Origin: Comamonadaceae bacterium
GTDB taxonomy: Bacteria > Pseudomonadota > Gammaproteobacteria > Burkholderiales > Burkholderiaceae_C
DNA: 42,910 nucleotides
Reading direction: 5' to 3'
Assembly (NCBI GenBank): GCA_009996515.1
Contig: JAACZV010000015.1
Span: 87,735-130,644 of the forward strand
The notes under the pieces were generated by a model. That model made no database searches, was not told where the DNA came from, and worked only from the letters and a program-made list of their open reading frames with translations. Made by a program: the position numbers and the translations under genes. This document shows positions 1 to 42,910 of this stretch, piece by piece. The stretch's first letter is position 1; each line of letters begins with the position of its first letter.

Positions 1-9
1 GCGGCCCAT
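1..9 (-). CDS. possible first codons of the next operon gene (cut by window edge)
   Basis: Two bases after the stop of the arabinofuranosidase gene there is an ATG on the minus strand (positions 9-7) followed by two sense codons before the window ends. The close spacing resembles the rest of this operon, so another gene may begin here. Three codons cannot establish that, and no function can be suggested. Confidence 0.2.
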
Positions 10-11
10 GC

Positions 12-1556
12 TCAGCCCTCGACGGCGACGACGACGATGGACTTGGCCGGCAGCTTCAGCGTCAGCCTGCCGTCGGCGGCCCGGGCCTCGTAGGGCTGGG
101 GCACGACCTGCGCCGGCTTGCCCAGTTCGTTCTGCGCGTCCATCGCGGCGGCGGTCAGCAACTGGCCCTTGACGGCCCGGGGCGCGGCGGCGCCGACCTG
201 CAGCGTCAGCTCCGCGGCCTGCGTGGCGTTGGCGTTCACCAGGCCCACCCAGAGCTGGCCGTCCTTGCCGCGCGCGGCGGTGGCCGACAGGCCGGGCATC
301 TCGAACTTGTCGACCTTGTAGACGGGGTTGTTCTCGAGGGTGGTGGGCAGCGAGGTGGCGTCCTGGAAGGGCGTGTAGAGCTTGAACGCGTGATAGGTCG
401 GCGTCAGCACCAGCTTGTCCTGGCTGGTCAGGATCATGGCCTGCAGCACGTTGACCATCTGCGCCACGTTGCTCATCTTCACGCGCTCGGCGTGGCTGTG
501 GAACACGTTGAAGTGCAGGGCGGCCAGCAGCGCGTCACGCAGCGTGTTGCGCTGGACCAGGAAGCCGGGGTTGCTGCCGGGCTCGGGGTCGTACCAGCTG
601 CCCCACTCGTCGAAGTAGAGGGCGAGCTTCTTCTTCGGGTCGTTCCTGTCGAGGATGGCCGTGCTCGCGGCCAGCACGTCGTCGATCTTCTTGACCTGCG
701 AGAGCATGGCGATCCACTCGCTCTCCGGGAAGCCCGCCGCCGCGCCCTTGCCCGCCCACTTGCCGCTGGGGAAGGTGTAGGCGTGGTGGGCGATGCCGTC
801 GATGTGGTGGCGGATGTTCTTGCTCAGCACGTCCGTCCAGGTCGTGTCGCGGTCGTTGCCGCCGCTGGCGATGAACTTGGGCCGGTTGTGCGCGGGCGCC
901 TTCAGGAAGGTGGACCAATGCCGGTAGAGGTCGGCGTAGTACTCCGGCCGCATGTTGCCGCCGCAGCCCCAGGTCTCGTTGCCCAGCGCGTAGTAGTGCA
1001 CGCGGAAGGGCTTGTCGCGGCCGTTCCTGCGGCGCTGCTCGACGAGGGTGGCATTGCCTTCGCCGGTCATGTACTCCAGCCACTCGGCCGCTTCCTGCGG
1101 CGAGCCGGTGCCGACGTTGGCGTTGACGTAGGCCTCGGCGCCCAGCTGCTCGACGAGGTCGAAGAACTCGTGCGTGCCGACGGCATTGTTCTCGGGCACG
1201 CCACCCCAGTGGGTGTTGACCTTGACGGGGCGCTTGCTGCGCGGGCCTATGCCGTCGCGCCAGTGGTACTCGTCGGCGAAGCAGCCACCGGGCCAGCGCA
1301 CCAGCGGCACCTTGAGCTCCTTCAGCGCCGCGACGACGTCCTTGCGCCAGCCGCGCACATTGGGGATCTTGCTCTCGGGGCCCACCCACATGCCCTCGTA
1401 GATGCCGGTGCCCAGATGCTCGGCGAACTGGCCGTAGATGTTGCGGTGGATGACCGGGCCGGGCTGGTCGGGGTTGACGACCAGCTTGATGTCGGCGGCC
1501 TGCGCGCCCAAGGCCCAGATCAGGCTTGCCGCCAGCGCGGCCAGTGGCTTCTTCAT
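12..1556 (-). CDS. secreted alpha-L-arabinofuranosidase, GH51 family
   Basis: A 514-residue retaining glycosidase expected to remove terminal L-arabinofuranose from arabinan or arabinoxylan side chains. Residues 1-20 form a signal peptide ending in AQA, so the enzyme is probably exported; many GH51 enzymes are cytosolic. The GH51 landmarks are in order: RWPGG near 87-91, the acid/base glutamate E194 in LGNE, and the nucleophile E317 in FDEWG. The C-terminal part, about 390-514, fits the family's beta domain. The ATG is preceded by AAGGAG at 8 nt spacing. It is the third gene of a minus-strand run behind the dehydratase and semialdehyde dehydrogenase genes, so it would feed that pathway with free arabinose. 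The substrate is inferred from family and context; endoglucanase-like GH51 activity is less likely. Confidence 0.93.
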   Translation of the reverse strand: MKKPLAALAASLIWALGAQAADIKLVVNPDQPGPVIHRNIYGQFAEHLGTGIYEGMWVGPESKIPNVRGWRKDVVAALKELKVPLVRWPGGCFADEYHWRDGIGPRSKRPVKVNTHWGGVPENNAVGTHEFFDLVEQLGAEAYVNANVGTGSPQEAAEWLEYMTGEGNATLVEQRRRNGRDKPFRVHYYALGNETWGCGGNMRPEYYADLYRHWSTFLKAPAHNRPKFIASGGNDRDTTWTDVLSKNIRHHIDGIAHHAYTFPSGKWAGKGAAAGFPESEWIAMLSQVKKIDDVLAASTAILDRNDPKKKLALYFDEWGSWYDPEPGSNPGFLVQRNTLRDALLAALHFNVFHSHAERVKMSNVAQMVNVLQAMILTSQDKLVLTPTYHAFKLYTPFQDATSLPTTLENNPVYKVDKFEMPGLSATAARGKDGQLWVGLVNANATQAAELTLQVGAAAPRAVKGQLLTAAAMDAQNELGKPAQVVPQPYEARAADGRLTLKLPAKSIVVVAVEG

Positions 1557-1640
1557 CGACTTGTCTCCTTGGTTTGTCTATCTGGCCTCTTCGGGCCGAG
1601 CGCCGGGCCGCCCCAAGCCGGCCCGCCTTGGCGATGTGCG

Positions 1641-1701
1641 GGCCGGTCGATCCGGCCTGCATCGCCGTCCCCTCGGGGGACCGGTCAAGGCAAAGCCTTG
1701 A
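1641..1701 (-). other. three successive hairpins between operon genes
   Basis: The 155-bp gap between the semialdehyde dehydrogenase and arabinofuranosidase genes holds three perfect short inverted repeats: GGCCGG/CCGGCC (1641-1657, 5-nt loop), GTCCCC/GGGGAC (1667-1681, 3-nt loop) and TCAAGGC/GCCTTGA (1685-1701, 3-nt loop). None is followed by a T-run on the minus strand. They may protect the upstream message or attenuate the distal gene; this is inference from position alone. Confidence 0.4.
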
Positions 1702-1711
1702 ACGAGAGGCT

Positions 1712-3298
1712 TCAATTCCGCGTGAGGGCTCCATCGCGGCGCCGCCAGACGCCGCGCTCGTTGGGTTCGCGCAGCACCGCCGGCAGCAGCGCACGCGGCA
1801 GGTTCTGGTAGCACACCGGGCGCAGGAAGCGCTGGATGGCCGCGGTACCGACCGAGCTGCTGCGGCCGTCGGACGTGGCCGGGAAGGGGCCGCCGTGCAC
1901 CATGGCCGTCGACACCTCCACGCCGGTCGGGAAGCCGTTGGCCAGGATGCGGCCCACCCTGCGCTCCAGCGCCGGCAGCAGGCGGCGGGCGGCGGCGAGG
2001 TCGGCCTCGTCGTCGTCCTGCAGCTGCAGCGTGGCGGTGAGCTGGCCCTCCAGGCCCTCGATGACGGCCAGCAGCTCGGCCTCGTCGCGGCAGGCCACCA
2101 GCAGCGCGGCCGGGCCGAAGATCTCGGCCGACATCGCGTGGTTGGCCAGAAAGGCCGCGCCGGTCGTCTTGAACAGCGCGGGTGCGCCCTGGCAGCCAGC
2201 GGACGTGCCGCGCAGCAGCGTCGCGACCTGGGGCTGGCCGACGAGCTGCTCCTCGCCGCGCCGGTAGGCATCGGCAATGCCGGGGGTCAGCATGGTGGCG
2301 GCGGGCACGGGCCTGAGCGCCTCGGCAGCGGCGGCGGCGAAGCGGTCGAAGTCGGCGCCGGCGATGCCCAGCACCAGGCCGGGGTTGGTGCAGAACTGGC
2401 CCACGCCCAGGGTCAGCGACGCGGCGAAGCCGGTCGCGATGTCGGCGCCGCGGGCCTTGAGCGCGGCGGGCAGCAGGATGACGGGGTTGATGCTGCTCAT
2501 CTCCGCGTAGACGGGGATGGGCTGCGGGCGGGCCGCGGCCGTGGCCATCAGCGCCATGCCGCCGCTGCGCGAGCCGGTAAAGCCCACGGCCTGGATGGCC
2601 GGGTGGCGCACCAGCGCGTCGCCGATGCCGTGGCCGCTGCCGGTCAGCAGCGCGAACACGCCCGCCGGCAGTTGGGCCAGCTTCACGGCCTCGACGACGG
2701 CGCGGCCCACCAGCTCCGAGGTGCCGGGGTGGGCCGAGTGCGCCTTCACGACGACGGGGCAGCCGGCGGCCAGCGCCGCGGCCGTGTCGCCGCCGGCCAC
2801 CGAGAAGGCCAGCGGGAAGTTGCTGGCGCCGAACACGGCCACGGGGCCCACGCCGACGAAGCGCAGGCGCAGGTCCGGCCGCGGCGGCTGGCGCTGGGGC
2901 AGGGCGGTGTCGATGCGGGCGTCCTGCCAGCTGCCCTCGCGCAGCAGCTCGGCGAACAGCTTGAGCTGGTTCATCGTGCGGCCGCGCTCGCCCTCCAGCC
3001 GGGCGCGCGGCAGGCCGGTCTCGGCCATGGCGCGCACGATGAGCTCGTCGCCCAGCGCCAGGATCTGCGCGGCGATCTGCTCCAGGAAGTCGGCACGCTC
3101 GTGGTCGCTGGTGGCGCGGTAGGTGTCGAAGGCGGCGCCGGCCAGCGTGCAGGCTTGTTCCACCTGCGCGATGTCCACGGCGTTGAAGTCGGGGCCGAGG
3201 GCTTCGTTCCTGCCCGGGTCGAACGCCTGGAAGGCTCGGCCGTTGCCGCGCACGGGCTGGCCATTGATGAGGGCCAGGCCCTGGATGGTGTTGCTCAT
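1712..3298 (-). CDS. 2-oxoglutarate semialdehyde (2,5-dioxovalerate) dehydrogenase
   Basis: A 528-residue aldehyde dehydrogenase that oxidises 2-oxoglutarate semialdehyde to 2-oxoglutarate with NAD(P)+, the last step of non-phosphorylative pentose and sugar-acid breakdown. Visible ALDH features are the GASNFPLAFS segment near 157-166, GFTGS near 239-243, the general base E266 in YAEMSS, and the nucleophile C303 in VGQFCTNPG. The sequence resembles the KGSADH group rather than betaine or succinic semialdehyde dehydrogenases. The start MSNTIQ was chosen because it lies 7 nt behind the stop of the dehydratase gene; the frame stays open further upstream only by overlapping that gene. The operon position supports arabinose as the upstream sugar. 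Other dioxo-valerate sources such as glucarate or hydroxyproline cannot be excluded. Confidence 0.92.
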   Translation of the reverse strand: MSNTIQGLALINGQPVRGNGRAFQAFDPGRNEALGPDFNAVDIAQVEQACTLAGAAFDTYRATSDHERADFLEQIAAQILALGDELIVRAMAETGLPRARLEGERGRTMNQLKLFAELLREGSWQDARIDTALPQRQPPRPDLRLRFVGVGPVAVFGASNFPLAFSVAGGDTAAALAAGCPVVVKAHSAHPGTSELVGRAVVEAVKLAQLPAGVFALLTGSGHGIGDALVRHPAIQAVGFTGSRSGGMALMATAAARPQPIPVYAEMSSINPVILLPAALKARGADIATGFAASLTLGVGQFCTNPGLVLGIAGADFDRFAAAAAEALRPVPAATMLTPGIADAYRRGEEQLVGQPQVATLLRGTSAGCQGAPALFKTTGAAFLANHAMSAEIFGPAALLVACRDEAELLAVIEGLEGQLTATLQLQDDDEADLAAARRLLPALERRVGRILANGFPTGVEVSTAMVHGGPFPATSDGRSSSVGTAAIQRFLRPVCYQNLPRALLPAVLREPNERGVWRRRDGALTRN

Positions 3299-3305
3299 GG
3301 GAACC

Positions 3306-5060
3306 TCAGTGGGAGTGGCGCGGCACGGCCGAGCCGCGGCAGCCGCGCAGGAAGTCGAAGTCGCAGCCCTCGTCGGCCTGCAGCACATGCTGCACATAGA
3401 GCTGGCGGTAGCCGCTGGCGTCCTGCGGATCCACGGTCTGGGCGGCGGCCCAATCCGCGAGGCGCTGCTGCAGCTCGGCCTCGGGCACGTCCAGGTGCAG
3501 ACGGCCGGCCGCGCAGTCCAGCTCGATGAAGTCGCCCTCGCGCACGACGGCCAGCGGCCCGCCCGCCCGCGCCTCGGGTGCCACGTGCAGCACCACGGTG
3601 CCGTAGGCCGTGCCGCTCATGCGTGCGTCGGAGATGCGCACCATGTCCTTCACGCCGGCGGCCAGCAGCTTGGGCGGCAGGCCCATGTTGCCGACCTCGG
3701 CCATGCCGGGGTAGCCCTTGGGGCCGCAGTTCTTCATGACCAGGATGGAGTCGGCGTCCACATCCAGGCCCGGATCATTGATGCGCGCCTTGTAGTCCTC
3801 GAAGTTCTCGAACACGACGGCACGGCCGCGGTGGGTCATCAGCTCGGGCGTAGCGGCCGAGGGCTTGAGCACGGCGCCGCGCGGCGCGAGGTTGCCGCGC
3901 AGGATGCAGATGCCGCCGTCCTCGATGAGGGGCCTGTCCAGCGGGCGTATGACCTCGTCGTCGTAGATGGGCGCGTCATGGCAATTGGCCCACAGGCTCT
4001 TGCCGTTGACGGTGAGGGCGTCCTTGTGCGGCAGCAGCTCGGCCTCGCCCAGGCGGCGCAGCACGGCGGGCAGGCCGCCGGCGTAATAGAACTCCTCCAT
4101 CAGGAAGCGGCCCGAGGGCAGCAGGTCCACGAGGGTGGGCGTGCCGCGGCCGATGCGGGTCCAGTCCTCCAGCTCCAGGTCCACGCCGATGCGGCCGGCG
4201 ATGGCCTTCAGGTGGATGACGGCGTTGGTGGAGCCGCCTATGGCCGCATTGACGCGAATGGCGTTCTCGAAGGCCTGCTTGGTCAGCACCTTGGAGAGTG
4301 TGAGCTGCTCCCAGACCATCTCGACGATGCGCATGCCGGACAGGTGGGCCAGCACGTAGCGGCGCGCATCGACGGCCGGAATCGCCGCGTTGTGCGGCAG
4401 CGAGGTGCCCAGGGCCTCGGCCATGCAGGCCATGGTGGAGGCCGTGCCCATGGTGTTGCAGGTACCGGCCGAACGCGAGTGGCCGGCCTCGGCGGCCATG
4501 AAGTCGTGCAGGCTGAGCTCGCCGGCCTTGACCTGCTCGTGCAGCTGCCACACGGCCGTGCCCGAGCCGATGTTCTTGCCCTTGAGCTTGCCGTTGAGCA
4601 TGGGGCCGCCGGTGACGACGATGGCCGGCACGTCCACGCTGGCCGCGCCCATCAACAGCGCCGGCGTGGTCTTGTCGCAGCCCACCAGCAGCACGACGGC
4701 GTCCATGGGGTTGCCGCGTATGCTTTCCTCCACGTCCATGCTGGCGAGATTGCGCGTGAGCATGGCGGTGGGGCGCAGATTGCTCTCGCCGTTGGAGAAC
4801 ACCGGGAACTCCACCGGCCAGCCGCCCGCCTCCAGGATGCCCTTCTTCACATGCTCGGCCAGCTTGCGGAAATGGGCGTTGCAGGGCGTCAGCTCGCTCC
4901 AGGTGTTGCAGATGCCGATGATGGGCTTGCCCTGGAACTCGTGGTCGGGGATGCCCTGGTTCTTCATCCAGGAGCGGTACATGAAGCCGTTCTTGTCCTG
5001 GGTGCCGAACCATTCGGCGGAGCGCAGCCGCACCCGGCGCTTCTGGTCGTCAGTCGTCAT
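3306..5060 (-). CDS. IlvD/Edd-family sugar-acid dehydratase, probably L-arabinonate dehydratase
   Basis: A 584-residue iron-sulfur dehydratase of the IlvD/Edd family. The pentonate branch converts L-arabinonate to L-2-keto-3-deoxyarabinonate. The three cysteines expected to bind the cluster are visible as C60 (ELTPCN), C128 (VGCDKTTPA, with the adjacent lysine that binds Mg as a carbamate) and C201 (AGTCNTMG). Their spacing matches that recalled for the Rhizobium arabinonate dehydratase (59/127/200). SDARMSG near the C-terminus holds the catalytic serine. The start MTTDDQ follows the intergenic region; an upstream open extension has no family resemblance. It is the first gene of the operon. 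The downstream semialdehyde dehydrogenase and arabinofuranosidase favour L-arabinonate, though D-xylonate or D-galactonate activity is possible. The sugar dehydrogenase, lactonase and second dehydratase are not in the window. Confidence 0.9.
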   Translation of the reverse strand: MTTDDQKRRVRLRSAEWFGTQDKNGFMYRSWMKNQGIPDHEFQGKPIIGICNTWSELTPCNAHFRKLAEHVKKGILEAGGWPVEFPVFSNGESNLRPTAMLTRNLASMDVEESIRGNPMDAVVLLVGCDKTTPALLMGAASVDVPAIVVTGGPMLNGKLKGKNIGSGTAVWQLHEQVKAGELSLHDFMAAEAGHSRSAGTCNTMGTASTMACMAEALGTSLPHNAAIPAVDARRYVLAHLSGMRIVEMVWEQLTLSKVLTKQAFENAIRVNAAIGGSTNAVIHLKAIAGRIGVDLELEDWTRIGRGTPTLVDLLPSGRFLMEEFYYAGGLPAVLRRLGEAELLPHKDALTVNGKSLWANCHDAPIYDDEVIRPLDRPLIEDGGICILRGNLAPRGAVLKPSAATPELMTHRGRAVVFENFEDYKARINDPGLDVDADSILVMKNCGPKGYPGMAEVGNMGLPPKLLAAGVKDMVRISDARMSGTAYGTVVLHVAPEARAGGPLAVVREGDFIELDCAAGRLHLDVPEAELQQRLADWAAAQTVDPQDASGYRQLYVQHVLQADEGCDFDFLRGCRGSAVPRHSH

Positions 5061-5127
5061 GTCTTGTCTCGGGATCGTTGCCGGCGGCCTGGGGCCGCCC
5101 GACCGGGCTCGGCCCGTCCTCGAAACG

Positions 5128-5157
5128 ATGCTAGGAGGCCGGGAAATTGCAATCCAA
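5128..5157 (-). promoter_or_regulatory. candidate sigma-70 promoter of the arabinose operon
   Basis: On the minus strand TTGGAT (5157-5152) and TAGCAT (5133-5128) are 18 bp apart, about 70 bp upstream of the dehydratase start. Both hexamers are only partial matches. The -35 element falls within the spacer of the 35-bp dyad, a layout expected for a repressor site. This is inference from sequence. Confidence 0.35.
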
Positions 5158-5171
5158 TCAATTTCCCGGCC
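5137..5171. promoter_or_regulatory. 35-bp perfect dyad, candidate operator
   Basis: GGCCGGGAAATTG (5137-5149) and its exact reverse complement CAATTTCCCGGCC (5159-5171) flank a 9-nt spacer. The AT-rich inner arms stand out in this GC-rich sequence. The site lies between the divergent dehydratase and POT-transporter genes and overlaps the candidate promoter of the former. It is a good candidate for a dimeric regulator site; no regulator gene is adjacent in the window. Confidence 0.6.
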
Positions 5172-5179
5172 GTACTGAT

Positions 5180-5197
5180 ACCGATCCCGATATCGGT
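5180..5197. promoter_or_regulatory. second dyad in the divergent region, candidate operator
   Basis: ACCGAT (5180-5185) and ATCGGT (5192-5197) form an inverted repeat with a 6-nt spacer, overlapping the perfect palindrome CCGATATCGG (5187-5196). It lies 67 bp before the POT-transporter ATG and 9 bp from the larger dyad. It may be a control site for the transporter or part of a double operator. Function is unproven. Confidence 0.35.
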
Positions 5198-5263
5198 GGC
5201 GCCGGTCGGACCCGAGCGTCCGCCGCGCCCGTACCATCGTCCCCCCCTGATAACACCCCCACC

Positions 5264-6526
5264 ATGTCTGTCCAGGCCATTTCCCTGCCCACCGAGAAAC
5301 CCCGCCAGCCGGCCGGCCTGTTCGTGCTCGCCGGCGCCGAAATGTGGGAGCGATTCAGTTTCTACGGCGTGCGCTCGCTGCTGGTGCTGTATTTGGTGGA
5401 GGCCTTGCAATATTCGCGGGCCGAGGCGCTGTCGGTCTATGGCATGTATACCGGCTCGGCCTTTTTATGCGCCATAGGCGGCGGCTGGCTGGCCGACCGC
5501 TTCCTGGGCCAGCGCCGGGCCGTGGTGCTGGGCATGCTGCTGATGATGGCGGGCCATATCGTGCTGGGCCTGGACCTGCCGGTGGGCCTGGCCCTGGGTT
5601 TGCTGGCGGTGGGCACCGGCCTGTTCAAACCCACGACGACGGCCATGGTGGGCGCGCTGTATACGCCGGACGACGCGCGCCGCCAGGGCGGGTATACGGT
5701 GTTCTACATGGGCATCAATATCGGCGCCGCGCTGTCGGCGCTGATCGGCGGATACCTGGCCCAGCGGCATGGCTGGAGTTATGGCTTCCTGGCGGCGGCG
5801 GTGGGCATGGCCCTGGGCGTGGTCGTCTTCATGGCCGGCTGGCGCTGGCTGCCGGCCGTGGCCGCACCGGCCCCCGAGCCGGCGCGCGTCGCCTGGACCG
5901 ACGCGCAGGCCAGGCGCCGCATCCAGGTCATCCTGCTGATGTCGCTGGTGGCCATCTGCTTCTACCTGGGCTACGAGCAGGCGGCCGGCGTGATGACGCT
6001 GTTCGTGCGCGACCATGTCTCGCCGCAGTTCCTGGGCCTGGAGCTGACGGCCGCGCAGTTCCTGGCCGTGAACCCCATCCTCGTGATCCTGCTGGCGCCG
6101 CTGTCGGCCCGCCTGCTGTCGCGGCTGGACTGGCCGGAGTTCCGCGTGCAGGGCCTGGGCATGGGCGTGCTGGGCGCCAGCTTCGTGCTGCTGCATCTGC
6201 TGCAGGGGCGCGCCGAGCAGGGCGAGCTCATCCCGGCCTGGATGATGGTGGGCGTCATCGGCGTGCAGACCGCCGCCGAGCTGCTGGTCATCCCCATCGG
6301 CCTGGCCGTGGTGTCGCGCTATGCGCCGGCCGGCTGGGGGGCGACGCTGATGGGCGCCTGGATGCTGGCCAAGGCCGCGGCGGGCTTCCTGGCCGGCCAG
6401 CTCTACGGCTGGCTGCTGCCGACGGGGCTGTCGCTGTACGCCGTGCTGACCGCCGTGTGCCTGGCCGGCGGCCTGCTGCTGATCGCGCTGTCGGGCCGGC
6501 TGCGACGCTACGCCGGCATGCCCTGA
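5264..6526 (+). CDS. POT/PTR2-family proton-coupled transporter
   Basis: A 420-residue membrane protein of the proton-dependent oligopeptide transporter group of the major facilitator superfamily. The hallmark AEMWERFSFYG with the ExxER motif is near residues 22-32, and FYMGINIGAALSALIGG near 150 matches the second PTR2 signature. Hydrophobic segments fit about 12 helices. At 420 residues it is shorter than the usual 480-500, mostly through short loops. The ATG at 5264 was chosen because the open frame before it is poorly hydrophobic and covers the regulatory dyads. It diverges from the arabinose operon and its last 19 bases overlap the convergent AGE-family gene. Substrate is unknown: di/tripeptides are typical, and the neighbourhood offers no better clue. 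Confidence 0.88.
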   Translation: MSVQAISLPTEKPRQPAGLFVLAGAEMWERFSFYGVRSLLVLYLVEALQYSRAEALSVYGMYTGSAFLCAIGGGWLADRFLGQRRAVVLGMLLMMAGHIVLGLDLPVGLALGLLAVGTGLFKPTTTAMVGALYTPDDARRQGGYTVFYMGINIGAALSALIGGYLAQRHGWSYGFLAAAVGMALGVVVFMAGWRWLPAVAAPAPEPARVAWTDAQARRRIQVILLMSLVAICFYLGYEQAAGVMTLFVRDHVSPQFLGLELTAAQFLAVNPILVILLAPLSARLLSRLDWPEFRVQGLGMGVLGASFVLLHLLQGRAEQGELIPAWMMVGVIGVQTAAELLVIPIGLAVVSRYAPAGWGATLMGAWMLAKAAAGFLAGQLYGWLLPTGLSLYAVLTAVCLAGGLLLIALSGRLRRYAGMP

Positions 6527-7743
6527 GCGACCTTCAACGCCGCCTGGTGCAGCCGCACCATGTGGTAGGGGTCGGGCTGCTCGTTCTTGCAGCCGCCGCT
6601 GCTGCAGGGCAGGGCCTCGGCGGCACGCCAGCCGCCCTGCTCGACGTCGACCAGCTGCTTCTTGATGAGGCCCTGGGTCTGCTCGTAGCGCCGCCACAGG
6701 TCGTTGCGGCCGGTGGCCTGGCCGGCGACCAGCAGCGCGTGCAGGCACTCGGCCTGCTGCCACCAGCCCTTGCGCAGATCGGGCTTGCCGCCGTCCGGGA
6801 ACGCACGCTGGCCACAGCCGCCGTCGATCTCGTCGTAGCCTATCGCCAGCGCATAGGCCAGCACGCGCTCGGCCACCTGCGCATAGACGGGCGACACGAC
6901 GGCGCCCAGGGTCAGCAGATGGCTCCACTCGAACTGGTGCCCGAGGTCGATGTAGCCGCCGGCTGCCTGGGTGGGCAGCGGCTGCCAGGCCTCGTCGTAC
7001 CACTCGGGGATGAGGGCGCCGCCATCGGCCTGGCCCTGCAGCAGCTTGTAGGCGACGAAGTCGCCCAGGCGGCGCGCGATGGTCTCGGCCAGCATGTCGC
7101 CCGTGGCGCCGCGCAAGGCCAGCAAGGCCTCGAACATGTGCATGACGGGGTTCTGCGTGCGCCCGCCCGCCATGGGCTTGAAGTCGCGCTCGCACTCGTT
7201 GTAGAGGCCGCCGGTGGGGTCGGTGAAGCGGGGCTCGATCTCGCGGCACAGCTGCATCGCCGCCTCGCGGTAGCGCACGTCGCCGCCGACGCGGTAGAGC
7301 TCGGCCAGGGCCAGCAGCGCGAAGGCATGGCCGTAGGCCCGCTTGATGGTGGCGCGCGGCCGGCCATCGGGGCCCACGCTGTGGAAGAAGCCGCCGTGCT
7401 CGGGGTCGCGAAAGCGCTGCAGCAGGAACTCCGCGCCACGCCGGGCGATCGCCAGATAGCCCGCGTCGGGCATGAACTCATGGCAGGCCGCGAAGGCATA
7501 GACCAGCCGGGCCTGGCCGGTCAGCCCGATCTCGGGCTGGGGCAGCGGCTTCCAGGCGCGGTCGAAGTGGAGCTGGAAGCTGCCGTCGGGCCGCGGCGAA
7601 TGGCTCTGCCAGCGCAGCATCAGCGCATCGAGGTCGTCGCGGTGCCAGCCGGTGTCGATGCGGTTGCGAAAGCGGGCGTCCGGGTCGCTGCAGGCCGCGA
7701 GGCCCGCCAGCAGCGCCAGGACCGGACGGCGCGCGAGCCCCAT
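6508..7743 (-). CDS. AGE-family sugar isomerase/epimerase with lipoprotein signal
   Basis: A 411-residue alpha/alpha-barrel protein of the N-acylglucosamine 2-epimerase / mannose isomerase superfamily. Active-site landmarks include RAYGHAFALLAL (H139), RTQNPVMHMFEALL (H202) and DLGHQFEWSHLL (H269, H275). Unusually, residues 1-18 form a signal with lipobox LAAC (Cys18), which predicts an envelope lipoprotein rather than a cytosolic enzyme. A PDPYHMVRLHQAALK segment lies near the C-terminus. The ATG is one base after the stop of the DUF2805 gene, so the two are probably co-translated. The end overlaps the convergent POT gene by 19 bp. The exact sugar substrate (mannose, N-acylglucosamine, cellobiose) cannot be read from the sequence. 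Confidence 0.85.
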   Translation of the reverse strand: MGLARRPVLALLAGLAACSDPDARFRNRIDTGWHRDDLDALMLRWQSHSPRPDGSFQLHFDRAWKPLPQPEIGLTGQARLVYAFAACHEFMPDAGYLAIARRGAEFLLQRFRDPEHGGFFHSVGPDGRPRATIKRAYGHAFALLALAELYRVGGDVRYREAAMQLCREIEPRFTDPTGGLYNECERDFKPMAGGRTQNPVMHMFEALLALRGATGDMLAETIARRLGDFVAYKLLQGQADGGALIPEWYDEAWQPLPTQAAGGYIDLGHQFEWSHLLTLGAVVSPVYAQVAERVLAYALAIGYDEIDGGCGQRAFPDGGKPDLRKGWWQQAECLHALLVAGQATGRNDLWRRYEQTQGLIKKQLVDVEQGGWRAAEALPCSSGGCKNEQPDPYHMVRLHQAALKVAQGMPA

Positions 7744-7744
7744 G

Positions 7745-7978
7745 TCAGCGCCCGTGGGGCCAGGTGGCCTTCTTGGTGGCGCCCTTGCTGGTCTTGGCGC
7801 GCCCGGCCCACAGCTTGTAGGCCGCCGGCGTCAGCTCGCGCTTGAGCAGGGCCACCAGCTCGCCATGACCGATGCCGTGCATCAGCAGCACCTTGTTGTA
7901 GGGTGGTGCGTCCTCGAAGGCGGTGGCGATGACACGCTGCGTTTCCTGGGGGCTGAGTCGGGGTGCGGGCTTGGCCAT
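7745..7978 (-). CDS. DUF2805 / TIGR03643 small protein
   Basis: A 77-residue basic protein whose core (TQRVIATAFEDAPPYNKV through LKRELTPAAYKLW) matches my recollection of DUF2805: a helical segment, a middle resembling a helix-turn-helix, and a closing KLW element. Function is not known. The start MAKPAP is preferred over an ATG eight codons upstream because family members begin near here. It lies one base before the AGE-family gene in the same direction and 85 bp behind the acyl-CoA dehydrogenase gene. Confidence 0.7.
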   Translation of the reverse strand: MAKPAPRLSPQETQRVIATAFEDAPPYNKVLLMHGIGHGELVALLKRELTPAAYKLWAGRAKTSKGATKKATWPHGR

Positions 7979-8063
7979 GCGCCGCATTGTCATTCGCGGC
8001 AACGGGCTTGTCCCGCGGCGCCGCGGCCGCCGGCGCCGGCATGCAGCGGTTTCGCCACGCGGC

Positions 8064-9326
<1,263 letters not shown>

Positions 9327-9396
9327 GGCGCGGTCCTCGGGCGGGGTGGCGCCAGTGTGGCGCAGCGCGCCGCGCGCGCTTGTCACGCAGGCGGCA

Positions 9397-11388
9397 TCAG
9401 GCCAGCAACCGGGCCTCGGCCAGCGCCAGCGCCTCGGGCACGCCGCTGAGGACCAGGGTGTCGCCACCCGCCAGCGTCGCGCGCTCGTGCACCGGCACGG
9501 CCTTGCCGCCGGCGCGGCGCATGGACACCACGGCCACACCCAGGGCCGGCAGCGCCAGGTCGCCCAGCGCCAGGCCTTCATGGGCGCTGGCCGTGGGCAG
9601 CGTGACGGAGGCCAGCCGGGCCTGGTCGATCTCGTCCGCCGTGTCGTCGTCGACGCCGTGGAAATAGCCGCGCAGCAGGCCGTAGCGCCGGTCGCGCGCG
9701 TCGCGCGCGATGCGGATGACGCGGCGCATCGGCACGCCCACCAGCGCCAGCGCATGCGAGGCCAGCATCAGCGAGCCCTCGATGGCCTCGGGCACCACCT
9801 CGGTGGCGCCGGCGGCCTTGAGCTTCTCCAGGTCGGCGTCGTCTATGGTGCGCACCACCACCGGCACATGCGGCGCATGCGTCTGCACCAGGTGCAGGAT
9901 GCGCAGCGCCGACGGCGTGTCGGGGTAGCTGACGACGACGGCGCTGGCGCGCGCCAGGCCCGCCGCCATCAGGCTCTGCACCTTGGCCGCGTCGCCGAAC
10001 ACGACGCTCTGCCCGGCCGCCGCGGCCTGGCGCACGCGGTCGGGGTCCAGGTCCAGCGCCATGTAGGGGATGTGCTCGCCCTCCAGCAGCCGCGCCAGGT
10101 TCTGGCCCGAGCGGCCGTAGCCGCAGATGATGACGTGGGCCTGGGCCTGGATGCTCTTGCGCGCGATGCTGGTCAGCTGCACCGACTGCATCAGCCAGTC
10201 GCTGCTGGACAGCTTCATGACGATGCGGTTGCTGTACATGATGAGCAGCGGCGTGGCCAGCATGGACAGCACCATGCTGGCCAGCACCGGGCTCACCCAT
10301 TGCGGGGCGATGAGCTGGTGCTGAGCGCCCAGCGTCAGCAGCACGAAGCCGAACTCGCCGGCCTGGGCCAGGTACAGACCCGTGCGCAGCGCCACGCCGG
10401 GCGGCGACCTGAACAGCCGCGCCAGGCCCGCGATGAGGGCGAACTTGGCGAACACGGGCAGCACCGTCAGCATGATGACCAGCCACCAGCTCTGCACCAG
10501 CGGATGCCAGTCCAGCTTCATGCCGATGGTGATGAAGAACAGGCCCAGCAGCACGTCGTGGAAGGGCCGGATGTCGGTCTCCACCTGGTGCTTGTATTCG
10601 GTCTCGGCGATCAGCATGCCGGCGACGAAGGCACCCAGCGCCAGGCTCAGGCCGGCGTGCTCGGTCAGCCAGGCCAGGCCCAGCGTGACCAGCAGCAGGT
10701 TGAGCATGAAGAGCTCGTCGCTCTTGCGCCGCGCCACCAGCGTCAGCCACCAGCGCATGGCCTTCTGGCCGCCGAACAGCAGCAGGCCCAGCAGCAGCAC
10801 CGCCTTCAGCCCGGCCCAGGCCAGGGCCTCGGCCATCTGGCCGCCGCTGCTGTTCAGCGCCGGGATCAGCACCAGCAGCGGCACGACGGCCAGGTCCTGG
10901 AACAGCAGCACACCCATGACCAGCCGGCCGTGCGGGTTCTCCAGTTCCAGCCGCTCGGCCATCAGCTTGACGACGATGGCGGTGGAGCTCATGGCCATGG
11001 CGGCGCCCAGCACCAGCGCGCCCTCCCAGCGCAACTCCCAGGCCAGGCCCAGCAGCGCGAAGCCGGCGGTCAGCAGCAGGTTGCCGGCCAGCGCGCCGGC
11101 GATGGTCAGCAGCACCTGGGCCAGGCCCAGGCCGAAGACGGCGGTGCGCAGCGCGCGCAGCTTGGGCAGGTTGAACTCCAGCCCGATGGCGAACATCAGG
11201 AAGACGACGCCGAACTCGGCCAGGTACTGGATGCTGGCCGAGTCGTGGGCGAAGGCCAGCGCATTGGGGCCGATCAGCACGCCCACGGCCAGGTAGCCCA
11301 GCATGGGCGGCAGCTTCAGCGAACGGCAGGCCACGACGCCCAGCACGGCTGCGACGAGGTAGAGCAGGGCGAGGTCGAGGGAGGTCAC
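9397..11388 (-). CDS. Kef-type potassium/proton antiporter (CPA2) with TrkA-N domain
   Basis: A 663-residue inner-membrane protein. Residues 1 to about 385 are hydrophobic and carry CPA2 features: [22 protein letters not shown], the conserved [12 protein letters not shown] and [12 protein letters not shown] Rossmann TrkA-N domain follows (GYGRSG at 423-428) and then a TrkA-C-like end. It resembles YbaL/KefB/KefC-type proteins that exchange K+ for H+ under redox or pH stress. The start is a GTG: the protein then begins [15 protein letters not shown] directly at the first helix, as the family does. The in-frame ATG codons upstream add a charged non-family extension. It diverges from glutamate dehydrogenase. 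No KefF/KefG-type regulator is adjacent. Confidence 0.9.
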
Positions 11389-11478
11389 CGGGCGATGGTA
11401 TGCGGGCGGCCGAGGCTTGCCCGCCACAGCCCGGCGAGCGTGAAATCCGCCACTGCGGACGCGGGCCATGCGTTGCTT

Positions 11479-11494
11479 GCATGAGCGCATGAGC
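11479..11494. repeat. tandem 8-bp repeat in a divergent promoter region
   Basis: GCATGAGC occurs twice in immediate succession in the 183-bp gap between the antiporter and glutamate dehydrogenase genes. It lies about 80 bp before the dehydrogenase ATG. It could be a tandem protein-binding site or a chance duplication; nothing in the sequence decides. Confidence 0.4.
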
Positions 11495-11571
11495 AGTTGG
11501 CTAGACAAGTCCTGGTTGCGCGGCGAGGCTTCGCGCTACCGTTCGCCCCACGGAAAATTACGGAGCGTTTC

Positions 11572-12843
11572 ATGCCCAACCTGTCGTTTGTTTCGCCCAC
11601 GCGCAACAGCCCGTGGGGAACCTATCTGTCGCAGATCGATGCCGTGGAGCCCTACCTGGGCCATCTGCGCCGCTGGGTCGAGACGCTGCGCCGCCCCAAG
11701 CGCGCCCTCATCGTCGACATCCCCATCGAGATGGACAACGGCACCATCGCCCACTTCGAGGGCTTCCGCGTGCAGCACAGCCTGACGCGCGGCCCGGGCA
11801 AGGGCGGCGTGCGCTACCACCCCGACGTGACGCTGGAAGAAGTGATGGCCCTGTCGGCCTGGATGACGGTGAAGAACGCCGCCGTCAACCTGCCCTATGG
11901 CGGCGCCAAGGGCGGCATCCGCCTGGACCCGGCCCAGCTGTCCATGAAGGAGCTGGAGAAGGTGACGCGCCGCTACACCAGCGAGATCGGCATCATCATC
12001 GGCCCCAACCAGGACATCCCCGCGCCCGACGTGAACACGAACGGCAAGATCATGGCCTGGATGATGGACACCTACTCGATGAACACCGGCGCCACGGCGA
12101 CCGGCGTCGTCACGGGCAAGCCCATCGAGCTGGGCGGCTCGCTGGGCCGCGTGGCCGCCACCGGCCGCGGCGTGTTCGTCGTGGGCCGCGAGGCCATGCG
12201 CCGCCTGAACATGGAGATGGACGGCGCCCGCATCGCCGTGCAGGGCTTCGGCAACGTCGGCTCCGTCGCCGCCAAGCTGTTTGCCGCCAACGGCGCCAAG
12301 ATCGTCGCCGTGCAGGACCACACCGGCACCATCGTCAACGACAAGGGCTTCGACATGGCCAGCCTGCTGGACCATGTGGCCAAGACCCGCGGCGTGGCCG
12401 GCTTCAAGGGCGGCGACATGATCGCCAGCGAGGAGTTCTGGGACGTCAAGAGCGACGTGCTGATCCCGGCCGCGCTGGAAGGCCAGATCACCGCCGAGCG
12501 CGCCCAGCGCCTGCAGACCCGCGTCGTGCTGGAAGGCGCCAACGGCCCGACCACGCCGGACGGCGAGGCCGTGCTGGCCGACCGCGGCATCACCGTGGTG
12601 CCGGACGTGATCGCCAATGCCGGCGGCGTGACGGTGTCCTACTTCGAGTGGGTGCAGGACTTCTCGTCCTTCTTCTGGACCGAGGACGAGATCAACGTGC
12701 GCCTGGACAAGATCATGATCGGCGCCTTCAAGCACATCTGGGAGACCGGCGAGCAGCACAAGATCCCGCTGCGCACCGCCGCCTTCACGGTGGCCTGCAC
12801 GCGGGTGCTGCAGGCGCGCGAGGAGCGCGGCCTCTACCCCTGA
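11572..12843 (+). CDS. gdhA: glutamate dehydrogenase (Glu/Leu/Phe/Val family)
   Basis: A 423-residue hexameric-type dehydrogenase for reversible oxidative deamination of glutamate to 2-oxoglutarate and ammonia. The substrate domain has [13 protein letters not shown] and the catalytic-lysine block [23 protein letters not shown] follows, and the Rossmann domain has GFGNVGS near 228-234. Length and motifs fit the approximately 420-residue bacterial GDH group; cofactor choice (NAD or NADP) cannot be settled by eye. The start MPNLSF was chosen for GGAG about 7 nt upstream; an ATG 25 codons earlier adds a non-family extension. The stop codon forms the left edge of the bidirectional hairpin at 12841-12870. 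Leucine or phenylalanine dehydrogenase activity is less likely given the glutamate-type lysine motifs. Confidence 0.93.
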
Positions 12844-12870
12844 GGCCCACCCGCAACGGGCCGGGCCTCA
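12841..12870. terminator. bidirectional hairpin between convergent genes
   Basis: TGAGGCCC (12841-12848) pairs with GGGCCTCA (12863-12870), and inside it CCCG (12850-12853) pairs with CGGG (12857-12860) around the loop CAA. The outer arms are exactly the two stop codons and the following bases of glutamate dehydrogenase (plus strand) and OsmC (minus strand). No T-tract follows on either side, so its strength as an intrinsic terminator is uncertain. Confidence 0.6.
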
Positions 12871-13311
12871 GCCCTTGAGGACCGCGCCCGTGCTGTCCAG
12901 CACGCGCAGCGTGACCGGTATGGCCGGCGCCACGCTCTGCGTGACGGTGCAGAAGTCCTCGAACGTGTCCAGCACGCGCTGGATGTGGCCCAGCTCGGCG
13001 GCGGGCTTGCCCAGGTGCAGGTCCACCGCCAGGCCTTGCACGCGGTTGCGCCCGCGCTCGTTGCGGCCGACGCTCGCCCTGACCTCGGTGCGCAGCGGCG
13101 AGGGGTCGTCCCGGTATTTCTGGCTGGCGAACCACAGCGAGGCGCTCAGGCAGTTGCCGACGGCCGAGGCCAACAGCTCGATCGGGTCCGGACCGAGGCC
13201 GGTGCCGGCCGGCGGCGGTTCGTCGGACAGCAGCACCGGCAGCTGCGGCGCGTAGTGATGCTCGAACTGATAGCCCTGGCGCTGGATCAGGGTGACGCTG
13301 GGTTGGTCCAT
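12868..13311 (-). CDS. OsmC/Ohr-family peroxiredoxin-like protein
   Basis: A 147-residue OsmC-fold protein, a family of thiol peroxidases acting on organic or inorganic hydroperoxides. The two conserved cysteines are visible: C54 in the helix GPDPIELLASAVGNCLSASL and C121 in DTFEDFCTVTQSV. The start MDQPSV has GGAGG 4 nt upstream; longer readings run into the divergent lipoprotein gene. It is more like the general OsmC/YhfA group than classical Ohr, so the substrate is open. Confidence 0.85.
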   Translation of the reverse strand: MDQPSVTLIQRQGYQFEHHYAPQLPVLLSDEPPPAGTGLGPDPIELLASAVGNCLSASLWFASQKYRDDPSPLRTEVRASVGRNERGRNRVQGLAVDLHLGKPAAELGHIQRVLDTFEDFCTVTQSVAPAIPVTLRVLDSTGAVLKG

Positions 13312-13405
13312 GGAGCCTCCTTGTGCCTGCCAATTCTCGGCCCGGGCCGCGGTGCCGACACGCGGCAGCAACAAGCCGGCCCCGCCGTGGCGGAATAATC
13401 CCGCC

Positions 13406-13966
13406 ATGCCTCGCCTCCGCCCCCTCGCCCCGACGGCCCTGCTCGGCCTGCTGCTGAGCGGCTGCAGCGTGCTGCCGTCGCTGCCGGACAGCGCCGGCAA
13501 GCCGGTCTATCAAGGCGAAAGTTTTGCCGCCGAAGAGACCTTTTCCCGCCTGTTCGACGCCAATGTCGACGACACCTGCGAGGCCGCGCGGCGTGCGCTG
13601 CTGAGCCAGGGCTATGTCATCAGCAAGGCCGGCGGCGGCATCGTGCAAGGCGCCAAGCGCTTCCAGCCCGAGGGCGAGGTGCATGTGGAAATCGGCTTCA
13701 ACGTCGTCTGCGTGGGCGACGGCCCCAGGCAGCAGGTCGCGACGGCCTATGTCAGCGCCCAGCAGGACCGCTACGCGCTGAAGAAGAGCCCGCAGGCGGC
13801 CAGCCTGGGCGTCAGCGCGCTGGGCTCGATCTCGCTGCCGCTGTCGTCCACGCAGGACTCCATGGTCAAGGTGGCGTCCGAGACCATTCCCGCCGGCGAG
13901 TTCTACGACCGCTTCTTCGCGCTGATGCAGCGCATGCTGCGCGAGAACACCGCGACCGAGCGCTGA
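13406..13966 (+). CDS. DUF2242 lipoprotein
   Basis: A 186-residue predicted lipoprotein with signal MPRLRPLAPTALLGLLLSGC and lipobox LSGC (Cys20). The mature part (ETFSRLFDANVDDTCEAARRAL and following) matches my recollection of DUF2242, found largely in betaproteobacteria. Function is unknown. The ATG at 13406 gives a proper signal peptide, whereas the open extension upstream overlaps OsmC. Its stop TGA abuts the sigma-factor stop TCA on the other strand, leaving no intergenic base. Confidence 0.8.
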   Translation: MPRLRPLAPTALLGLLLSGCSVLPSLPDSAGKPVYQGESFAAEETFSRLFDANVDDTCEAARRALLSQGYVISKAGGGIVQGAKRFQPEGEVHVEIGFNVVCVGDGPRQQVATAYVSAQQDRYALKKSPQAASLGVSALGSISLPLSSTQDSMVKVASETIPAGEFYDRFFALMQRMLRENTATER

Positions 13967-15226
13967 TCAGCCGGCCAGGCGGGCCGCGCGCTCCAGCAGC
14001 AGCCCGCGCTGCGCCGCGTTGCCGCTCAGCTCCGCGGCGCGCAGATAGGCCTCGCGCGCCTCGCCGACCCGGCCCAGGCGTTCCAGCACATCGGCCTGGG
14101 CGCCCGCCAGCCAGGGGTAGCGCTGCAACTGCGGCTGGGCCGCCAGCGCCTGCAGCAGCGGCCAGGCCTCGGCCGGGCCGCGGGCGAAGCTGAGGGCCAC
14201 CGCGCGGTTCAGCGCGATGACGGGCGAGGGGTTGAGCGCCAGCAGGCGGTCGTAGCCGGCCACGATGGCTTCCCAGTCGGTGTCCTCGGCGCGCGCCGCG
14301 CGCGCATGGCAGGCCGCGATGGATCCCTGCAGCGTGTAAGGCCCGGGCTCGCCCAGCGCCAGCGCGCGCTCCAGTGCGGCCAGGCCGCGGTGGATCAGCA
14401 GCGCATCCCAGCGGCGGCGGTCCTGATCGGGCAGCAGCACCGGGCGGCCTTGCGCGTCCAGCCGCGCGGGCAGGCGCGAGGCCTGGATCTCCAGCAGCGC
14501 CGCCAGGCCATGCACCTCGGCCTCCTGCGGCAGCAGATGCTGCAGCTGACGGGCCAGGCGCAGCGCCTCGTCGCACAGCGCCGGGCGCAGCAGGCTGGCG
14601 CCGCTGCCGGCGCTGTGGCCCTCGTTGAAGATCAGGTAGACGACGGCCAGCACGGCGCCCAGGCGCTGCTCGCGCTCCTGCGGCCCGGGCAGCTCGAAGG
14701 CCTGTCCGCCCAGCGCCTTCTTGGCGCGCACGATGCGCTGCGCCACCGTGGCCTCGGGCAGCAGGAAGGCGCGCGCGATCTCGGCCGTCTCCAGGCCGCC
14801 CAGCAGCCTCAGCGTCAGCGCCACCTGGGCCTCGCGCGGCAGCACCGGATGGCAGGCGATGAAGATCAGGCGCAGCAGCTCGTCGCCGATCTCGGCCTGG
14901 TCGCGCGCGGCGTCCAGGCCATCGACGAAGTCGGGCACCACATGGCTGCCGGCCGCCACGTCGTCGGCCGCGAGATGCTGGTGCTCGCGCTCCAGCATCG
15001 CGCGGCGACGCAGCCGGTCCAGGGCCTTGTTGCGGGTGGCGGTCATCAGCCAGGCGGCGGGGTTGGCGGGCTGGCCGTCGCGCGGCCAGGCGTCGAGGGC
15101 GGCCATGAGGGCGTCCTGGGCGCAGTCCTCGGCTTCGTCGAGGTCGCGCAGCAGCTTGGCCGCCGCGCCGACCAGGCGGCCGCGCTCGATGCGCCAGACG
15201 CCGGCAGCGAGGTCCGCATAGCTCAC
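13967..15226 (-). CDS. ECF sigma factor with TPR-like C-terminus (ECF42-like, COG4941)
   Basis: A 419-residue RNA polymerase sigma factor. Region 2 is near residues 10-75 (AEDCAQDALMAALDAWP; NPAAWLMTATRNKALDRLRRRA). Region 4 is near 110-170 (LRLIFIACHPVLPREAQVALTLRLLGGLETAEIARAF). A helical C-terminal half of about 240 residues follows, with TPR-like periodicity (ALLEIQASRLPARLD; YDRLLALNPSPVIALNRAVA). This is the layout of ECF42 sigma factors, which are genetically linked to DGPF/YciI proteins and use the C-terminal extension instead of a separate anti-sigma factor; no anti-sigma gene is seen here. The GTG start lies 4 nt after the stop of the VOC gene, implying translational coupling, and family members begin at this point. 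It is last in the minus-strand cluster that starts with the YciI genes. Confidence 0.9.
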   Translation of the reverse strand: MSYADLAAGVWRIERGRLVGAAAKLLRDLDEAEDCAQDALMAALDAWPRDGQPANPAAWLMTATRNKALDRLRRRAMLEREHQHLAADDVAAGSHVVPDFVDGLDAARDQAEIGDELLRLIFIACHPVLPREAQVALTLRLLGGLETAEIARAFLLPEATVAQRIVRAKKALGGQAFELPGPQEREQRLGAVLAVVYLIFNEGHSAGSGASLLRPALCDEALRLARQLQHLLPQEAEVHGLAALLEIQASRLPARLDAQGRPVLLPDQDRRRWDALLIHRGLAALERALALGEPGPYTLQGSIAACHARAARAEDTDWEAIVAGYDRLLALNPSPVIALNRAVALSFARGPAEAWPLLQALAAQPQLQRYPWLAGAQADVLERLGRVGEAREAYLRAAELSGNAAQRGLLLERAARLAG

Positions 15227-15230
15227 GGCT

Positions 15231-15716
15231 TCAGGCGCCGTCGTAGGCGCGCTGCAAGGCGGCCAGATCGATTTTCTCCATGGCCCAGATGGCCTGGAAC
15301 ACGCGCTGCACACGGGCCGGGTCGGGGTCGCGGATCATGTCGAACCAGGCCGCCGGGATGATCTGCCAGGACAGGCCCCAGGCATCCTCCACCCAGCCGC
15401 AGGCCTTGGGTTTGCCGCCGCCGGCCTGCAGCTGCGTCCAGAGGTGGTCGATCTCGGCCTGGTCCTCGCAGGCCACCATCAGAGAGAACGCCTCGTTGAG
15501 CTTGAAGTGCGGCCCGCCGTTGAAGGCCGTCATCTGCTGGCCCAGCAGCTCGAACTGCACCACCATGACCGTGCCGGCCTCGCCCGGCGAGTTCTCGCCC
15601 CAGCGCTGCGTGTGCGTGACCCGGCCGCTGCCGAACACCTGCAGGTAATGCGCCACCGCGTCTTCGGCGCCCTTCTCGTACCAGATGAAGGGCGTGAGCT
15701 TTTGCTGGATCTGCAT
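15231..15716 (-). CDS. VOC-superfamily protein, PhnB-like
   Basis: A 161-residue protein of the vicinal oxygen chelate fold, PhnB/3-demethylubiquinone methyltransferase-like subgroup: QQKLTPFIWYEKGAEDAVAHYLQVF at the start, MTAFNGGPHFKLNEAFSLMV in the middle, and AWGLSWQIIP near 110-120. Such proteins are common partners of ECF42-type sigma factors; their reactions are mostly unknown. The ATG has GGGAG about 6 nt upstream. It is 14 nt behind the preceding VOC gene and 4 nt ahead of the sigma-factor GTG. Confidence 0.87.
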   Translation of the reverse strand: MQIQQKLTPFIWYEKGAEDAVAHYLQVFGSGRVTHTQRWGENSPGEAGTVMVVQFELLGQQMTAFNGGPHFKLNEAFSLMVACEDQAEIDHLWTQLQAGGGKPKACGWVEDAWGLSWQIIPAAWFDMIRDPDPARVQRVFQAIWAMEKIDLAALQRAYDGA

Positions 15717-15730
15717 GAGCGTCTCCCGGC

Positions 15731-16135
15731 TCAGGCCTGCGGCGGCAGGCCCGACATGTGGACCAGTTCCCAGATGTGGCCATCCAGGTCCTCGAAGCCA
15801 TGGGCGTACATGAAGCCATGGTCTTGCGGCGCGCGCGGCACGCTGCCGCCGGCGGCGCGGGCGCGGGCGACCAGGCCGTCCACCTCCTCGCGGCTCTCAC
15901 AGCTCAGGCAGACCAGCACCTCGGTCGCCGCCTTCGCGTCCACCAGCGGCTTGCCCGTGAAGCCGCGGGCGAAGTCCTCGGTCAGCAGCATGGCGTAGAG
16001 GTTGTCGCCCAGCACCAGGGCGGCGCCCATGTCGTTGGTGAACTGCGGGTTGAAGGCATAGCCCAGGGCCTCGAAGAAGGCCTTGCTGGCGGGCAGGTTC
16101 TTGCAGGGCAGGTTGACGAAGATTTGCTTGTGCAT
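15731..16135 (-). CDS. VOC-superfamily protein (glyoxalase-like)
   Basis: A 134-residue VOC-fold protein with MHKQIFVNLPCKNLPASKAF at the N-terminus and the closing metal-site strand GFEDLDGHIWELVHMS. It resembles the glyoxalase/extradiol-type proteins often labelled lactoylglutathione lyase, but specificity cannot be assigned. A GAGG ribosome binding site lies 7 nt upstream. It follows the preceding VOC gene by 9 nt. Confidence 0.85.
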   Translation of the reverse strand: MHKQIFVNLPCKNLPASKAFFEALGYAFNPQFTNDMGAALVLGDNLYAMLLTEDFARGFTGKPLVDAKAATEVLVCLSCESREEVDGLVARARAAGGSVPRAPQDHGFMYAHGFEDLDGHIWELVHMSGLPPQA

Positions 16136-16144
16136 GGGGTGGCC

Positions 16145-16534
16145 TCAGAGGGGTTGCACGAGGTGGAGGAGGTTGCCGCAGCCATCTTCGAACATGACGG
16201 CCTTGATCGGGCCCATGTTCACCGGCTCGCCGCGCACGACGACGCCGCGCTCGCGCAGCCGGCGCGCCTCGGCCTCGACGTCGGTGGTGACGAAGGCGTT
16301 GATCGGCATGTTGGCGTCGTACAAGGCCTTCTGATAGACCCTGGACGCCTCCATGTTCATCGGATCCAGCGACAGCTCGACGCCCTCGATGCCGTCGGGC
16401 GACACCACCGTCAGCCAGCGGTAGCTCGGGCCCATGGGGATGTCGGCCATCTTCCTGAAGCCCAGCTTCTGCGTGTAGAAGGCCAGCGCCTTCTCCTGGT
16501 CGTCGACCATGACGCTGGTGACCTTGATCTGCAT
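16145..16534 (-). CDS. VOC-superfamily protein (glyoxalase-like)
   Basis: A 129-residue VOC-fold protein: MQIKVTSVMVDDQEKALAFY with a GFRKMADIPMG segment and a C-terminal MFEDGCGNLLHLVQ strand carrying the usual metal-ligand region. Start MQIKV has AGGAAA 5-6 nt upstream, better than the ATG five codons earlier. It lies 69 bp after the second SRPBCC gene. Substrate unknown. Confidence 0.85.
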   Translation of the reverse strand: MQIKVTSVMVDDQEKALAFYTQKLGFRKMADIPMGPSYRWLTVVSPDGIEGVELSLDPMNMEASRVYQKALYDANMPINAFVTTDVEAEARRLRERGVVVRGEPVNMGPIKAVMFEDGCGNLLHLVQPL

Positions 16535-16603
16535 GGCGTTTCCTTTCAATGATGCCGAATGGTGTTGCGGGCCGCGCGGCGGGACTGGGCGAGGGGCTTC
16601 ATG

Positions 16604-17047
16604 TCAATGCGTGGACTCGGCCAGCGCCTTGAGGCGCTGCAAGGCCTTGGGCCAGAGCCCCGCCATCAGGTCGGCGAAGCCGTCGTCCCAGCCGCGCAGG
16701 CGGATGGCCAGGTGGGTGCCGCCGCCGGCCGCGGCGCTGAACTCGTAGATCTCCTGCGCGGGGTGGCTGGCGATGCTGCTACCCGGCGTCGGCCGGCCCT
16801 GGGTGAGTTCGCCCACCAGCTTCAGCGCCAGGCGCTGGTGCAGGCGGTTCTCCTCGACGATGGCGTCCATGCCGTTGCCCTCCAGGTCCAGGAAGCGCAT
16901 GCGGCTGCCCTGGACCCAGCTGCCCTCGAAGTAGGAGCCCTCGCAGAAGGCGGTGGTCCAGTCGCGGTAGGCGAGGGGGTCCAGCATGCAGTCCCAGACG
17001 CGGGCGACCGGCGCAGCGATGTCGATGTCGAAGCCCAGATCCTTCAT
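16604..17047 (-). CDS. SRPBCC (START-like) domain protein
   Basis: A 147-residue protein with the SRPBCC/AHSA1 ligand-binding fold: MKDLGFDIDIAAPVARVWDCMLDP (typical first strand and helix), TPGSSIASHPAQEIYEFSAAAGGGTHLAIRL in the sheet, and the long C-terminal helix DDGFADLMAGLWPKALQRLK. Its ATG overlaps the stop of the preceding SRPBCC gene (ATGA), so the two are translationally coupled. Proteins of this type are frequent cargo of YciI/ECF clusters; no ligand can be named. Confidence 0.82.
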   Translation of the reverse strand: MKDLGFDIDIAAPVARVWDCMLDPLAYRDWTTAFCEGSYFEGSWVQGSRMRFLDLEGNGMDAIVEENRLHQRLALKLVGELTQGRPTPGSSIASHPAQEIYEFSAAAGGGTHLAIRLRGWDDGFADLMAGLWPKALQRLKALAESTH

Positions 17048-17583
17048 GCCTTGGCCTCCGCGAGCTGGCGCAGGTTCTGCAGGCCATCCTCGAAGTCCCG
17101 GCCCACCATCTTGTCCATGTCGATGAACAGGCCCATCAGCTTCGCCGTGAAGTTGGCGGGGCCGTTCATGGTCCAGCGCACCTCGGTGGCACCGTCGGCC
17201 ATGGGCTGCAGCGCGAACTCGGCCCGGTTGTGGGCCTCGAAGGGCTGCACGAAGTCCAGCCTCAGCTGCACCGCGCGGCCGGGCTGCTGGCCGGTGATCT
17301 CCAGGCTGCCGCTGCCGACCTTGTCGCTCTGCCATGCATAGCGCGAGCCGACGCCGCTGGCCGCGCCGTCGTACTGGCTCTTCAGCAGCGGGTCCTTGCG
17401 TTCATAGGGGTTCCAGCGGTTGAAGGCACGCAGCTCGGCGATCAGCGGCCAGACCCGGTCGGCCGGCGCGGCGATGCGGGCGCGGCGCTCGACGCGGAAC
17501 TCGTCGGGCCGGGTCGACGCATAACCCAGCAGCAGCAGCAGGGCCAGGCCGGCGCACAGCAGCGCGATGGACAGATTGCTCAT
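17044..17583 (-). CDS. membrane-anchored SRPBCC domain protein
   Basis: A 179-residue protein with an N-terminal hydrophobic helix (about residues 3-24) followed by a polyketide-cyclase-like SRPBCC domain: VERRARIAAPADRVWPLIAELRAFNRWNPYE is the classic first strand and helix, and GATEVRWTMNGPANFTAKLMG is a later strand. The helix suggests membrane anchoring with the domain probably outside the cytoplasm; this is inference. Start MSNLS has GGAG about 7 nt upstream, though an ATG 7 codons earlier is possible. It ends in an ATGA overlap with the next SRPBCC gene. Confidence 0.82.
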   Translation of the reverse strand: MSNLSIALLCAGLALLLLLGYASTRPDEFRVERRARIAAPADRVWPLIAELRAFNRWNPYERKDPLLKSQYDGAASGVGSRYAWQSDKVGSGSLEITGQQPGRAVQLRLDFVQPFEAHNRAEFALQPMADGATEVRWTMNGPANFTAKLMGLFIDMDKMVGRDFEDGLQNLRQLAEAKA

Positions 17584-17596
17584 GGCGCGCTCCCCC

Positions 17597-17998
17597 TCAG
17601 GCACGGATTTCCATGGCGCCGCCGGGGCCGAAGTCGGCGTCCTCGTACAGACGCCTGACCTCGATCTCGCAGTCCATGTCCACGAAAGGCATGGGGAAGC
17701 GGCTGGCCCAGGCCCGGGCCTCCTCGACGGAGCGCACCTGGATCAGCGTGTAACCGGCGATCAGCTCCTTGGTCTCGGCGAAGGGGCCGTCGACGATTTC
17801 CTTGCGGCCGTCGGCGTGATAGCGCTGGCGCCAGCCGTCGCGGCTGGGGCGCAGACCCGCGCCGTCCAGCAGCACGCCGGCGCGCGCCATCTCCTCGTGG
17901 AAGGCGCCCATGGCCTCGAACAGCGGGGCGTACTCGGGGCCGGGCGGCTCGCCGCGCTCGCTCACGGCGTTGGCGCGGACCTGGATCATGAATCGCAT
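17597..17998 (-). CDS. YciI-family DGPF protein
   Basis: A 133-residue YciI-like (YCII, PF03795) protein, MRFMIQVRAN at the N-terminus, carrying the signature VDGPFAETKELIAGY. DGPF proteins are the characteristic neighbours of ECF42 sigma factors; their biochemical role is unresolved. The ATG has AGGAG 7 nt upstream. It is the first gene after the candidate ECF42 promoter at 18051-18077 and is followed within 13 bp by the SRPBCC gene, so it probably opens the operon. Confidence 0.9.
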   Translation of the reverse strand: MRFMIQVRANAVSERGEPPGPEYAPLFEAMGAFHEEMARAGVLLDGAGLRPSRDGWRQRYHADGRKEIVDGPFAETKELIAGYTLIQVRSVEEARAWASRFPMPFVDMDCEIEVRRLYEDADFGPGGAMEIRA

Positions 17999-18019
17999 GG
18001 CGGGTCTCCTGGATGCGGC

Positions 18020-18039
18020 GGCAGCGCGGCTGCGCTGCC
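18020..18039 (-). other. hairpin in the leader of the DGPF operon
   Basis: GGCAGCGC (18020-18027) and GCGCTGCC (18032-18039) form a perfect 8-bp stem with a 4-nt loop, between the candidate ECF promoter and the ATG at 17998. It could end transcription from the upstream YciI gene or shape the leader RNA of this operon. There is no T-tract. Confidence 0.45.
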
Positions 18040-18050
18040 TTCATGCCCAC

Positions 18051-18077
18051 GACGATCCATGCGACCCGGCTTCGACA
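18051..18077 (-). promoter_or_regulatory. candidate ECF42 promoter for the DGPF operon
   Basis: On the minus strand TGTCGA (18077-18072) is followed after 17 bp by CGTC (18054-18051), about 53 bp before the ATG of the second DGPF gene. As I recall it, the ECF42 consensus from Streptomyces work is TGTCGA at -35 and CG(A/T)C at -10. Both elements match exactly. With the ECF42-like sigma gene at the far end of the same run, positive autoregulation is inferred. Confidence 0.6.
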
Positions 18078-18125
18078 GACCCCGGGAAACCCCCTAAGCC
18101 GACGTCGCCGCGGTGGCCCGGCCCG

Positions 18126-18473
18126 TCAGGTGTAGCAAGGCCCCACGCCGCGTATCTCCACGGTCGCCCACTCGGCCGCCGGGCAGCGCTCGGCCCAGGC
18201 CAGCGCGACGGCGGCGTCCTCGGTGTCGAGCAGGAAATAGCCGCCCACCATCTCCTTGGCCTCGGCGAACGGGCCGTCCCAGACCTGGGCCACGCCGTCG
18301 CGCTTGCTGAGGCGCCGGGCCGCGGTCCCCAGCGAGTTGACGCCCAGCAGCAAGCCCTCGGCCTGCAGCTGGGCGGCGAAGTCCTGCATGCGCTGGTAGA
18401 CGGCCTCGCCGGCGGCGCGGCCGCGCTCGGCGCGCTGGCCCGGGGGTTCGACGATGAGCAGCATCTGGGGCAT
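18126..18473 (-). CDS. YciI-family DGPF protein
   Basis: A 115-residue YciI-like protein with the signature WDGPFAEAKEMVGGYFLLDTED and the usual N-terminal strand MPQMLLIVEPP. The start is placed at MPQMLL, where family members begin; an in-frame ATG 12 codons upstream is possible. Its own ribosome binding site is weak. It lies 127 bp upstream of the other DGPF gene, with the candidate ECF42 promoter between them, so it may be a separate transcription unit. No TGTCGA-type element was found in front of it. Confidence 0.85.
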   Translation of the reverse strand: MPQMLLIVEPPGQRAERGRAAGEAVYQRMQDFAAQLQAEGLLLGVNSLGTAARRLSKRDGVAQVWDGPFAEAKEMVGGYFLLDTEDAAVALAWAERCPAAEWATVEIRGVGPCYT

Positions 18474-18615
18474 GGTGGGGCCTGTGGCGATGGGGCGACG
18501 AGCCGGCATTCTGGCGCCAATCCCTACCGAGTCTGGCAGTTGGGTCCGTCAGCAAGATGCGGCACATTTGTCGGCTTAGCGATCTCAGGTCAATCAACAA
18601 GCAGTGGAGGCCGAG

Positions 18616-20325
18616 ATGGAGGACATGACCCGCGTCGCGATATTGCTGGCAAAAGCCACCCCCGAGCTGCCCATCATCGGCACGGCCTCGGGGCGCGCCA
18701 AGCTGCTGGGCTACGACCCGCAGGCGCTGGGGGGCATGCCGCTGTCACTGCTGTGCCCGCTGCGCCAGCCCGACGGCCGCAACTCGGCCGAGACGCTCAA
18801 GCATGTGCTGGCCGAGCTGCAGCAGGTCGGCGCCATGAGCCTGAGCTGGAGCCTGCAGACCCGCGCCGGCGAGAGCCGCCCGCACGAGCTGCACCTGACG
18901 CTGACCGAGCGCGATGGCGAACCCCAGGTGGCCGTCTGCCTGGTGGACGTCAGCCGCATGCAGTTCGCCGAGGTGCTGAACCAGGCCAAGAACGAACTGC
19001 TGGAGATGGTGGCCACCGGCCGGCCGCTGCAGCTGGTGCTGGACCGCCTGACCGGCCTCCTCGAGTCGCAGTTCGAGGGCTTGTTCAGCACCGTGCTGCT
19101 GCTGGACCTGGACGGCCGCCACGTGCACGTGGGCGCCGGCCCGCGCATGCCGGCCGAGTACATGCAGGCGCTGGAGGGCCAGGAGATCGGCCCGACGGCG
19201 GGATCCTGCGGCACGGCCATGTTCGACGACCGCCTCGTCATCGTCGAAGACATCGCCACCCACCCGCTGTGGACGCATTACCGCGGCCTGGCCCTGCAGC
19301 ATGGGCTGCGGGCCTGCTGGTCGGCGCCCATCCACGGGCCGGACCGGCGCGTCGTCGGCAGCTTCGCGATGTACTACCGCGAGGCACGCCGGCCCTTGCC
19401 CGAGGAGCTGGCCGCGCTGAACACCGTCAGCCACCTGGCCGGCATCGCCATCGACCAGGAACGCCGCGCCGAGGAGCGCCGCCGCGCCGCCCAATGGCTG
19501 GAGGAGCAGGTACAGCAGCGCACCGCCGAGCTGCTGGCCACGCAGGACGAACTGGTCAACAGCCGCAAGCTGGCCGCGCTGGGCCAGCTGCTCGCGGGCA
19601 TCGCCCACGAGATGAACACGCCGCTGGGCAACGCGCTGCTCAGCGCCAGCGCGCTGCGCGCGGGCAGCGCCGGCTTTGCGCAGCGCATGGCCGACGGCAG
19701 GCCGCTCAAGCGCCAGGAGCTGGCCGACTGGGTGGCGCAGACGGCGGCCGGCGCCGAACTGGTGGAGCACAACGTGGACCGCGCGCTGCGCCTGGTCAAC
19801 CGCTTCAAGCAGCTGACCGAGGACAGCGGCCGCGCGACGCGCTCGCGCTTCGACCTGCGCGAGGCCGTGCTGCAGGCCTGGGCGCGGGTGCAGACCCATC
19901 TCAGCGCGCCGCAGGTGCAGCTGCTGTGCGAGCTGCCCGAGGGCTTCATGCTGCACGGCCATGCCGAGGTGCTGCAGCAGGTGCTGGAGCAGCTGCTGGA
20001 GAACGCCTGCCGGCATGCCTTCCGCGATGGCATGGCCGGCCAGATCCGCATCGCCGCGCACCGCAGCGCCGACGAGCGGCTGACGCTGGAGGTGCGCGAC
20101 AACGGCGCCGGCATGCCGGCGGCCGACCTGGCGCGCGCCTTCGAGCCCTTCTTCTCGACCACCTTCGGCCAGGGCGGCAGCGGCCTGGGCCTGTTCGTCG
20201 CGCACAGCCTCGCCACCGGCATGCTGGGCGGCAGCCTGGAGCTGGACAGCCAGCCGGGCCAGGGCACGGTGGCGCGGCTGGAGCTGCCGCTGCGCGGCGA
20301 TGCCGCGCTGGCGCTGGCGGCCTAG
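18616..20325 (+). CDS. GAF-domain sensor histidine kinase (orphan)
   Basis: A 569-residue probably soluble kinase without membrane segments. A PAS-like region (about 10-115) precedes a GAF domain (about 130-275, with GPTAGSCGTAMF and HGLRACWSAPI), then a coiled coil (about 278-320). The dimerisation domain has H331 in AHEMNTPLGN, and the HATPase domain has LLENACRH, DNGAGMP, FEPFFSTT and GSGLGLF. No receiver domain and no adjacent response regulator are present, so its partner is elsewhere. The ATG at 18616 has GGAGG 5 nt upstream; a GTG at 18604 and an ATG at 18625 are in-frame alternatives. GAF domains of this type respond to small ligands or redox signals, but the ligand is unknown. Confidence 0.9.
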   Translation: MEDMTRVAILLAKATPELPIIGTASGRAKLLGYDPQALGGMPLSLLCPLRQPDGRNSAETLKHVLAELQQVGAMSLSWSLQTRAGESRPHELHLTLTERDGEPQVAVCLVDVSRMQFAEVLNQAKNELLEMVATGRPLQLVLDRLTGLLESQFEGLFSTVLLLDLDGRHVHVGAGPRMPAEYMQALEGQEIGPTAGSCGTAMFDDRLVIVEDIATHPLWTHYRGLALQHGLRACWSAPIHGPDRRVVGSFAMYYREARRPLPEELAALNTVSHLAGIAIDQERRAEERRRAAQWLEEQVQQRTAELLATQDELVNSRKLAALGQLLAGIAHEMNTPLGNALLSASALRAGSAGFAQRMADGRPLKRQELADWVAQTAAGAELVEHNVDRALRLVNRFKQLTEDSGRATRSRFDLREAVLQAWARVQTHLSAPQVQLLCELPEGFMLHGHAEVLQQVLEQLLENACRHAFRDGMAGQIRIAAHRSADERLTLEVRDNGAGMPAADLARAFEPFFSTTFGQGGSGLGLFVAHSLATGMLGGSLELDSQPGQGTVARLELPLRGDAALALAA

Positions 20326-20422
20326 CGTCCCGCCGGGCGGCCGGCGCGTCAGGTCTTGCTACAGCGGTGGCTGGAGCACCTCTGATCTTGGGGGGTTGTA
20401 CCGCCAAGCCGGGACGCGGGCC

Positions 20423-20440
20423 CCGCCGCAAAAGCGGCGG
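20423..20440. other. hairpin upstream of sodC
   Basis: CCGCCGC (20423-20429) and GCGGCGG (20434-20440) form a 7-bp perfect stem with an AAAA loop in the 156-bp gap between the kinase and superoxide dismutase genes. It may terminate kinase transcription or lie in the sodC leader, 41 bp before its ATG. No T-run follows. No convincing -10/-35 pair was seen in the gap. Confidence 0.45.
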
Positions 20441-20481
20441 CGGTCGCTAACCTCGTGCGCTTCATCAACGGGGAGAAACCA

Positions 20482-21003
20482 ATGAAATACACGCTGATCG
20501 CCGCCGCCGGCCTGCTGGCCGGCAGCGCGGCCCTGGCCGCCGAGCTGACCGTGACCGTGAATGCCGCCGAGAAGCAGGGCGACGGCGCGGCGCTGGGCAG
20601 CGTCCGCATCGTCGAGACGCCCTACGGCCTGGCCTTCTATCCCGAGCTGAAGGGCTTGCCGCCGGGGCTGCACGGCTTCCACGTCCACGAGAAGCCCTCC
20701 TGCGCCCCCGGCGAGAGCAACGGCGCCATGGTGCCGGCGCTGGGCGCCGGCGGCCACCTGGATCCGGCCGGCACCAAGAAGCATGGCGAGCCCTGGGGCG
20801 ATGGCCATCTGGGCGATCTGCCGCCGCTCTACGTGGCGGCCGACGGCACGGCCAGCGCGCCGGTGCTGGGGCCGCGGCTCAAGCTGGCCGACGTGAAGAA
20901 CCGTGCGCTGATGGTCCATGCCGGCGGCGACAACCACGCCGACCACCCCGCGCCGCTGGGCGGCGGCGGGGCGCGCGTGGCCTGCGGCGTCATCGGCGGC
21001 TGA
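20482..21003 (+). CDS. sodC: superoxide dismutase [Cu-Zn], periplasmic
   Basis: A 173-residue secreted Cu,Zn superoxide dismutase that converts superoxide to peroxide and oxygen in the periplasm. Residues 1-20 form a signal peptide ending ALAA. Expected ligands are present: H67 and H69 in [10 protein letters not shown], the bridging H92 in GGHLDP, H101, H109 and D112 for zinc, and H146 in [10 protein letters not shown]74 and C168 fit the intrasubunit disulfide. GGGGAG lies 7 nt before the ATG, which decides the start over an in-frame ATG nine codons upstream. Six bases separate it from the convergent unknown gene. Confidence 0.95.
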
Positions 21004-21009
21004 GCCGCC

Positions 21010-21333
21010 TCAGCTGCGGCGCACCCGGCCCAGCAGCTCGCGCGTCGCCAGCTCGGAGCCCAGCGACAGCTCCAGCGGCGCGCGGCACAGCCCGGCATGG
21101 GCGTACTGCAGGTTTTCGTAGACCTCGGCGGCGGCCGGGAAATGGTCCAGCAGGCCCGACAGCGCCGGATGGCCCTGGTGCTCGCGCAGCTCGACGCCGA
21201 GCTTCTCGACGAGCAACCGGTACTGGTGGGGATCGGCCGCGCGGCCCTGGCCTTCCAGCGCCTGCAGCAGTTGCGCCAGGCGGACGAGGGACAGCAGTTC
21301 GGCAGGGACGGCGAGCTTGATGACGGAGGACAT
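21010..21333 (-). CDS. hypothetical protein, 107 aa
   Basis: I do not recognise this protein. It is predominantly helical, without signal peptide, membrane segment or cysteine cluster. The only cysteine is in AHAGLCRAPLE. The text VPAELLSLVRLAQLLQALEGQG and LVEKLGVELREHQGHPALSGLLDHFP reads like a small helical bundle. AGGTG lies about 5 nt before the ATG. It is convergent with sodC and divergent from the lactamase-fold gene. Consistent GC-rich third positions support it as a real gene. Confidence 0.6.
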   Translation of the reverse strand: MSSVIKLAVPAELLSLVRLAQLLQALEGQGRAADPHQYRLLVEKLGVELREHQGHPALSGLLDHFPAAAEVYENLQYAHAGLCRAPLELSLGSELATRELLGRVRRS

Positions 21334-21390
21334 GCGACACCTGGGTTGAACGGATCCAGGGTCTCAGATGCCCTCCCCGGGCGCCATTTC

Positions 21391-21432
21391 AAGACCCGCC
21401 GGCCTGGCTGGCCCGCCTTGAAAGACCCGCCG
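21391..21432. repeat. 11-bp direct repeat in a divergent promoter region
   Basis: AAGACCCGCCG occurs at 21391-21401 and 21422-21432, a 31-bp period close to three helical turns. It lies in the 151-bp gap between the 107-aa gene and the lactamase-fold hydrolase gene. It could be a pair of regulator half-sites; nothing else supports that. Confidence 0.35.
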
Positions 21433-21484
21433 TTGCCGCCACATCCTCCTCCCGCCCACCGGGCGCCCGCCGCCCCGCACCGCG

Positions 21485-22624
21485 ATGAAATCCCTTGGCA
21501 AGCGCGCCTCCGGCCTCCGCCTCGAACGCATGCGGGCCTCGCCGCGCTATCGCGTGACCGACGCCGGCGAGGGCTTCTGCAACCTCCACCCGCTGCTGCC
21601 GGGGCTGCGTGACGGCAGCGAGCGGCCCTCGCTGTCCGACTTCCTGTTCGGCGCAGGCCGCCGCACCCCGGCCCGCCCGCTGCCGGCGGTGAATCCGCTG
21701 GAGCGCTGGCTCAAGCCCGCCGACACCGGCCTGCGCGCAACCTGGCTGGGCCATTCCACAGTGCTGATCGAGAGCGAAGGCCTGCGCGTGCTGACCGATC
21801 CGGTCTGGGGTGCGCGCGCCTCGCCGTCGCGGCTGGCCGGCCCGCGGCGCTTCCAGCCCGTGCCGCTGGCGCTGAAGGCGCTGCCGCCGCTGGACGCCGT
21901 CGTCATCTCGCACGACCACTACGACCACCTGGACCTGCCGACCATCCGCGAGCTCACGCAGCTGCAGGACATGCCCTTCATCACCTCGCTGGGGGTGGGC
22001 GCGCATCTGCAGGCCTGGGGCGTGCCGCCGGAGCGCATCGTGGAGCTGGACTGGTGGGAGCACTGGCAGGCGCCGCGGGCCGAGCTGCGCATCCATGCGA
22101 CGCCGTCGCAGCATTTTTCGGGGCGCTCGCTGGGGGACCGCAACGCGACGCTGTGGTCGTCCCTGGTCATCGAAACGCCCCGGCACCGCGTCTTCTTCAG
22201 CGGCGACACCGGGCTGACCCGCGAGTACGCCGCCATCCGCGATCGGCTGGGGCCCTTCGACCTCGTCATGCTGGAGGTGGGCGCCTTCCACCCGTCCTGG
22301 GGCGACATCCACCTGGGCCCGGAGAACGCGCTGCAGGCCCTGCAGCTGCTGGGCGGCGGCGCCTTCCTGCCGGTGCACTGGGGCACGTTCGCACTGGCCC
22401 TGCACGACTGGGACCAGCCGGCGGAAACGCTGCTGGCGCTGGGCCCCAGGCAGGGCGCCCAGCTGCTGATGCCGCGCCTGGGTGAGGCCGTCGAGCCGGC
22501 CAGGGGCGAGCCGGCGGCACCCTGGTGGCGCGAGGCCGATGCGCCGCGACGCGGGCCGCCCCGCAACGCGGAGGGGGAGGCGGCGGCCAGCCTGCCGGCG
22601 GCCATGCCCTGGCCGCTGGACTGA
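21485..22624 (+). CDS. metallo-beta-lactamase-fold hydrolase, NAPE-PLD/UlaG-like
   Basis: A 379-residue lactamase-fold hydrolase of the group that includes N-acylphosphatidylethanolamine phospholipase D and UlaG/RomA. The metal motif is SHDHYDHLD (H143, H145, D147, H148). LGHSTVLIES begins the fold, FFSGDTGLTREY supplies the bridging aspartate and LPVHWGTFALA a late histidine. The C-terminal 40 residues are rich in Ala/Pro/Arg and probably disordered. No signal peptide is seen. The natural substrate is unknown and neighbours give no guide. No clear ribosome binding site precedes the ATG, but family homology begins nearby. Confidence 0.85.
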   Translation: MKSLGKRASGLRLERMRASPRYRVTDAGEGFCNLHPLLPGLRDGSERPSLSDFLFGAGRRTPARPLPAVNPLERWLKPADTGLRATWLGHSTVLIESEGLRVLTDPVWGARASPSRLAGPRRFQPVPLALKALPPLDAVVISHDHYDHLDLPTIRELTQLQDMPFITSLGVGAHLQAWGVPPERIVELDWWEHWQAPRAELRIHATPSQHFSGRSLGDRNATLWSSLVIETPRHRVFFSGDTGLTREYAAIRDRLGPFDLVMLEVGAFHPSWGDIHLGPENALQALQLLGGGAFLPVHWGTFALALHDWDQPAETLLALGPRQGAQLLMPRLGEAVEPARGEPAAPWWREADAPRRGPPRNAEGEAAASLPAAMPWPLD

Positions 22625-22630
22625 GCGGCC

Positions 22631-23143
22631 TCAGCGCAGCACGTCGTAGGCCAGCATCTGGATGCCGCTGGCCAGGCTCTGCGCCGAAGCCAGCGCCAGC
22701 CTGTGCGCCGCGCCGGCGGGCAGCAGCGGGATGCCGCGCGTCAGCAGCACCGGCATCACCGCCGTCTCGACACGGTCCACCAGGCCGGCCGCGAACAAGG
22801 CCCCGGCCAGCTCGCTGCCGCCGAACAGCCAGATGTCACGCGCCGACGCTTCGGCCTTCAGCACCGCGACCGCCGCCTCGATGCCGTCGCGCACGACGGT
22901 CACGCCCGCGCTCGCCGCCAGCGTGCGCGACGCGACGATGACCCGCTTGCCGCGCAGGGGGTTGGCCTCGCCCTGGGCCTGCATGACGTCCCAGGTCTTG
23001 CGGCCCATGACGAAGGTGTCGAAGCCGGCATAGAGCGCGTCGAAATCGATGCTCGGGTCGTCCACGATCCAGCCGTAGCCGCCGTCGGCATCGGCGATGA
23101 AGCCGTCCAGGCTGCAGGCGACGTTGTAGCGCAGCCGGCGCAT
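22631..23143 (-). CDS. dihydrofolate reductase-family (RibD C-terminal-like) reductase
   Basis: A 170-residue protein of the DHFR/RibD C-terminal superfamily: MRRLRYNVACSLDGFIADADGGYGW, the NADPH-site segment FVMGRKTWDVM, KRVIVASRTL, and DIWLFGGSELAGALFAAGLVDRVE. It is likely an NADPH-dependent reductase of unknown substrate, not necessarily a true DHFR. Its ATG lies 3 nt behind the arsC stop, so it is probably the last gene of the arsenic operon. A role in arsenic handling is not established for this family. Confidence 0.85.
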   Translation of the reverse strand: MRRLRYNVACSLDGFIADADGGYGWIVDDPSIDFDALYAGFDTFVMGRKTWDVMQAQGEANPLRGKRVIVASRTLAASAGVTVVRDGIEAAVAVLKAEASARDIWLFGGSELAGALFAAGLVDRVETAVMPVLLTRGIPLLPAGAAHRLALASAQSLASGIQMLAYDVLR

Positions 23144-23146
23144 CGC

Positions 23147-23575
23147 TCAGGCCCCGGCGCGGCGCTGGCCGCTGTCCCGCACGACCTCGCCGTCCTCCTT
23201 CGTGAACGGCGGCAGCGGCCCGACCGGCAGCAGCTCCAGCACCGCCTCCGAGGGCCGGCACAGCGCCGTACCCAGCGGCGTGACGACGATGGGGCGGTTC
23301 AGCAGCACCGGATGCCGTTCGATGGCGTCGAGCAGCGCGTCGTCGGCCAAGGCCGGATCGGCCAGGCCCAGCTCGGCGAAGGCCGCCTCCTTCTCGCGCA
23401 GCAGCGCGCGCAGCGGCTGGCCGGTGGCGGCGGCGAGCGCGCGGATCTCGTCGCGGCCGGGCGGCGTCTTCAGGTACTCGACGATGCGCGGCTCGAAGCC
23501 GGCGTGGCGGATCAACGCCAGCACATTGCGCGAGGTGCCGCAGGCCGGGTTGTGGAAAAGGGTGATGTCGGTCAT
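23147..23575 (-). CDS. arsC: arsenate reductase, glutaredoxin-coupled ArsC
   Basis: A 142-residue thioredoxin-fold reductase converting arsenate to arsenite with glutathione and glutaredoxin. The catalytic C12 (HNPACGTSRN) and the arginines R60, R94 and R107 fall at exactly the residue numbers recalled for E. coli plasmid ArsC. The end (EDGEVVRDSGQRRAGA) is also family-typical. The ATG overlaps the aquaporin stop (ATGA). In this operon arsenite would leave through the adjacent channel. Confidence 0.95.
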   Translation of the reverse strand: MTDITLFHNPACGTSRNVLALIRHAGFEPRIVEYLKTPPGRDEIRALAAATGQPLRALLREKEAAFAELGLADPALADDALLDAIERHPVLLNRPIVVTPLGTALCRPSEAVLELLPVGPLPPFTKEDGEVVRDSGQRRAGA

Positions 23576-24237
23576 GGCGGAGTGTCGGGAAGAGCGCCCA
23601 GGGCGCGGTGCAGCGGCAGGGCCAGCAACGCGCCCGCCAGCTGCGCGGCGACGAAGCCCGGCACGCTGGCCGGCGCGATGCCGGCGAAACTGTCGCTCAT
23701 CATGCGGCCGATGGCCGCGGCGGGGTTGGCGAAAGACGTGGACGCCGTGAACCAGTAGGCCGCGCCGATGTAGGCCGCCACCAGGCCCGCCGCGCGGCCG
23801 GCCGGCGCGCGCAGCACGACGAGCACCAGGCCCAGGCTCGCGACACCCTCGGCCAGCCACTGGCCGGTGCCGCCGCGCACCCGCGAGGCCCACTGCAGCA
23901 GCGGTAGCTCGAACATCGCATGCGCCAGCCAGGCGCCCAGCACGGCGCCGCCGAGCTGGGCAGCCACATAGGGCGCCAGCCGCGGCCAGGGCAGGCTGCC
24001 GCGCAGCGCCAGGGCCAGCGACACGGCCGGATTGAAGTGGGCGCCGCTGACGGGGCCGAGGATCGCGATGAGTACGAACAGCCCGCCCGCCGTCGCCGCC
24101 GTGTTGGCCAGCAGCGCGATGGCCGCGTTGCCGCCGGCCAGGCGCTCCGCCATCACGCCCGATCCGATGACGACGGCCAGCAGCAGTGCCGTGCCCAGGC
24201 CCTCGGCCAGCAGCGGCCGGCGCAGGGGCCCGTTCAA
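23572..24237 (-). CDS. aqpS: aquaglyceroporin of the arsenic (AqpS-like) type
   Basis: A 221-residue MIP-family channel with six hydrophobic segments. The NPA boxes are GAHFNPAVSL (N69-A71) and TSFANPAAAIGR (N171-A173). The second box lacks the usual arginine right after NPA and is followed by MMSDSFAGIAPASVPGF, the pattern of AqpS-like channels in ars operons. These pass As(III) downhill, so with ArsC they can export reduced arsenate without a pump. The start is inferred as TTG at 24237, sharing bases with the arsI stop (TTGA); no ATG or GTG exists before the first helix. It ends in an ATGA overlap with arsC. Confidence 0.88.
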   Translation of the reverse strand: MNGPLRRPLLAEGLGTALLLAVVIGSGVMAERLAGGNAAIALLANTAATAGGLFVLIAILGPVSGAHFNPAVSLALALRGSLPWPRLAPYVAAQLGGAVLGAWLAHAMFELPLLQWASRVRGGTGQWLAEGVASLGLVLVVLRAPAGRAAGLVAAYIGAAYWFTASTSFANPAAAIGRMMSDSFAGIAPASVPGFVAAQLAGALLALPLHRALGALPDTPP

Positions 24238-24707
24238 CAGCAGCTGCCGGAAGACTTCACGGCGACGGGCTTGCCGCGCGGCGCGTCGCCCGGGCAGCAG
24301 GCCGACGCCGCCTGCGGCGCGCTGGCCTGGCCGGCGCCGAAGGTGGGGATGTCGGCCAGCGTCTGGAACTGCTCCCAGGCGATGCCCTGCGGGTCGGTCA
24401 CCCAGTGCTTCTCGCTCTTGGCATAGCAGCAGGTCGTGGCGCCCTGGTCCAGCAGCGCGACGTCGGCGGCCTGGGCACGGGCCTTCAGCTCGGCCAGCTC
24501 CTCGGGCGTGTCGGCCTGGATGCCGAGATGGTCCACCCCGGCCTTGCCGCCGCGGGTCGAGATGGCGAAGTTGATGCGCGGATCGTCCAGCATCCACTTC
24601 GCGTAGTCGCTCTCCAGCCGCGCGGGCTCGGCGCCGAACAGCTTGGAGTAGAAGACCACGCTGGCCTGCAGGTTGTCGACATGGGCATGCACATGGAATC
24701 GCTTCAT
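24234..24707 (-). CDS. arsI: ArsI/CadI-family VOC protein, probable C-As lyase
   Basis: A 157-residue VOC dioxygenase. ArsI cleaves the carbon-arsenic bond of trivalent organoarsenicals such as methylarsenite using Fe(II) and O2. Putative iron ligands H5, H60 (GVDHLGIQ) and E112 (WEQFQ) and the vicinal thiol pair C93-C94 (TTCCYAKSEKHW) align with those recalled for Bacillus ArsI. The C-terminus has two more vicinal pairs (ACC at 137-138 and SCC at 156-157) that may bind As(III). CadI-type proteins of the same group are linked to cadmium, but the arsR/arsC/aqpS setting favours arsenic. It follows arsR by 12 bp. Confidence 0.88.
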   Translation of the reverse strand: MKRFHVHAHVDNLQASVVFYSKLFGAEPARLESDYAKWMLDDPRINFAISTRGGKAGVDHLGIQADTPEELAELKARAQAADVALLDQGATTCCYAKSEKHWVTDPQGIAWEQFQTLADIPTFGAGQASAPQAASACCPGDAPRGKPVAVKSSGSCC

Positions 24708-24719
24708 GGGATCTCCGGT

Positions 24720-25049
24720 TCAGCAGCAGGAAGAAGAGGGGGTCGCCGCCGGCACCGCGCAGGCGGCGCCCTGGCAGCAGTTCTCGGTCAGATAGCCCAG
24801 CAGCGCGTTCATGCGCGGATAGGCGGCGCGGTAGATGAGGTTGCGGCTGGCGCGCTCCTGCGTCACCAGGCCGGCGTTCACGAGCTCCTTCAGGTGGAAG
24901 GACAGCGTGTTGGCCGGCATGTCCAGGCCCTCGGCCATGGTGCCGGGCGTCAGCCCGGCGTCGCCGGTGACGACCAGCGCGCGGAACACCTTCAGCCGCA
25001 CGGGCTGGGCCAGCGCGGCCAGGGCTTTGATGACATCTGCTTCATCCAT
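24720..25049 (-). CDS. arsR: ArsR-family arsenic-responsive repressor
   Basis: A 109-residue winged-helix repressor of the ArsR/SmtB family, first gene of the operon. The recognition region is TPGTMAEGLDMPANTLSFHLKELVNAGLV. The As(III) site is C-terminal, ENCCQGAAC (C91, C92, C97), as in the Acidithiobacillus-type ArsR rather than the alpha-3 site of R773 ArsR. A terminal C108-C109 pair is additional. It should bind the AT-rich region just upstream (25050-25084) and release it on arsenite or organoarsenical binding. Confidence 0.93.
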   Translation of the reverse strand: MDEADVIKALAALAQPVRLKVFRALVVTGDAGLTPGTMAEGLDMPANTLSFHLKELVNAGLVTQERASRNLIYRAAYPRMNALLGYLTENCCQGAACAVPAATPSSSCC

Positions 25050-25084
25050 ATTTCCAGAATACTCGAATTATTGAGCGCGCGCAA
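25050..25084 (-). promoter_or_regulatory. ars operon promoter and candidate ArsR operator
   Basis: On the minus strand TTGCGC (25084-25079) and TATTCT (25061-25056) are 17 bp apart. The spacer is an AT-rich island with imperfect dyads: AATACTCGAATT at 25059-25070 and, overlapping it, CTCGAATTATTGAG at 25062-25075. ArsR binding between -35 and -10 would block transcription. If this promoter is right, the start point falls on or beside the arsR ATG, giving a nearly leaderless message. Inferred from sequence only. Confidence 0.55.
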
Positions 25085-25163
25085 GCCACCCCGCCACCCG
25101 GGCTTGGGGCGCGACGGATGCCCCCGCCAGCCGGAAGCGGCCCGGCTGTGTTCCACTTCTGCC

Positions 25164-27386
<2,223 letters not shown>

Positions 27387-27461
27387 CATTCGCCACGCTG
27401 CATCTAGCAAAGCTTGGTCAACCCCAGCGGGGGCTCCTCAGCTCGCGGCGAAGGAGCGTTG

Positions 27462-27896
27462 ATGGACCTTGGTGAGTACCGCCCCATCTTGAGTGGCCTC
27501 ATCGGCGGCGTGATCGCCACGATGATGTGTTCGGCCTGGGCTCGATGGCTGCCGAAGGGCATGAATGGCAAGGAGCCGCAAACGCTGCAGTTTGAGCATC
27601 GCTGGGCCGTCCGACTTGCAAACGTCGCCTTCTTTGCCGGGATCGCATGCGGCCTATGGATGTACGGCTGGGGCGGTTACGCATCCAACGATTGGCGCCC
27701 CCTTGCCGTCACTATCGGCGCGGCCTTCTCCCTGCCCTTGTTGATCCTGGCGCTCGTCACATGGTTTCGACGAGCGCCCATCGGCGAGGCGTACGCGGCA
27801 TATGCCCTGAACCAACGCATGCCGATGTGGGTGCTCTACCCGCTCTCGCTGCTTGGACTGCCCTTGTTCGCGTGGGGCTTGGCGTCGCTGCTCTGA
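27462..27896 (+). CDS. small four-helix membrane protein of unknown function
   Basis: A 144-residue protein I do not recognise. Four hydrophobic segments are visible near residues 8-28, 48-68, 78-100 and 123-143, with short loops. AAGGAG lies 5 nt before the ATG. Compared with its neighbours it has more A/T-ending codons, including CTT, TTG, AAT and ACG/ACT-type choices, and visibly lower GC. This suggests recent acquisition or weak expression. It stands between the helicase and the convergent SDR gene. Confidence 0.7.
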   Translation: MDLGEYRPILSGLIGGVIATMMCSAWARWLPKGMNGKEPQTLQFEHRWAVRLANVAFFAGIACGLWMYGWGGYASNDWRPLAVTIGAAFSLPLLILALVTWFRRAPIGEAYAAYALNQRMPMWVLYPLSLLGLPLFAWGLASLL

Positions 27897-27912
27897 CCAG
27901 CTGCTTCACGCG

Positions 27913-28941
27913 TCAGCCGGCAACACCCAGCGCCATCAAATCCCGCGCCGTCGCGACGATGGCCTCCCGCGGCGGCCGCGGCACCCAGCCCAGCACCTCG
28001 CGCGCATGACTTGAATCCTGGTGCCGCACGACGCCCAGCTCGCCGGCCGCTGCGCGCACGGTGGGGCTGACGCGGGCCAGCAGCCGCACCGCCCAGTCCG
28101 GCAGTTCGCGCGTCGGCACCCGCCGCGCCTTGTCGCCCAGCTCCGCGCGCAGCACGGCCGCGATCTCGCGCAACCAGGTGAACCCGCCGCAGGCGATGAA
28201 GCGCTCGCCGGCCATGCTCTGCGGCGCCGTCAGCGCGCGCCGGTGCAGCTCGGCCACGTCGCGCACGTCGACGATGCCGAAGCCTATGCGGGGCAGGGCC
28301 GGGATGCGGCCCTGCAGCAGGCTCTGCACGATGACCACGCTGGCCGAGTAGTCGGCGCTGGCCACCGGGCCCAGCACGACCGAGGGGTTCACGGTGCAGA
28401 ACTCCAGGCCGCCGCCCTCGCGTGCCACCCAGTCGCGCGCGGCGCGCTCGGCCATGGTCTTGGACTGCACATAGGGCGGGATGCCGGGCACGTCCAGCCG
28501 CGTCCAGTCGGCCTCGGTGAGGCGGTGTTCGCCGGGGCCATGGCCGTAGGCGATCGCGGCGACGGACGAGGTCATGACGACGCGCCGCACGCCGGCATCG
28601 CGGGCCGCCTTCAGCGCGCGCAACGCGCCGTCGCGGGCCGGCACGATCAGCTCGTTGGCATCGCGCGGCACGCCCACCGGCAGCGGCGACGCGACATGGG
28701 CCAGGTGGCTGCAGCCGGCCGCGGCCTCGGCCCAGCCGGCGTCGGCCCGCAGGTCGGCCGCGAAGCAGCGCAGGCGCTCGCGCGCCTCGCCGGCGTCCGC
28801 GCCCAGCAGCCGGCGCAGCGCCGGCTCGCGCCGCAGGTCTCGCAACGTCGTGTGCACCCGCCAGCCCTCGGCCAGCAGCTGGCGGATCAGCACGCCGGCG
28901 ATATAGCCGCTGCCGCCGCTGACGAGGATGCGCGCGCTCAT
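27913..28941 (-). CDS. extended SDR, NAD(P)-dependent epimerase/dihydroflavonol reductase-like
   Basis: A 342-residue Rossmann-fold oxidoreductase. GGSGYIAG (9-16) is the extended-SDR nucleotide site. TSSVAAIAYG supplies the catalytic serine region and PPYVQSKTMAER the YxxxK pair. The layout matches dihydroflavonol-4-reductase-like and 3-beta-HSD-like bacterial proteins that reduce carbonyls; substrate unknown. Its ATG overlaps the stop of the serine hydrolase gene (ATGA), so they form one unit. Confidence 0.88.
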   Translation of the reverse strand: MSARILVSGGSGYIAGVLIRQLLAEGWRVHTTLRDLRREPALRRLLGADAGEARERLRCFAADLRADAGWAEAAAGCSHLAHVASPLPVGVPRDANELIVPARDGALRALKAARDAGVRRVVMTSSVAAIAYGHGPGEHRLTEADWTRLDVPGIPPYVQSKTMAERAARDWVAREGGGLEFCTVNPSVVLGPVASADYSASVVIVQSLLQGRIPALPRIGFGIVDVRDVAELHRRALTAPQSMAGERFIACGGFTWLREIAAVLRAELGDKARRVPTRELPDWAVRLLARVSPTVRAAAGELGVVRHQDSSHAREVLGWVPRPPREAIVATARDLMALGVAG

Positions 28942-29990
28942 GGGGCCGGCTGCAGCAGCGCGTCGATCAGCCGCCGGCCGTTGACGCCGTTGGTCAGCAT
29001 GACGACGCCGTCGCCGCTGCCCAGATCGAAGCCGGCGTACGCTCGATATTCGCCGTTGCTGCCGGTGTGGCTGACCCGCGTGGTGGCGCCGCGGTCGGTG
29101 ATGACCCAGCTCAGGCCGCGCGACGCGGCAAACGGCGCGTCGCCGCGCGGCATGGGCGCCTGGGGTCGCAGCATGTCGTCATAGGCCGCGCGCGACAGGC
29201 CCTCGCGCTTGCACACCAGCGACAGGAAGCGGGCGTAGTCCTGCGCCGTCGTCACCAGCGAGGCGGCGGCCATCGCGTAGTCGGTCAGATTCGTCATGTC
29301 GCGGCCGCTGTCGGCCTGCGCCGCGCTGCGGTAGCCGCGCGACGCCAGCGTGCCCGGCGGCAGCGGCCGCGTGAAGCTGGACTGCGGCATCCAGCGGCCC
29401 AGCCGCGCGCGGAACAACGCCTGCAGCGACTGGCCGGTCTCTCGCTCGACGAAGCTCTGCAGCAGCTGAAAGGCCTCGCCGGAATAGCTGTAGGCCGTGC
29501 CCGGTGGGTGTTCGAAGGGGATGGGCGCGGTGCGGTCGGGGAAATGCGTGTCGCCGTCCACCCAGTTGGGCAGGCCGGTGCGGTGCGTCAGCACCAGGCG
29601 CGGCGTCAGCCGCGCATAGGCGGCCTTGTCGGGGATGCGCGCGTAGTCGAAGGTTTCGGCGAAGGGCCGGTCCAGATCGATGCGCTGCTCGTCCGCCAGC
29701 TGCAGGACCAGCCACGCGAACACCGGCTTGGACAGCGAGGCCGCCTCGAACAGCGTGGCCGGCGTGACGGCGCGCGGCGGATCCAGCACCGCCTGGCCGG
29801 CCACCACGGCCGCGTCGGGCTCGCAGCGCTTCAGCGTCGCGATGGCAATGCCCGGCACGTCGAAGGCCGACAGCCGCCCCTCGAGGGCCTGCGCGGTCGG
29901 CAGCGGCCCCAGGTCGGCGGCACGCGCCGGCAGCGCGAGCGCCCAGGCCAGCGCCGCCGGCGCCAGCCACCCCATCACCGGTCTGTTCAA
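28938..29990 (-). CDS. secreted serine hydrolase, class C beta-lactamase/esterase family
   Basis: A 350-residue penicillin-binding-protein-like hydrolase. The catalytic SxxK is S85-L-S-K88 (FEAASLSKPVF). The second motif is YSYSGEAF near 157, with YSG where class C beta-lactamases have YxN, and the third is HTGSNGEYR near 305. This pattern is common in EstB-like esterases and D-aminopeptidase-like proteins, so lactam hydrolysis is uncertain. The start is read as TTG at 29990: GGAGG lies 5 nt upstream and the product begins MNRPVMGWLAPAALAWALAL, a proper signal peptide ending ARA. An ATG five codons later lacks a basic N-region and ribosome binding site. Confidence 0.88.
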   Translation of the reverse strand: MNRPVMGWLAPAALAWALALPARAADLGPLPTAQALEGRLSAFDVPGIAIATLKRCEPDAAVVAGQAVLDPPRAVTPATLFEAASLSKPVFAWLVLQLADEQRIDLDRPFAETFDYARIPDKAAYARLTPRLVLTHRTGLPNWVDGDTHFPDRTAPIPFEHPPGTAYSYSGEAFQLLQSFVERETGQSLQALFRARLGRWMPQSSFTRPLPPGTLASRGYRSAAQADSGRDMTNLTDYAMAAASLVTTAQDYARFLSLVCKREGLSRAAYDDMLRPQAPMPRGDAPFAASRGLSWVITDRGATTRVSHTGSNGEYRAYAGFDLGSGDGVVMLTNGVNGRRLIDALLQPAP

Positions 29991-30131
29991 GCGCTCCTCC
30001 TGCGTTGCGGGCCAGGGCCGCATCATTCCACGCCCGCGCGGCATGACCGACGTCACCCGCGGGCCACTGCGCATTGCCAGCCGCGCCGGGCCAGGAGACA
30101 GTCTGGGCCTTTCCGGATCTGGGACTGCTTT

Positions 30132-31550
<1,419 letters not shown>

Positions 31551-33536
31551 TCAGGCCGCGGCCGGCCGTGTCCTGTAGAAGGTCAGCGGCTCGGCCTTCA
31601 GCTGCTTCAGCACGTTTTTGCGCATCGCGCCGACCACGTGCATCTCGCAGGGCTTGCAGTCGAAGCGCAGCGTGAGCCTGTCCTCGCCGTGGGTCAGCGT
31701 CAGCGGCTCGGCGCGCACCGTGCCCTGCACGCCGGTGACGCCCTTGGCCTGCTTGGGGCACAGGCTCAAGGACCAGCGCACACAGTGCTTGGTGATCATC
31801 AGCGGCACCTCGCCCAGCTCCTCGTGGCTCTCGTAGGCGGCGCCTATGACCTTGACGCCGTGGCGCGCATAGAACCCGGCGGCGCGCGTGTTGTAGACGT
31901 TGGCGAGGTAGCTCAGCGTGTCCTCGGGGTAGGGCACGGGCGGCTCCACCGGCGCGGCGCGCGGCAGCTTCTCGAAGGCGGCGGCACGCGCGGCCTCCAG
32001 CGCGGCAATGCCGTCGCGGCGCAGCGCGTTGAGCTTGCTGGCGGGCAGGAACAGCGGCTCGCCGCGCATCGCGATGCGCACGCGGCGCGCCGTGAAGATC
32101 GTGTCGCCGAGCCGGGCCAGGCCTTCCTTGAGCTGCGCCTCGGCCTGCTTCGCGTCGCGCGCCGGCTCGTGGGCATGGGGCAGGGTCACCGCGGCCTTCG
32201 CGCCGGTCTCGTCCTTCAGCGTCAGCTCGAAGCCGTCGTTCACCTGCGCCAGCGTCAGGTCCACCGCGATGCGGCGCTCGGCGCTGGGCTTGGCCAGCAG
32301 GCGCTCCCAGGCCATGTCGCGGTTGCGGCTGACGGCCGTGCCGGGGAACAGGTCCTTCAGGTCGGAGAACTGCTGGCCCTTGGACAGGTTGGGGGCTATC
32401 TTCCAGCGCGTGCCGCCCAGCGGCGTGGCGACGTTGACCGGCACGCCCTGCAGCTCGCCCTGGCGGTCCCACCAGGTCAGCGCGTCGCCGTTGTTGACGA
32501 CCTTGACCGCGTCGCGCGTGTCGAGGTCGAAATCCGCGGCGCCCACGCGCACGATGTCGCCCAGCGGCAGGCCGGCATGCTTGGGCGTGTCGAAGGCGCC
32601 GATGTCGATCTTGCGGCCGTTGACGAAGTAGTCGGTGCCGCCGCGGTTGAAGGCCTGCTCGGGCTCGGGCGTGAACGTGAACGTGCAGCGGCCATGGCCG
32701 GTGGAAGCCAGCTCGGGCCGGCGCTCCATCAGCGCGTCCAGCAGCGTGCGGTAATGCGCCGTCACGTTCTTGACGGTGGCCATGTCCTTGTAGCGGCCCT
32801 CGATCTTGAAGCTGCGGATGCCGGCGTCGATGAGGGCCTCGAGGTTGGCGCTCTGGTCGTTGTCCTTCAGGCTCAGCACATGCTTGTCGTGCGCGACGAC
32901 GCGGCCCCGGGCATCGGTCACCGTGTAGGGCAGGCGGCATTCCTGGCTGCAACTGCCGCGGTTGGCGCTGCGGCCGGTGTGGGCATGGCTGATGAAGCAC
33001 TGGCCGCTGTAGGCCACGCACAGCGCGCCATGCACGAAGAACTCCAGCGTGGCCTCTTGCACCTGCTCGCGGATGGCGCGGATCTGCTTCAGGTCCAGCT
33101 CGCGCGCCAGCACCATCTGCGAGAAGCCCACGTCCTGCAGGAAGCGCGCCTTCTCGGGCGTGCGGATGTCGGTCTGCGTGCTCGCGTGCAGCTGGATGGG
33201 CGGCAGGTCGAGCTCGAGCAGGCCCATGTCCTGCACGATGAGCGCGTCCACACCTGCGTCGTACAGCTGCCAGGCCTGCTGCCGCGCGCCCTCCAGCTCG
33301 TCGTCGCGCAGGATGGTGTTCATCGTCACGAAGATGCGCGCATTGAAGCGGTGGGCATGGGCCGCCAGCCGCGCGATGTCCTGCAGAGAGTTCGGCGCCT
33401 TGTCGCGCGCGCCGAAGCCAGGGCCGCCGATGTAGACGGCGTCGGCGCCGTGGTTGACGGCTTCGATGCCGATGTCGGCATCGCGGGCGGGGGCCAGCAG
33501 TTCGAGCCGGATGCGGGAGGGGTGGGGAGTGGCCAT
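31551..33536 (-). CDS. rlhA: 23S rRNA 5-hydroxycytidine C2501 synthase, peptidase U32 family
   Basis: A 661-residue U32-family protein. Its length, with a long C-terminal DUF3656-like region, fits RlhA (YdcP) rather than the approximately 450-residue tRNA enzyme TrhP (YegQ). Residues 10-40 (ELLAPARDADIGIEAVNHGADAVYIGG) start the barrel. The cysteine cluster is C173 and C180 (HGALCVAYSGQC) and C196 and C200 (GSCSQEC), the likely iron-sulfur ligands. RlhA hydroxylates cytidine 2501 in the peptidyl-transferase region using prephenate-dependent chemistry. The start MATPHP follows the family; the frame is open far upstream, but that part overlaps the diguanylate cyclase gene in another reading. 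Confidence 0.9.
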   Translation of the reverse strand: MATPHPSRIRLELLAPARDADIGIEAVNHGADAVYIGGPGFGARDKAPNSLQDIARLAAHAHRFNARIFVTMNTILRDDELEGARQQAWQLYDAGVDALIVQDMGLLELDLPPIQLHASTQTDIRTPEKARFLQDVGFSQMVLARELDLKQIRAIREQVQEATLEFFVHGALCVAYSGQCFISHAHTGRSANRGSCSQECRLPYTVTDARGRVVAHDKHVLSLKDNDQSANLEALIDAGIRSFKIEGRYKDMATVKNVTAHYRTLLDALMERRPELASTGHGRCTFTFTPEPEQAFNRGGTDYFVNGRKIDIGAFDTPKHAGLPLGDIVRVGAADFDLDTRDAVKVVNNGDALTWWDRQGELQGVPVNVATPLGGTRWKIAPNLSKGQQFSDLKDLFPGTAVSRNRDMAWERLLAKPSAERRIAVDLTLAQVNDGFELTLKDETGAKAAVTLPHAHEPARDAKQAEAQLKEGLARLGDTIFTARRVRIAMRGEPLFLPASKLNALRRDGIAALEAARAAAFEKLPRAAPVEPPVPYPEDTLSYLANVYNTRAAGFYARHGVKVIGAAYESHEELGEVPLMITKHCVRWSLSLCPKQAKGVTGVQGTVRAEPLTLTHGEDRLTLRFDCKPCEMHVVGAMRKNVLKQLKAEPLTFYRTRPAAA

Positions 33537-33571
33537 GCCGCGATTTTCGCCGCGGCGGCGCGGCGGGCCGC

Positions 33572-36500
33572 TCAGACCGGGTCCAGCAGCGCGGCGCTGC
33601 GGGCCACCTGCAGCCGCTTCTCGGTGCGCCAGGCCGCCAGGTCGTCCGGCGCCTCGCGCGGCGACAGGCCCATCGCGCGGGTGGCGCCCACATAGCCGTC
33701 GCGGCCCTGTTCCTTGGCCGCGTACAGCGCCGAGTCGGCCAGCGCCAGGCAGGCGCGCCAGTCCCACAGCCGCGGGTGGCGCGGGTCCAGCGGGAAGGCG
33801 CAGAAGCCGATGGACACGGTCACGTGCACGGTCTCGCCGGGGCCGATGTCGAAGGGCCGGTCGCGCACGGCCGCGCAGACGCGCGCGGCCAGCTCGGCGG
33901 CGTCGCGGCGCTCGGTCTCGCGGGCCAGCACCAGCACCTCCTCGCCGCCCCAGCGCACCAGCGAGTCGGTCTCGCGGAAGACGCCGCGCAGCCGCTGGGC
34001 CAGCTGCACCAGCACGGCGTCGCCGGCCGCATGGCCGTGCACGTCGTTGATGCGCTTGAAATGGTCCAGGTCCAGCAGCATCAGCAGCAGGTCGGCATCC
34101 GGGCCCGGGCCGGCGTCGCCTCCCGCGGCCGGCGTCTCGAAGCGGCGCAGGCACAGGCGCAGGTCGTCGTCCAGGCGCAGCTCCAGGTAGCGGCGGTTGC
34201 GCAGGCCGGTCAGCGCGTCGGTGAGGCTGAGCTCGCGCAGCTCGGCCGTGCGCTCGGCCACCAGCGCCTGCAGCTCGACCTCGCGCAGCCGCAGCGAACG
34301 CGTGCGCCAGCGCATCCAGGCCCACAAGGCGGCCAGCGTCAGCAGCCCGCCCGCCACATGGGCCATGGTGGTCTCCCACCAGGCCGGCTCCAGCGTGATG
34401 GGCAGCTGCAGCCGCGCCTGGCCCCACAGGCTGTGATGGGCCGTGGCGCGCACCTCCAGCACATAGCGGCCGGGCTTGAGCGGCCCGAAGCTGGGGCTGC
34501 GGCTGCTCGCATCCACGCGCGTCCAGTCGCCGTCCAGGCCCGCCAGCCGGTACTCGTAGCGCAGCCGCATGGGATCGGCATAGTCCAGCGCCGCGAACTC
34601 GACGGACAGGCTGCGCTGGCCCGGCGGCAGCCGCAGGCCCTCGCGCAGCCTGTGCGGCAGCTCGTGCGGCTGGCCGTTCACGCGCAGGCCGCTGATGACC
34701 AGCGGCGGGTCGGACGTCTGGGCCTTCCAGGCCTCGGGCAGCACGCGCAGCAGGCCGCGGCTGCCGCCGAACAGCAGCGCGCCGCCGGGCAGCTCGGCGC
34801 TGGCGAAGAACCAGAAGCTGCCGAAGTTGGCGCCCTCGGCGCTGCCGAAGCCGTCCAGCCGGTCGGCCGCGGGGTCGTAGACGTAGAGCTGGCTCCAGAT
34901 GCGGCCCTGGCCGTCCTCGTGCAGATTGCCGCCGAACACGCCGTCCAGGCCATGGCGCTCGCTGATGCGCTCGAAGCGGGCGCGGCCCTGGGCATCCCAG
35001 TCCTTCAACCGGTGCAGGCCGCTGACGGGCGTGTCCACCCAAAGCCGGCCGTCGCGGCCCCACAGCATGCCCATGACGATGGGGCTGCCCAGCGTCGCGT
35101 CCGGTGCCTGCGGCACGACCTCCAGCCCGCCCGCGCCGGCCACGCGCTCGCGGAACAGGCCTTGCTGGCCGCCCACCCACAGCCGGCCATCCGGCGCCAC
35201 GCGCAGCGCATAGACGCCGCCCTGCAGCGGCCGGCCGTCCAGCAGCTTCACCCGCTCCAGCGTCGCCGCGCCGCCGGCCAGGCGGAACAGGCCTTCCTGC
35301 ATGCCCAGCCAGGCGCTGCCGTCCGGCCGCAGCAGCAGCTGCTGGGCCCGGCCGCCGTCCAGCACCCAGTCGCGCAGCAGGCGGCCGTCGGCGGCGCGCC
35401 GCTCCAGCCGGCCGGCCGCCGCCATCCACAGGCTGCCGTCGGCCGCCTCGGCCATGGCCTCGACGACGTTGCGCCGCTCGCGCCGCAGCTCGCCCAGCGT
35501 GGCCAGCCCCCGCCCCGGGCGGCCGTCCAGCCGCGCGACATGGCCGCTCTGCGTGGGCGCCAGCACCTCGCCGTTGCTCAGCGCCAGCAGCGCGCGCACG
35601 TCGGGCTCGGCCAGGGGGCCCGTCGGATCGGCGTCGGGACCGCGCACGGCCAGCGCCGGGTGGGACAGGTGGCGCTGCACGCCCAGGCCGTAGCCGCTGA
35701 CCCACATCGCGCCGCTGCGGTCGCGCAGCAGGCCGCTGATGTCGTTGCCGGCCAGGCCCATGATGCGGCGCGGGTCGTGGCGCAGACTGACCTCGACGGC
35801 GCCGCTGGCCGGGTTGACCCAGAACAGGCCCACCTTGGCGCCCACCCAGATCCGGCCGTCGGCGCCTTCGGCCAGCGCATTGATGGGCATGCCCAGCGTC
35901 TGCACCCAGCGCACCCGGCCCCGCTCGACGACGCCCAGGTGGCCGTCCTGCGTGCCCAGCCAGAGGCGGCCGGCGCGATCCTGAGCGAGCGCCGGCACCG
36001 GCATGCCGTCGGCCAGGCCGGGCAGCTCCACGTCGTCCCAGCGGCCATCGACGTAGCGGGCCAGGCCGCGCCAGTGGCCGGCCCAGACGACGCCATCGCC
36101 GCCGATGCGCAGCGCCAGCACGCGGTTCTCGACCTGGCCGCGCCAGCGCAGCTCATGGGTTTGCAGGCGCCCGCCCGCCGGCTCGTAGCGACGCACCCCG
36201 CCGCCCAGCGTGCCGACCCAGACCGCGCCGTCGCCGGCCACCGCCAGCGCACGGATGGCCGGCTGGGGCCCGTCGCCGCCCTGGGCGCCGCCATGGCGCT
36301 CGACGCGGTCGTGTTCGGGGTCGTAGGCCATCAGGCCCTGGAATTCCGTGCCTATCCACATGCGGCCATCGGCCGCCGGCGCCATGGCCCGCACCCAGCC
36401 CAGGCTGCGGCGGGCCGTCGTGTCGCCGGGCAGCTCAATGGGCCGCAGCCGGTAGCCGTCGTAGCGCGTCAGGCCCTGGGTGGTGGAGATCCAGATGAAG

Positions 36501-36661
36501 CCGGCGCCGTCCTGGGCGATGGCGGGCACGGTGTTCTGCGGCACGGCCACGCTGCGGAACTGCACCTCCAGCGCTCCCATGCCACCCGCGGCGCGGGCCG
36601 GGCCCGCCCCGAGCAGCAGCAGCAGCAGCAGGCTCAGCAAGCCTAGAACCAGGGGACGCAT
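33572..36661 (-). CDS. two-component-type beta-propeller diguanylate cyclase
   Basis: A 1029-residue membrane sensor. A signal peptide (about 1-24, with a poly-Leu core) is followed by about 600 periplasmic residues with repeated propeller units (GRMWIGT, GAVWVGT, GRLWLGT, GRIWVGA). Next are a Y_Y_Y domain (LRYEYRLAGLDGDWTRVDA), one transmembrane helix (HVAGGLLTLAALWAWM) and a GGDEF domain. The cyclase has LTDALTGLRNRRYLE, LDLDHFKRINDVHGH and GGEEV at 905-909. The inhibitory I-site RETD lies five residues before it. It should make cyclic di-GMP in response to an external, perhaps carbohydrate, signal, as propeller HTCS proteins do. AGGA lies 8 nt before the ATG at 36661; an ATG at 36670 is the alternative. 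There is no kinase domain. Confidence 0.92.
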   Translation of the reverse strand: MRPLVLGLLSLLLLLLLGAGPARAAGGMGALEVQFRSVAVPQNTVPAIAQDGAGFIWISTTQGLTRYDGYRLRPIELPGDTTARRSLGWVRAMAPAADGRMWIGTEFQGLMAYDPEHDRVERHGGAQGGDGPQPAIRALAVAGDGAVWVGTLGGGVRRYEPAGGRLQTHELRWRGQVENRVLALRIGGDGVVWAGHWRGLARYVDGRWDDVELPGLADGMPVPALAQDRAGRLWLGTQDGHLGVVERGRVRWVQTLGMPINALAEGADGRIWVGAKVGLFWVNPASGAVEVSLRHDPRRIMGLAGNDISGLLRDRSGAMWVSGYGLGVQRHLSHPALAVRGPDADPTGPLAEPDVRALLALSNGEVLAPTQSGHVARLDGRPGRGLATLGELRRERRNVVEAMAEAADGSLWMAAAGRLERRAADGRLLRDWVLDGGRAQQLLLRPDGSAWLGMQEGLFRLAGGAATLERVKLLDGRPLQGGVYALRVAPDGRLWVGGQQGLFRERVAGAGGLEVVPQAPDATLGSPIVMGMLWGRDGRLWVDTPVSGLHRLKDWDAQGRARFERISERHGLDGVFGGNLHEDGQGRIWSQLYVYDPAADRLDGFGSAEGANFGSFWFFASAELPGGALLFGGSRGLLRVLPEAWKAQTSDPPLVISGLRVNGQPHELPHRLREGLRLPPGQRSLSVEFAALDYADPMRLRYEYRLAGLDGDWTRVDASSRSPSFGPLKPGRYVLEVRATAHHSLWGQARLQLPITLEPAWWETTMAHVAGGLLTLAALWAWMRWRTRSLRLREVELQALVAERTAELRELSLTDALTGLRNRRYLELRLDDDLRLCLRRFETPAAGGDAGPGPDADLLLMLLDLDHFKRINDVHGHAAGDAVLVQLAQRLRGVFRETDSLVRWGGEEVLVLARETERRDAAELAARVCAAVRDRPFDIGPGETVHVTVSIGFCAFPLDPRHPRLWDWRACLALADSALYAAKEQGRDGYVGATRAMGLSPREAPDDLAAWRTEKRLQVARSAALLDPV

Positions 36662-36767
36662 GAAGAGCATCCTAAGGGCGGCCGATGACAGCCGGCGCGG
36701 CCCCGCCGACGCCGGGCCGTCACGCGGCCAACATGTCACGCCGCCGGCGTTGCGGATCCGCCATCAA

Positions 36768-36794
36768 GGCGCGCATGCCCCGGACATGCGCGCC
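36768..36794 (-). terminator. hairpin terminator candidate after the ABC exporter operon
   Basis: GGCGCGCATG (36768-36777) and CATGCGCGCC (36785-36794) form a perfect 10-bp stem with a 7-nt loop. It lies 33 bp downstream of the ATPase stop and about 107 bp before the diguanylate cyclase start. On the minus strand it is followed by only two T residues, so it may work with Rho or as an insulating hairpin. Confidence 0.6.
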
Positions 36795-36826
36795 GGCCTC
36801 GCAACCCGAGCGGCGGCGGCGCCTCG

Positions 36827-37504
<678 letters not shown>

Positions 37505-37506
37505 GG

Positions 37507-38769
37507 TCACTGGAGGTCGAGGACGGAAGCGCCGGCCAGGGCGCGGTAGGGAGAGACGACGACCTGCTCGCCAGGCCGCAGGCCGCCCAGGACTTCGATG
37601 ACGCCGTCGGCGCGGCGGCCCAGCTGCAGCGGGCGGCGCCGGGCATGGCGGCCGTCGGCGTCCAGCACGAAGGCCCAGGCGCCGCCGGTGTCGGCATAGA
37701 AGCCGGCGTCGGGCAGCAGCAGCGCCCGCGTGGCCTGGCCCAGCGTGAGACGCACGTCCAGGCCCTGGCCCACCTGCAGCGGCGGCGGATCGGCGTCGAA
37801 CGTCAGCTCGACGCCGAAGCGCCCGTCCTTGACCTGCGGGTCGATGCGGGCGACATGCAGCGCGTGGTCGCGGCCGGCATGCGTCAGCGCGCCTGGCAGG
37901 CCTTCGCGCACGCGGCCGAGGTGGAACTCGTCCAGCCGCAGCTCCAGCTTGAAGCGGCCCGGGCTGTCCAGCCGCGCGATGCGCATGCCGCTGCGCAGGC
38001 TTTCGCCGACCTGCAGCGTCAGCCCGGTCACGCGGCCGGCCACCGGCGCGCGCACGGCCAGCCCTGCGCTGGCGGCGCGCATCGCGTCCAGCCGCCGGTT
38101 GAGGTCGGCCACGGCGCGCTGCATGGCCTGGACGGACTGCTCGCGCACCGCCAGCTCCTCGCGGCCGTCGGCCTGCTGCTGCGTGAACAGACGCTCGGCC
38201 AGGGCCAGCTTGTCGGCCGAGTCCTCCAGCGCCGAAGGGGACAGGAAACCCGTAGCCGCCAGCTCGCGGTTGCGCTGATGCCCCCGGCGCACCCGCTCCA
38301 GCTCGTACTGCGCCTCGGTCAGCGTGCGGCGCTGCAGCGCCTGCGCCTGCATCCAGGCGGCACGCAGCGTCGAGAAGTTGGCGAGCTGCTGGGCCGCCTC
38401 GCTGGAGCGCGCCATCAGCTCCTGGGCGCGCTGGCTGCTGTTCAGCACGACCAGCAGCTGGCCGGCCTCGACGCGTTCACCGTCTCTCACCAGCACCTGC
38501 TCGACGCGGCCGTCCTCGGCCGCATCCAGCAGCACGGACTGCAGCGGCTGCGCCGTCGCGCGGCCCACCACCACGTCGCGGAAGGCACCGGCCTGGGCCG
38601 CAGCGATCTCCACCTCGGCTCGCGGCACCGGCACGCCGCGCGGCCAGTGGCGCGCGATCAGGGCCGCCGTCACGACGGCCGCCGCGAGGACCGACACGAC
38701 GATCCAGCGCCGCGACGGCGGTGCCACGCGCCTATCCATCACGGCGCCGGAACTGAGCACGGCACTCAT
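37507..38769 (-). CDS. HlyD/MacA-like periplasmic adaptor
   Basis: A 420-residue membrane-fusion protein linking the permease to an outer-membrane channel. A single N-terminal anchor (about 22-40) is followed by a lipoyl half ([23 protein letters not shown]). A coiled-coil hairpin (about 110-225) and the second lipoyl half ([22 protein letters not shown]) come next, with a beta-barrel and membrane-proximal domain ([21 protein letters not shown]) at the end. It has no cysteine lipobox. The ATG overlaps the permease stop (ATGA). No TolC-like gene is in the window, so the outer-membrane partner is elsewhere. Confidence 0.92.
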
Positions 38770-41243
38770 CCGGTCAGGGCCCGCAGCGGCCGCAGCGCCA
38801 GCGCCGCGCGCAGGTGGCGGGCCACGGCCAGCGTCGTCACGCCGGCCAGCAGCGCCACGACCGCCAGCAGCACCCACAGCGAGTAGGGCCCCACCGGCGC
38901 GCGCTCGACGAAGTCCGCCAGATAGCGCTGCGACAGCCAGGCGGCCCAGGGCAGGGCCAGCGCGCAGGCCACCGCCAGCACGCCGGCGAACTCCTGCGCA
39001 AGCAGGCCCGCCACGGCGCCCGTGCCGGCACCATGCAGCTTGCGCAGCACGATCTCGCGCTCGCGCCGGCGCAGCGTGTAGGCCGCCAGCGCGTAGATGC
39101 CCACGGCGGCCAGGCCCAGCGCCAGCAGGCCGGCGACGCCGACAAGCCGGCCCAGCCGTGCGTCGTCGGCCACGTTCTGCAGCAGCATGTCGCGCGCCGG
39201 CAAGGCTTGCACCTGGGCGTCGGGGAAGGTCTCGCTGACCAGGGCCGACAGCTTGGCGCGCGTGGCCTGCGGGTCGCGGCTGTGCACGCCCAGGGCGCCC
39301 GCGCCGCGCTCCGCCACCGGCGTGATCGCATGCGGCTGCGGCGGGCTGCGCGGGCCTTCCAGCCGGATGTCGTCGATGACGGCCACCACGGTGGCCGGCT
39401 TGCCGTCGCGGAAGTTGGGCGCCACGCCCAGCACCTGGCCCACGGCCGCCTCGGGGCTGGCCAGGCCCAGCGCGCGCACGGCGCTGCGGTCCAGCACGAT
39501 GGCGTTGCGCGCGCCCTCGGCCACATGGTCGGCCGACAGCCGGCCGGCGATGACGCGCATGCCGTAGGTCTGCAGATAGCCGGGCGTGAAGTCCACGCCG
39601 GTGCGCAGGTTGATCGGCCGGCCGCCGGGGCCGCTGAACTCCGAGTACCAGCTGGAGAAGTCGCGCCCGGGCACGTCGTCGGCGGCGGCCGCGGCGATGA
39701 CCTCGGGCCAGCCGCGCACGCGCTCCAGCAGCGCGGTCGTCTGCGCCGGCTGCGCCTCCCAGGGCAGGTCCACGGCGACGCGGTCGCGCAGCTCGAAACC
39801 CCGTGGCAACTCGCCCGCATGCTCGGCCTGCCACAGCACCGTCAGCGCCAGCGACGCGAACAACGCGGCGGCGCCGAACTGCAGCGTCGTCATCAGCCGG
39901 CGCAGCCAGCGGCTGGCGGCGCCCTCGCTGTGGCTGCGCCCGGCCAGCGACTCGGCCGGCCGCACGCGCAGCGCGATGGCGCTCAGCGGCAGCGCGCTGA
40001 GGGCGGCGATGAGCACGCACAGCAGCCCGGTCAAGGCCAGCATGCCGGCGCCCAGCACCGGCGCATGGAACTGGCGCTGCATCAGCAGCTGGGCCAGCGG
40101 CGTGGCCCACCAGGCCAGCAGCAGGCCCAGCGCGCCGGCCAGGCCCGCGACCACCAGCGCCTCGGCGAAGAACTGCAGGACCAGCTGCCGCACGCCCGCG
40201 CCCAGCGACTTGCGCAGGCCGATCTCGCGCTGGCGGCGCAGCGTGCGCACGCTCCACAGGTTGACGAAGTTGATGACGGCCAGCGCCAGCACGACGGCCG
40301 CCGCCGCCGCGAGGCTGCCCAGCTGCAGGCGGCGCTTGGGGCTGCCGGCGCCGTGCAGGCCGGCGTCGGCCACCGGCAGTGCGCGCACATAGGCGGCCTT
40401 GCCGCCGCCCTTCAGGAAGTCGGCCGGGAAGCCCGGCGGCAACGGCTGCTGGTCCACCAGCCGCTGCGCCAGCGCGCCCAGCGGCGCGGCCGCGGCCGCC
40501 GGCTGCAGGCGGGCGAACAGCCGGCCGGAGGCCATGTACCAGCTGTCCGAGCGCGCCAGATAGGCCTTGGCGGCCGGCGCGTGGAAGCCGGCGATGGCGT
40601 CGAAGACCAGCGTGGCGTTCTGGTTGGGCGTGGGCAGCACGGCCTTCACGGTCAGCGTGAACTGCATGGCCGGCGCGCGGCCCTCGGGGTCGGGAGGCAG
40701 CGCGATGGTGAACGTGCGGCCCACCGCCTGCGTGGTGCCGAACAGCTTTTCCGCGCTCTGCGCCGTCAGCGCGACGGCCTCGGGCGACGCCAGCGCCGCG
40801 GCCAGGTCGCCGGCCAGCGGCCGCAGGCCGAACAAGGCCTGAATGTCGGCATCGGCCAGCGCGATGACCAGACGGGTGCTGCGTGACCGGCCCTGCGCCG
40901 CGGCCGCGCGTGCCGGCAGCGAGGTGTAGAGCACCCGGCTCATGGCCTCGACCGGCGCGCCGTTGGCACGCAGCGCGGCCGCCAGCGGCACCGCGGGCAC
41001 GCCGTCGAACCAGTCGGAGGTGCTGCCGCCGGGGCCGCGCACCCGCCATTCGAAGCGGACCAGACGGTCGGGCTCGGGCAGCTCCGCGTCGGGCCATAGC
41101 AAGTCCTGCAGGAAGCTGGCCGTCAGCAGCGTCAGCGCCAGGCCCAGCGCCAGGCCGGCGATGACGAGGGCGGCCGGGCCGGGCTCGGCGCGCAGCTGGC
41201 GCCAGGCGCCGCGCCAGGTGGTGGGGGAGGGAAACAGGCTCAT
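38766..41243 (-). CDS. ABC transporter permease with two MacB/FtsX units
   Basis: An 825-residue inner-membrane protein. A first helix (about 26-46) precedes a large periplasmic MacB_PCD-like domain. FtsX-type helices with VNLWSVRTLRRQREIGLRKSLGAG follow, then a second extracytoplasmic domain and a second FtsX block near the C-terminus (YALAAYTLRRREREIVLRKLHGAG). The duplicated EIGLRK/EIVLRK cytoplasmic loops contact the ATPase. It is the first gene of the operon, likely exporting peptides, lipids or antibiotics in a mechanotransmission mode. Substrate is unknown. The predicted sigma-54 start point lies almost on the ATG at 41243. Confidence 0.9.
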   Translation of the reverse strand: MSLFPSPTTWRGAWRQLRAEPGPAALVIAGLALGLALTLLTASFLQDLLWPDAELPEPDRLVRFEWRVRGPGGSTSDWFDGVPAVPLAAALRANGAPVEAMSRVLYTSLPARAAAAQGRSRSTRLVIALADADIQALFGLRPLAGDLAAALASPEAVALTAQSAEKLFGTTQAVGRTFTIALPPDPEGRAPAMQFTLTVKAVLPTPNQNATLVFDAIAGFHAPAAKAYLARSDSWYMASGRLFARLQPAAAAAPLGALAQRLVDQQPLPPGFPADFLKGGGKAAYVRALPVADAGLHGAGSPKRRLQLGSLAAAAAVVLALAVINFVNLWSVRTLRRQREIGLRKSLGAGVRQLVLQFFAEALVVAGLAGALGLLLAWWATPLAQLLMQRQFHAPVLGAGMLALTGLLCVLIAALSALPLSAIALRVRPAESLAGRSHSEGAASRWLRRLMTTLQFGAAALFASLALTVLWQAEHAGELPRGFELRDRVAVDLPWEAQPAQTTALLERVRGWPEVIAAAAADDVPGRDFSSWYSEFSGPGGRPINLRTGVDFTPGYLQTYGMRVIAGRLSADHVAEGARNAIVLDRSAVRALGLASPEAAVGQVLGVAPNFRDGKPATVVAVIDDIRLEGPRSPPQPHAITPVAERGAGALGVHSRDPQATRAKLSALVSETFPDAQVQALPARDMLLQNVADDARLGRLVGVAGLLALGLAAVGIYALAAYTLRRREREIVLRKLHGAGTGAVAGLLAQEFAGVLAVACALALPWAAWLSQRYLADFVERAPVGPYSLWVLLAVVALLAGVTTLAVARHLRAALALRPLRALTG

Positions 41244-41254
41244 GGGCCGGCTTC

Positions 41255-41270
41255 TGCAAGAGCCGGGCCA
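41255..41270 (-). promoter_or_regulatory. sigma-54 promoter facing the ABC exporter operon
   Basis: The minus strand reads TGGCCCGGCTCTTGCA from 41270 to 41255. The consensus TGGCACG-N4-TTGC(A/T) is matched at all positions except one (C for A), with correct spacing between the -24 GG and the -12 GC. It faces the permease gene, and the divergent gene encodes an NtrC-family activator, which is what a sigma-54 promoter needs. Transcription would begin near 41244, one base before the ATG. Confidence 0.75.
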
Positions 41271-41312
41271 GCGCCGGCGCCCGGGGAGACGGGCCCGGAA
41301 ACGGCGGCCGGC

Positions 41313-41351
41313 TGTCCGCCGGCGAACACCCGCACTGTCCGCTTCCGGACA
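41313..41351. promoter_or_regulatory. two tandem 16-bp dyads, candidate enhancer sites for the NtrC-type regulator
   Basis: TGTCCG-CTTC-CGGACA (41336-41351) is a perfect 6+6 inverted repeat. TGTCCG-CCGG-CGAACA (41313-41328) is the same site with one mismatch. Their centres are 23 bp apart, about two helical turns, at roughly 76 and 99 bp upstream of the predicted sigma-54 start point. This is the usual distance for NtrC-family upstream activating sequences. Binding by the adjacent regulator is inferred. Confidence 0.7.
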
Positions 41352-41397
41352 CCGCCTTGCCGTGGCCGACGGGCGCCGCTTAGAGTCGCGCCCGCCC

Positions 41398-42685
<1,288 letters not shown>

Positions 42686-42696
<11 letters not shown>

Positions 42697-42910
42697 GACC
42701 GGTCGCAGCGCCGCTGCCATGCAGGGTGCCGGCCATGACCGAACCCGCGCGGCCCTGGCGGCGCTGGTGCTGGCGGCCAGTGCGGCCGGCGTCGTCGCAA
42801 CGCTGGACTCGCCCCGCCTGGCGACGGCCTGGGCCCTGGCGGGCCTGGCCGCCGCCGCGCTGGGCTGGGCCGCGCTGGGCCGCCTGGCCCGGCGGACTGC
42901 GGTGCTGCCG
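42686..42910 (+). CDS. membrane protein, probable sensor kinase partner (N-terminal part)
   Basis: The frame from the ATG at 42686 stays open to the window end (75 codons). It has two hydrophobic stretches, about 22-40 and 46-64, followed by a basic segment. The start overlaps the response-regulator gene by 11 bp; a second in-frame ATG at 42719 is possible. Position directly behind an NtrC-type regulator makes an NtrB-like histidine kinase with two transmembrane helices the likely identity. No kinase motif is inside the window, so this rests on context. Confidence 0.6.

Follow-up and report, generated by a model that had tools for sequence, protein, structure and literature searches.

How is the short stretch of DNA used that separates a gene for an NtrC-type response regulator from the divergent genes of a MacAB-like exporter? 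The question is raised by the window, i.e., the whole stretch of 42,910 nucleotides that was analysed. Between the permease ATG (41243, reverse strand) and the regulator ATG (41398, forward strand) lies a gap of 154 bp (41244–41397), exactly as the initial annotation had it. That annotation had also placed two tandem TGTCCG-N4-CG(G/A)ACA dyads at enhancer distance in the gap, together with a −24/−12 element that has one mismatch and points at the permease. Both were confirmed at the positions given in Table 1. Measured from the predicted permease transcript start, the centres of the dyads lie 76 and 99 bp upstream and are 23 bp apart.

Judged from the sequence and its conservation, the gap very probably controls an exporter operon that is driven by a two-component system and transcribed from a sigma-54 promoter. 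Basal amounts of the regulator would come from a sigma-70-type promoter of its own, and a membrane kinase would phosphorylate it. The phosphorylated regulator would then bind both dyads from the same side of the helix and loop to the sigma-54 polymerase waiting at the −24/−12 element. Its GSFTDA loop and ATP hydrolysis would open the promoter, and the permease, adaptor and ATPase would be produced and form a tripartite pump with a TolC-type duct encoded elsewhere. Since a distance of 5 bp separates the end of dyad 2 from the −35 box of the regulator, binding probably also tunes regulator synthesis. Such a chain from kinase to regulator, tandem dyads, promoter and exporter had been predicted at the outset, and it is supported by the present analysis: site conservation and helical phase fit it.

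Table 1. Features of the regulator–exporter locus, in window positions.
Feature	Positions	Strand	Basis or remark
ABC ATPase	36827–37510	−	Pfam, NCBIfam; top NCBIfam scores DarD, MacB and FtsE, below cut-offs
HlyD/RND_mfp-type periplasmic adaptor	37507–38769	−	Pfam, NCBIfam
Permease, 825 aa, two MacB_PCD–FtsX units in one chain	38766–41243	−	Pfam, NCBIfam
Permease start codon	41241–41243	−	12 nt past the −12 element, predicted +2
−24/−12 sigma-54-type promoter element, TGGCCCGGCTCTTGCA	41270–41255	−	Into permease; 10/11 to TGGCACG-N4-TTGC
Promoter-proximal dyad (dyad 1), TGTCCGCCGGCGAACA	41313–41328		Conserved in genus; same form in homologues
Regulator-proximal dyad (dyad 2), TGTCCGCTTCCGGACA	41336–41351		Conserved in genus; same form in homologues
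Probable sigma-70-type promoter of regulator	TTGCCG 41357–41362, 18 bp, TAGAGT 41381–41386	+	Read from conservation
Response regulator, NtrC-type architecture	41398–42696	+	Pfam; GSFTDA loop at 42025–42042
Start of probable histidine kinase, 64 aa	42719–42910	+	Cut by contig end; whole in relatives

Exporter proteins

The exporter belongs to the FtsX/MacB (type VII) ABC superfamily by its domains and a related fold. The permease was modelled from 39 sequences with a mean pLDDT of 86.7. A PDB profile search matched it to MacB, LolC/E and FtsX, and Foldseek placed E. coli YbbAP first, followed by MacB, LolCDE and HrtBA, with BceB lower; the whole-chain TM-score to YbbAP was only 0.42, and single domains fitted better. 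The description as MacAB-like holds for the MacB_PCD/FtsX permease, the adaptor and the ATPase, and the permeases of MacAB, DarBCD and ADOP share these domains and come with a related adaptor and ATPase. It does not extend to MacB proper, in which the ATPase is fused to a four-helix permease, whereas here the ATPase has a gene of its own and the permease unit is duplicated within one chain. None of the exporter proteins reached the NCBIfam cut-offs for MacB, MacA, DarB, DarC, DarD or ADOP. The permease gene comes first in the genus and in some Bacteroidota; in most other matched loci, the adaptor or ATPase gene does. As for the outer-membrane duct, TolC-type domains are encoded elsewhere in the genome, with none of the 28 matches on the contig of the window, which ends here. 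A search of the loci seeded with a TolC-like ORF, which was insensitive, returned 2 of 2229 ORFs, the seed included.

Conservation of the promoter and the dyads

The motifs were counted in the genome of origin (4.58 Mb). The pattern TGTNCG-N4-CGNACA occurs seven times, against once for the backwards control, and the only tandem pair among these sites is the one at 41313–41351, beside the exporter operon. None of the remaining five sites belongs to a pair, and all of them overlap long open frames (L114–L117, L120), although open-frame lists mean little at this G+C content. One of the five lies upstream of a paralogous regulator (L004, on contig C14); there, among the six paralogues checked, a perfect single site is accompanied by a single site with one mismatch. 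The promoter pattern TGGCNCG-N4-TTGC was found at 18 places against 5 for its control, and a gene with a Sigma54_DBD domain, i.e., for sigma-54 itself, is present. A scan of 41150–41450 for sigma-70-type promoters found none on the exporter strand and did not report the TTGCCG/TAGAGT of the regulator either; shuffled sequences also gave none, so the scan has little power in this G+C-rich stretch.

Conservation within the genus was assessed in 20 genomes, including the genome of origin. The regulator was found in 13 of them and, with Pelomonas sp. Root405 added, which is the closest named relative that the genome-contig scan gave (regulator 87% identical), 14 regions were obtained, of which 13 are distinct (L011 and L105 are identical). 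Across the distinct regions, 10 of 12 half-site columns of dyad 2 are invariant, as are 8 of 12 of dyad 1 and 9 of 16 of the −24/−12 element; outside the marked features, the figure for the gap is 11 of 94. The −35 and −10 boxes of the regulator keep 4/6 and 5/6 columns, respectively. A dyad pair at the 23-bp spacing, with at most two mismatches in each dyad, is present in all 13 regions. Thus, the check that the initial annotation had proposed, conservation in orthologues, came out in its favour: both the dyads and the −24/−12 element stand out in the genus, and tandem dyads are also seen beyond it. The sigma-54-type promoter is recognized by its agreement with the consensus together with this conservation, and the element is also found in the loci L096 and L097.

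The position of this promoter bears on the permease message. The distance from the C of TTGC to the permease ATG is 11–14 nt in all 16 family rows, 15 of them distinct (14 same-genus rows, two identical, plus L096 and L097). If transcription starts 12 nt past that C, the ATG falls at about +1 to +4, and the permease mRNA should be nearly leaderless in the genus. Alternative in-frame starts lie within the promoter element in L106, L108, L109 and L111; downstream, the next in-frame starts are a TTG at 19 nt in L104 and codons at least 52 nt away elsewhere. An internal permease start may be used, although the intervening residues are conserved. The short leader is not general, since in L012 the first gene begins, by arithmetic, about 66 nt past the element. 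Leaderless mRNAs as such have already been described (PMC3616915).

Homologues outside the genus were taken from the best 80 of 581 loci of the genome-contig scan, which come from betaproteobacteria, sphingomonads, Bacteroidota and single members of other phyla. An exporter component lies divergent to the regulator in 60 of the 80, where any component was counted because the adaptor profile had drifted into permeases. Some of the 20 loci classed as lacking an exporter are short or contain unscanned divergent ORFs (e.g., an 819-aa ORF in L053). The dyads were sought in 59 exporter-linked upstream regions of 420 bp each, with L011 left out, and in 100 shuffles. Sites with all ten fixed positions intact were present in 24 regions (shuffle mean 0.02), sites with at most one mismatch in 35 (shuffle mean 0.56) and tandem pairs in 23 (shuffle mean 0). 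The corresponding counts in the 20 loci in which no exporter was detected were 1, 4 and 2, and none of 100 shuffles gave a tandem pair. Tandem pairs outside Pseudomonadota include those of L027 and L059 (Pontibacter, Bacteroidota), L089 (Acidobacteria) and L073 (Aminicenantes).

Relative to a 99% quantile of 0.81 in mononucleotide shuffles, a −24/−12 score of at least 0.88 was reached on the exporter strand in 17 of the 59 regions and on the regulator strand in one. By title, 15 of the 17 are from Pseudomonadota; the other two are L062 and L089. In 24 of the 59 regions, no dyad with at most one mismatch lies within the 420 bp, and in 42, mostly Bacteroidota by title, the promoter score never reaches 0.88. 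These homologues set a real limit to any general claim. As an origin of the dyads, chance matching was ruled out by the genome counts, the shuffles, the conservation in the genus and 93 of 103 upstream regions of a second family described below.

The kinase and the site of sensing

The probable kinase that had been noted behind the regulator is indeed there; only 64 residues of it are seen because the window ends at the end of its contig (C15). A kinase lies beside the regulator in 83 of the 89 loci examined; L001 is cut, and L049, L053, L064, L065 and L084 have none at the threshold. The kinases of two relatives were scanned, and both contain HATPase_c, the histidine-kinase ATPase domain. All 83 kinases of relatives begin with two hydrophobic cores of 17 residues that are separated by 3–15 residues (median 7). 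This topology is a simple hydropathy estimate: a third segment is seen within 100 residues in five of the kinases, and at a stricter cut-off seven of the 83 have a single core near the start. By eye, the 64 residues in the window resemble it. A loop of 3–15 residues is too short to accommodate an outside sensor domain in the relatives' kinases, a feature of Bce-type kinases, and for this reason the permease may be the sensor. That the exporter may itself sense is the boldest reading of the locus, and it is drawn by analogy with known systems.

The closest published parallel is the Vfm sensing system of Dickeya (VfmG, VfmH and VfmI), likened here by its published description. As far as the available text of the reports goes, VfmH is a receiver–AAA+–Fis regulator with a GAFTDA loop (PMC10714721), the VfmI kinase has the same two-helix, nearly loopless topology, as does BceS, and the ABC permease VfmG is discussed as a co-sensor for VfmI (PMC9306890). 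Unlike the present locus, Vfm is described there as a cluster of 26 genes that makes a signal and acts on VfmE and virulence genes, and those texts mention neither a sigma-54 promoter nor dyads for it. Among the eight neighbouring ORFs scanned in the window, none was matched to signal synthesis and two had no match at all; on its other side the locus is truncated. No Dickeya-titled locus is present among the named loci of the genome-contig scan.

The BceRS–BceAB system of Firmicutes offers a second comparison. Its regulator is of the OmpR type, and its permease has ten helices and one large outside domain; the present locus differs in that its regulator is of the sigma-54 type, its permease is duplicated and an HlyD adaptor is present. 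What is shared, according to the available text on that system, is an FtsX-superfamily ABC permease together with a kinase that lacks a sensing domain (PMC10314905, PMC5985334).

An alternative to which we give close to an even chance is that the kinase itself senses a ligand, either with the helices in the membrane or with the cytoplasmic part, and that the exporter is a mere output. It is compatible with the sigma-54 promoter. One of the two scanned kinases has a PAS match, below the threshold, and in both E. coli and Salmonella, PhoPQ has MacAB as an output, according to the available part of PMC5985334; the nearly absent inter-helix loop in 83/83 kinases, as in those of Bce and Vfm, speaks against it and is not decisive. 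For the reading in which the exporter senses, the locus provides a defined Gram-negative system for asking whether a MacB-type transporter can co-sense.

Contact loop and helical phase

The regulator had been described as a sigma-54 activator. Its architecture agrees with this, as the receiver (PF00072), the sigma-54 AAA+ (PF00158) and the Fis-type HTH (PF02954) domains are all matched above their cut-offs. The contact loop reads GSFTDA, a departure from the GAFTGA of proven sigma-54 activators. In 88 homologues (L011–L090 and L141–L148), GAFTDA was found 54 times, GSFTDA 27, GAYTDA and GAFTGA 3 each and GSFTGA once, so that D stands at loop position 5 in 84 of them, as in the protein of the window. 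A Desulfovibrio survey, in its available part, lists GAFTDA among the variants that would keep activity (PMC4641369); because the variant is tolerated there, the regulator is classed by architecture only. Two more specific families were considered. The protein scores 335.8 bits against a cut-off of 502.6 for the PEP-CTERM-box response regulators (TIGR02915) and 285.6 against 763 for GlrR in NCBIfam. GlrR (QseF) of E. coli and Proteus is likewise a sigma-54-type response regulator, with the site TGTC-N10-GACA in the accessible text (PMC8745638); here, the form is TGTC-N8-GACA with an inner CG...CG. Binding of c-di-GMP, reported for VfmH, was tried and rejected: by a crude fixed-offset mapping from the loop, only the first of the VfmH arginines 195, 279 and 344 is kept here, the others being P and S.

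The loop raises the possibility that the D-loop regulator works without sigma-54 and activates a sigma-70-type exporter promoter. Besides the prevalence of D, GAFTGA is termed invariant and essential in the available text of a 2025 survey (PMC12316311), and a VfmH pull-down was without sigma-54 in a study whose available part states as unsettled whether the change from G to D explains this (PMC10714721). Against it stand the tolerance of GAFTDA in the Desulfovibrio survey and the finding that all 17 loci with a strong −24/−12 element on the exporter strand carry G(A/S)FTDA; the sigma-70 scan of the exporter strand points the same way, at its little power. We consider this alternative quite unlikely. 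Read from a sigma-54 promoter, the exporter genes fit what the same 2025 survey reported, i.e., an enrichment of predicted sigma-54 promoters at COG0577 FtsX-type permeases in gamma-Proteobacteria, Opitutia and Bacteroidia, called first evidence. In the text available, it mentions no regulator, dyads or kinase for them, and it kept only GAFTGA activators, a filter that would drop most of the present FTDA-loop family. The locus thus supplies a candidate activator, sites and kinase for such promoters. No description of these dyads was found in the open-access literature, which was searched without the dyad letters.

Contact between activator and polymerase can also be judged from spacing. In the loci with both elements, the distance between the predicted start and the centre of the promoter-proximal dyad is mostly about 64, 75, 85 or 97 bp. 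In a first test at 10.5 bp with 19 loci, the phase was strong in the 13 betaproteobacterial ones (R 0.87 and 0.90); it did not reach significance in the other six. A uniform null, as in this test and in the P values for the 93 regions below, overstates significance where spacing is inherited. A second family was therefore followed on a tree, since shared spacing is partly inheritance. Its regulator was found in 105 of 392 genomes and, with two matches too near a contig end, 103 regions remained; the family partly overlaps the first set (L160 equals L013 in the regulator, and other earlier loci may belong). A promoter and tandem dyads are present in 93 of the 103 regions, six lack a promoter of at least 9/11, and four lack the pair; 60 of the 93 promoters score 11/11. 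By unit-cost parsimony on a tree of the exporter-side flank (330 bp), with an uncertain root state, 42 spacing changes were counted, 22 of them of at least 4 bp. Of these, 19 fall within 1.5 bp of whole helical turns and two near mid-turn (binomial P 2.7e-8 for 19/22); half-turn changes are rare in this family. This is what face-of-helix contact between an enhancer-bound activator and sigma-54 polymerase predicts, and the preferred phase lends evolutionary support to such a contact. That the dyads serve only the sigma-70 promoter of the regulator, with an incidental −24/−12 match, is very unlikely: dyad 2 does end 5 bp before the conserved TTGCCG, but the −24/−12 element is itself conserved and the dyads of the second family keep their helical phase to it.

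A joint reading can be offered tentatively, with a somewhat less than even chance of being right. The locus would stand for a type of module that is widespread in Gram-negative bacteria and corresponds to the Bce module. In it, an FtsX/MacB-type exporter would serve as the sensor and pass its transport state to a kinase without a sensor domain. The kinase would act on a D-loop sigma-54 activator that binds tandem TGTNCG-N4-CGNACA sites in a fixed helical phase, and the pump would order its own synthesis by need. If this is true, D at loop position 5 is a working sigma-54 contact across the whole family, and the product in the genus is a nearly leaderless sigma-54 mRNA. FTDA-loop regulators adjoin near-consensus sigma-54 promoters in many genomes, which makes the G-to-D question raised for VfmH in the available part of PMC10714721 directly testable.

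Start of the regulator gene

The TAGAGT box upstream of the NtrC-type regulator gene is kept within the genus (13 distinct gap regions), and 11 nt lie between its end and the regulator ATG (region 41357-41397). From this spacing, the regulator mRNA, too, may be almost leaderless.

Variants of the predicted control region, and a paralogue

The layout of the dyads, which are tandem in the regulator/permease gap, differs at some other loci with regulator homologues. Upstream of the regulator in L079 there are three tandem dyads of the TGTTCG/TGTACG type, not two, and the predicted -24/-12 element there matches the consensus at 11/11 positions. The dyads upstream of the L084 regulator form two clusters, one near the exporter promoter and the other at -55/-33 of the regulator start, an arrangement which suggests that the exporter and regulator genes are controlled separately. 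The Pontibacter loci L027 and L059 share TGGCA(C/T)AGCGCTTGGC on the exporter strand, approximately 235-250 bp upstream of the regulator. This box is -24-like, with TTGG replacing TTGC, and may be a version of the sigma-54 promoter peculiar to this lineage.

Single sites, one perfect and one with one mismatch, lie within 420 bp upstream of an NtrC-type paralogue in the window's own genome (L004, contig C14), the only one of six checked paralogues with such upstream sites.

Other genes in the window

The Reg_prop/Y_Y_Y/GGDEF protein might link c-di-GMP to the exporter; a match lies downstream, at variable distance, in six of the eight relatives compared (L141-L148). The SUV3-type RNA helicase belongs to a family best known from mitochondria.

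Additional genes and their window coordinates
Feature	Position	Strand	Remark
SUV3-type RNA helicase	24186-27386	+	1066 aa
Reg_prop/Y_Y_Y/GGDEF protein	33572-36739	-	downstream of exporter ATPase
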